Below, in pieces: positions 1 through 64,000 of a stretch of 64,000 nucleotides of DNA. Positions within the stretch are counted from its first letter, which is position 1. Each line of letters opens with the position of its first letter. The position numbers and the translations under genes are program-made. The notes beneath the pieces were generated by a model. That model was not told the DNA's origin. It searched no databases and was given only the letters and a program-made list of their open reading frames with translations. Origin of the DNA: Diadophis punctatus similis (lineage: Eukaryota > Chordata > Lepidosauria > Squamata > Dipsadidae); assembly GCA_023053685.1 (NCBI GenBank), contig JALIGW010000016.1, forward strand, positions 11,376,780 to 11,440,779, in the 5' to 3' direction.

Positions 1-340
1 GGAGGCAAGTTGTTCCACTGATTAATTGTTCTAACTGTCAGGAAATTTCTCCTTAGTTCTAGGTTGCTTCTCTCCTTGATTAGTTTCCACCCATTGCTTC
101 TTGTTCTGCCCTCAGGTGCTTTGGAGAATAGCTTGACTCCCTCTTCTTTGTGGCAGCCCCTGAGATATTGGAACGCTGCTATCATGTCTCCCCTGGTCCT
201 TCTTTTCATTAAAACTAGACATACCCAATTCCAGCAACCGTTCTTTATATGTTTTAGCCTCCAGTCCCCTAATCATCTTTGTTGCTCTTCTCTGCACTCT
301 TTCTGGAGTCTCCACATCTTTTTTACATCGTAGTGACCAA
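1..340 (-). mobile_element. CR1-type LINE fragment, ORF2 C-terminal region
   Basis: Read on the minus strand this encodes the conserved tail of CR1 ORF2 (VQRRATKMIRGLEAKTYKER, then RTRGDMIAVFQYLRG-like residues), broken by a frameshift near 215. It is the same family as the copies at 3402, 14405, 33302, 54617 and 55098. The left side is cut by the window edge. Confidence 0.8.
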
Positions 341-382
341 ATAGACTGAGTGAACCCTAAGATTGGGCTCCTCATCCTAAGG

Positions 383-744
383 CAGTGGTTCCCAACCTTT
401 TTGTGATCGAGTACCACTTGGAGGTCCTGTACAGTCACCGCGTACCACCTGGTTCCAGAGAAACTAAATTCGATCAGATATCACTTTATTTCCATAATTG
501 TATCGTTCCTTTTTTGGCCCCGCGCATCCAGCAACTGGATTCTCGGGCCGCTGGGACCAGGTGGGTGGCGTGTGGCAACAGTTGCAAATAGTTACCAGAT
601 TATCTTGTGTTAGACAGTAAACATTTTTGTGAAGTAAAAAATAACTAACTAAAAATCGTTCATGACCCCAAAAGTGTTCGCGTACCACCTGGAAGGCCCT
701 CGCGTACCACTAGTGGTACACGTACCACAGGTTGGGAACCACTG
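383..744. mobile_element. Non-autonomous hAT element, family GTACCAC
   Basis: The ends are CAGTGGTTCCCAACCT and its inverse, and the element is flanked by the exact 8-bp duplication TCCTAAGG (375-382 and 745-752). An 8-bp duplication and CA..TG ends are typical of hAT transposons. There is no transposase. Two more copies of the family, each with its own 8-bp duplication, are at 43728 and 58915. Confidence 0.88.
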
Positions 745-752
745 TCCTAAGG

Positions 753-1797
753 AAATAGCAATATTTAAGAACGGGGTGTTAGTAATTTGTCTGGTTGCTT
801 TCATCTTAGCTCTTTAAGTTTTTATTCCTCTGAAAGGCGAGATTAGCACACTCTTACACAAGAGGAAACATCATAGTACTAAACCCTTTGTAACCCTTCC
901 TAGCAATGAGAAATTTTTTGTTTACTCTGTGATTACTTCCTTTCGTTGGCTCAACATTGGGTAGAGTCCAGGAGCTCTGCAACATCCCGTCTTTTGAACT
1001 ATTTCAGCCCCTGGTTGGGACCCTACTTTTATCTGTTACAGCGGAAAGCAAACTCTCTTGTCTCCTGCTGTTGTTCACAAAAGCATGGGACCATATACTG
1101 GAGCCCGTAGCTGATCCTAAGATAGAATAACTTTTTCTCCCGCCTTTGAAGGATGCCACACTCTTTCATTGTGTGCTTCCTTGCCACCCGACTCTAATTC
1201 CAGAATTTTGCTCACCAAGCTTCTTTGGTTTATTTTTAAGCATCCAGTAAAAAAGGATGCATTTTCTTTCTTTCCTTCCCGTAAGATCAGACACTATTTT
1301 TGCTTTGTGGTGATTGTGGTTCCCAGATAGTGCTGGCTTTTTGTGGTTGTCCAGACAAGAAGCACAAGCAAAGTCTTTTTATTATAAGGTTCCATTAACA
1401 AAAACTCGTAAGATTGAAAGTAACTCTCACCTCCTTTCCTTCTACTTTCCAGAAAGCTAGGGTGGCTCCCTTCTGAAATGCTTATCACTTCATTTTACTT
1501 TATTGATTAGCCCTTGGGCCATATCAAATGGAAGAGTTCCAGACACAAATTATTACTAAAATCTAATAAATACAATTTAAAATGGAATTGGATAAAATAC
1601 GATTTAAAATGAAATTGGAATAAAATACAGTTCAAAATGAAATTGGAATAAGATTTCATTTTAATAATTTAATATAGAGATAAATTAAATACGATAAAAT
1701 TACATTTCGGTATCACCCCTACAATCTACACCAATCAGTCCCACATATGCCAATCTCAACCGAACCATTTTGCTTAAGTACTGTGCTGTGTTAAATG
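753..1797. other. No recognised feature
   Basis: AT-rich sequence with a short direct-repeat tract near 1580-1650 (repeated AAAATGAAATTGGAATAAAA-like units). The short open frames resemble no known protein. I see no gene here. Confidence 0.5.
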
Positions 1798-2112
1798 TTA
1801 TTTTAGTCTAAGTCTAAGTCTAAGTGCTATTTTCAGGTTCTGGCCGCACATAAGGTAAGTTGTTTTGATATGGGGATCCCAATGGGTCATTTGTTTGGTA
1901 TATTGACTGAGGTACCTGTCTCTCACCCTCTTATACAGGCAACAGTCAAATAGGATGTGAGCCAGGTCTTCTACCTCTCCCGCTCTGCAAATGCAGAGAC
2001 GTCCATTGTAGGGTATAGAATGGAATCTCCCATATCTGACCATTGTGTCAAGCTGTTCGAATCTCGCTCGCGTAAATATCTCTCTAAGATGTTTTGGCAG
2101 TTGTAACTTCAA
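1798..2112 (-). mobile_element. LINE ORF2 C-terminal fragment, clade uncertain
   Basis: A 104-codon minus-strand frame has the residue pattern CICRAGEVEDLAHILFDC, like the Cys/His-bearing C-terminal region of some non-LTR retrotransposon ORF2 proteins. Its 3' end runs into a short TAGACT-type repeat at 1800-1822. I do not assign a clade. Confidence 0.45.
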
Positions 2113-2706
2113 ATAGCTGTCTATTTGACAAGTACGTTTGTATTTGTTCAGCCATTTGCTCTGCTTATCTCTCTCTCACACACACACACACACGGACTTC
2201 CCTTCTATAGGTTGAGATAACCTTTACATAGCAGTTGTCCACTCCGTGGCTCTTCTTCCTGTTTCCCAAGGCCATTCCCACACACCATCAGACATAGTTG
2301 TAGATTCCTATTCATGCAAGGAATGTTCTGCCAACCGCAGGACAACTTTACAGTTCAATTATTTTTAACTTCAGGAGATTCTTTTTTCAGTTACAGTAGG
2401 AATTTTACCAAGCTGTATTGGTAAAGAAACCACAAAGTGCTTGTTCCTTGCCCAGATACCCTGTTCTCCACCTTCATTATTTTTACTATTGAAATAATTT
2501 CCCCCACCTCAACTTCTATTTGTATATTTAATTGCATTCCATTGGGATTGGCATCTTGGTTGTTGAGTGAGGCAGTCACTAAGTAAAATCGTGACTGCTT
2601 AGAAACTTCCTTCAGCTTTTCTTTGCTTTAAAGGACTATAAAACTCATAAATGCGAGGATTGATTGCAGAGTTATTTTTTCATCACCTTTAATCATCAGT
2701 TGGCTC
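2113..2706. other. No recognised feature
   Basis: Contains a short CA repeat (about 2174-2194) and otherwise unremarkable AT-rich sequence. No gene or repeat family recognised. Confidence 0.45.
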
Positions 2707-2883
2707 CAGAGGTGGGTTCCTACCAGTTCTAACTGGTTCTTTAGAACCATAGTAAACAGAAGATGACGTCACGGAGCCGGTTCTATCGGTGCCGGTCCGT
2801 GGGCGCCGCCATCTTGGATTTTGCATCTGCGCATGCGCAACCCTGAGCAAGCCGGCAGCAAAACGATCAAGAACTCACCCCTG
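2707..2883. mobile_element. Non-autonomous hAT element, family GGTGGGTTC
   Basis: Begins CAGAGGTGGGTTCC and ends AACTCACCCCTG, with the 8-bp duplication GTTGGCTC on both sides (2699-2706 and 2884-2891). The interior has a TGACGTCA box near 2764 and a TGCGCATGCGCA palindrome near 2827. Related elements are at 38655, 46850, 59342 and 63917. Confidence 0.85.
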
Positions 2884-3401
2884 GTTGGCTCTAGTGATTA
2901 AGACACTAGGCTAGAAAACAGGAAAATGTGAGTTCAAGTCCAGTCTTAGCCATGGAAGCCAGCTGGGTGACTTTGGGCTAGCTAGTCATTCTCTCTCAGC
3001 CCAGCCCTCTTAGAGATGGTTGTTGTGAGGAAAATAGAAGGAGGAAGGTGTGTTGGATAATTCACTGCCTTGAGTAAAAATAATAAAGGCGGGGCGTAAA
3101 TAAACAAATATAAAAGTGAAGTTGCTAAGCAATGTAGTTGCTAAGTGAGAACTATCTGTGGTCTTTCATATCACCAAGTTCGTTCCTCGTTGTATTTCAC
3201 TGACATTTTTGTGCTCAAATTTAGTAACAAGTATCGTCAAATACAAGGGCTTGCACAGCCTAATATTTAGTCCCATTGATCATGTTTTGGGGAACGCTAA
3301 AGAATGAAATCCTCAGCAACAGATTTGTTATGAGGAATTACAGTGGCTCTGTTCTCATGCTATGATCAACATCTTCTCCAGTCACTGTATCATTTACAGA
3401 T

Positions 3402-4520
3402 TAACAGAGTTGGAAGGGACCTTGTAGGTCGTCTAGTCCAACCCCCCGCTCAAGCAGGAGTCTCTACACCATTTCGGACAAATGGCAGTCCAATCTCCCT
3501 TTGAACGTCTTAAGTGTTGGAGCTCTCACAACCTCCGCAGGCAAGCTGTTCCACTGGTTGATCGCTCTCACCGTCAGAAAGTTTCTCCTTATTTCCAGGT
3601 TGAATCTCTCCTTGGTCAGTTTCCATCCATTATTCCTTGTCTGGCCTTCTGGTGCCTTGGAAAATAGCCTGACCCCCTCCTCTCTGTGGTAGCCCCTCAA
3701 GTATTGGAACACTGCTATCATGTCTCCCCTGGCCCTTCTCTTTGCTAGACTAGCCATGCCTAGTTCTTGCAACCGCTCTTCGTATGTTATAGTTTCCAGT
3801 CCCCTAATCATCCTGGTTGCTCTCCTCTGCACTTTCTCTAGAGTCTCAACGTCTTTTTTGTGGTGTGGTGACCAAAACTGGATGCAGTATTCTAGGTGTG
3901 GTCTAACTAAGGCTTTATAGAGTGGTATTAGTACCTCCCTAGACCTAGATTGTATCCCTCTATTAATGCAGTTTAGGATAGTATTGGCTTTTTGGGCTGC
4001 GGCTCATGTTTAGCTGGTTGTCTACTAAGACTCCAAGATCCCTCTCACAGTCACTGCTATTGAGTGTGGTTTCACTCAGTTTATATGTATATTTTTGGGT
4101 TTTCTTACCTAAGTGTAGGACTTTACTTTTCTCTGCATTAAATTTCATTTTATTAGATAGGGTCCAGTGTTCAAGTCTGTCAAGATCCATCTGGATCTTG
4201 AGCCTGTCCTCTGGGGTGTTAGCTATTCCTGCCAGCTTAGTATCATCTGCAAATTTGGTTAGTTCCCCTTCTATTACCTCATCTAGGTCATTTATGAAGA
4301 TATTAAAGAGTACTGGGCCTAAGATGGAACCTTGTGGTACCCCACTGCTTACTTCTCTCCATGTAGACTTAGACCCATTGAGGACTACTCGTTGAATACT
4401 GTTAGTCAGCCAGTTGTGAATCCATCTGGTGATGTAGCTGTCTATCCCACTTTTTTGTAGTATCTTGCTGTCTACATGGTTTCTTTGAAGATTCAACAGT
4501 GCTCTTGTTAATTTATATAC
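3402..4520 (-). mobile_element. CR1-type LINE, 5'-truncated, with reverse transcriptase remains
   Basis: The minus strand encodes the RT palm with [18 protein letters not shown] and the catalytic motif FADDTKLAG, then [15 protein letters not shown], then after a frameshift and small deletion near 3990-4010 the tail QRRATRMIRGLETITYEERL. The 3' end carries the family signature (minus-strand GGGACC..CCAACTCTGTTAA). The break means it is not functional. The RT catalyses target-primed reverse transcription in intact members. Confidence 0.88.
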
Positions 4521-4542
4521 AATCATAATAACCTTAAACACT

Positions 4543-4790
4543 AGAGTGTGCGGTGTCCTAGAGGTGGAGCTCTCGCCTCACAATCAGGAGGCTGTGAGTT
4601 CGATCCTAGGTAGAGGCAGATATTTCTCTCTCTGGGCACACTGAGAATATATCTGCTGAATAAAACTCCGCACTGGCGACAGGAAGGGCATCCGGCCATT
4701 AAAACGTTCTGCTAGCTCCATCAGTTGCCCAGACTCCACCCTGCAAGGGATTAAGGGGTCGTTAAATGATAATGATGGTGATAATAACCT
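4543..4790 (+). mobile_element. tRNA-derived SINE with LINE-like tail (GGCATCCGGCC type)
   Basis: The head has an A-box-like CCTAGAGGTGGAGCTC and a B box GAGTTCGATCCTAGG. The body includes GGCGACAGGAAGGGCATCC, followed by a GATAATGATG-type tail. An inverted copy is at 45804. The same head with a different tail occurs at 60425. Confidence 0.75.
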
Positions 4791-5493
4791 TAAACACTGT
4801 GTTGATCAGTAGAACCCGGCTTGTTTGTGAAGGTCTAAAGTTTTTTCCCCAGCACAAAAGATGGTCCAGAAAGTTTTGCATATTTGTTAATCTCATTTAA
4901 TAATTCTGTGGCTCCCAGTGAAGTGCATAACATAGTTCCTTTTCTTTTTTCCTTTTCCCTCCAGTGATGAACACGATGCCATTATTTAAAATCTGTGCTG
5001 AAAAGACAGCCGGCAAACATCCACGCCTTTTACTCCTGCTTTTAGGAACACTTTCTCTCTGGGAAAATATTACCTGATCTGATATTGACTGTTTTGTCTC
5101 TTTTGACATACGCTGATCTGCAAATCTGGAGAATTCCACAAGGACTTTACGTATTCAGCGTATCCTCAATGAAGCGTTTCAAGGAATTGAAATGATACCC
5201 GATTTTAATCACTCTCTTTTGAAAACCTTTAAAGTAAGCGTTGTTGATTCTTAGCTCTTTTCTACAGACGATTGGAGATGACAAGTCCACAACAGAACAC
5301 AACTTCCAAGTGTTGGATCCTGAACTTTTTTGTTTTACTCTCCAGTCTTTTCATTCAGGGAAACAAATCAGACATTGATGGACAAATAAGAGTAACCCTT
5401 TCCACAGAAGTCACAAAAACAGCATTTCCAGATCAGCTGTGTAAGATTTGTGGAATATCATTGGAATATTATTGGGGAAGCTCAAATATTCCA
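4791..5493. other. No recognised feature; one unexplained open frame
   Basis: A plus-strand frame at 5272-5529 (85 codons) has a hydrophobic stretch near its N-terminus (WILNFFVLLSSLF) and two CxxC-like cysteines, preceded by TTCTACAG that could be a splice acceptor. I recognise no family and the frame runs into the repeat at 5494, so I do not call a gene. Confidence 0.35.
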
Positions 5494-5853
5494 CAGGTAG
5501 CCTTCGATTTACAACAGTTCACTCAGTAACTGTTTGGCACTGGAAAAAAGTGACTTATGACCATTTTTCATTCTCAGACGTGTGAAAAACACATTCAGAT
5601 GTTTGGCAACTGACTCATATTTATGACGGTTGCCCTGTCCTGAGATCATGTGATCATCTTTCGTAATCTGCTGACAAGCAGAGTCAATGGGAAAACCAGA
5701 TTCATGTAAAACCATGTTTGCTAACTTAACAGCTGCAATGATTTGCTTAACTGCTGTGGCAAGAAAGGTTGTAAAATGGGGCAAAATTCACTTAACAAAT
5801 GTCTCACTTAGCAACAGACATGTTGGGCTCAATCGTAAATCGAGGTCTACCTG
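5494..5853. mobile_element. TIR element, family CAGGTAGTCC (TA-type)
   Basis: Starts CAGGTAGCCTTCGATTTAC and ends with the inverse of the family terminus (CGAGGTCTACCTG). Other copies (11400, 37959) are flanked by TA dinucleotides, which suggests a Tc1/mariner-like duplication. The interior has the family words GTGACTTATGACCATTTTTC and GCCAGATTCA. No transposase. Confidence 0.75.
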
Positions 5854-6139
5854 TATTTGCCTTGTGGAATATTTAAGATTTTTTTTTTTTTACTTTGTGG
5901 TTCCAAAAAAGCCAACTACAACAGATAGGAGTGCACAAATGAATTTGACGCTTTTGAGGTGGAGGGATTTCGCTGCGTTTTTTAAAACATGATAAACATT
6001 TTAAAATGTGATAGATGAATAGGACTATCCCGAAGAAGATTCGTATAAAATTGTTGTCTTCAGATATATTTTTTTCCTGGAAAGGAAAGCCAATTTCTTC
6101 CAATTGGAAGGCATTCTGAAATCATTCAGTTGAGGTCCA

Positions 6140-6267
6140 TGCAGGGCTGTCAAACTCCCGGCCCGCGGGTTGGATGTGTCATACACTGGCCACGCCCAGT
6201 TTAGCGAAGGGGGGAAGTCCCAATACGTCATGTGACATCGTCGTGACGATGTGAGTTTGACACCTGT
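6140..6267. mobile_element. Degenerate hAT element, family GGGTGTCAAACTC
   Basis: Starts CAGGGCTGTCAAACTC and ends GAGTTTGACACCTGTG, an inverted pair. No clear target duplication remains. Better preserved copies are at 9848 and 38370. Confidence 0.65.
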
Positions 6268-7697
6268 GATCTAGTGAGATCTCTTCTGTTTGAAGTCACC
6301 ATGTCAAAAATTCACCAGGTCGGATGAGTTAGCTCTTGAAGAAGAGGCTGTGTGGCTTATCTGTTAAATGCAGATAATTGTGTGATTATTCATTGTCTGT
6401 ATTTACACTTTCACAGAGAAACTAATTGAAGAATAAATATCCTGAACATTTATACCAATAATTATTTAATAACATAGACAATTCTATGGGCTATGTATCA
6501 ATGATAAGTAATTATTCCATGCTGTCCAACATCCAGAGTGTTATTTCTGAAATGAAACAAATTTGACATTGATCAGGCATGGGGCACTTAAAGGATAAAT
6601 GTGCTCTGCACAATTCCCCATTTGGTTCATTAGATTCTCAAAGAAGCTCTCAATGGCTTCTCTCAAGGAACCCAACATTCAGAGGACAAATATCAAAGCT
6701 ACTCTCCAACCGTCTTGGAGACGAGGCATTTTTTTCCTTCTTCAGAAGGCATAAAAGCGGTCTCTGTTGCTGCCAATGGAAAGTAGTATTAACACAAGTT
6801 GTAGCATGGAAGAGAGTAGGAATTTCTGTAAATTTCTAAAAGGTCTAACTCTTTCCAATGTTGTTAAAAAAAACCTGCAACATTTTGCCTTATATCTTTC
6901 ATTAATGACAGTAAATAATTGCTAATTATAGAGTTGCTAATGGAAGTAAAGTAGTAGATTTACTAATGGAAAGTAAAGGGATAACTCACCTCATCATAGA
7001 ACTACACTTCCATCGGTCAGTCAAGTCTTAAGGTAGCCTCTACCATGATTGTTTAAAAGGAGTTTGGTAAAAGTACTGTAGACAGTTGTAATCTTCTTTA
7101 TTTGATCTTTGCTGAGATTCAAGCACTGTTACGAGAAAGAGAAAACTTACTGTATTGTGTTGCATTGTATTATATAATTAACTCTCACTGGGGCGGGGAG
7201 TATCTGTCTTGATGGACTACTATGGTCTTAATTCTACCTCCTCTTAGTATGATCTTTGCTTCCACGCTTCCTCTCAAAGCCTCATAATAATCAGATTTCT
7301 CTGGCCCCGCTACACACACGACTTGAATAGGAGCGGCACGCAACAACCTTTTTTGTAGTTTTCTTCACTGCTGTTTAACTTTACAAGTGCATATTTCACA
7401 GCTGCAGAAGATAAATGTGCCTTTTCCTCTCATTTTGATGCCCTCTGTTTGTATATACCAGAGTAATTAATGGCCGTGGTACTTGCTTTGTTCACTGTAA
7501 GATGACTACTAATTGCATGTCCCCCTTAGGACTTCAGCGATATACCGAAGATGCAGCAGAGACCGGAGCTGTGGTTGAATGTGTTCCTAACATCCAACAA
7601 CTCGCAACTTGCAATTTTTAATAATACGCCTTGGCTACTGGTTGTCTCCAAAAGCCAAATCCTTCATTGCTTATTCTGTAATACAATTTTAAAATGC
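6268..7697. other. No recognised feature
   Basis: About 1.4 kb of AT-rich sequence with only short open frames that resemble no protein family. No RNA gene or repeat family recognised. Confidence 0.4.
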
Positions 7698-8337
7698 AGG
7701 TGGTCCTTGACATACGAACACTACTGAGATTGGAACTTTTGTCACTAACCGATGCAGTTGTGTGTCACTGCATGTCCATTCCCAATTTTATTATTTCCTT
7801 TGGTAATGAAAAGAAATAAATCTGGCATCCCCTCTTGATTTGACAGCCGGGAAAGCAATCACATGATCCCAGGATATTGAAACCAGGGTTGACATTCAAA
7901 TTTTTCCCCTACTGGTTCTGTGGGCGTGGCTTAGTGGGTGTGATCAATCCACACCCACCAAGCCACACCCACAGAACCAACAGAAAAGTTTGACCAAGTC
8001 TTCTAGCGTTCAACCTGGCTGCTTCTAGCCTCCTCATGTTTGCTCTGTATGAGCCCGAGAAGGAGGAGTGAGAGGGAGGGGAGGGGCCAGTCAGTGGTGC
8101 AATTTACCGGTTCTCTGAACTGCGCATAATCGCCGCCACCAGTTCTATAGAACCTGTCCGAACTTGCTGAATTTCACCCCTGATTGAAACTATCATAAAC
8201 AGATGCTGGCTGCTAAGTGCCCAATTCACAATCACATGCAATGGTTGTAAGTGTGATGATTGGCTGTAAGTCACTTTTTTCAGCACTGTCGTAACTTCAA
8301 ACAGACGGTAAGTGAATGGTCATATGTTGAGGACTTC
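7698..8337. mobile_element. Degenerate CAGGTAGTCC-family element interrupted by a hAT insertion
   Basis: The left end CAGGTGGTCCTTGACATACG and right end TCATATGTTGAGGACTTCTTG are diverged inverted termini of the TA-type family. The interior is split by the hAT element at 7884-8182, so this element is older than that insertion. Confidence 0.6.
7884..8182. mobile_element. Non-autonomous hAT element with internal GTGGGCGTGG hairpin
   Basis: Flanked by the exact 8-bp duplication ATTGAAAC (7876-7883 and 8183-8190), starting CAGGGTTGACATTC and ending TTTCACCCCTG. Inside, 7911-7980 forms a strong hairpin (GGTTCTGTGGGCGTGGCTTA against its inverse). The same interior words occur in the minisatellite-bearing elements at 22788, 26229 and 27818. 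Confidence 0.85.
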
Positions 8338-8892
8338 TTGTACTTTTTTTAAAAAGCAGAATAAAGACCACAGCAGTATGCTTGTGTCTCCCTCTCTCCA
8401 CCATAAGCAAACAAACCTACTGCAATACAATCTCCTTAGGGAATTTGGGAAATGAACTTCTATTTTTATCCCATCTTGAAGACCAGTCATTTTTTTTTAA
8501 CTTGGCTTCATATGAATCTGCTACACCAAAGGTCCATGCAGGAATGTTACCACTTTCAAAATGTCTTGAACTTGCCACTTCAGATAGAAGGCTAATGATT
8601 ATGATAGAAATAAATCTGTGGTTCTGTTCACATCAGGCTAAATGGTCATTGACTATCTCATGAATCAATGGATGGTACAAGTGTGTGAATGATGGTTTGG
8701 TGTGTGTGGACAAATTAAGCTAATTCTGTATGTTCCAAATACTATGAATATAAGTCTATGGTTGGCCTTGAAGAAAAGGAAAAAGAAAGTCTAAAAATGT
8801 CAGTTTTGTTCAATTACTGTATTATTTCTGGGGCCTGTAAATGGGCTACTGGGGCAGCTTTAGGCAGCCTGTATTTGAAGTGAAAACAAAGT
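8338..8892. other. No recognised feature
   Basis: AT-rich sequence with no supported gene or repeat. Confidence 0.4.
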
Positions 8893-9289
8893 TTTTGGAG
8901 TATAAGACGCACCGGAGTATAAGACGCGCCTTAGTTTTGGGGGAGGAAAATAGGGGGGGGGAAATCTACCTACCAGGTATTCATCTGGCTAGCGTCCTTA
9001 GTCTGTTCAGCTTCAGCACATTATTTTATACCCTGGTTAGGGCTGAAAAAAACCTTTTTCAGAGGGAGTAGCAATGAAAACAAGCCTGCAAAGACTTAGG
9101 GCTGGAGGAAAAAACTTCTGAGGGAGTAGGAATGAAAAAATCCTGCAAGCCAGGAAGATTGTTAGCACCTCGTTAGGGCTGGGCGAAAAAGCTTTGGAAA
9201 AAGCTACATTCGGAGTATAACGTGCACCCAAATATTCAGCCTCTTTTAGGGGGGAGAAAGGTGCATCTTATACTCCGAAAAATACGGTA
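8893..9289. mobile_element. TIR element, family AAAATACGG / TATAAGACGC
   Basis: Left part has GGAGTATAAGACGCACC and the right end has CTTATACTCCGAAAAATACGG, an inverted pair; the extreme left terminus is eroded. A complete copy with TA flanks is at 56568. The interior encodes nothing recognisable. Confidence 0.75.
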
Positions 9290-9320
9290 GTTCACAGATT
9301 CCCTTGCCTTTTTTGTTATA

Positions 9321-9465
9321 CAGGTAGTCACCAAACTGTTTGTTTGGTGATTGTTCAAAGTTACAATGGCTCGGAAAAAAGTGACTTATGACCATTTTTC
9401 AGTTACGACCTTTGCAGATCCCCGTGACCATGTGATCAAAATTTGGAGGCTTGGCAACTGCCCAT
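9321..9465. mobile_element. Truncated CAGGTAGTCC-family element
   Basis: Starts CAGGTAGTCACC and contains the family words GTGACTTATGACCATTTTTC and CATGTGATCAAAATTTGG. The right half is missing. Confidence 0.65.
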
Positions 9466-9847
9466 GGTGCTAATTCAAAATACCTTGACCTCCCTCTGTC
9501 AAACAGTCCTTTAAGTCCTTGAAACGTGATTGTTAGATTTATATCCTATCTTCCCTCTTAAGAAATCACATCCTACATGGGAATCTCAGTTTATCTATTA
9601 CTAACAGGAAGATTCAATGGGAGGGTGACTGGCCCTAAGGAAGGGCCATTTCCTCTAATCCTTTGCCAGCATTTTTCAAAAAATATGAATATAGGTTCAA
9701 CTAGATCATCAGCAAGGACCTTCAGCCTTGGAGGCCAACCATCTGGGTCTCAAGACTTCCTTTAAGATCAGCAAATATGCCTTGATGCTTCTTTTCAGCT
9801 GAGATACAACCCTATTCACTCAGCCAGATCATCACAACTATCTAGTG

Positions 9848-10206
9848 CAGGGGTGTCAAACTCAAGGCCCGGGGCCGGATGTGGCAAATGGGGGTGCCTA
9901 GATCTGGCCTGCAGGGCCGCCCTGGAAACAGCGAAGGACTGACCTGCAGTGCCTCTGCCAGTGAAAATGGAGCTTGGGAGGGCCGCGGCTAGCCCTCCCA
10001 AGCTCCATTTTTGCTGGCAGAGGGTTGCAGGAGGCCGTCGCAGCCAAAAACGGAGCTTGGGAGCCCATTTTCGCTGGAAGGGCGCTCGGGCCACTACAGG
10101 CACCGCCGGCACGAGTGATGTTAAGCTGGCCACGCCCACCCTGGCCCCCTGAGGTCAAACTCAACCCTGATGCGGCCCTCAAATGAAATTGAGTTTGACA
10201 CCCCTG
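9848..10206. mobile_element. Non-autonomous hAT element, family GGGTGTCAAACTC
   Basis: Ends are CAGGGGTGTCAAACTC and its inverse GAGTTTGACACCCCTG, flanked by the 8-bp duplication ATCTAGTG (9840-9847 and 10207-10214). The GC-rich interior repeats AAGCTCCATTTTTGCTGGCAG-like words in both orientations, so the several overlapping open frames here are repeat artefacts and not genes. Confidence 0.88.
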
Positions 10207-10823
10207 ATCTAGTGGAATATACATATGTGTTCAGAGAACACAGAAGCAAATAGTTGAGAAATTCTGCCTTTCCTTTGGTACCTGTTATGTTTCTTTTATT
10301 CTGGGCACATGTGAAACCTGTGTTCTTCGCTTCTTCACCAATCTCAGCTCCTCCTGAGCTTGGACTTTCTAAAAAAAAAAAATCCCATGGCAATTCCATT
10401 ACGGAAAAATTGGTCATAAACATGTTTATAATTTGCGCATTAGGCTATAAGGGTTTGAAAAGCATTCAGAATGGAATTCCGTGCAGAACAATGACATAAA
10501 TTTATTTTTATTTAAATTTATTAGTTGCCCACCTTCAATGGACTCCTACTTGAAACACTAAGGAAGCCTTCATCTATGTGGATATGCACAGTAGGTTCAC
10601 TGCAATGGAGATGCAACATTATGCTACATTCTATTATTTTTAATATGAAGGACCAGGACTCCAATATTAATTGTTTGTAGTGCCAATAAAGGGAAAATAT
10701 ATGCAATAAGAGGCATAATACAAACTGCCCAAACAAAATATCTGAAGCTGCACTATTAGATATATGAACCAAGAAATAGGTATGTAGGGAGGCAGGAATT
10801 CTTGAAATTCAGCTGCTCTAAAG

Positions 10824-11304
10824 CAGCGGTTCTCAACCTGTGGGTCGCGACCCCTTTGGGGGTCGAACGACCCTTTCACATGGGTCGCCTAAGACCACCA
10901 GAAAACACATATTTCCGATGGTCTTAGGAACCGAGACACCGCTCCTCTATCCGTCTCCAGGCGGGTCCACCCACATGCAAATAGACTACTGCAAAAAAAA
11001 AAATATCTTGTACCATGGGAACTTCTGAGCATGTGCAGAAGGTGAATTTCCGGCACTGCGCATCTTGTTTTCGGCTTTTTTTTGCAATTTAAAAAAAATG
11101 GCACTGCGCATGTGTGCACGCACAAAGCGCCCACGAGCCCACAAGTTGCGGCCCTGCAGTGCAGGAGGAAGCGAACTGGCATCGAGGTAAGTTAGAACCC
11201 ATCCCTGAGTTTCCTAATAATTTTATTATTTTATGGTTGGGGGTCACCACAACATGAGGAACTGTATTAAAGGGTCGTGGTATTAGGAAGGTTGAGAACC
11301 ACTG
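10824..11304. mobile_element. SPIN-like hAT element (non-autonomous)
   Basis: The left end (CAGCGGTTCTCAACCTGTGG, then GGTCGCGACCCC) and the right end (GGTCACCACAACATGAGG, then GGTTGAGAACCACTG) agree with my knowledge of SPACE INVADER (SPIN) hAT elements. The 8-bp duplication CTCTAAAG flanks both sides (10816-10823 and 11305-11312). The central part (about 10960-11200) has a TGCGCATGTGTGCACGCAC tract I do not associate with the usual short SPIN interior. No transposase is encoded. Confidence 0.85.
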
Positions 11305-11399
11305 CTCTAAAGAACAATCTCTTCTTCAGGCACAAATAGAAAGACTGGCAAGGAACAATTTTTAAGAATATTTCCTCATTTGCTGATTATATTTGTGTA

Positions 11400-11794
11400 C
11401 AGGTAGTCCTCGACTTAGAACAGTTAATGTAGTGACCGTTCAAAGTTACTATGGCACTGAAAAAAAAGTGACTTATGACCATTTTTCACACTTATGTCCA
11501 TTGCAGCATCCCTGTGATCATGTGATCAAAATTCAGTTACTTGGCAACTGCCTCATATTTATGACGGTTGCAGTTTCCCAGGGTCATGTGATCACCTTTT
11601 GCAATCTTCGTCAAGCCAAGTCAATGGAGAAGCCAGATTCACTTAACAAATTTGTTACTAACTTAACAACTACAGTGGTTCACTTAACAACTGTAAACAA
11701 ACTAAATAAAATGGGGCAAAATTCAGTTAGCGAATGTCTCACTTAGAAACTGAAATGTTGAGCTCAATTGTAGTCATAAATCAAGGACTACCTG
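11400..11794. mobile_element. TIR element, family CAGGTAGTCC, with TA flanks
   Basis: Starts CAGGTAGTCCTCGACTTAG and ends TCAAGGACTACCTG, flanked by TA on both sides (11398-11399, 11795-11796). The interior is non-coding. It lies just beyond the 3' end of the BIRC3 gene. Confidence 0.82.
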
Positions 11795-11990
11795 TAATCT
11801 ACTGAACATAATAATTTGCAAATCAAGTTTAAAAAATGTTCTGCGTAATACTTGGCAACTTTGCTTAATTTCACAAAGGTATTTAACACTATTTCAAGAT
11901 GCTTATAAATTATGGCACGTTACTCAAGTATTCTACAACGAATAGAGAGACACAACAGACCTAGAATGTTTGTTTCAATCACATCAAAGT

Positions 11991-11996
11991 TTTATT
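11991..11996 (-). terminator. Candidate BIRC3 polyadenylation signal AATAAA
   Basis: Plus-strand TTTATT, which reads AATAAA on the gene strand, about 620 nt downstream of the stop codon. It is the closest canonical hexamer I found. Cleavage would fall at about 11965-11980. Confidence 0.5.
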
Positions 11997-12074
11997 TATG
12001 GTAAATAAAATATATTTTCAAGTAGCCAACGAGTTACACCAAGCAATCTTTCCAGACTTTTCAAATCATAAATT

Positions 12075-12312
12075 GCAATAGCACTTAGATTTATATACTG
12101 CTTTACAGTGCTTTACAGCCCTCTCTAAGCAATTTATGGAGTCGGCATATTGCCCCCAACACTCTGGGTCCTCATTTTACCCACCTCGGAAGGATGGAAG
12201 GCTGAGTCAACCTTGAGCCTGGTGAGATTCGATCTGCCAAATTGCAGGCAGCTGGCAGGCAGCAGCAGTAGCCTGCAGTACTGCACTCTAACCACTGTGC
12301 CACCAAGGCTCA
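12075..12312 (-). mobile_element. tRNA-derived squamate SINE in the BIRC3 3' UTR
   Basis: On the minus strand it starts GAGCCTTGGTGGCACAGTGG (A-box region), has a B-box-like GATCGAATCTCACC, continues GGACCCAGAGTGTTGGGGGC and ends TAAATCTAAGTGCTATTGC. It is full length and in the same orientation as the gene. Family copies are at 25757, 43001, 43515, 44640 and 57805. Confidence 0.82.
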
Positions 12313-12616
12313 GCAGCTTCTTAGCAAACATTAATACACGAATCACCATTCACTCTTTATGTCACTCCAAACCATTATATGAAATCATGTCCTAAAAAGG
12401 GCCAGCCTATACAGATCCCCAAATAGTGTCAGTTGAGAGATAATTGACCTCACAAAGCCATCAACCTTGTGACCTTCATCAGAATATTGAGCTGCAGTTT
12501 AGATTGTATCTTGCAGATACTTGAAGCATCAGGATGTTGTGAATTAGCTTAGTGTCGTTTCAGGAAGCATGAAAATGTATCCTTGGGGGGGAAAACCCCA
12601 GCATGGTTGATCTTCT

Positions 12617-19829
<7,213 letters not shown>

Positions 19830-19929
19830 GATGAAGATAAAACAGGAGAGGAGTAAAGGACGAGTCTGAAGTTTGGGAGATAATTTTGTGTAATTCTTAT
19901 CAACTTCCAAGCCATAATAAAATAAAAAC
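19830..19929 (-). other. BIRC3: BIRC3 5' UTR segment in the first coding exon (inferred)
   Basis: Upstream of the ATG the first plausible acceptor is TTAACTTTCAG, whose AG is at 19930-19931. That gives a 100-nt UTR segment. The pyrimidine tract is weak, so the boundary is provisional. It contains one arm of a 29-bp inverted repeat (19862-19890). Confidence 0.5.
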
Positions 19930-20534
19930 CTGAAAGTTAACATTACATGCAATGCTTATTTTCTTTTTTATTACTTCACTTTAGTAGTTCCTTTTTTGAC
20001 AGGGCAATTTGTTCTGTTTCACAATCCAGACTTTTTAAAAATATGGTAGTTCCTTTTTCTTCTATAATTACATAAGTCTTACTAAAATGAGGGAGGAGCA
20101 TATTTAAAATAAAGGAAGTTTGAAGAAACAATTAAGGCTTTAATTCTAAGTCTGTATACACGGGGCCTCTATCCCAATGAATCTCAATTCTTTCCAAATA
20201 AAATAATGGAGGAATATTTTTTAAACTTTTATTTCTGAAAGAGCAAGGTCAAAATAATGGATCTAAGAGGTATGGTACTACAGAAAAGCCAACTTAAATC
20301 AAATGCACATCTTTGAATATCTCTCCTTACAATAAGAAACTATTTTTTCTTATCAATATACCATTTCACTCTGTAATACTTCACAAAAAAACTCCTCAAA
20401 AGTTTATCCTGACACATATCAGTGAAATGTGATCAAAAGAATTTTGGTCACCAAAATCTCTTTAACAGGCTTGGACATTTGTCTTTTTTATATTCTCACT
20501 AGTATAGTGAATTTAGTGGCTGTCAGTCAGGCTG

Positions 20535-20535
<1 letters not shown>

Positions 20536-20620
<85 letters not shown>
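20536..20620. repeat. (ATT)n microsatellite in BIRC3 intron 1
   Basis: About 28 uninterrupted ATT units. It is not attached to a recognisable CR1 end here, unlike the ATT array at 56231. Confidence 0.95.
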
Positions 20621-20621
<1 letters not shown>

Positions 20622-21393
20622 AGGATTACTGAATTTAATAAGTTTATGGAGATGTCGAAGCCAAAGCAGTTTAAATTCATTAATCAAAATATCATTGCAG
20701 ATAATGTTTGATAAGTGGATGCAGCTGTCCTGCATAGTGGCAAAAACCAATTTGAATATTTATGCACAAAATTATCTCCCAAACTTCAGACTCTAGTCCT
20801 TTCAGGGGGCTTAAGCAGCCATAATGCAATATGGTATTCACAAGGAGAAATGTTTACAAAAGGACAGAAAAATACGTTTTTTTTCAGGTTACTGAAACCT
20901 GCATGAAAAGAAAAACACATAAGCTCCTTTAAACAACAATTAACTTTATATATAAACTGTTATAAATAATGCATATATAAAGTTTAAACTTTATTCCATG
21001 GTTATGTTTTTAGATTGAAAGTTTTAAAACTTGTGGTTCATCAGTCACAAAAAGACTAGAAGTGCACAAAATCCTACTGTATCTATATTAAATCATCAAT
21101 TTACAGATGAGTTACTCAACCATTGCAAATTTAAATCTTCCAGAGTTCAACTTCTAAAACTCAAGATTGACTATATAGCTCTTACCTCAACACTCTTTAG
21201 TACCTTAAACTTATACTTACAATTTCCTCTAGATAAAAACTTTAACTCAACTGTGCAACTGTGCATCACTAGAAGGCAACACCTGTCTTTTTTTGTCCAT
21301 GTTACAAAAATAACCCTGGATTTCCAGCCTCCTTAACATAAAGTTGCTATAGTAAACAGAAAAAGATCTACCTTAGGACCAGATCATCTAGTG

Positions 21394-21483
21394 CAGGGAT
21401 GGGCAACTATGTCAACTTCAAGACCTGTGGACTTCAACTCCCAGAATTCCTGAGTCCATAGTTGTCATAGTTGCCTACTCCTG
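21394..21483. mobile_element. Foldback hAT element, 90 bp
   Basis: Starts CAGGGATGGGCAACTATG and ends CATAGTTGCCTACTCCTG, flanked by the 8-bp duplication ATCTAGTG (21386-21393 and 21484-21491). The middle holds GACTTCAACTCCCAGAATTC, shared with the foldbacks at 35097 and 43556. Confidence 0.85.
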
Positions 21484-21534
21484 ATCTAGTGCTTTCCAAA
21501 CATTTACACCTCTAATAATAAGGCCTGGAGGAAC

Positions 21535-21585
21535 ATTGTCCATGGGGTCACGATGGGTCGGACACAACTTCGCAACTAACATCTC
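21535..21585 (+). mobile_element. Bov-B LINE 3' end fragment
   Basis: GGGTCACGATGGGTCGGACA followed by CAACTTCGCAACTAA matches my knowledge of the Bov-B 3' terminus (GAGTCGGACACGACTGAGCG-like). Only about 50 bp remain. Confidence 0.6.
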
Positions 21586-22787
21586 TTTGTGGCAGTCAGT
21601 GTGGCTAATACCAGTTGATGCAACTGCAATCAAAAACACTTAGATCTAGAATCAGATGAGCTATTCTTGACTCCTCAAAAAGAAATTGCAGAAATCTGTT
21701 TAGACTAAGACCATTTTTGATCACTGTGATGGCAAGAACCACTTTAATTTGGCATACATACATATGTATGTTTGATCCCTTTTGTCTAATTATAGAAACA
21801 CTAGTGAATATGTATATCTTATTTAGAGAAGAGGTGGAAATGAATGGTTTCATAGAGTGAAGCCAAACCCAAAAGGTAAATATACTTTAGGATACAAATG
21901 TAAATGAGGTTCAGTCAAGTTAATAATGTATTAAACTTTTATGCCAACTCTCAACAAGTAATTATAAGAGATCCAGAATAGGTGTAACCCAACTCAGAAA
22001 CCAGCAATTCGGGATGAACTGGCAGTGCAAAACATTTAGAAGTATAAAGAGATTTACAAATGAAAACCTATTAAGAAACCTCTGTTGTGTTACTTATGTC
22101 CTACATTAAAGACTGGAACTGGAAAATGAAGAATGGATGAAACCATTTCCCAAAAGCTCCTAAAATAATGTATCTATCTTCTATCAAGCTGTTCTCTCTT
22201 TAGTACCCAATGACTAATCATAATTAAGATTGTGTACAACTGTAATGGCCTAATAATATAAACTTAAGATACTCGATGGAAAGCAGAGGATGAAGAGTAG
22301 CTATTATTATTATTAGACTTGTATTATAACAAATTCATCTGGAGATCAGATGAATATCAAAAGCACCAGGATAACTGAGATGAGGAAACTTCTAAAGTCT
22401 TTCTTTGTTGTAATTAGGGATCCTTTGTGCTTTCTGAGCTTGGTTGCAAGACTTTTCATTATCCAACTAGGTAACAGTAATGATGTTACCCAGTTTGGGT
22501 AATGAAACATCTGGAAGAAAACAATCAAACTCAGAGAACCCCTCATTTCAATCCTGAGCTACCAATACTCTCCTTTATCAGTATTGTTATAATTGTGTGG
22601 AATGACTGCTAGGAAACAAATATAATTGAATTATAGAAATCTTAACTGAGCAGATCAGCAGGACTGTATAAAAAGAAGAGACAGATTACCACCAAGTGAA
22701 GTCACTTGCTGTATCATATCTTGTTCATATCCAGCCGATTTTTGTTAAAATCACAGTAGTAGTCTTAAACAGATCATGGACATCATG

Positions 22788-23107
22788 GGTGAAATTCAGC
22801 AGGTTCTGGAGAACTGGTAGTGGAAATTTTGAGTAGTTCGGAGAACCAGCAAATACCACCTCTGGCTGGCCCGAGTGGGGTGGGAATGGGGATTTTGCAG
22901 TATCCTTCCCCTGGAGTGGGGGAGGGAATGGAGATTTTGCAGTATCCTTCCCCTGGAGTGGGGTGGGAATGGAAATTTTGCAGTATACCACCCCTGGAGT
23001 GGGGTGGGAATGGGGAATTTGCAATATCTGCCTGCCACACCCACCCTGCCACGCCTACCAAGCCACACCTACAGAACCAGTAGGGAAAATTTTTGAATTT
23101 CACCTGA
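22788..23107. mobile_element. hAT-like element with an internal minisatellite
   Basis: Terminal words GGTGAAATTCAGCAGG and GAATTTCACCTG are inverted to each other; no target duplication was found. The interior has about four units of some 45 bp around TTTTGCAGTATCCTTCCCCT. Related to 26229 and 27818, in the opposite orientation. The overlapping open frames here come from the minisatellite. Confidence 0.65.
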
Positions 23108-24260
23108 GGTACATGATCAAAAGCAGTAATGTTTATGCATCTTTAGTCAATTGTATTTAATTCTATATTCATCTGAATCCAGTAACTCTCTAGGCACTGA
23201 GAATTACCCACAGGTTATTCTTTCATTATCAGAAATTTCATCTTCTAATCTTAAAGGATCTTCTAAAGGATCAGGATGACATCTGAACCTCACTTTTCTA
23301 GCTCCATAGAAAAATATACGCTATATTCTTGTCCTAATAATTCCAGCCAACTTCATTAAAAAAAACCATTTTGAAACTGTATTCAGGGAAAACCCTGAAG
23401 GCTCCCCAGAAGCTCATCAGTAAGGACAGTCTTGTTTCTATAAAGAGCCAGAAACTTCAACATCCTTAGACAGCCTTCCCAACACGAATCTCTCCAAATG
23501 TATTGGAGTGTACCCCTAATAATTTATTCCCAGTCAACTGGGAACTGTGGAAGACCCAACCTGATGCAACTAGAGGTCATTAGATTGGTTTTGGTCAATT
23601 CACTACAATCATTTTCAGATCCAGTATTATCTTAAAACATGTAATCCTCCAGATGTTGTTGGAGTGCAGCTTTCAGGATCCTCACGGCTGGATATACTGA
23701 TGAAAGCTGCCATTCCACCCTACCCAAAAGGCAAAAAATAAAGAGGTTAAAGCCTCCTTTGAATCAGGCTTCACTTCTGGCCATTGCACAGATGCACTCC
23801 TATTATTTTGGGGGGCTGGGGAAGGCAAAAACTTTCTATCTATTGCCTTCTTCCAGATGTAGCCCTGAGATTTCCCGGTGGTCTCCTTTCCCAATGCGCT
23901 CCAACCACGTTTAGCAATCGGGGATCAACAAGGACCCCCCTCAAAAAGCACAGGCAGCGCCAAGTCTCTCTCAGAGGCGGGGTTCACAACTCCCCCTTGT
24001 TAGCAGTTGCACTTACACAACTCTTACGCAGTTAAAGCTCAAGGCTTCATGCGTAACCAGAAAATGGGGTAATCAGCAAGTCGGGGCGAAAATAGCAGTT
24101 TCGATTACACACACACACAGGTACACACAAACACACAGAGCACCCCAATATCTCAGGCCCCCGCCCCCTCCCTCGCGAGACAACGTGTCCACAGAGACGC
24201 CGCCCCAGCAAACGCCGCCCCCTCCCGCCCCCCCGCCACGCGTGCGCAGCCCCCACTTAC

Positions 24261-24284
24261 CGCCTCAGCCGCCGGTTAGCCGTC
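24261..24284 (-). other. BIRC3: Candidate BIRC3 exon 1 (non-coding)
   Basis: A strong donor (GAGGCG then GTAAGT, plus 24255-24260) follows about 55 nt below a TATA box on the gene strand. If transcription starts about 30 nt after the TATA box, exon 1 would be only some 24 nt, all non-coding. The start site is a guess; it could also lie further upstream in the island. Confidence 0.35.
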
Positions 24285-24303
24285 GAGCAAAGGGAGAGCG
24301 CAA

Positions 24304-24314
24304 CCTTTTATATA
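24304..24314 (-). promoter_or_regulatory. Candidate TATA box for BIRC3
   Basis: Reads TATATAAAAGG on the minus strand, a canonical TATA element, set in the CpG island and followed by a donor-like GTAAGT at the expected distance for a short first exon. It could also be a chance product of the small TA run. Confidence 0.45.
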
Positions 24315-24380
24315 TATGTATAGCGTCGCGAAGGCGGGCGGAGTGGGGGGGTGGGGAAGGGGAAGGGGAAGGATGAGGAA

Positions 24381-24703
24381 GGACGTCAAACCACCAAGGC
24401 GTTAGGCCGAAGCCCCGCCCCCATCCTATTGGAAGGGAAAGAACAGAGGGCGGAGCCTTTTAGGCTCCGTGAGGGCGTGGCGGTTCTTAACAAAGGGCGT
24501 TATGGCCTCCTCTGGGCGCGCATGCGCCAACTGGGTTGGGAGGGCGGCGTGGCTTCCTTTGTGGTTTGTTTTTCAATTCATTCGAGTCCCGCAGCTTCGT
24601 TTCCCACTTCGGGAAATGGAGCCTGATCTGAATTGCAAACGAATCCAGAATTTCCCTAACCGGGTGGCCTCCAAGCGTGCCTCTTTGCAGAGTTTTTTAA
24701 CTG
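24381..24703. repeat. Promoter tandem duplication, copy 1
   Basis: About 320 bp nearly repeated at 24731-25103. Shared words include CCACCAAGGCGTTAGGCCGA, CCTATTGGAAGGGAAAGAAC and GGCGGTTCTTAACAAAGGGC. Copy 1 carries the perfect inverted repeat CGGAGCC-TTTTA-GGCTCCG, which copy 2 has lost by one change. Confidence 0.9.
24647..24656 (-). promoter_or_regulatory. Near-consensus NF-kB site
   Basis: GGGAAATTCT on the gene strand, one base from GGGRNNYYCC. BIRC3 is a known NF-kB target, so such a site is plausible, but one mismatch and short length make it weak. The equivalent base run in copy 2 is GGGAACTTCT. Confidence 0.3.
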
Positions 24704-24730
24704 GGGGTGGGGGAGGGGAAGAATCGCGAA

Positions 24731-25103
24731 GGACTTCAAACCACCAAGGCGTTAGGCCGAAGCCCCGCCCCTGGTGTGGGGGTGGGGGGAAACAAACTCG
24801 AAACTAGGCTCCGCCCCCATCCTATTGGAAGGGAAAGAACAGAGGGCGGAGCCTTTTAGTCTCCGTGAGGGCGTGGCGGTTCTTAACAAAGGGCGTTATG
24901 GCCGCCTCTGGGTGCGCATGCGCCAACTGGTTTGGGAGGGGGGGAGTGGCTTGCTTCCTCTGCGGTTTGTTTTTGAATTAATTCGAGTCCCGCAGGTTGG
25001 TTTCCCACTTCGGGAAAAGGAGCCTGGTCTGAATTGCAAACGAATCCAGAAGTTCCCTAATCGGATGGCCTCCGAGCGTGCCTCTTTGCAGAGTTTTTAA
25101 CTG
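24731..25103. repeat. Promoter tandem duplication, copy 2
   Basis: Second copy of the 24381-24703 segment. The offset is 350 bp at the left end and 396-401 bp further right, because copy 2 has about 46 extra bases near 24770-24815 (GTGGGGGTGGGGGGAAAC region). The copies differ at scattered bases, so the duplication is not very recent. Confidence 0.9.
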
Positions 25104-25117
25104 ATTCTTTGGAAAGA

Positions 25118-25168
25118 GTCCCGTGGGTCGTGTGAGGTTGGACTAGATGACCTGCAAGGTCTCTTCCA
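25118..25168 (+). mobile_element. CR1 3' end fragment
   Basis: GTTGGACTAGATGACCTGCA followed by AGGTCTCTTCCAACTCTGTT is the terminal signature seen at all CR1 copies in this window. Only some 50 bp are present at the edge of the CpG island. Confidence 0.75.
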
Positions 25169-25756
25169 ACTCTGTTAACTGAAAACTTCGAAAAAGTTTA
25201 TTTCCGGATCGGAATCGGGGAGGGGGAGAAACCACGATTCTCCTAAATAGGCTGGGGGCGGGGGTAAGAAGCGTGACGTCCCCGAGTCCTGGAGAGACTG
25301 CGCCTTCCATTCTCTTTTATTCTTATTTATTCTTATTCTTATTAACTATTCTGCTAAGAGACCCACCGTCGAGGATCACCGATTTCAGGCTGCAGGACTG
25401 TGGGGCAGGCGCTGTGCCCAGGGACATATAAGCCGTGGCATCAAGACTTGGAGCTGGTGGGAATGGTGGAGGAGGGGAAATAACCAGCTTTTTAATTTGT
25501 CCGATTGCCCGCGTTTTGCGTGTGTCTTAAACGTTGGAGGAGAATCGCATCGGAAATGGGGGCAGAGGGCGAGAAAACGGAAGGGAAAAATCTAAGGCGT
25601 GCATTGCAAAATGGATTTTGGTAGGGTTGCAATGCTCTCGGGCTCAGTTTTTGCAGGATAAGGGGTGGGCAAGTGTTTGAATGCTTCCTGGTGGAGTGAC
25701 TTCACAGCTTGACCTCTTGATCTGGACCTAAGAGAGCAGCAGGCTATAATAGGATT
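25169..25756. other. No recognised gene
   Basis: The right shoulder of the CpG island followed by unique sequence; a short TTATTCTTATT repeat lies near 25316-25345. Confidence 0.4.
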
Positions 25757-25935
25757 GGATTTAGACTTACATGCAGCTTCACGGTGCTTTTACAGCCCTC
25801 TCTAAGCGGTGTACAGAGTCAGCATATTGCCCCCACCAATCTGGGTCCTCATTTTACCGAAGATGGAAGGCTGAGTCAACCTTGAGCCTGGTGAGATTCG
25901 AACTGCCAAACTTCTGGCAGCTGGCAGTCATCAGA
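25757..25935 (-). mobile_element. tRNA-derived squamate SINE, head-truncated
   Basis: Same family as 12075: minus-strand GATTCGAACT..CACCAGGCTCAAGGTTGACT and the tail TAAGTCTAAATCC. The tRNA head beyond the B box is lost. Confidence 0.78.
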
Positions 25936-26228
25936 AACTGACACGCAGTTAGCTTCCACTTGATCTGGGCTCTATATACTCTACCAGCTTCAGTTTGAAG
26001 TCCTACATGGTGACATTTACACATTGGTGCTTTTTTTTTCTTTGCCTATGCAGAACATGCTTAGATTCAGAAGTTGGGTTAAGATGTGTGAATCCAAACA
26101 CACACTATTGCTGAATTCCTTATTGTGCTGGCTTGAGTTATATAAGTCATTCAAGCCAAAGTTTTAATGGACCACTAGATATATAGAGAGAGATTTAAGG
26201 CATGTGTGTAAGTATAGATGGGAGATTA

Positions 26229-26462
26229 AAAAAAAATTACTACCGGTTCTGTGGGCGTGGCTTGGTGGGCGTGGCACGGGAAGGATACTGTAAAATCTTC
26301 ATTCCCTTCCCACTCCAGGGGAAGGTTACTGCAAAATCCCCATTTCCTCCCGATCAGCTGGGTCTCGGGAGGCAGAGAATAAATGGGGGCACTGCCAGCC
26401 AGAGGTGGTATTTACTGGTTCTCCAAACTACTCAAAATTTATATAGTTCTCCAAACTACTCA
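26229..26462. mobile_element. hAT-like element, minisatellite family, truncated
   Basis: Starts in TACTACCGGTTCTGTGGGCG and has two units around AAGGTTACTGCAAAATCCCC, then GAGGTGGTATTTACTGGTTC. It is the same family as 27818, with fewer repeat units, and merges into a TATC repeat at about 26468-26495. Confidence 0.65.
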
Positions 26463-26495
26463 AACTACTATCTATCTATCTATCTATCTATCATC

Positions 26496-27817
26496 TATAT
26501 ATATATTATATATCCCTCTATCCCATCTGTACTTACACGCATGCCTTAAATAACTGAAACTTGATCTCTGTGGGCCATCAGTAGGCTAAAATACTTAATA
26601 GTATGAGATGGATGGCTAGGAAAGAAGTAATTATATCCTGATGATTTTTCTCAGTGCTCAAAAGCATATAGATGGATATCTTGGCAGTATTATATTCATT
26701 TCAGTAGGAGTCAAGCTGAAAGATTAGCGTAAGGCTGCTTAGTGAGTTGACAGGAGCATTTTGAAGTAAGGAAACATGAATCTTTTTCTTTTAGAGAATT
26801 CCAGGTCAAAGCAAGCTTTCGTTTTGGACAACATTTCTGGGGTAAATTAAAAGGGAAAATTTCTGACTACCTTATGGTTATCACAAGATGGAAAAACTAC
26901 CATTGGTCATGCAGAAAATCAACACTGGTGTTTATTTCTGTATAAACACCATTCATTTTAAATCTGGTTTTGTAGAGTTAAGACTTTGAAAAGAAAGATC
27001 CATTCAATTAGGTACACAGAGTTCAAGAATATAAGGGGCTTTCTGTCCAGGGGAATCCCAGCAGAAATGTTTTCCGTTTCACATAAGCACATTTTGAAAG
27101 GGGAATTCCAGTCCTTGAATTGTTTCCTGTATGTGTCATATGACACAGCCAATAAGCTGCATGGCAGACTCCCTAACCGGAATCTTGAGTGCTGCCAACA
27201 TCGTTGATCTATGACCACTAGCTTATTTTAAATGAAGAATTTACCATAGTCTTCAACAAGGCATAGTCTTTCTAATTCAGGTATCTGATTGCATGCGTTT
27301 CTATAAATGACAATAAAAAGTACATTCACGATTCTCTCACTTCCTGGAATGTTATGAAAATGAATGAATATGAATTTTAGTCAGTGGGTTTTTCGTAGTG
27401 TTTCAGACTGCTTTAGATGTAAATTGATTACGTATATATTCTATTACAGTATCCCTTTCTTCTTGTGAAGTTCAATGGAACTGTTTATGCAACCTAACTG
27501 ATTAAAGGATAAAATCACACTGCTGGCTACTTTGTCTGGCTTTGTTTAATAAACCTTTGCTACAGTGCAGTTTTATTTCTAGATATTTACACTATCTCTG
27601 CAAGTTATAAATAACATTTAAAAAAGTATGCCAAAGTTTAGCTCAGCAGTCAGGCTGTTTAGTTTTCATATGAAGGTCAAGCATGTGTAGGAAGGAGTGA
27701 ATATGTGACTGATTTTTAGAGATATCTTACGTTGATCTTACATGGCAGAATAAGGAGTATTGTTACAACTTGATTTTGTATTCTTTGGTGGGAGGGTGGG
27801 AACGTCTTTATCTTCAC
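26496..27817. other. No recognised feature
   Basis: About 1.3 kb without a supported gene, RNA or repeat. The small open frames on both strands (26958-27218) are shadows of each other. Confidence 0.4.
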
Positions 27818-28302
27818 TAGTGGTGGGATTCAATTTTTTTTACTACCAATTCTGTGGGTGTGGCTTGGTGGGCGTGGCAGGGGATGGATACTGTAAAATT
27901 TCCATTCCCACCCCACTCCAGGGGAAGGATACTGCAAAATCTCCATTCCCTCCCCACTCCTGGGGGAAGGATACTGCAAAATCCCCATTTCCTCCCACTC
28001 CAGGGGAAGGTTACTGCAAAATCTCCATTCCCTCCCCACTCCAGGGGAAGGTTACTGCAAAATCCCCATTTCTTCCCGATCAGCTGGGATCCAGGAGGCA
28101 GAGAATAGATGGGGGCGGGGCCAGTCAGAAGTGGTATTTATTGGTTCTACGAACTACTCAAAACTTCCACTACTGGTTCTACGAACTACTCAAAACTTCC
28201 ACTACTGGTTCTACGAACTACTCAAAACTTCCACTACTGGTTCTAGGAACTACTCAGAATTTCCGCTACCGGTTCTCCAGAACCTGCTGAAACCCACCTC
28301 TG
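27818..28302. mobile_element. hAT element carrying two minisatellites
   Basis: Flanked by the 8-bp duplication ATCTTCAC (27810-27817 and 28303-28310). The first array (about 27895-28075) repeats a roughly 40-bp unit with GGATACTGCAAAATCTCC; the second (about 28140-28275) repeats a 32-bp unit with TGGTTCTACGAACTACTCAA. The long open frames through it are repeat artefacts. Confidence 0.85.
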
Positions 28303-28310
28303 ATCTTCAC

Positions 28311-28749
28311 CCTTTGTAAAACAGCTATAGTTTGTATAATTAAGGGATGGTATACAGTAATTAGGAAGAAAATACCAAAAGGAAACCTACCTTGTGAAAC
28401 TTAACTCTGTAAAATGCAGAAGGTTCTATTTAAATAACTCGCATGCTTCCCCCCCCCAAAAGAGCCCTTAAGGCAGCTTTTCATTAAGTAACAGATTGTA
28501 CGCCATCCAGAATCATTTGATTGGGAGATGGGTGGCTATGTAAATATGACTTCTAAGTAAATAAAATATTTTGTAAATTTTGTGTTGATTGTGGAAAAAA
28601 AAGTCATTTAATTGTCTGGCCTCTTAATTCTACTCAATTGTGTTGTCATCACAGCAAATCATGGTTTTCATAACTGGTATTTTCAGTGACCAAAATTTAC
28701 CGCATACGCACACATCCTCAGCCATAAATCATCCTTCCAAGGTGGATAA
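28311..28749. other. No recognised feature
   Basis: AT-rich unique sequence with no supported gene or repeat. Confidence 0.4.
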
Positions 28750-29190
28750 AATGACCCAGATTTATTTATTATTTATTTATTTATTTTTGTCAAGTACGTG
28801 TTGGTAATATACATAGATATAACATTGTTTATATACATAAAGTGAGTACTGATAAGCGGGAACATTAGGACAGGGACGGTAGGCAAGCTGGTGCACTTAT
28901 GCACGCCCTTTACTGATCTCTTAGGAATCGGGTGAGGTCAACAGTAGATAGTCTGAGGGTAAAGTTTTGGGGGTTTGGTGACGAAACCACAATGTCAGGT
29001 AGTGAGTTCCAGGCATTTACCACTCTGTTGCTAAAGTCGTATTTTCTACAGTCAAGTTTGGAGCGGTTCACTTTGAGTTTGTATCTGTTGTGTGCTCGTG
29101 TATTGTGGTTGAAGCTGAAGTAGTCATTGACAGGAAGGACGTTGTAGCAGATAATTTTATGAGCTATGCTTAGGTCGTGCCGAATTTGAT
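28750..29190 (-). mobile_element. L2/CR1-like LINE 3' end, ORF2 tail
   Basis: Translation of the minus strand gives LKVNRSKLDCRKYDFSNRVV then NAWNSLPDIVV, the conserved C-terminal tail of this class of LINE, ending at a stop before a GTACTTGACAAAAATAAATA-type 3' end. The 5' part is missing. Confidence 0.7.
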
Positions 29191-29270
29191 TGTTGGGGGC
29201 AATATGCTGACTCTAAACTGCTTAAAGAGGGCTTAAAGCGGTATATATGTCTAAGTGCTATTGCTCTTGT
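29191..29270 (+). mobile_element. Squamate SINE tail fragment
   Basis: TTGTTGGGGGCAATATGCTG and the tail TATATATGTCTAAGTGCTAT are the 3' part of the SINE family of 12075. Confidence 0.65.
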
Positions 29271-30451
29271 TTACAAAGCACACACTACAGCTAACCAAAA
29301 TAAACCACATGTGATGGTTTGTCATTGGTTCAATTCAACGTCTCTGCCCTGTTTGGAGCAGAAATAGACTGCCAAGGCCTGAGTGTGACCCCCCCAAAGG
29401 ACGGTAGTAAATATGCCAGTCCTACATTTCCTCCCCTCTCTCCCCCCCCCCTTTGGAAGTTTTAGGAGTTGATTTGGGAAATGGGGAATTCCTGGAGTTG
29501 GGAATCCACACATTTTAAAATTGCCAAGGTTGAGAAACACTGATTTAAGAAATAAAAGTTACTCTTTAACTTTCCCAAAGCTTTGGTGATGTTACTGCAT
29601 TGCCAGTAACATTGGAGCTTTGTCTGATAAGCTCCACAGTCATAATTTGAGGCCCAGAGGCCAAGAAAGGGGGCCCAGCTCTGACTTGGATAAATTACCG
29701 CTTCTTTTTCTATTTAACTTCCCCATACTTCGGCTTTTCCCTTGCTCCCTTCCTTCAATGTTCCCTTTACAATATACTGGCTCTTTGCGTATTGGAAACT
29801 TAAGGATTTAGCAATGTAAGCAACCATGCGCTTAACATTCCCCTTAGAATCTCTTTTGAGGCCTCAGCTATGAGCTTTGCATATGCAAACTAGTGTGACA
29901 TTTTGAAGAGAGGAATTTTGTTTTCTTCCTGCAAGAGGACAAACTGCATAGCATGCCTGCCCTTGTTTTAGGAGAGAAGCAGGCTTTCGATTCAGTGGAT
30001 TTCTCTGAATGCTATACCTAGACCACTTTAAGGGGAGAAAGGGGCCTTATGCATTAAGAAGGTTCATACCTGTTCTTATCAAGGAGTATTTATGTAATCT
30101 TTTATTTGAGAAAAACACTTTCTGTTTTCTCATTTTACCTTTTCAGTTTTCGTAACCGAGAATGAAATTTCCCCACCATTCTTAACTCAATCTCCTTCAT
30201 TTCTCTTTGATGAAGCTCTCTAGGAGCAGTGCTTCTTTACTTCGGCAGCGTCAAAATATGTGGACTCTCAACTCCCAGCAAACATGCTGGCTGGGGAATT
30301 CTGAAGGTTGAAATCCACACGCCTATCTTAAAGCTACCACAATGGAGAAACACTGCTCAACGGATTTGTACAGGGAAAAAGCCCATCCATCGAGGACGAT
30401 CCCATAGGGATGGCTGTTAGTAACACCTTGTTGGAAGTAATATTCTTCTGG
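29271..30451. other. Mostly unrecognised; degenerate foldback remnants
   Basis: Pieces near 29460-29545 and 30225-30358 carry words such as CTCAACTCCCAGCAAACATG and GAGAAACACTG, which look like eroded members of the AACTCCCAG foldback group. No gene seen. Confidence 0.4.
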
Positions 30452-30985
30452 GTTCAGTTCCAAGTGAGGGAAAAGACACTGGATTCATGGAAGTTGCTTG
30501 GAAAGAAGGTTTAATGGAGAACAGGAGCCCATGGCATGAGCTCCTGAACAGAAAAGGTGGATCACATGCTTCCAGATGTTGGGTGAAGAGAGAAGGGCCG
30601 AGATGCTGGGAGTTCCTTGTTTTATGCCCTCTCTTAGGGCCCGCCTGCTCCTGTGCAAGAAATGCACTGATTGGCTGTCAGACTCCCATAGTGCCATGCA
30701 GGGGCAACTCTGTAGGCTGTGTTTTGAGTTCAAATTTGGCTGACCCTTTGCTGGGTGATGGTGTAATGAAAGCGCTTTGGGCAATTCCTAATATGGCTGT
30801 TATTTGTTTGTTATGTAGAAGACTGGTCCAGGCTATTAACAAAGGTGGGGGGAATGAGTGATCTGGGCCATTCCTTGATGGTACATTGACAAAGGTGGAG
30901 GCTACTAAGAGTGAGTCTTCTTTCCACCTGAAAGCATGTTTCCGGGGATATTCTATATAATATTCTGCCTTTTTAATATTCTAGA
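30452..30985 (-). mobile_element. LTR-like repeat, copy 1
   Basis: Shares TTCAGTTCCAAG, GGGCAATTCCTA and AATATTCTGCCTTTTTAATA with the repeat at 48895-49510. In the copy at 48895 the minus strand has AATAAA near the downstream end, consistent with an LTR. I found no convincing target duplication or coding part, so the class is tentative. Confidence 0.4.
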
Positions 30986-30986
30986 A

Positions 30987-31414
30987 CAGTGATGGCGAAC
31001 CTTTTTTCCTTCGGGTGCCAAAATAGTGCGCGCATGCGCTATCGCACGCTCGTGCGTGCCCACACCCATAATTCAAAGCCCCCCACTTGCCCCACCCTCC
31101 TGTGCATGCGTGCGTGACCCCCCCACTCCCCCGTTTCCCAACTTCCAGGGGGCCCAGTAGGCCCGTTTTTTGCCCTCCCTAGGCTCCAGAGGCTTTCTTG
31201 GAGCTTGGGGAGGGCAAAAATGCTTCCCCCCCCCGCCACCCCGGAGGCCCTCCGGAGACCAAAATCGTCCTCCCAGAGCCTCCGCGCGAGCCAAAAATCA
31301 GCTGCCGTGCACGCACATGTGCGCTGGAGCTGAGCTAGGGCAACAGCTCGCGTGCCGGCAGATATGGCTCCGCGTGCCACCTGTGGCACCCGTGCCATAG
31401 GTTCGCCATCACTG
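30987..31414. mobile_element. Non-autonomous hAT element, family GATGGCGAACC
   Basis: Starts CAGTGATGGCGAACCT and ends AGGTTCGCCATCACTG, flanked by the 8-bp duplication TTCTAGAA (30979-30986 and 31415-31422). The interior is GC-rich, with GGAGGACGATTTTGG-like words, and encodes nothing. It is inserted at the edge of the LTR-like repeat. A related composite is at 35931. Confidence 0.88.
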
Positions 31415-31554
31415 TTCTAGAATATTTCATTTTTTCTAGGAGAGGGGTGGGTGCTAACTTCCTACAACCTGAACAGTGAAGTACTGTCCTGTAAGTTGTG
31501 TTTATATTGTTGTAAATGGAAACTTCTTTTCCAGATATGTTTCAACCTCTAGAA

Positions 31555-31706
31555 CAGGGGTTCCCAACATGACATTCCAGAAACCGGGTCATGCAAACAA
31601 GCAAACCACCATCCACGGGATGCAGACAGCAAGCAAAAGCACACCCCTTGTGGTCCCAGAAAAACCTTTCCACGGAACCCACCCCCCAAAAGGTTGGGGG
31701 CCGCTG
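31555..31706. mobile_element. Non-autonomous hAT element, 152 bp
   Basis: Starts CAGGGGTTCCCAAC and ends GTTGGGGGCCGCTG, flanked by CTCTAGAA (31547-31554 and 31707-31714). A further terminus-like CAGGGGTGAGCAATTAA starts at 31715, directly abutting the right duplication. Confidence 0.82.
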
Positions 31707-31789
31707 CTCTAGAACAGGGGTGAGCAATTAATTTTCCCAAGGGGGCACAAGGGAAACTAGGACTGTTGTGGAGGACCAAACCAATAAGA

Positions 31790-33206
31790 CTGTGAAGGTG
31801 CATAGGCACATACACACACACACATGTTAAGAGATAGCTCTAGCTCTATTTGCAACATGCTGGTTGGTGAAATTGTTTAGAGTTGAGTGCTGCCCAACTC
31901 CCAATCGATGGCTTACATTGTAAAAAATGAAATACAAATACAATAAGGTAAGTAAATACAATTAAAGAAATCAACAAGATAGAAAATCAAGATAACTAAC
32001 ACCAATGCATACATTTGCAACACACATCAAACAGCCAACAAGGATGGCTCTGTTTGATGTATGTTTCATCCGTCCTGTGGCTGACCCAAGATTTGGGAAG
32101 GCATCCAGGTTTAAAGCCTTCCGGAATGCTATCCAGGTAAAAGCTATCTGGATCTCAAAGGAACCTCATTCCAAATGGCAGATGCAATTTCTGAATTTGT
32201 ACAGCCTGCTAAGCGTGCGTGTGTGTCACTAACCAAAGCTAAAACTAACCAAGTTTAGTAAGTTGTATTAATGTAGCCACTTAGGTCTTTCCTTGATTTG
32301 CCTAAGCTTGTTATGTTAGTCATTACGTACTTCTAATATTATGTACAAATTAACTCAGCACATTTTATATTTTATGTGTTTTGATTAAATGGGAATTTCA
32401 TTCAGAGGAACTTTGTTGGTACTTGCCAGAAGGGCTGAGTCAATAACCATCATGGCCTTTTGATAGGGATCCATTAGTGACCTTAGCAGCTGGCAGTTGC
32501 CAGGTACAAAGTACTTGCTAGCCATTGCTTATTAAATCCAGGATGATGGGATTTTTCCTCCTTCTAAATTGTCTCTAAACTTCACAGGGAGACTTCAGAG
32601 GGAAGGAGGCATGGTGCTAAATTCCACCAGGCCTAGAGAAATATTAGGAGGAGAAAAGTCAATCCCTTAATGCAAATATGCTTTCAAAGAGCTAACAACC
32701 AATCACACACTCTTTGTTCCGGGTTTTAAATCAACAGTGTACAGATGGCACATTATAGTAATTGGGGGAGAACGGCAGTAGGAGGATGTGAAGGAGATAG
32801 AGCAGTGATGCAAAGATGGGTGAGGACACACCACACCCATGGACCACAATGGGCGTTTCTAGTTTCCCATCTTGTGCAAATAGCTTGGGTCTTTTCAATT
32901 ATTATGTTTTTTCTTTTTAACTACTTTATAATATTTGGGAGTTCTACCCCATCTACAATGTGTCTTTCAGCAAATTTTGTATTGATGAAACCTGTTGGGA
33001 ACGTTAGCCTTGGACAATTCACTCTCAGCCCAGCCCACCTCACAGAGTTGTTATTGTGAGTAAAATAAGAGGAGGAAGGTGTGTCTGATGTGTTAGTTGC
33101 TTTGAGTTATTAGTAAAAATAATTTAAAAAGTGGGATAAATGAACAAATAAATAACCACAATGCTGTCAGAAGATACATAGCCTTGTGCTCTGAAGTAGG
33201 AATAGA
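31790..33206. other. No recognised feature
   Basis: About 1.4 kb of unique-looking sequence with short CA runs and no supported gene. A GTGAGTAAAATAAGAGGAGG-like stretch near 33055 and its partner near 35750 hint at an old, unclassified interspersed repeat. Confidence 0.4.
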
Positions 33207-33301
33207 AGAATAGAATAGAATAGAATAGAATAGAATAGAATAGAATAGAATAGAATAGAATAGAATAGAATAGAATAGAATAGAATAGAATAGAATAGAA
33301 T
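33207..33301. repeat. (ATAGA)n pentanucleotide microsatellite
   Basis: About 19 clean units directly abutting the 3' end of a CR1 fragment. Pentamer arrays seeded by LINE tails are a reported feature of advanced snakes. Confidence 0.95.
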
Positions 33302-33535
33302 AACAGAGTTGGAAGGGACCTTGGAGGTCTTCTAGTCCAACCCCCTGTTTAGGCAGGAAACCCTACACCACTTCAGGCAAATGGTTGTCCAACATCTTCT
33401 TAAAAACTTCCAGTGTTGGAGCATTCACAACTTCTGGAGGCAAGCTGTTCCACTGATTAATTGTTCTAACCGTTAGGAAATTTCTCCTTAGTTCTAGATT
33501 GTTTCTCTCCTTGATTAGTTTCCACCCATTGCATG
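33302..33535 (-). mobile_element. CR1-type LINE 3' fragment
   Basis: Starts (in reverse) with the 3' end TAACAGAGTTGGAAGGGACC and encodes on the minus strand RRNFLTVRTINQWNSLPPEV. It breaks off near 33535 into unrelated sequence. Confidence 0.85.
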
Positions 33536-34344
33536 TTTTTTTCATGGATTTGACCATCCTGGTCTGCCGGGCTCTGAAGTGACTAATCCTGACTCTTATG
33601 AGGCTCACCAATGTTAGGATTTATACACGCGGCAAAGAGTCTGGAAAGTATATTATTATTTTGGAGAACAAATCCACAAAAATAACAGGGTTGTGTTCTC
33701 TCCTTCCTTTGTTCTTTTTTCCCTTTCACATCCTTGAGGACTGGAAATGATTCTTGGCAGTTTCCTTTCCCCAGTGAGGAACTGGTGCTACCCCCATCTC
33801 TGAGTCAACATAAAATGACACTGGGAATAAAATTTGCCATTCCCACTGCCAATCCTTATCCTGCCTCTCTCATGCTGAGTCACTCTTGATTTGTGAATCT
33901 AACACTTGTGACAGACAGCACACTATGGGTCTTTTGTGGACTTGCAGTCACATGTTTCGGGGTGGGGGTGGGGAAACATCCACTAATCAGGTCAGAAGGA
34001 ATGGGAGGGTCTGACTGGTTTCTCAATGCTTCTTTGTCTGCCCCCCTCCCCCAACACTGTGTGGTGCCCCTTGCATTAAAACAATGTGAGATAAATATTT
34101 CGGAAGATGCCACGACAGAAACTGATCTGGAGAAGAGTAGGAGTGTCTATGGGTCGGGGTGTCAAAAAATTAAAAATGCCAGCTGTGGTGATATAATCAA
34201 AGCTCCACAACTTTTCACATGTGTCACAATTGTGGCTGCCATCTTTTCTTTTTGGAAATAGTATAGTGCAATATTAATGCAGTATCAGGGGTTTTCAATT
34301 CAATTGTGTAGAATGTGAAGGATGTGTGTGTGTGTGTTTTAATT
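33536..34344. other. No recognised feature
   Basis: Unique sequence; a short GT run lies near 34325. The opposite-strand open frames at 33880-34261 are shadows of each other with no family resemblance. Confidence 0.4.
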
Positions 34345-34780
34345 TATTTATTTATTTGGAGGTTCTTCTATGCCGCCCTACTCCCTGAGGACTCAGGGCG
34401 GCGTACAACATTTTAAGAAAACAACCAACCAAATCATTAAAAAACAATTTAAAAAACAATTAAAAACACATATAACATCGTACATACATGGGGGAGACAT
34501 CAGATGTAATATTGTCTCAGAATCACCCCACCTGCAGGAAGAGCCATGTCTTAATGGCTTTTCGGAAGGCCAGCAAGGTGGGGATAATGCGGATCTCTGG
34601 GGGGAGTTGGTTCCAGAGAACAGGGGCCCCTACAGAGAAGGCCCTCCCACTAGGCCCCGCCAGTCGGCATTGTTTGGCTGATGGGACCCGGAGGAGGCCC
34701 GCTCTGTGGGACCTCACCGGTCGAAGGGAAGTATGAGGTAGGATGCGGTCCCGGAGGTAGCCTGGTCGATAGTTTTCTTA
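34345..34780 (-). mobile_element. L2-like LINE 3' end, ORF2 tail
   Basis: The minus strand encodes SVGAPVLWNQLPPEIRIIPT followed by LLAFRKAIKTWLF, a typical C-terminal tail of L2/Rex1-like LINEs. Downstream on that strand it ends in CCTCCAAATAAATAAATAAA. 5'-truncated. Confidence 0.65.
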
Positions 34781-35096
34781 TGTATGATGTACAATGAAGA
34801 TGGCATTTAATTTCGTTGTACGAGGTACAATGACAATAAGGTAAACTTAAACCTCACAGGCGCACCGCCTGCAGATGATACATCTGGAGAAGAGGATGGC
34901 GGGTCCTGTCATAATTGTACCACTAGGAAGGATTTTGTGGTGGAATCGCCACCTAGGCTGGAGACAGGTTTTAAAATGGCGCTAAGCTTAGAGTCCCTTT
35001 CACTCCAGAAAGTGGCACAGGCCTGACCTACCCCAGGAGCCCTTTATCTGATTATTCCCAAGGGAATATAGTCAATCTGGTGAGATTCTTGTAAAA

Positions 35097-35231
35097 CAGG
35101 GATCCCCAAACTTGGCAACTTCAAGACTTGTGGACTTCAACTCCCAGAATTCTCCAGCCAGCATAGCTGGCTGGAGAATTCTGGGAGTTGAAGTCCACAA
35201 GTCTTGAAGTTGCCAAGTTTGAAGACCTCTG
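35097..35231. mobile_element. Foldback hAT element, 135 bp
   Basis: Flanked by the 8-bp duplication TTGTAAAA (35089-35096 and 35232-35239). The arms AACTTGGCAACTTCAAGACT and their inverse form an almost perfect hairpin over the whole element, with the apex near AGCATAGCTGGCTGG. Confidence 0.9.
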
Positions 35232-35930
35232 TTGTAAAATAAGTGACTTAACATTAAAGCTTTACCTTGAGACCATCCACGACTGGTTTTGGTTGCATGA
35301 ACCTGACAAACGTATAGAGAAGAACAATTGACACTTAATAGCTGTTGGGTGACCCCTTTCCTCCTGAGATGGAGAAAGAGTTACTAATACTGACAAATAT
35401 AGGAAACGTGGCAAATAAGCACACACAGAGATTCTCCCCCCCCCCCAAATGACATAACATGTGTTGAGGTCTGCTCTCTTTCATGTTATTAGAAACATGG
35501 AGAGAAGTGGGGTCAAAATAAGTCCTAACATTAGTGAGTCTCATAAGAGTCAGGATTAGTCACCTCAGAGCCCGTCAGACCAGGATGGTCAAATCCTTTG
35601 TGGGGGGAAAACATGGATTCCTATTTCAGAGTGCAAGGCTATATGTCCTCTGACAGCATCATGGTTATTTGCTTGTTTGTATCCTGCTTTTTTAAAATTA
35701 TTTTTTACAAATAACGCAAGGTGGCTAACATATCCAACACACCTTCCTCCTCCTATTTTACCCGCAATAACAACTCTGTGAGGTGGATTGGGCTGAGAGA
35801 GAGAGAGAGAGAGCCATCAGCCCAAGGCCAATGTTCCCAACATTGTTGATAAGTTTCATCCATACAGTTGCCCAAAGTCACAAATATCATAAGAGAGTTA
35901 AAAAGAAACAAACAATGGAATGGACTAGGG

Positions 35931-36436
35931 CAGTGATGGCAAACCTTTTCAGCACCGAGTGCCCAAATTGGAACACGCATGTGAATGCGCGTGCGCACAC
36001 CGGAGCCCTGGAAACTCGAATACCAGCTAGCCCAGTGATGGTGAACCTATGGCACGGGTGCCACAGGTGGCACGTGGAGCCATATCTGCCGGCACGCGAG
36101 CTGTTGCCCTAGCTCAGCTCCTGCACGCATGTGCATGCCCACCAGCTGATTTTTGGCTCGTGCGGAGGCTCTGGGAGGGCGATTTCGGCCTCTGGAGGAC
36201 CTCCGGGGTGGCAGGGAGAACTGATCTTCATGCGCGCCGGAGCGCCAGAAACCCGAAGACCAGGCATGCGCACTGGCCAGCTGGTCTTCAGGTTTCCGGG
36301 GCTCCAGCACACGCGAAGATCAATTGGCCGGCACACATGTGCACACCGGAAATCAGAAGAACAGCTGGCAATGTTGCGTGTGCCCACTGAGAGGGCTCTG
36401 CGTGCCACATTGCGGGCTTTAGGTTCACCATCACGG
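35931..36436. mobile_element. Composite hAT element, family GATGGCGAACC
   Basis: The outer ends CAGTGATGGCAAACC and GGTTCACCATCACG are flanked by GACTAGGG (35923-35930 and 36437-36444). A second terminus CAGTGATGGTGAACCTATGG begins at about 36034, so one element appears to have inserted in or recombined with another. The reading frames through it are GC-rich repeat artefacts. Confidence 0.78.
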
Positions 36437-36444
36437 GACTAGGG

Positions 36445-37030
36445 AGACCATGGGCCTCAAACGAAGGAAATTAATTGCTGATGGGGGGGGGAAAAAGATT
36501 GATTGGGGGGGATGACTAATGGACTTCCCATGGCAGAAGAAATCAACCATGAAGGCAGATTTTCATCATTGCGTTCCTTTCTGCTTTCACTAAATGGGCT
36601 TAACCTTGCCCAAAGGAGAGAAGATGAAAAACGAAGTCTACAGAATTTCCTAGAGATTTTCCAAGACTTCGTTTCAAGTGTGAGCAGGCGACAGAAACAG
36701 GTGCGACTGCTATAAGGAGGGTAAATTTCATATTGTAACCAAGAACTGAAGGTGAGGGGTTTTTCCCCATAACTCATATAAAAACGGAGTCAGGGTTTCA
36801 ACCACCTTGACACCCCCAGCTCCCCATGGATGTTCCAGACACATTTATATATTATAGCAGTTTTGCCTCAGCAGATTAATCATTTGGGTGAAGGAAGAAC
36901 TCCATAATTGCAACACTTCCTCAATCTGGTGTCTTTGGGACCTGCTGGACTAAATGGCCCATAATCCTCAGCCAGAGTCATACATACATACATACATACA
37001 TACACACACACACATATATATGTAACACAT
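36445..37030. other. No recognised gene; simple repeats at the right
   Basis: Ends in a CATA and CA repeat (36982-37022). The open frames at 36457-36777 are on opposite strands and resemble no family. Confidence 0.4.
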
Positions 37031-37221
37031 TTTTTTGCTGATAATGAAAATAAAGGGAGACTAGTATAGATCTATTTCAAGCTATTTAGCTCTCATCAGC
37101 TAGCCATACCCTTACTGGGATTCGAACCTGGGCAGCCTGCCTGTATAGGCAGTACCTTTAACCTCCAAGCCACAGGCTCTCCTCCTATATCAGCTTGTAC
37201 CAGGGAAGGGTTATGTTTTTT
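37031..37221 (-). mobile_element. Hammerhead-bearing tRNA-like repeat, copy A
   Basis: Minus-strand order: tRNA-like head with A-box-like TGGCTTGGAGGTTAAAGG and B box GGTTCGAATCC, then a hammerhead fold (37053-37113), then the tail TTATTTTCATTATCAGCAAA. It is flanked by TATATATG on the left and by a long TA array on the right. Same family as 37429, 53089 and 62686. Confidence 0.8.
37053..37113 (-). ncRNA. Hammerhead ribozyme fold, copy A
   Basis: Minus-strand core CUGAUGA, stem II GAGCU/AGCUU with loop AAAU, then GAAA, then the palindrome AUAGAUCUAU as stem III and A as residue 17. Stem I is GGCUAG with CUAGUC (six pairs, one G-U), extended past an internal loop by AAGGG with CCCUU. This is a type I arrangement; all core residues match. 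Confidence 0.82.
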
Positions 37222-37541
<320 letters not shown>

Positions 37542-37958
37542 TATATATATATATATTTTCAAATCCCAGAATTCTTGGAGTTGAAGTCCAAATAGCTTAA
37601 AGTTGCTGAATTTGAGAAATACTGTCTGTGGACATTTCCTGTTTCTATCACTGCCTGACAGAACTGGCAAACCTGAGCCGTCTTTTCATTTTTCAAAGAT
37701 TAGGAGGAAGCACAATGAATTTTTCCGAGTTCTTCTTATGGTCATGGAAGAGGAATTTCCAAATTAATTCAGAGTTTGGGAGACTTCCCTGTTTGGAGAC
37801 TTATTTGGAATTGTTTTGCATAGAAGAGAACCGTTCGGGAAGAGCCCTGTATAAATGCTTTCTTTGGGATCCTGAATTCGTTCCAAGAATTACAGTTCCC
37901 AGCAACTCTGGGCAAAATTCATTGCACAGTCATCAGTAAGATGCAGAAATAAATAGTA

Positions 37959-38349
37959 CAGGAAGTCCTCTATTTACACAGTTCATTTAGTGACCATTTG
38001 AAGTCACAATGGCACTGAAATGACTTACGACCATTTTTCATACTTACGACCATTGCAGCATCTCATGGTCACGTAACCAATATTTGGATGCTTGACAACT
38101 GGTTCGTATGTATGGCAGTCTGCAGTGTCCCCAGATCGTGTGATCCCCTTTTGCGACCTTCTGACGAGCAAAGTCAATGGGGAAGCCAGATTCACTTAAC
38201 AACTGGGTTATTAACTTAACAGCTGCAATGATTCACTTAACAACTGTGGCAAGAAAAGTCGTAAAATGGGGCAAAACCCACTTAACAAATGTCTCCCTTA
38301 GCAACATAAACGTTGGGTTCAATTGCGGTCATAAGTCAAGGACTACCTG
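37959..38349. mobile_element. TIR element, family CAGGTAGTCC, with TA flanks
   Basis: Starts CAGGAAGTCCTC and ends CAAGGACTACCTG, flanked by TA on both sides (37957-37958, 38350-38351). The best-preserved full-length copy of the family in this window. Non-coding. Confidence 0.85.
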
Positions 38350-38549
38350 TAATACAGTATGCTGTAATGCAGGGGTGTCAAACTTGGAGGCTCACGGGCC
38401 GTATCCAGCCCATGGGGTACTTAGATCTGGCCCGCAGGGCTGTCCTGGAAACAGCAAAGGACCATCCCATGGTGCCTCTACCAGTAACAATGGAGCTCCG
38501 TTTTCACTGCCAGAGGGGTGTAGGAGGCCGTCCTTTTCATAGAAGAAAA

Positions 38550-38624
38550 GGAAGGAAGGAAGGAAGGAAGGAAGGAAGGAAGGAAGGAAGGAAGGAAGGA
38601 AGGAAGGAAGGAAGGAAGGAAGGA
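38550..38624. repeat. (AAGG)n microsatellite
   Basis: About 18 units inside the hAT element at 38370. Produces a spurious GRKEGRKE-type open frame. Confidence 0.95.
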
Positions 38625-38654
38625 TATAATGAGAGTGTAAGGGACGGTCTGAGG

Positions 38655-39023
38655 CAGGGGTGGGTTTCTCCCGGTTCGGACCAGATCGCCCAAACTGTTA
38701 GTGACCCGCTGGTGATGCAACGATGGCGTCATGGATTCGGTTCAGTCGGTGCCAGTCCGTGGGTGCTGGCATCTTTTGGGGGGAATTTTTGGTGAATTTT
38801 TCTGTGTTTGGATGGCTTCTTCTCTTCCGCGGCTTGAAAAATAGCCCTCCAGCCCGCCCGCGGGTTAATACTGACCTTTATTTCTTCGCCCGAAGCACAG
38901 CTGATGAGCTCCTCAGCTGTATTTCGGGCTGAATCCTGCTACTGAGCATACGCAGAAGTAAAATTACACGGGGGGAATGTCGCGATGTGAACCGGTGGCG
39001 AAGGTAAGTGGAACCCACCCCTG
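38655..39023. mobile_element. Nested hAT element, family GGTGGGTTC
   Basis: Starts CAGGGGTGGGTTTCTCCCGG and ends GGAACCCACCCCTG, flanked by GTCTGAGG (38647-38654 and 39024-39031). It lies wholly inside the older hAT element at 38370-39184. Confidence 0.87.
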
Positions 39024-39192
39024 GTCTGAGGGAAGTCCTGCCTTAGCACTTGGCCACCACAGGTGCCCCCGACACAAGTGACATCATTGAGGTGGCCACA
39101 TCCACCCTGGCCATGGCCCCCCTGCCCCCCCAGGTCAAACACAACCATGATGCGGCCCTCAATGAATCGAGTTTGACACGCCTGCTGTAATG

Positions 39193-39741
39193 GTACTGTA
39201 TGTGGGAAAGACTTCGGGGGAGTAGACAAAGAGATGATGCCAAGCCAACAGTCAGATAAGAAACAACTGGATAATTGATGGGATAGGAGGTTCAGAGAAG
39301 ATCCTCCCTACTTTCTCAGGCTGTAAAGGAGACAAGGGAAGGATTGAACTTTCAGAATTGCAAGATTCTATCAAAGTAGGTTTACAATAAACTAAAATTA
39401 ACTCATCTGCATGTGATTCCTATCTGGTTTATCCCATGAGGCTGACATATGCTGGTTGGTAGCAGCTAGAATGCTGAAAAGAAAAGATTGCTGGTTTAGA
39501 TGATTAATGGTTTTGTTAGGCTGTTTTCACAATTATTGCAGTGATAAGCTGGCATTTGTTCCTTATTTACTGCACGTAGTCCCACTTTCAACTGTGGGAA
39601 AATTGTATTTTCTGATTGGTACTTGGACATAGATATCTTTCCTTCTGATAGTGATTCCCATGGAGAATTTTGTTGTGTCTATGTTTGTGGACAACAGAGG
39701 ACATATTTTTAACACTTCAATCTACTATGTACTTATTTTAA
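39193..39741. other. No recognised feature
   Basis: Unique AT-rich sequence with no supported gene or repeat. Confidence 0.4.
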
Positions 39742-40686
39742 AGTGACCAGATTTTTTTTTCTTCAAGCGGGACACCATTGACGGGGGTGGGTTTCTCCAT
39801 TTGAGTTTTGCCCTCTGCGCATGCGCAGAACGCTGCGCATGCACAGAGGGCAAAACAGCAAATGTCGGCGTCCAGGTGAGGTGGGGGGGAGGGGGGAGGG
39901 GGGAGGGCGCTTGGATGCCTGCAGCTCGCGACAGGTAAGCTGCCTCCTTTCCCCGTCTCCCGCCTCCCGTTCGTTGCTTGCCAGCCCGGCCGAAGGGAAG
40001 GCGGGAGGCGAGGAAAGGCCTCCCGAAAGGAGGGGAGGCTTCGGGAGCCCGCCTCCCTTTCGGCCCAAAAGGGAGGCGGGCTCCCGAAGCCTCCCCTCCT
40101 TTCGGGAGGCCTTTCCTCGCCTCCCGCCTTCCCTTCGGCTGGGCTGGCAAGCAACGAACGGGAGGCGGGAGACGGGGAAAGGAGCAGCCGGCAGCTTACC
40201 TGCTCCAAGCATCCAAGCGCCGCGGTCTCCCGGTCGCCCGCCCGGCCCCAGGGCAACGGCGGCAGCGAGGCGACGGGGGGAAGAAAGGGGAGGGGGATGA
40301 GGAAGTGCTGTTTGCGCCGCTCGTGACGTAAATTCAAAGCGGCGACGGCTCCTCGTCCCTCACCCCTCCCAACAGCAGCGGCGCCTCCGAGGGCGGGGCT
40401 AGGGATGGGGCGGGGGAAGGAGAGGAGGAGCAGCCTCCCTTCCCCCTCCCCCCAGCTTCCAGCCGCCGCCGGAGGAGTCAACAACGCGGGACGCCTGCCC
40501 GCCGCCAACGCTGCCCACAGCCGGCCCGAGCTGAGAGGCCTGCTGCCTTTCAGGGCGATTTTTTGAAAGAATGCCCTAGTCGGGCATTCTTTCAAGAAAT
40601 CGGGACTTTTTAAGAGGGCGGGCGGGACGCGGGACAAATGGCGAAAAAGCGGGTGTGTCCCGCCAAAATCGGGACGTCTGGTCACC
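39742..40686. mobile_element. TTAA-flanked TIR element with GC-rich interior
   Basis: The ends AGTGACCAGA and TCTGGTCACC are inverted and flanked by TTAA (39738-39741 and 40687-40690), as for piggyBac-type insertions. The interior is very GC- and CpG-rich, holds a TGCGCATGCGCAG palindrome (39817-39829) and the large palindrome at 39907-40220. The long Arg/Pro/Gly-rich open frames on both strands are composition artefacts; no transposase seen. Confidence 0.72.
39907..40220. repeat. 314-bp near-perfect GC-rich palindrome
   Basis: The arm starting GCGCTTGGATGC (39907) is matched by its inverse ending GCATCCAAGCGC (40220). The spacer is about 7 bases (40061-40067, CGGCCCA). The arms are almost identical apart from a short length difference near 39930-39945 against 40185-40200. 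Confidence 0.9.
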
Positions 40687-40690
40687 TTAA

Positions 40691-41634
40691 CTTATTTAGA
40701 AGATCTATTGATGTAGTAAAATTTACTTCTGAATAGAGAGAGAAATCATCATGAAAAGGATTGCACAGTTGCTCAAGTAATCTCTTTCAAGCAAAGGTCA
40801 ACTACAGGTAGCCCTTGATTTACCACAGAGGTCTTCAAACTTGGCAACTGTGCAAGATTACATTATAAAAATGAAGGATGAGACTTAAAGCCCCCGAAAA
40901 ATCAGCTCTCAAATGTATTTCCTGTTCAAGCCTATTTGACTATTTATGTGTATATTTTTTACAGCAGGCAAAAGTCTTATTCTAGGACTTTTAATATAGC
41001 CGTAATTTAAATGTTAGGCCTTCATTGAGCTTTCTCAATATGTATTTTTATTTCTGCTCTTTTACTTTTTAGCTGCTTAAACATGATTACTGGGTTTCAC
41101 ATTCAGATTTTTTTAGCTGCGTGTTTAGTTTCAGTGATTATATGGTGATTTAAAAAAAGGACTCCAAAACATTTGTTTTGAATGGAAACTTTTTTTTCTG
41201 AATCAAAAAATTTGTTTCTTATTTTCTGGCCTTTGTATTTATTCATGGTTGGTTTAAAGGCTGAAATATGCTAGTTGGGTTTGTTTGCTTGTGTGACCGA
41301 ACACAATAAATTTGGCATAACATTTTATTAAATAAATAAAATCTCCTCGGAAAGGCAAGTATTTTAAAAAGGAGAAGTGTGTGAGGATTTTAAGTTTACA
41401 TCAGCATATGAAGTTGAAAGTCACAATGTCCTTTGCCCTTGTCAGTATCTGATAAACCTTTAAGTATTTCTCAATTATTAGTTGCACAATAAGTTCTCAA
41501 AGTGCAACGATGCAAAGTTCCCAAGAGATAACTTATTGGAATGGGGTGATTCAATGACAAAAGATGAGGACCGTTTTCAAGACACTGAATTTCCATTCAA
41601 TGTTCTCCCTGTCACCCCCACAGTAAAAACATAT
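40691..41634. other. No recognised gene
   Basis: AT-rich; a short remnant of a CAGGTAGTCC-family end lies at 40806-40830. The open frame at 41482-41673 runs into the LTR and has no family resemblance. Confidence 0.4.
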
Positions 41635-42153
41635 TGTTCTGACCCAGCTCTCCAAACACGACAAACCCTCTGAAGTTTTCAAAGATTCCTTTATTAGGAA
41701 CTCCGTCTCTCTCGCCGCAAGCTAACAAGTCCAACCGGCTGGGAGATGAATAGTTGTCTGCCACATCTATTCATCTCCACCCCCTGCCTTTTATCCCCAG
41801 AGCTAGGGTGGGGCTTCGCTAGCAGCGGTGGCTCTTTCGTCCCAACAACCGGCCTATAGATTTCCACTGCTCTCCTTTCCTCTGCCTTCTGTGCATCCGC
41901 GTGTCAGGCACTGGACCCAGCTGTTCCTCCTCTTCCTCATCAGCCACCTCCAGACCTGGGGGCTGTTGACTCTCCATTTGAGGGCTGATGGACAGCCCAG
42001 GCTCCGCCTCTCTCTCTCTCTCTCTCTACCAGCTCCATTCCCTCTTCCCCCTCGGAGCTCTCAGGTTGCCTTAATGCTGACCCTGACTCCCACGCCTCTT
42101 CCTCCTCCTCTGATTTGGCTGCTGGAGGGGCCGGTGGCCAACAGGCCACAACA
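41635..42153 (-). mobile_element. Solo LTR, 519 bp
   Basis: Ends TGTTCTGAC and GGCCACAACA (TGT..ACA in minus orientation) are flanked by the 5-bp duplication CATAT (41630-41634 and 42154-42158). On the minus strand a GGATAAAAGGC TATA-like box and AATAAA near the downstream end define the orientation. There is no internal coding region, so it is a solo LTR left by recombination. Gypsy-type or endogenous retroviral origin cannot be told apart here. Confidence 0.78.
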
Positions 42154-42270
42154 CATATGGGTGAAAAGTGAACTTGACTTGATTCGTGGTGAGAATACAG
42201 ACATGCAGCAGGTTTGGTCAGCCTCTGGTGCAATTATTTGAAAAGTGGGAGGAAAAAATCCATGGCTAGT

Positions 42271-42410
42271 GTTTACAGATTAACAGAGTTGGAAGGGACC
42301 TTGCAGGTCATCTAGTCCAACCCCCTGCCCAAGCAGGAGACCCTACATCTGCCTCTACCTAGGATCGAACTCACAACCTCTTGAGTTGCTCCACCTCTAG
42401 CAGGCCTTCC
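42271..42410 (-). mobile_element. tRNA-headed SINE with CR1 tail
   Basis: Minus strand: CCTAGCAGAGGT-type head remains, GATCCTAGGTAGAGGCAG, then GGTCTCCTGCTTGGGCAGGG and the CR1 3' end GGTCCCTTCCAACTCTGTTA. The same chimera as at 60425. Confidence 0.7.
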
Positions 42411-43000
42411 AAGAGATTGTATATCTCAATAATATTCTCCCTCAACTGAGTTGCCTTTTTTAAAAAAAAAAAAACAAGTCAAATTCCAGACATTTTAGCT
42501 TTTTCTCATAAAGAAGATGTCCGTTAATCATTTTGGTTGGTTTCGTCTGTACTTCTTCCAGCTCAGCTATATTCTTTTTCTAAAATTGTGCTGACCCAAT
42601 GCACATGTACCATAAATTTGCCTTATAGCCACGTAATGTTTTATTTTCTGTCCCTTTCTTTAATGATGTCCGGCATGGAATGTGACTTTTGGCCCAACTG
42701 AATCTACAACTTCGTATTAATTAAAGCCATGGTCCTCTTTGGATTTCTTTGACATTACTAGGAAATATAGTTATGTGAAAAAAGTATTTTCCCTTCCCTC
42801 CCCCTCAAGGTTTTTGGTATTTTTGTTTATCTTTGCTGTGGAATGTTAGCTGACCTTCATGTTGTTCCTATTGCAATCTACACTTGAAGGAACAAATGAC
42901 ACATGGAAGAAGAGCAGAGTTCAACTCTGAGAGAGAACAGTGATTTATTATGCAAATCATCAATTGCAAAACCTTGGATTCCAAATTGTGAAGAAAGTAG
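42411..43000. other. No recognised feature
   Basis: AT-rich unique sequence, no supported gene. Confidence 0.4.
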
Positions 43001-43250
43001 AGCCGAGGTGGCGCAGCGGTTAGAGGCAGGTACTGCAGGCCACTTTAGTTGACTGTGATCCGCAGGTCAGCGGTTCAAATCTCACCGGCTCAAGGTTGAC
43101 TCAGCCTTCCAACCTTCCGAGGTAGGTAAAATGAGGACCCAGATTGTTGGGGGCAATATAAATATACATTGCTTACTGGTGTAAACCGCTTAGAGAGTGC
43201 TTGCACTGTGAGGCGGTATATAAATTTCACAAAATAAATAAATAAATAAA
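43001..43250 (+). mobile_element. tRNA-derived squamate SINE, full length
   Basis: Starts AGCCGAGGTGGCGCAGCGGT with the A box, has B box GGTTCAAATCTCACC, then GGACCCAGATTGTTGGGGGC and a tail ending in AAATA repeats. Confidence 0.85.
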
Positions 43251-43283
43251 TGGTTCCAGTAAAAAGATACGTTTATTAGAAAA

Positions 43284-43490
43284 TTGACCCGAAGATGCTT
43301 TTCCAAAAGGCAACTGGATTTTCTTGGGCTTTATTTATTTATATATTTATTTTTAAACAAACATTTCACTTCTCATCCAAGAAGCTTCTTCAGAATTTCT
43401 TGGAGGAGAAGCAAAATGTTTTCAAAGGAAAAAAGAAAGCAATAAAGTTCAGTTGCCTTTTGGAAAAGCACTTTTGGGATAACCATTTAT
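43284..43490. mobile_element. Penelope-like terminal repeats in inverted orientation
   Basis: The left part read on the minus strand and the right part on the plus strand share TTCTTGGATGAGAAG-like and CAGTTGCCTTTTGGAAAAGC sequence, meeting head to head near 43400. The same sequence as a single copy is at 60150. Inverted terminal repeats with a hammerhead-like core (CTGAAGA, AGAAGC, GAAA) are features of Penelope-like elements. No coding part remains. Confidence 0.5.
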
Positions 43491-43555
43491 TTATTTATTT
43501 ATTTATTTATTAGTGAGACTTATATACCGCCTCAAAGTGCAAGCACTCTCTAAGT

Positions 43556-43701
43556 CAGGGGTGGCCAAACTATGGTTCTTTGAGGACCTGTGGACTTCAA
43601 CTCCCAGAATTCCTGAGCCAGCCATGCATGCATGGCTAGCTCAGGAATTCTGGGAGTTGAAGTCCACAGGTCCTTAAAGAACCATAGTTTGGCCACCCCT
43701 G
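43556..43701. mobile_element. Foldback hAT element, 146 bp
   Basis: Almost perfect hairpin with arms starting CAGGGGTGGCCAAACTATGG and the apex at CATGCATGCATGG, flanked by CTCTAAGT (43548-43555 and 43702-43709). Confidence 0.92.
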
Positions 43702-43727
43702 CTCTAAGTGGTTTACACCATTTAAGC

Positions 43728-44089
43728 CAGTGATTCCCAACCTGTGGTACGTGTACCACTAGTGGTACGCGAGGGCCTTCCAGGTGGTACGCGAACACTT
43801 TCGGGGTCATGAACGATTTTTAGTTAGTTATTTTTTACTTCACAAAAATGTTTACTGCCTAACACAAGATAATCTGGCAACAATTTGCAACTGTTGCCAC
43901 ACGCCACCCACCTGGTCCCAGTGGCCCGAGAATCCAGTTGCTGGATGCGCGGGGCCAAAAAAGGAACGGTACAATTATGGGAATAAAGTGATATCTGATC
44001 GAATTTAGTTTCTCTGGAACCAGGTGGTACGCAGCGACTGTACGGGACCTCCAAGTGGTACTCGATCACAAAAAGGTTGGGAACCACTG
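43728..44089. mobile_element. Non-autonomous hAT element, family GTACCAC
   Basis: Ends CAGTGATTCCCAACC and GGTTGGGAACCACTG, flanked by ATTTAAGC (43720-43727 and 44090-44097). It is inverted relative to the copy at 383. Confidence 0.9.
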
Positions 44090-44272
44090 ATTTAAGCAAT
44101 GTATATATTTACATTGCCCCCAACAATCTGGGTCCTCATTTTACCTACCTCGGAAGGATGGAAGGCTGAGTCAACCTTGAGCCCGTGAGATTTGAACAGC
44201 TGAACTGCTAATCACAGTCAGCTAAAGTAACCTGCAGTACTGCACTCTAACTGCTCCGCCACCTTGGCTCCA

Positions 44273-44639
44273 TGACTTCGGAAATCTCCATAAACACGAA
44301 AGAATTGAATTCCTGGTAGAGATAATTCAATTGGTTGTCATCTTCACAGGCTTTCTGTTCATTGGTTGGTTAATTGTTGCCTTGCTAGTTCATAGAAAGA
44401 CCTGCCTTTCCCAGGAATTAGGCATGCCCAGAAATGAAAAATGTTCCCCAATTATCACTTCTTGTGGTTGGTTTCATGCTTATGGGTTATTTTTTGTTGT
44501 TGTCATTTTGTGTAACAAACATATGTTATTTAGCCTTAGGTTGATTCAGTCAAGGGCAAAAAAAGAACGTCTTGCCTTGATCTGAGTAGGAATGGAAAAT
44601 GGTGTTAAGGGAGACTCTTTGCCTGGATTCAATTAAGGA
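44273..44639. other. No recognised feature
   Basis: An 84-codon open frame (44331-44585) is hydrophobic but resembles no family I know; I do not call it a gene. Confidence 0.35.
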
Positions 44640-44862
44640 AAGATATACCGCCTCACAGTGCAAGCACTCTCTAAGCGGTTTACACCAGTAAGCAATGTAT
44701 ATTTATATTGCCCCCAACAATCTGGGTCCTCATTTTACCTACCTCGGAAGGCTGAGTCAACCTTGAGCCAGTAAGATTTGAACCGCTGACCTGCAGATCA
44801 CAGTCAGCTAAAGTGGCCTGCAGTACTGCACTCTAACCCCTGCCCTACCTCGGCTCTTATTA
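44640..44862 (-). mobile_element. tRNA-derived squamate SINE
   Basis: Minus strand GAGCCGAGGTAGGGCAGGGG head, B box GGTTCAAATCTTACTGG and tail CACTGTGAGGCGGTATATC. Nearly full length. Confidence 0.83.
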
Positions 44863-45702
44863 TCATCTACACACCAAAAGTTGGTGATTGTTTCATTTAT
44901 TTCTCAAAACAAAATAATCCAATATGTACCGGTGTGAAAAAGTAATCACCCAAGCCTTTTTTAAAAATTGATGTCACACTGGTGATTCTGCCAGTTCATT
45001 AACAGTGAGCCTGATATTTGTGTTAGGAGGATAGCAATTTTACATCTGAATGATTTAAATTATTGAGGGGATGCTGTCAGGATTTACAGAATAAAAGAAA
45101 TGAGCCATATGGTTGGGGGTGAGTGGATGAGTGATGGAGACAATGAACATTTAAATGGCCATACTCTTACCCTGAAGATTTGAATGGGGCTTAATGAACT
45201 GTAGACATCCCCTTGGAGAGATGGACATTCGTACACCAATTTTCAGTAAAAAGAAGTAAACTTGCAATCTACCATACTCAGGGGATTTTTGAGATTTTTC
45301 CAGATTTCCAGACAAGTATGAAAGTGAGAACTAGTGACCAGCTTCAACATCTTGGGACTTTTTACACATGATTCTGGTTTGTAGTGTATATGAATAATGT
45401 AAGTCACATTGGACTTTCCTATCTACCAGCCTTACAGAGAAGCCAGAGGAAGTTGATGTAAAAATCAATGTCATACCCAGAAAGAGAAGACGTGCTCGCC
45501 CTTGTGGTTTCCCAGTCACAGTTCTCTCATTCACACAAATGAAACAGTGGAAGAATTCAAATTTATGAAATGAAAGGGAGAGGGAATTATAAGAGAAGTG
45601 ACGTTTGCAATCTGAGCTTAGCAGTCAATGACATCAGCTTTGTAACTGACAGCTTTTGAACACTTCCTTCTACACAGATTCTTATAGCTGAATTGCTAGT
45701 TG
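44863..45702. other. No recognised feature
   Basis: Unique sequence without a supported gene or repeat family. Confidence 0.4.
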
Positions 45703-45752
45703 CTATCATCATCATCATCATCATCAACATCATCATCATCATCATCATCAAG
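45703..45752. repeat. (ATC)n microsatellite
   Basis: About 16 ATC units with one interruption, lying just beyond the tail side of the inverted SINE at 45804 and probably grown from its GATGATG tail. Confidence 0.9.
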
Positions 45753-45803
45753 CAACTTTTGCCTTAATGACTGTGAAAAATGGTTGGATATCTCCAATTC
45801 TTA

Positions 45804-46043
45804 TTCCAGAAATCATCATCTTTTCATGACCCCATAATCCCATGCGGGGTGGAGTTTGAGCAACTGAAATGGAGCTAGCAGAGTGTTTAATGGCCGGATG
45901 CCTTTCCTGTTGCCAATGAGGAGTTTTGTTCAGCAGACATATTCTCATTGTGCCCAGAGAGAGAAATATCTGCCTCTACCTAGGATCAAACTCACAGCCT
46001 CCTGATTGTGAGGCGAGAGCTCCACCTCTAGGCCACCACACCA
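45804..46043 (-). mobile_element. tRNA-derived SINE with LINE-like tail (GGCATCCGGCC type)
   Basis: Inverted copy of the 4543 family: GAGGTGGAGCTCTCGCCTCA head, GATCCTAGGTAGAGGCAG, and the body CAACAGGAAAGGCATCCGGC. Confidence 0.78.
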
Positions 46044-46849
46044 ATTCTTATTCCAGAAATGTCACTAGTCAATTCTCCAAGTATTCCAGACTGGCCAAAA
46101 GAGATTACAGTAATGTTTGTGAGGCTGAACGTTGATGCTCGCCAGATATGTTGAAAATCACAAAATCCCAGAATTCCCAAACAGCAAATCCAACCCCTAT
46201 ATTGACTGGAAAAAACTGGGAGTTGTAGTCCAATACTATCTGAAAGGCACTTGGATTGCTTCTGCATAGGAAAATCAGAAAAAGTCTGGTAATAGGCTGA
46301 CATTTTTGGTAAAAGGTATAAAGCATTTGTAAACACTTCATCAGATGCATGAAGTGGCTAAGCTAAAGTAGGATTTTAACTGGGAGGAAGTGGAGGGAGC
46401 ATGGATGGGGAGGGCAGGGTAGCTATGTAAAATGCAGATATTCATTCATTCATTCATTCATATTCTACCTTTATTACTTGATAGGTAGGGGAGCAAACAT
46501 ACCTAAAACTCCTTTCGCCTCCTATTTTCCCACAACAATCACACATATGAGGTGGGTTGGGCTAAGAGAGAGTGACTGGCCCAAAGTCACCCAGCAAGCT
46601 TATTGTGAGACAGATTACAAGTATGTTGTCAATTAATTGTTCAGACCTTCTGAGGTGGCCTGAGACCTTTTGACGCATGCAAACTCAGTAGTCTATCACT
46701 CAGTGGTACTTATACATTTTATTTATGCCAAAGTGTCTGTTTTGAGGTTTATAATGGAATGTTCCTGGGAGTTAAAATGCTCTGATATTATTTTGCCCTT
46801 GTTCTGAATTCTGATTTCAAACTTGGACTCATTAATTTTTGATGAGAAC
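46044..46849. other. Mostly unrecognised
   Basis: A remnant of an AACTCCCAG-type foldback may lie at 46140-46260 and an ATTC repeat at 46442-46460. No gene. Confidence 0.4.
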
Positions 46850-47226
46850 TAACCAGTTCTTTAGAACCATTAGTAAATTGGTGGTGACGTCACGGAGCCG
46901 GTTCTGTCAGTGCCAGTCCGGGGCCACCACCATCTTGGATTTTGCTTCTGCGCATCTACAGAAGCTAATTTTTGTTTCTGCGCATCTACAGAAGCTAATT
47001 TTTGCTTCTGCGCATGCTTAGAAGCTATTTTTTGATTATTTTCTGGGAAGGGATGTGTGCACTTCCGTTGCAATGTGAACCGGTGGGGAAGATAAGTAGA
47101 ACCCACCCGCGGCCCTCCCAAGCTCTGTTTTCTCTGGCAGAGTCACCGTGGGCTGGTCATTCGCTGTTTCCAGGGTGGCCCCGCGGGCCGAATCCGGCCC
47201 ATGGGCCTTGAGTTTGACAGCCCTGT
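46850..47226. mobile_element. Degenerate hAT pieces, two families joined
   Basis: 46850-47110 matches the GGTGGGTTC family (GGTTCTTTAGAACCAT, TGACGTCACGGAGCCGGTTC, then two direct repeats of GCGCATCTACAGAAGCTAAT). 47111-47226 is the right half of the GGGTGTCAAACTC family, ending CTTGAGTTTGACAGCCCTG. No clean target duplication. Confidence 0.65.
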
Positions 47227-47234
47227 TCTAAGGC

Positions 47235-47775
<541 letters not shown>

Positions 47776-48120
47776 ATGAAATCCCATGCACCGCCTGCCC
47801 CACCACATACATTGGACAAACCAACAGAAGAATAAGTGCACGCATTGAAGAACACAAGAACTCATTCAAAAAAGAGGAACCAACTTCTTCCTTGGTCCAA
47901 CATCTTAAAGCCACAGGACATGAAATTAACTTTTAAAAGACCAGAACTATCGCCAAAATTGAACACTTTAACAACAGAATAATCAGAGAAGCCATTGAGA
48001 TAGAGAAACGCCCACACAGCATGAATAAACGAGATGACACCTCCCGCCTACCAGCCATTTGGAAACCCGCACTTGTTGACAAACGAGTCCCTAACACTAA
48101 GAATGACACTAGACCCACAC
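47776..48120 (+). pseudogene. Penelope GIY-YIG endonuclease, C-terminal fragment
   Basis: The frame reads CTACPTTYIGQTNRRISARI then EEHKNSFKKEEPTSSLVQHL; TYIG and the following Arg and Glu are the GIY-YIG nuclease signature of Penelope-like elements, which cut the target for integration. An in-frame TAA at 47934-47936 breaks it, after which the same frame continues with IAKIEHFNNRIIREAIEIEK, the usual downstream region. Only the C-terminal part of the polyprotein is present. Confidence 0.82.
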
Positions 48121-48281
48121 TCACTAAAACCACACAGGATGTCACCACCACACACCCATGCAAAAAGCAAACCCAAACCCACACCAATGAGGCACGGCCA
48201 CAAACCAGAAGCCAGACCATAGCTGCATCATTAGCCACTCTAAACCCCTCCATTCCATACATGAAGCAAACTGACACCCCA

Positions 48282-48390
48282 GCCAATCATAGCACAGCCA
48301 ACCCCCCATCCAATCATAGCACAGCCAAGCCCCCAACCAATCAGAACACACTTCCACCCAATCAGAACACAGCCAAGCCCCCACCCTATC
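48282..48390 (+). repeat. Short tandem repeat with CCAATCA units in the Penelope UTR
   Basis: Four units of about 25 bp built on CCAATCAKARCACAGCCAA-type words before the 3' terminal repeat. The CCAAT cores could bind NF-Y, but this is only suggested by the sequence. Confidence 0.75.
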
Positions 48391-48565
48391 AGTTCAAACC
48401 CCCAGTGGCAGTTAAAAGGAAGAAACAGCTGCAATCTCACATTGCTCCTAGAAGCAGGAAGCTGAAGACACCAGCCTGATGATGACGAATGAGACTTCGT
48501 CGAAACGTTGCCAAGACACTTCCAATTTTACGCGGGAGAAAACCCGAATAACCAAAGACCTACAT
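48371..48565 (+). repeat. Penelope terminal repeat, 3' copy
   Basis: Direct-orientation copy ending CCAAAGACCTACATA, followed within 35 bp by a TATATA run. Partner of 47582-47775. Confidence 0.93.
48457..48523 (+). ncRNA. Hammerhead-like fold in Penelope 3' terminal repeat
   Basis: CUGAUGA at 48476-48482, one extra U, stem II GACGAA/UUCGUC, GAAA at 48502-48505, minimal ACGU stem III, outer GGAAG/CUUCC. Against the 5' copy, stem II shows a G-C in place of G-U, keeping the pairing. Confidence 0.62.
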
Positions 48566-48894
48566 ACAAACACCCGCGAAAACCTCAGAAAACAAATATA
48601 TATATATATATGAAATATGAAATACAAATATATATATATATATATGAAATGTGTTCACATCATCCACCTAAAGCACTGCAACATAATTATAAACATAATT
48701 ATAACTTATAGTAGAGGAACATATGCATCCCTGGAAACTTGCCATTACTTTTTCCATTTTCCCATAAGGTAAAAGTATATATTGTTGTTGAAGGCGGCTA
48801 GTTATGGATGAATATAAAGTCATAAAATGTAAAGGCAAGACATGCTGTGTTGACTTCAGTGATGATGTTCTTGATAGCTCGAAGTCAATGTTTG

Positions 48895-49510
48895 TGACTG
48901 CTGGAAGGAAAATCCAACTGGTTCAGTTCCAAGCTGGGAGAAAGACGCTGGAAACAACATGGAGGCTGATTGGGAAGAAAGTTTATTGAACAGAACCACA
49001 AAGACAGCATGCAGTTCTGGGTCAGCTGAACAACTAGCTAGATGAGTGCCAGGATTTTATACAGGTCCTGAAATGCTGCTAAGGGGTGTTGTGCAATGAA
49101 GGGGGGCTGTGTTCTAAAAGGGTGTTGGGCAATTCCTATTGTGGCTAATCGCTTTTGTCCTGTGCCGGATCTTGGGTGAGGGGCTGCTTGTTCTAATCCT
49201 ACCATTCTGCCTTTGTTAGCTGTCAAACTTTGCTGCAAGGAGTTTCAAAATATCCTGTCTTGAATGGATTTCTGCCTGCAATGTTTGCTTTGCTTATGAA
49301 TAGAGCCATCTAGATAGTTGTCTTCCTCTTTCAATAAGCTCTCTATCTCCTTAAGTGCTGGCATCTGCTGTGGGCTATTAGGAAAGACTGGAGGCTGCTT
49401 TCTGTCTTTAAGAGCATGTTTCTCCATTGCTCCCTTTGGAGAAATATAATATTCTGCCTTTTTAATATTTCCCAAAATATTTCATTCTTCTAGAGGGAGG
49501 GGCTTCCCAC
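48895..49510 (-). mobile_element. LTR-like repeat, copy 2
   Basis: Similar to 30452-30985 over both ends. On the minus strand TTCAATAAACTTTC gives a polyadenylation signal near the downstream end, ending GCAGTCACAAACA. No target duplication or coding part was confirmed. Confidence 0.45.
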
Positions 49511-50274
49511 ATGACACACAGATACACACAAAGACGGCATTAAAATGCCAAGAATATGGAAAAGACCAAATATTGGAATAGAAAAAAAGGAGAAAAAAGA
49601 AAAATAAAACAAGATAATACAAAAAAAGACTACTACAACTATGCTCAAAAGAAAACCAAGGTAAGGAACAAAGAAAAATTTAACTTGTATATTTTGTATA
49701 GATTCAGTGGGACATAAATAAAGGCTTCGCTTTTGCTGAGTATGTGGTTGGATATTATGAACGGCATAGGAAAAGACCCTTAAAAGTTTATTCTTGGTTT
49801 CAAAATAAAAAAGCCAGAGAAAGAGAGAATGATGCAAATCTAGGCTATTGTGCTGTTTTAGCACCATCGTGTGGTATGAATGAGAAACACAAAGGCAAAA
49901 AAGTTTAACAAACAGCAATGGGATTAAAAAGCGATCGCTACCATCAAAAAATGTTCAAGGAATTTCATTGAAAGGTGGGGAAAATATAAATGCTTATTTA
50001 AGTATTTATTGTTCATGCTTAATTTGCAAAGATCAAAATCATGAACCATAATATTGCCTATTACAGCGATTATGGATTTGCATTAATAGTGATTCAGAAA
50101 AATGATTTTACAAAGAGAGAGTTAATTAAATGAAAACATCAGAATGTGTGCTGGCTTTAAATACATATCATGTTACTATGACTTTTGTTTGGCCATGCCT
50201 GCAAGGAACTTCCCATCACTGCTACCGGTTCGCAGAACCGGGCGAACCGGGAGCAACCCACCGCTGCTTCAGAG
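49511..50274. other. Mostly unrecognised
   Basis: A-rich at 49570-49680. A truncated hAT remnant (CTACCGGTTCGCAGAACCGG..AACCCACCGCTG) lies at about 50219-50268. No gene. Confidence 0.4.
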
Positions 50275-50906
50275 TTAAAACAGCACTGGAAAAAAGTAAC
50301 TTATGGCCATTTTTCACACTGAACAACTGTTGTAGCATCCCTGTGGTCATGTGATCAAAATTTGGGTGCTTGGCAACTGACATGTATTTATTACACTTGC
50401 ATTGTCCCCAGGGTCATGTGACCACCATTTGCAACTTTCCCAGCCGTCTTCCAACAAAGTCAGTGTGGGAATCCAAATTTGCTTAATGACTCCATGATTC
50501 ACTTAACACAGGGGTGAAATGCTCCTGGTTTGCTCGTGACTTTCGGTCGTCGGAGAACCGGTCACGAAGGCAGTGCAAGGCTCCGCCCACATGCCCAGAC
50601 GCCGCCATTTGGGTTCTTTTACCCTCTGTGCATGCGCAAAGCGTTCTGTGCATGTGCAGAGGGTAAAAGAACCCAAATGGTGGCATCCGGGTGGGTGGGC
50701 GGAGCCTCGTGCTGCCTTCGCGACCGGCTCTCCGACGACTGACAGGCACGAGCGAACCGGGAGCATTTCACCCCTGACTTAACAGCTAGAGTGATTCGCT
50801 TAACAACTGTGGCAAAACAGGTTGGAAAATGGGCCAAAACGTACTTAACAACTGCCTTGCTTATCACAGAAATTCTGGGCTCAATTGTGGTCATAAGTCA
50901 AGGATA
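50275..50906. mobile_element. CAGGTAGTCC-family element interrupted by a hAT
   Basis: Family words ACTTATGGCCATTTTTCACA on the left and GGTCATAAGTCAAGGA on the right flank the nested hAT element at 50509-50776. Both outer termini are eroded. Confidence 0.7.
50509..50776. mobile_element. Foldback hAT element, family GGTGAAATGC
   Basis: Ends CAGGGGTGAAATGCTCC and GGAGCATTTCACCCCTG, flanked by ACTTAACA (50501-50508 and 50777-50784). The whole element folds back on itself, with ACCCTCTGTGCATGCGCAAA and its near inverse at the apex. Confidence 0.9.
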
Positions 50907-51261
50907 AATGAGTTAAAGGAATAAGCTGTATTCCTGTCACAATTTTCATTCTTACAATAGGTACAAATTTCCCATTCTTACAATAAGCACAAATAACACA
51001 GAATCAGATGGTATATAACTATTGCAGAAATACTTTTGAACATTGGCTTCCCTGGAACTCAGTGCAGGAGTGTTAAATATGTCTTGTGCCAAGGGATAAT
51101 ACCTGTAATTAATGAGCAAAATATGAAATTATTTTCTTTTTGCTAAATCTCCCTCATCCTGGTGTCTTCCTACTGAATGGTGACTGAACCACTTGCTGGA
51201 GATTCCGTGAATTTCCATCCTGACATATTTGGAGGTTACGAGAACGATGAACAGTGGTCTA

Positions 51262-51382
51262 AGCCAGTCTTTCTCAAACTTGGCAACTTTAAGAGGAGTG
51301 GACTTTGATTCCCAGAATACCCCAGCCAGCTGGAAGTTTAAGTCCATGCCTCTTCAAGTTGCCAAAGTTCAGAAACACTGAC
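51262..51382. mobile_element. Degenerate foldback of the AACTTGGCAAC group
   Basis: CAGTCTTTCTCAAACTTGGC against GCCAAAGTTCAGAAACACTG. Similar to 35097 but diverged, with no target duplication. Confidence 0.6.
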
Positions 51383-51869
51383 CTATGATGGGTTTACCAG
51401 TTATGAGAGAAAGAATGAAAGAGCCAGAGGAGGAAAAACAGACACGAAGGTTATCCAATAGGATTGTGGCTAAGAAAACTGAGACACTGCAGAGTGTCTT
51501 CCCTGCCAACAGATGACATCAGTATAAAAGCAACAGCAGCTGGATTTATTGGCCACTTGAAAATCCATTAGCCAGAGGTTCATTTAATCTTTAAAAAATG
51601 CTCTGGATTTTATTCTTTATGCTACTTTATGCTGTGATTATTATATATTCTTTAAGTTCTGTTGTTGATGGGTTGTATATTTACCATTTTGTTTTTCCCT
51701 TAACTTTTTGCAATGCCCTATGTTTGTGATCATGATTGTGTTTGCTGTATTAAAATTATTATTTTTAAACAATTCAGAATGTGTAACCATTTTTTTTTAC
51801 TCAAAATGATCTTCAACCTTGTTTTTAGCATATGACTGCAGAAAAAACAATTACTGCCAACCTGCCTTC
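51383..51869. other. No recognised feature
   Basis: AT-rich unique sequence without gene or repeat. Confidence 0.4.
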
Positions 51870-52365
51870 CATTGAGGACCTGTATACTGCACGAGTCAAA
51901 AAGAGAGCTGTGAAAATATTTACTGACCCCTCGCATCCTGGACATAAATTGCTTCAACTCCTATCCTCAAAATGACGCTATAGAGCACTGCACACCAGAA
52001 CAACTAGACACAAGAACAGTTTTTTCCCAAACGCCATCACTCTCCTAAACAAATAATTCCCTCACCACTGTCAAACTATTCACTAAGGCTGCATTACTAT
52101 TACTATCAGTCTTCTCATTGTTCCTATCACCCATCTCCTCCCACTTATAACTTGTTGCTTGTATCCTTACAATTTATATCAATATTGTTTCCTGATTGCT
52201 TATTTGTACCCTATGACAATCATTAAGTGTTGTACCTCATGATTCTTGACAAATGTATCTTTTCTTTTATGTACACTGAAAGCATATGCACCAAAGACAA
52301 ATTCCTTGTGTGTCCAATCACACTTGGCCAATAAAGAATTCTATTCTATCTATTCTATGACAGTG
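51870..52365 (+). mobile_element. LINE 3' end, CR1/L2-like, with ATTCT tail
   Basis: Translates in part to RVKKRAVKIFTDPSHPGH followed by QLLSSK and further ORF2-tail-like residues, then a long 3' UTR ending TTGGCCAATAAAGAATTCTA with TTCTATCTATTCTA. This kind of tail could seed the pentamer microsatellites seen elsewhere. Confidence 0.6.
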
Positions 52366-53038
52366 AACTTGACTGATTTCTCACTTTTTCCCAACAAATA
52401 ACAAGGATGCATTGCACTTGTGTTCAACTATAGCAATAGCTAAAAGGGATCGCTTTGAATTTGTCTTATTCAGACTGGCTTTTACGCCTTCCCGATTTAA
52501 CTTTGTATGCTCTCCCATCAGGCAGTAACCATGTCCAACTTTGCTTAGATTGTTTCAAGATCAGCCAAGCAAATTTTTAAATAGAAGTTTGGAGTGTGAC
52601 CTTTTAACTTAACTTTATTGGTGTATTTGTATCAGCAATTGTGAATTTCAGGGCAAATGAAGCCCACATGTTTTTTTAAATACTTGAATAAATGAGATTC
52701 TCATTCTTCCAGAATAGATTAATGTTCCTGGAAGGCTTTTCTCTCCCAAATCCAAATCTTATTCAAGCATATGAAGAAGAAGCAGAAGATCCAAGACACC
52801 ATCTAAAGCGTGCTATTTAGAGAAGGGAATCTATATTATAAACCACATTCTGTTTCAAATTATGACTGCTTTAAAAAAGAAAAGGAAAAAAGTCTTATTT
52901 TCAGACATCTCTAGTAATTAGGCAGACAACCTGGTCCTTTCCAGTTATTTGGCACTGCAACTGTTAGGGGTCCCTCGACAGAATATAAAATAGTCAGGAA
53001 TTATTATAATTACAGTCCAAAATACCTGGAGAGTGTAA

Positions 53039-53041
<3 letters not shown>
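52366..53041. other. No recognised feature
   Basis: Unique AT-rich sequence, no gene. Confidence 0.4.

Positions 53042-53088
<47 letters not shown>
53042..53088. repeat. (TG)n microsatellite
   Basis: About 23 TG units immediately left of hammerhead repeat copy C. Confidence 0.93.
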
Positions 53089-53091
<3 letters not shown>

Positions 53092-53397
53092 AACATTTAA
53101 TCTCTCTCCCCTGGTTCAGTTGATAGGGAGGAGAACTTGTGGCCTAGAGGTTAAAGCAACTGCCTAACAGGCAAGCAGCCCAAATTTGAATCCCAGAAGG
53201 GTATGGCTAGCTGATGACAGCTAAATAGCTTGAAATAGATCTATACTAGTCTCCCTTTATTTCTTTATCAGTAAAATGTAAATTTTAAATAGTTTGTCGT
53301 GAAAGCAACTGTCTGAATGGCCCCTGGAGTGGGGCTGAAAGGCTAAAGGAAGCAGTACGCTCCCTCCCATATTTGGGTATACCAGGTGATCTGGAAA
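53089..53397 (+). mobile_element. Hammerhead-bearing tRNA-like repeat, copy C
   Basis: Order: AAAAACATTTAATC, tRNA-like head (TGGCCTAGAGGTTAAAGC; B box eroded to TTTGAATCCC), hammerhead, tail, then the start of a further unit (GGGGCTGAAAGGC..CCATATTTGGGTATACCAGG) matching 62905-63000 in inverse. It therefore spans a unit boundary, like the dimer at 62686. Confidence 0.78.
53197..53257 (+). ncRNA. Hammerhead ribozyme fold, copy C
   Basis: CUGAUGA at 53211-53217, stem II CAGCU/AGCUU in which the closing pair is lost (C against U), GAAA, AUAGAUCUAU, stem I GGCUAG with CUAGUC, outer AAGGG/CCCUU. The lost closing pair probably weakens activity. Confidence 0.72.
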
Positions 53398-54565
53398 AAG
53401 AAAAAAAAACATTTTATATGATACATATAAACTCACTTAACAAATGTCTCAGTTAACAACAGAAATTTTGGGCTCCATTGTGGTCATAAGTAAAGGACTA
53501 CCTATATTTAAGTATTTGGGTGTATTTTATTTGTTTTGAAGAAGAGATGGACAATTTTCCTTCTTTCAATATCTGGTCTCTACGCATCACTGCATATAGT
53601 GTGTATACTTACCGTCTGTGTGTTTAGAATGGAAGCAGAAATTCTGCCTGCATTTATCTGGGTTTAAGTTTCATGGAACTTCATGAGTAAAAACGTATGA
53701 GATTATATAGCTATTTTTTAAAAACCATTTCCCTAATTGAGAGGGGAAAGGATGCATTTAGGCTGGATTCCTCAGATAACATACATTGACCTGCTTTCCC
53801 AACTCCATCTGTAACACCAGAAGAAGCTACTGCACCAAAAATCTGTCACGGTGTGATTTATTGTCAGTTGTATGTACAGTATATGCAGGGAGCTGCACCC
53901 TATCAATTATAATGGTACATTCCTACCATGTGATATAATATTCTTGTACGCATGTGTGCATTCCTGATTCTCCTTCTTCCCTTCTTGACTTGACTCTTGA
54001 CTGAAAGAGTTGCATTTTATAGCGGAAATGTAAACAATCAGAATTTATTGTTTTTGCATCAAAATAAATACTTTAATTAGACTTTTAAACTTCGGCTTTA
54101 TTTCTAAATGTTTGAATTCCGGGAGAAAGATTTATTTCGCCTCTGTGAGATTAATTCTCACTCCGACAAAATCTTACCTTCTGTGTTTTTAATTCACTGT
54201 ACTTTCCACCAGGCATTGCAGCCTGACTCATTCAGTCATTTGGTAAACCTGGGTATATAGGAGTGGCATTTCAGTTTTCTAGATCCTCTTGGGAACCTGT
54301 TGATTAAAGAGAAGAGTGGCTGGTTGTGTTCCCACCCAGCTGTCTCCCAGGAATTAAGAGTGACCACGTAGGAGAGGCCAAAGACAATACTGCCATTGTT
54401 AAACCTTGCCCAACTGTAACAGCAGCTTCTTAGAAGGAAACGGCTGCAGTTTCTTTCCCGTTCTGTATAACTTGGGAAGGATTAACGCCTGAAGGCAGAA
54501 GATGCTGCAGCAGCAGGTAACAATCCAGAAGACACCTTCAAGGTGGCAGAATGCCAATGAATGAT
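53398..54565. other. No recognised gene
   Basis: A CAGGTAGTCC-family remnant (CTCACTTAACAAATGTCTCA..GGTCATAAGTAAAGGACTAC) lies at about 53430-53505. The remaining kilobase shows nothing recognisable. Confidence 0.4.
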
Positions 54566-54580
54566 GATGATGATGATGAT

Positions 54581-54618
<38 letters not shown>

Positions 54619-54619
54619 A
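54566..54619. repeat. (GAT)n / (AAC)n microsatellite
   Basis: Short GAT run, then about 12 AAC units leading directly into the CR1 3' end (inverted) at 54617. Confidence 0.9.
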
Positions 54620-55010
54620 GTTGGAAGGGACCTTGGAGGTCTTCTGTCCAACCCCCTGCCTAGGCAGGAAACCCTACACTACTTCAGACAAATGGTTATC
54701 CAACATCTTCTTAAAAACTTCCAGTGCTTCTTAAAAACTTCCAGTGCTGGAGCACTCACAACTTCTGGAGGCAAGCTGTTCCACTGATTAATTGTTCTAA
54801 CTGTCAGGAAATTTCTCTTTAGTTCTAGGTTGCTTCTCTCCTTGATTAGTTTCCACCCATTGCTTCTTGTTCTACCCTCAGGTGCTTTGGAGAATAGCTT
54901 GACTCCCTCTTCTTTGTGGCAGCCCCTGAGATATTGGAACACTGCTATCATGTCTCCCCTGTCTCTCCTTCTTTTCATTAAACTAGACATAGACCCCTTG
55001 AGCATCTTTA
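54617..55010 (-). mobile_element. CR1-type LINE 3' fragment, inverted
   Basis: Begins with the reverse of the CR1 3' end (GTTGGAAGGGACCTTGGAGG) and encodes the ORF2 tail on the minus strand with a small internal duplication at 54707-54745 (CTTCTTAAAAACTTCCAGTG twice). It faces the plus-strand CR1 at 55098. Confidence 0.86.
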
Positions 55011-55097
55011 AAATAGCCACCCAGAAGGTAGTAGTTGGTCTACTTCACATTGGCTGTAATGTCCATCCCTAAAAGATAAGACATGGACTAATAAATA

Positions 55098-56226
55098 AAG
55101 TGGTTTACTTGGACTTCAGTAAGGCATTTGACAAAGTAGATCATAACCTACTACTAGATAAAGTAGAAAAATGTGGGTTAGACAGCATCACCACCAGATG
55201 GATTCGAAATTGGCTAACCAACCGCACTCAACGTGTAGTGCTCAATGGAACTGCATCTACATGGAGGGAAGTATGCAGTGGAGTACCCCAAGGCTCTGTT
55301 TTAGGCCCAGTACTCTTCAACATCTTCATCAATGACTTGGACGAGGGGATAGATGGGGAACTCATCAAATTTGCAGATGACACCAAACTGGCAGGAATAG
55401 CCAACTCTCCAGAAGATAGGCTCAAGATACAGAAGGATCTTGACAGACTTGAACATTGGGCGCTATCAAACAAAATGAAATTCAATGGTGAAAAAAGTAA
55501 GGTTCTACATATGGCAAGAAAAACAAAATGCACAGGTACAGTATATGTGGTACCTTGCTCAACAGCAGTAACTGTGAGAGGGATCTTGGAGTCCTAGTGG
55601 ACAACCATTTAAATATGAGCCAGCAGTGTGCAGCAGCTGCCAAAAAAGCCAACACAGTTCTAGGCTGCATTAACAGAGGGATAGAATCAAGATCACGTGA
55701 AGTGTTAATACCACTTTATAATGCCTTGGTAAGGCCACACTTGGAATACTGCATACAGTTTTGGTCGCCACGATGTAAAAAGGATGTTGAGACTCTAGAA
55801 AGAGTGCAGAGAAGAGCAACAAAAATGATTAGGGGACTGGAGGCTAAAACATATGAAGAACGGTTACAGGAACTGGGTATGTCTAGTTTAATGAAAAGAA
55901 GGACCAGGGGTGACATGATAGCAGTGTTCCAATATCTCAGGGGCCGCCACAAAGAAGAGGGAGTCAAACTTTTCTCCAAGGCACCTGAGGGTAGAACAAG
56001 AAGCAATGGGTGGAAACTAATCAAGGAGAGAAGCAACTTAGAACTAAGGAGAAATTTCCTGACGGTTAGAACAATTAATCAGTGGAACAGCTTGCCTCCA
56101 GAAGTTGTGAATGCTCCAACACTAGACATTTTTAAGAAGATGTTGGATAACCATCTGTCTGAAGTAGTGTAGGGTTTCCTGCGTAAGCAGGGGGTTGGAC
56201 TAGAAGACCTCCAAGGTCCCTTCCAA
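55098..56226 (+). mobile_element. CR1-type LINE, 5'-truncated, nearly intact RT second half
   Basis: Encodes RT motif A ([15 protein letters not shown]), [20 protein letters not shown], the catalytic FADDTKLAG, then after one frameshift near 55530-55560 the uninterrupted tail [16 protein letters not shown] to HLSEVV-stop at 56172. The 3' UTR ends CCAAGGTCCCTTCCAACTCT and passes into an ATT array. The youngest-looking LINE in the window, but without its 5' half. Confidence 0.92.
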
Positions 56227-56229
56227 CTC

Positions 56230-56377
<148 letters not shown>

Positions 56378-56507
56378 AATCCATTACTGGATTCAGATTG
56401 GCAGAACAGGACATCAAGCAAGTCTCCTTCCAACAAATGCTCTGTCTTACACATTGGCAAAAAAAATCAGAACACAAACTTCAATCTGGGCAGATACGAC
56501 CTGTGTG

Positions 56508-57255
56508 TTTTACAAAGGTTGCAACGTCCCAGGGTCACGTGATTGCCATTTGTGACCATCCCAGCTACCGTATTTTTCGGTGTATAAGACGCACCGGAGT
56601 ATAAGACGCACCTTAGTTTTTGGGGAGGAAAATAGAGGAAAACAATCTGCCTATCAGGTATTCATCTGGCTAGCGTCCTTAGTCTGGTCAGCTTCAGCAC
56701 ATTATTTTATCTCCTGGTTAGGACTTAAAAAAATCTTCTTCTGAGAGAATAACAATGAAAGAGCCTGCAAGCGGTAAGAGTTGGGAAGATCGTTAGCACC
56801 TAGTTAGGGCTGGAAAAAAACTTATTCGGAGCAAGTAGAGCAATGAAAAAAACCCTGCAAAGACTTAGGGCTGGAAAAACATTCTTCGGAGAGAGTAACA
56901 ATGAAAAAGCCTGCAAGGTAAGAGCTGGGAAGATCGTTAGCACCTAGTTAGGGCTGGAAAAAAGCTTTGAAAAAGCTACATTCAGAGTATAAGACGCACC
57001 CAAATTTTCAGCCACTTTTAGGGAGGAAAAAGGTGCGTCTTATACTCCGAAAAATACGGTAATTTCCAACAAGCAAAGTCAATGGGGGAAGCCAGATTCA
57101 CTTAACAACTACATGATTAACTTAACAGCTACAGAAATTTGCCTAACCACTGCAGAAAAGGTTGCAAAATCAAGTGTGACTCACTTAACCATTTCCTTGC
57201 CTAGCGGTAGAAATGCTGATTCCCAATTGTGGTTGTAAGTCAAGGACTACTTTTA
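56508..57255. mobile_element. CAGGTAGTCC-family element interrupted by a TIR element
   Basis: Left piece (GGTTGCAACGTCCCAGGGTC..GTGACCATCC) and right piece (CAAGCAAAGTCAATGGGGGA..GTTGTAAGTCAAGGACTAC) belong to one element, split by 56568-57059. Confidence 0.75.
56568..57059. mobile_element. TIR element, family AAAATACGG, complete
   Basis: Ends CCGTATTTTTCGG and CCGAAAAATACGG with TA on both sides (56566-56567 and 57060-57061). Subterminal TATAAGACGCACC is repeated at both ends. No transposase. Confidence 0.88.
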
Positions 57256-57804
57256 TACACACTAGAATTATTGTTAGTTCACCTTGTGTACGGTAATATA
57301 CAATACGGTAAATGCCACAATTTGAACCTCAAATTAGTTGAATTATATTCCTTTCACAATTGCTATTCACATAGTATTCAGTAGATGCGGGATGAGTACC
57401 AAGGAAGAAGTAGAGAAGGAAGAACGACACCCACCTTTAAACCGCTTTCCCTTTTTAAAGTGACTCACAGCTGTTCCTGTCCCAACTGCCAAGATCTAAT
57501 TTTCTACTGGTTAAACTTTATGTTATAATGCACAAATGCCTCTGAAGGAGGAAATAGGTGAAAGTTAATCCATTTTTATTTGCTTCACTAAGATTTAAAA
57601 GGGACATAGTCAGCCGAGTCTGGCATCCCTTTGAGAACCCTGAACTCTTCATGAAGATGAGGCCGGACAGTATCTCCTCTTAAGAGTTGATTTTGTACTT
57701 TACTGCTAATCACAAGGAAAAGATAATTTCAGTGATAAGGCATTGTTTGTATGTATCCCCAGAGACTGTGAGCTCTAATCCCACATTAGGCATGAAAGTG
57801 GGAT
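57256..57804. other. No recognised feature
   Basis: Unique sequence; no gene or repeat supported. Confidence 0.4.
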
Positions 57805-58050
57805 TAGAGCCGAGGTGGTGCAGTGATTAGAGTGCAGTACTGCAGGCTACTTCAGCTGACTGCTAGCTGCAGTTCAGCTGTTCAAATCTCACCAGGCTCA
57901 AGGTTGACTCAGCCTTCCATTCTTCTGAGGTCGGTAAAATGAGGACCCAGATTGTTGGGGGCAATATGCTGACTCTGTAAACCGCTTAGAGAGGGCTGTA
58001 AAAGCACTATGAAGTGGTATATAAGTCTAAGTGCTATTGCTATGAAAGCC
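57805..58050 (+). mobile_element. tRNA-derived squamate SINE, full length
   Basis: AGCCGAGGTGGTGCAGTGAT head, B box GTTCAAATCTCACC, body GGACCCAGATTGTTGGGGGC, tail TATAAGTCTAAGTGCTATTG. Confidence 0.86.
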
Positions 58051-58207
58051 AGATGGGTGATTTTTAGCCAGTTACTCTCTCTTAGCCCACCCACCAACCT
58101 CACAGGGTTGTTGTTATGGGAGAAAAGAGGAGAAAAAATGAATATTGGGTATGTTTGCTGTCTTGAGTTACTTACTGTATAAAGTAATAAAGTCGTGGTA
58201 AAAATCT

Positions 58208-58540
<333 letters not shown>

Positions 58541-58914
58541 AGAGAGAGATGTAGATACATATATTGATACATATATTGATATATATGGAAATTTTGGACT
58601 CCAAGGAGGAGTCCCTTCTCACTTTCCACTGGATGGTGCATATACATATTGGAATAAGATGAAGATGATAATAAAATAAGTGTGGATTGCATCAAATCTT
58701 AGCAACCATCTGCACCATCAGATTTCAGTGGGAAGTGAGAAGGGACTCCTCTTTGGACTTTTCCTTGTTCCCTCAATTCCTTCAAGATAGTTTAGTTATT
58801 TCTCTGCTGAAGAAGTGTAGCCTATTTCACTGGCTGGTCCCCAAATAGCTTTTAAAGGCACCATAAATGTTCCGGTTGCCCTGAATTGCATCGTATTTAA
58901 TTGTTTCTCTAATG

Positions 58915-59253
58915 CAGTGGTTCCCAATCTTTTTGTGATCAAGCACCACTTGGAGGTCCCGTACAGTCGCCGCATACCACCTGGTTCCAGAGAAATTAAA
59001 TTCGATCAGATATCATTTTATTTCCATAATTGTACCGTTCCTTTTTTGGCCCCGCGCTGCTGGGACCAGATGGGTGGCGTGTGGCAACATTTGCAAATCG
59101 TTGCCAGATTATCTTGTGTTAGGCAGTAAATATTTTTGTGAAGTAAAAAATAACTAATTAAAAATCGTTCATGACCCCGAAAGTGTTCGCGTACCACCTG
59201 GAAGGCCCTCGCGTACCACTAGTGGTACACGTACCACAGGTTGGGAACCACTG
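58915..59253. mobile_element. Non-autonomous hAT element, family GTACCAC
   Basis: Ends CAGTGGTTCCCAATC and GGTTGGGAACCACTG, flanked by CTCTAATG (58907-58914 and 59254-59261). It has a 24-bp internal deletion relative to the copy at 383. Confidence 0.9.
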
Positions 59254-59341
59254 CTCTAATGTCTTCGATGCACAGTGTATGAAGGGGCTAGCAACAGCCC
59301 CCAAGAGAATACCCTCTCCTTGCCTGGAGATGTGCTGTTAA

Positions 59342-59662
59342 CAGAGGTGGGTTCCTGCCGGTGCGGTTAATAGTTGTTCGGCGCAGAGCCGAAGACGTTG
59401 CTGCCGTTCGTGGCATGGGGGCTTTCCCCGGGCGCTGCTGCCGCCCACATGGACACCGCCGTTTGCGTTCTTGTGCCTTCTGCACATGCGCAAAGCGTTC
59501 TGCATGCACAGAGGGCAAAAGAACGCAATTGGCGACATCCATGCGGGCGGGGAAAGCGCCCGGGAAAAGCTCCCGCGCCGCGAACGGCATCAGCGTCTTC
59601 GGCTCTGCGCCGAACAACAGCTATTAACCGCACTGGCAAAAACAGGCAGGAACCCACCTCTG
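59342..59662. mobile_element. Foldback hAT element, family GGTGGGTTC
   Basis: Ends CAGAGGTGGGTTCCTGCCGG and CAGGAACCCACCTCTG, flanked by GCTGTTAA (59334-59341 and 59663-59670). The arms pair over most of the element (GGCGCAGAGCCGAAGACG with its inverse), and the apex holds two GCATGCGCA-like sites. Confidence 0.9.
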
Positions 59663-59670
59663 GCTGTTAA

Positions 59671-60149
59671 TGACATACAAACACACCAGGAAGAAGCAAC
59701 CAAAGGTGAAACATCAAGTCTTAGCATGATGCTTTTCTGGGCCAGCTGCTCATTATCCTCAGGCAGGCTGTTACTTTCACTATCCATTTTTTCTGCCAAA
59801 CAAACTAAGCCTGTTTGTTTTCCTGGGACTTCAAATTTAACTTCCAAGAACAGAGGGAAATTGATGAGAGAACAGTTCAGGGGTATTTCCCCCCCACACA
59901 TACATTTTATAGAGGCATTCCTGCTGCCGCTTTGTTGACTCGTTGATGGTGGACCTCTTTTTCTATGCATAATTATAGCGAAAGGGCTTATGATTAGTTT
60001 TTTAAATGTTTATTTATTTATTGCACTCAGTTCAGGAGTGGACTCTGTGTACAGATAGTTCTCAACTTATGACCAGTTGCTTACTGACCGTTTGAAGTTA
60101 TGGACTCCAAAAAGCTAGTTACAATCAAGTTTCTAAGTGCCATTATCCT
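59671..60149. other. No recognised gene
   Basis: Contains a short piece resembling the CAGGTAGTCC family near 60045-60110. The overlapping open frames on both strands are not supported. Confidence 0.4.
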
Positions 60150-60275
60150 GTCAGAGCTGAAGAAGCTTCTTGGATGAGAAGCGAAACGCCTTCAAAAGAA
60201 AAAACAAGGAAACCCAGTTGCCTCCTGAAAAAGCACCTTTCGGACAACCATGACTTGGATGACTGAGAATCTCTA
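60150..60275 (+). mobile_element. Penelope-like 3' end fragment with hammerhead-like core
   Basis: CUGAAGA at 60157-60163, then stem GCUUCU/AGAAGC, then GAAAC at 60183-60187, followed by CAGTTGCCTCCTGAAAAAGC and TTCGGACAACCATGACTTGG. Same family as the inverted pair at 43284. There is one extra base after the CUGANGA box and stem I is poor, so I call it hammerhead-like only. Confidence 0.5.
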
Positions 60276-60424
60276 CAGATGACTGTATTTTAAGCACTCA
60301 GCAACTGACCCACTTTTACTGCAATATGCAGTGCGTTATGTCCATCATCATCATCAACAACATTCTAGCCATTGCCTATCCACTGCAGAATGAAGGCCTC
60401 TTCCGCATGCTTCCAACCAAACCC

Positions 60425-60576
60425 AGCTGCTGTGGCCTAGAGGTAGAGCTCTTGCCTCACAATCAGGAGGTTGTGAGTTTGATCCTAGGTAGAGGCAGAT
60501 GTAAGGGTCTCCTGCTTGGGCAGGGGGTTGGACTAGATGACCTGCAAGGTCCCTTCCAACTCTGATAATCTGTTAA
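60425..60576 (+). mobile_element. tRNA-headed SINE with CR1 tail
   Basis: Head GTGGCCTAGAGGTAGAGCTC and B box GAGTTTGATCCTAGG as at 4543, but followed by GGTCTCCTGCTTGGGCAGGG and the CR1 3' end GACCTGCAAGGTCCCTTCCA. A tail of this kind would let CR1 RT prime on it. Confidence 0.78.
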
Positions 60577-61220
60577 TACGGTCTTCAGCTTTCCTTTGCC
60601 AGTTGGGCCCACAATACTTGCTGATGTCGTCGCTCCATCTTCTTTTACGTCTCTTTTGGGGACACTTTTTATCAAGTGGAATCCATTCTATAACTGTCTT
60701 AGTTCTGCCATCAGTTCTTTGTGCCATGTGACCAGCCCGTTTCCATTTCAATTCTTTTACTCTTTTGACGGTATCGTATTTTTTCCTTTGTTCTCTAATC
60801 CATGTGCAGGTCTTTCTATCCTGTCTTGTGATGCTGATCATGTATCGTTCTCTGGTTTTTTTAAAATTGGTTTTCTATTAAATACATTTGTTAGTGCTTA
60901 ATAAACATTGTGTTGTCTGGGTATTTAATTTGCTTAACAATACAGATCACATTCTTAATCTCCACCGCTTTTTTCCAACCATTGGTAAAATAAATTCCAT
61001 GTTTGATCATCTTCTCCATCCTCTTTCTGTTTAATTTTCAATGTCAATCTATCCATTTCTGCCAATCATGTATCTTTCCATGGCTCTTTGCGCCACTCAT
61101 AGCTTTTGAATTGATGGTGAGGTTAGTGTTCATGTTTCGCTGGCATATGTTAGGACAGGTAGCCCACACTGATCGAAAACTTTTCCCTTCAGGCATAAGG
61201 GGAGGTTGTTCTTGAAATTA
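60577..61220 (-). mobile_element. RTE/Bov-B-clade LINE ORF2 C-terminal fragment
   Basis: The minus strand encodes WIREQRKKYDTVKRVKELKW followed by RAGHMAQRTDGRTKTVIEW and RRWSDDISKYCGPNWQR, the conserved C-terminal region of RTE-clade ORF2. It is broken by frameshifts, with the upstream part (to about 61220) more decayed. Confidence 0.72.
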
Positions 61221-62685
61221 TGTTCACATGAGCATATTTACAATGCTATGCCAGAAATTGGACTTTAATTCCTGTTTCCAGCAAAACTGGAATGGGTTCA
61301 CTTAAAGTGTGGCATTCACTAAACAACCATGACTTTTGCTCAACAACCACGGTGTTTACTTTATGATCCCCTTTCACTTAATGACCACTGTGAAAAAGTC
61401 ATAAAATCGTGTCGCAACACATGGTGATCTGCTTTACAAGCATCACGACTTATGATTGTTGTAGGAGATGACCAGGCTGAGCCTGAGGGAGGGGTTAAAT
61501 GTGTCATCAGTCATGAGTCCCTTTGCACACACAATCTAAGATCTAAGTCCCGCCCCCCTTGAATTCCTTGTCTATTACCAAATTGCTTTGACTGTTAGTA
61601 GTTCAGATTCTCTTAGAGAGCTTAAGCTTGCAATAAATCTTTATACCCATTTGAATTGCCTGGATCTCCTGATTTCTCTGGCACTGACAACTGTAATTGC
61701 CAGTCTCAATTGAAGCTGTTACTGGAGGACTGTCTATATATGGTGGGTGGGTGGGAGATAGATGGGTTAAGGGGCAGAAAAAGTAGGCGCAGTCCTATTC
61801 AACAATCTTGCCTCTTATTTTAGGGGGGGGAAACCAAAACCAAAAGAAGAACCTTATAATTTCACAGTCAATCTATGTTTTTGATGTTGAATTTAGCAAT
61901 ATTCTTATAGAGCTGGCAAAATTATGCTGAGTGGTTATATGCTGGTACAATCCCTGCTGCCACTTTTATTTCTGCCTTTATTTAATCAGTCGATCAACCA
62001 ATCAATTTATACAGCTGCCATTCTAGCAGGTCACTCAGAGTAACATGCAGAAACTGTACTTCTGTAGAATAATTCTGCTATTAGGTGGGATAATTTATTG
62101 AAGTGTAATTTATTTTTATACACAGAGCATGCTGATTTATACTTACTGGGAGGGGGGGGGGAAATAGGGTTGGTTGCCCTTACAGTTATCAAAGTAGTCA
62201 TTCAATAGTCTCACCCTTTGGGATTCTTCAACAATCAACTCATTGTCGCATCCTGATATAAATTGGTTTGCGGCTTTGCAGAGAATAAGTTCCCACAAGG
62301 GAAGCGACTTGAGAGCCGAAAGTGTAGTAAGCTGTGATTGTTATTTCTTGGGTGTGGTACCAAATGATGTTTTGCAGGTGTACATGGCTTGGAGCTTCTC
62401 CATTGCTTGCTTCAGATACACATTGCATTTGTAGAGTTGTCACTCAGGTATAACACTCATAAGCCAAATTAGCTTCCGATGCTGTCATTCTGTTTTATTT
62501 ATTTTCATGCCCTGCCTTTATTATTTTAATTACCAGTTATAACTTGTATTTTATTGCAATTGTAGTGTGATTTTATACACACACACACACAGAGGGTGTG
62601 AAAAGACGGGTGGCAAACAAATTTAATAAATAAGTATATATATATACTTATATACTATATATATATACTACATACATATATATGT
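61221..62685. other. Mostly unrecognised
   Basis: A decayed CAGGTAGTCC-family piece lies at about 61300-61460 (CACTTAATGACCACTGTG). The rest shows no supported gene; the right end is a TA-rich repeat (62635-62685). Confidence 0.4.
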
Positions 62686-62712
62686 AGGATTTTTTGCTGA
62701 TAAATGAAAATA

Positions 62713-62775
62713 AAGGGAGACTATTATAGATCTATTTCGAGCTTATTTTGCTCTCGTCAGATAGCCATACCCCTT
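62713..62775 (-). ncRNA. Hammerhead ribozyme fold, copy D
   Basis: CUGACGA, stem II GAGC/GCUC with loop AAAAUAA, GAAA, stem III palindrome AUAGAUCUAU, residue 17 A, stem I GGCUAU with AUAGUC, outer AAGGG/CCCUU. All canonical core residues match. Predicted cleavage falls between plus positions 62725 and 62724. Confidence 0.87.
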
Positions 62776-63043
62776 ACTGGGATTTGAACCCGGGCCGGCT
62801 GCCTTGCAGTGCAGCACCTTAACCATTAGGCCATAGGTTCTGTTCCCAATCAGCTCTTTCACCAGGAAAGGGTTATATATGTTTTTATGTCGTGTTTATC
62901 CTGGTGTACCCAAATATGGGAGAGAAAGCATCACAGCTTCCATTTTTGCCTTTCAGCCCCTCATTGGGACCGTCCAGGCAGTTTTTTACATAGCCGACAC
63001 ACTAATCTATATGTGTAGGATTTTTTGCTGATAAATGAAAATA

Positions 63044-63106
63044 AAGGGAGACTATTATAGATCTATTTCGAGCTTATTTTGCTCTCGTCAGATAGCCATA
63101 CCCCTT
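63044..63106 (-). ncRNA. Hammerhead ribozyme fold, copy E
   Basis: Identical core and stems to copy D, offset by 331 bp. Predicted cleavage falls between 63056 and 63055, so cleavage at both sites would release a 331-nt RNA (62725-63055). Confidence 0.87.
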
Positions 63107-63243
63107 ACTGGGATTTGAACCCGGGCCGGTTGCCTTGCAGTGCAGCACCTTAACCATTAGGCCATAGGTTCTGTTCCCAATCAGCTCTTTCACCAGGAAA
63201 GGGTTATATATGTTTTTATGTCGTGTTTATCCTGGTGTACCCA

Positions 63244-63916
63244 TATATATATATATATAAGGCAGCAAATATACATCCTTCTCCTCCTCTTTTCTCCACA
63301 AAAACAACCCTATGAGGTGGGTTGAGCTAAGAGAGAGTGATTGGCCCAAAGTCACCCAAGTCAGCTTTTATGCCAAAGGCAAGACTAGTCCCTCGGGAGT
63401 AGGGCGGCATAGAAGAACCAATAATAAATAAATAAATAAATAAACTCACCATCTCCTGGCTTCTAGCCTGGTGCCTTAATCACTAGACCAAATTGGCTCT
63501 CCAGTTTTATTCTCATCATGCACCGTAGTTTTGCCTTATTACTATTTTCCCCTCTTTTTCTTGATGCCAAACTCTTTATTATTTCACTAGTTCCTCTCTT
63601 GTTCCACTTCATCCTACTTGTTACAGGGCCTTTTTAGGACTGTGAGAGATTCTGGAATAAAATATCCCCTGTCTCCTTTTTGAATTCAAAGTCAATGCAA
63701 AACAAATGCAATTTGTTTTTCTTCCATCCATTTTGTCCCCTGAAATGAGCTCCCCCAGTAAGCAGGAGCAAACAGGGAAACTCCAAATATTGAGATACTG
63801 AGATGAAACGCCTTGACATTTCAGATACAGTGGTACCTCAGTACTCTCATCATTAATTACTTCCAGGAGGCACGACGAGTACTAAAAATGACAAGTACCA
63901 AACAAACCACATGACC
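63244..63916. other. Mostly unrecognised
   Basis: GGGAGTAGGGCGGCATAGAA followed by an AATA run (63399-63445) is the tail of the L2-like LINE seen at 34345. No gene seen in the remainder. Confidence 0.45.
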
Positions 63917-64000
63917 AGTGGTGGGTTCCTACCAGTGCAGTCCACTCTATAGCACCGGTAGCGGCCTGCTGGTGATGTCACAGTACCGGTGTGGTCGGTT
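63917..64000. mobile_element. hAT element, family GGTGGGTTC, cut by window edge
   Basis: Starts CAGTGGTGGGTTCCTACCAG and continues with GGTGATGTCACAGTACCGG, matching the left part of 2707. The right end is outside the window. Confidence 0.7.

Follow-up and report, generated by a model that had tools for sequence, protein, structure and literature searches.

The window, by which we mean the whole 64,000-nucleotide stretch of Diadophis punctatus similis DNA that was analysed, carries on its minus strand, at 62683-63242, an inserted array of about 560 bp made of 1.7 head-to-tail units with a period of 331. The extent of the array is from a repeat search and mapping, and the repeat search gave copies at 62677-62917 and 63008-63248 that are 331 apart and 99% identical. 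The original prediction was of a tandem dimer of 331-bp units; the head-to-tail order, the spacing and the identity stand, but with 1.7 units there is no full dimer. Each unit runs from a tRNA-like head through a hammerhead to a tail. In the 5' (upstream) unit the head is at 63111-63164 (A box 63154-63164, B box 63111-63121) and the hammerhead, the first in order of transcription, is at 63050-63096 with its predicted cut at 63056/63055. In the second unit the head is at 62780-62833 (A box 62823-62833, B box 62780-62790) and the hammerhead at 62719-62765, with the predicted cut at 62725/62724. Double self-cleavage at these two predicted sites would be expected to give a cut-to-cut monomer of 331 nt (62725-63055). 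Beyond the last predicted cut there is a 42-nt tail (62683-62724) that stops at a 3' end, ...AAAAAATCCTACA, common to other arrays. The insertion is bordered by TA-rich microsatellites, at 62635-62682 on its 3' side and 63243-63260 on its 5' side. Directly adjoining the array, at 63263-63500 on the same strand, is a tRNA SINE-like stretch, which we take to be of the Sauria/Squam1 type.

There are other copies of the family in the window. One at 37015-37227 on the minus strand is diverged, with stem I GGCUAG/CUAGUC in which the end pair is compensated, and across a (TA)n tract from it is a 5'-truncated copy on the plus strand at 37435-37547. The copy at 53100-53395, also on the plus strand, is a diverged member of a second subfamily; it is a circular permutation of about one unit and its stem II is short of one pair.

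With regard to the hammerhead, a core in each unit, coming right after a tRNA-like part that has A and B boxes, had been foreseen from the sequence, and both cores do match a strict type I descriptor. Two cores in other family copies match it as well (37059-37104 on the minus strand and 37457-37503 on the plus strand), and it has no match in 100 dinucleotide shuffles of the window. GGCUAU/AUAGUC forms stem I, together with the outer helix AAGGGG/CCCUUU; GAGC/GCUC forms stem II, and stem III is the palindrome AUAGAUCUAU. The original prediction looked to Rfam for confirmation of the fold, and here it did not hold up: the Hammerhead_1 model gave 17.4 bits for the array (E 0.47 in 901 bases), below the gathering score of 34, and the fold is not accepted by Rfam alone. 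Five further motif-bearing loci were searched at E <= 1 and a hammerhead was listed for one of them only (L014, 21.4 bits). The lowest-energy fold of a single hammerhead keeps stems I and II and lacks stem III, with another 4-bp helix closing part of the core, and its stability is matched by 8 of 200 shuffles (z -1.8); two other stretches that were folded, one of them cut within the motif, formed no hammerhead and were not unusually stable. The calculated energy of stem III is unfavourable as a hairpin (+3.2 kcal/mol) as against -9.8 as a duplex, and the unconstrained fold of the homodimer is a double hammerhead with a 10-bp stem III, at -37.6 kcal/mol compared to twice -14.7 for the single copies. 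Folded as a circle, the window unit, taken with a few flank letters near position 42-46, is predicted to be more stable than all of 200 shuffles (z -3.9). With Rfam and the single-copy fold against it, the case for a hammerhead is based on the descriptor and on conservation among other copies.

That conservation is extensive, and the expectation that other genomic copies would keep the hammerhead pairing was borne out. In an alignment of 21 hammerheads (18 distinct) from the two subfamilies, only one row being from the young one, 96.4% of the 331 cells form standard pairs, a level reached by none of 500 shuffles, and when the partner is slid by up to 3 columns the figure is 37-56%. A count on 8 rows agrees. 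Compensatory change is seen at the stem I end pair, which is G-C in 13 rows and U-A in 5, and once at an outer pair of stem I, where G-C has become A-U. These are the 2 pairs with two-sided change, a number equalled by 114 of 500 shuffles, and the covariation is thus small in extent. The CUGANGA motif varies in the 21 rows at N only, which is the tolerant position 7; one row is without part of stem II and one has an altered base after GAA. In the case of the young subfamily, CUGANGA and GAAA are intact in 94 of 104 hammerheads and changed in the other 10, so that some copies should be dead. Comparison of the young and old consensus sequences, the old one being short of a full unit, gives 54 of 61 positions identical in the hammerhead block and, by BLAST alignment, 163 of 229 outside it.

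The tRNA-like head scores 27.2 and 23.5 bits in the array with the Rfam tRNA model, below the gathering score of 29, and at most 25.3 bits in the five further loci searched at E <= 1; ARAGORN found no tRNA. The A and B boxes of the array units are 32 nt apart, and an A and B pair so spaced arises once per 50 shuffled windows. Correctly spaced boxes are present in 55 of 56 complete young units, which come from 34 arrays, and in the old subfamily the A box is present in 14 of 15 and the B box in 11 of 15. Going by these boxes, transcription of the element by Pol III is plausible. Young units also have a T4 run 15 nt past the cut, exactly one in 55 of the 56, that could end a Pol III transcript ahead of the tail; we considered it as a conserved terminator and dropped the idea as the old consensus is without T4.

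A search of the 1.78-Gb Diadophis genome with the array unit gave 112 matches from the 40 candidates scored of 1880, which were merged by hand into 40 loci, one being that in the window; the other 39 were taken with their flanks. With the diverged copy at 53100-53395 as query there were 71 matches from 40 scored of 3044 candidates, from which 12 stretches were taken; the two candidate lists may overlap. Tandem copies elsewhere in the genome had been anticipated, and the family is indeed dispersed and often tandem, the 39 further loci having arrays of 318-2538 nt. The family consensus unit is 330, and the consensus sequences of the two subfamilies, which we call young and old, are 75% identical over 290 columns. 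Sampling of 200 kb at three places gave 2 copies, one of them a short piece, which would put family size, very roughly, at the order of ten thousand. GC content is 43.9% for the young and 45.1% for the old consensus, retrozymes being characterised by low GC, under 45-50%. The unit has no protein-coding region, the longest stop-free run in the tandem consensus being 85 aa, and so nothing of the reverse transcriptase or GIY-YIG coding that a Penelope-like element (PLE) would have.

The ends of the arrays are informative. Numbering unit positions from the predicted cut, the 3' end falls at positions 42-53 in 41 of 43 mapped stretches, which corresponds to ...AAAAAATCCTACA plus a few letters of TA-rich flank. 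The tail, which reads ...TTATCAGCAAAAAATCCTACACA, thus stops about 42 nt beyond the predicted cut, usually at a TA-rich microsatellite, and such microsatellites make up most of the flanks, where they would hide any target site duplication; those of retrozymes, when present, are longer than 4 bp. TACAT follows AAAAAATCC in 31 of 40 rows, a TA run lies within 14 nt after the 3' end in 31 of 40, and there is a TA run at the 5' junction in 23 of 40; in each of these counts the L016, L040 and L047 rows read an inner unit, and the second array of L029 is without an exact anchor. The two exceptions to the fixed 3' end are in L016 and L040. In L016 (501-1325) the array has its 3' end at another TA-rich spot of the unit, near position 182, as though copying had begun at that point. 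At two loci (L045 1250-1356 and L062 6579-6700) two copies have their fixed 3' ends face-to-face across a short microsatellite.

The 5' ends by contrast vary. Our set of 41 arrays excludes stretches under 300 nt or with less than 90% identity (the second array of L014, the plus-strand piece of L016, the first pieces of L030 and L034, and short inverted tails), and selection with a full-unit query favours insertions of at least one unit, so that short ones are under-sampled. Array lengths have a median of 509 nt, and 22 of the 41 arrays reach the 497 nt that we estimate as the minimum for a promoter and two cuts. The distribution of 5' ends round the unit is even (chi-square p 0.52); full copies of a tRNA SINE would have them where Pol III starts, a little before the A box, and no such gathering is seen. 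Within 5 nt of the predicted cut there are none of the 41, against 1.2 expected; pieces at unit position 281-283 had suggested arrays that start at the hammerhead cut, and were rejected as match edges. Lengths and ends together look like the outcome of one start and random stops.

There is also a record of repeated copying within arrays. Of the non-consensus letters in first copies, 40 of 90 are found again in the last copy of their own array, and the sharing of such private letters with another array has a mean of 6.8% and a maximum of 17.8% in 1000 draws. The median difference between complete units is 1 for the 44 pairs within arrays, of which L013 supplies 21, and 6 for the 1496 pairs from different arrays. 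Reverse transcription round one small circular RNA fits the fixed 3' ends, the variable 5' ends and the shared private letters. The repeated parts hold 126 variant states that are not common to all copies compared to 40 that are, and the 126 fit what later mutation would leave. Finally, in 3 or 4 of the 39 loci inverted copies are joined 5' to 5'. L019, L029 and L046 are pairs of this sort in which each outer end is the fixed 3' site, lying in TA-rich DNA, and L016 is another except that one end is at a different TA-rich spot; such pairs look as if both DNA strands had been primed.

From these data we think it probable that the element is a metazoan-type retrozyme, non-coding and non-autonomous and with a head derived from a tRNA, and that it is copied round a circle by whatever enzyme. 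Tandem copies would be transcribed, probably by Pol III from the A and B boxes and possibly also by read-through. Neighbouring hammerheads would then release 330-nt monomers, the palindromic stem III favouring pairing of two ribozymes, and a host RNA ligase would close the monomers into circles. A borrowed reverse transcriptase, primed in TA-rich DNA, would begin copying about 42 nt 3' of the ligated cut, always at this one internal site, go round the circle at least once and come to a halt at random, leaving a fixed 3' end and variable 5' ends.

As to the enzyme, a PLE is our guess as the most likely source. We favour it on account of PAc, a PLE of Anolis whose protein has a preference for AT-rich DNA, cuts both strands and extends them, and always begins at the same internal site (PMC11167929). 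A search for GIY-YIG domains gave 2 matches among the 150 scored of 685 candidates, and no intact PLE. One match resembles a host gene, which we take to be SLX1, and the other is a degraded endonuclease piece (L081 514-630) that we would liken to Penelope-like elements. The 40 longest open frames listed for 264 kb include LINE-like pieces, and we recognised no PLE among them.

It is necessary to consider that the same element, with the same cycle, is moved by a LINE, for instance one that targets TA-rich repeats, a possibility that differs from PLE copying in the enzyme only. Target-primed reverse transcription in general leaves a fixed 3' end and 5' truncation, our one PLE-like find is degraded, and the window itself has, at 55073-56169 and 3467-4577, fragmented frames that we would liken to LINE reverse transcriptase. 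However the pairs joined 5' to 5' (L019, L029, L046 and in part L016) fit extension of both strands, which has been described for PAc as a difference from R2 and L1 (PMC11167929), and we regard a LINE as a possible but rather doubtful mover. The full reading, of a vertebrate hybrid of SINE and retrozyme that has its own Pol III transcription, is cut by itself and closed into a 330-nt circle, and is copied by a PLE with both ends of a TA-rich break primed at one fixed start, is one that we put forward only tentatively.

In the case of the template, a long linear multimer, that is an uncut tandem transcript of a genomic array with little use of the ribozyme, would likewise yield fixed 3' and variable 5' ends, and PAc is reported to insert unprocessed RNA in vitro (PMC11167929). 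However long source arrays are needed, and at least 29 of the 41 arrays in our sample are shorter than 2.5 units. Also the shared private letters need a source array that is already uniform; given such a source the linear multimer would leave the same array pattern as a circle. We think this unlikely. A further reading is a plain tRNA SINE, with an incidental hammerhead, whose copies were turned into local satellites by unequal crossing-over, a process described for squamate SINEs (PMC10702118). It would account for the tRNA-like head, the tandem arrays and the unshared variant states, but we think it very improbable. Local duplication gives neither arrays of 1.2-1.6 units nor, from locus to locus, a single 3' end combined with an even spread of 5' ends; the copies do not start where Pol III would, as those of a SINE should; and the hammerhead pairing is kept across subfamilies.

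With regard to known systems, the closest in general character to an element copied round a circle are the metazoan non-LTR retrozymes, described as dispersed arrays of tandem repeats of about 170-400 bp (330 and 350 in axolotl) with low GC and a type I hammerhead whose stem III is weak and which in vertebrates works better as a dimer; amphibian retrozymes cleave well only as dimers (PMC7229834), and the dimer fold predicted here for the hammerhead is reminiscent of this. The Diadophis element differs from them in its tRNA-like head with A and B boxes. The combination of hammerhead and tRNA-like head had been thought unusual, but it has a precedent in SMalpha and Sjalpha of schistosomes, described as SINE-like elements of about 335 bp in which a type I hammerhead is accompanied by the A and B boxes of Pol III (PMC8490949, PMC2576457). 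The likeness is one of plan only and the host is different.

PAc resembles the Diadophis element in having a hammerhead near its start, an internal reverse transcription start 3' of the cut, an AT-rich target, tandem copies and extension of both strands. Unlike it, PAc codes for its own enzyme, and its start is 111-118 nt into the ORF, by subtraction about 85-92 nt past the cut compared to 42 here (PMC11167929); by eye the two have no sequence kinship. The squamate SINE-derived satellites are also tandem tRNA-related repeats, and amphibian Pol III tandem repeats are listed in the same paper, but the satellite units fall short of the parent SINE in length, and in the parts of that account covered here a hammerhead is not mentioned (PMC10702118). 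The amniote intronic hammerheads are type I and occur in reptiles, but are conserved motifs in gene introns and not dispersed tandem repeats (PMC6155905).

Retrozymes and SMalpha being already known, what is new here is a retrozyme with a conserved tRNA-type head and an insertion anatomy that can be read. In the literature searched, which took in few subscription papers, we came across no description of a retrozyme from squamates, nor of one from any vertebrate that has a tRNA head. Two accounts of animal retrozymes have left open both their transcription and the mobilising enzyme, for which PLEs have been suggested (PMC7229834, PMC7761336). Both could be put to the test in a single genome with this family, given its A and B boxes kept in two subfamilies, its precise start of reverse transcription and the signs in its arrays that one template was copied repeatedly. 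If the hybrid reading is true, the genome records rolling-circle reverse transcription and names the missing mobiliser of retrozymes.

Elsewhere in the window two arrays of one 41-bp minisatellite lie in opposite orientation about 5 kb apart, at 22873-23028 and 27878-28077. There is also a frame of 338 aa on the minus strand at 18942-19955, with a stretch that we would liken to an IAP/BIR domain.
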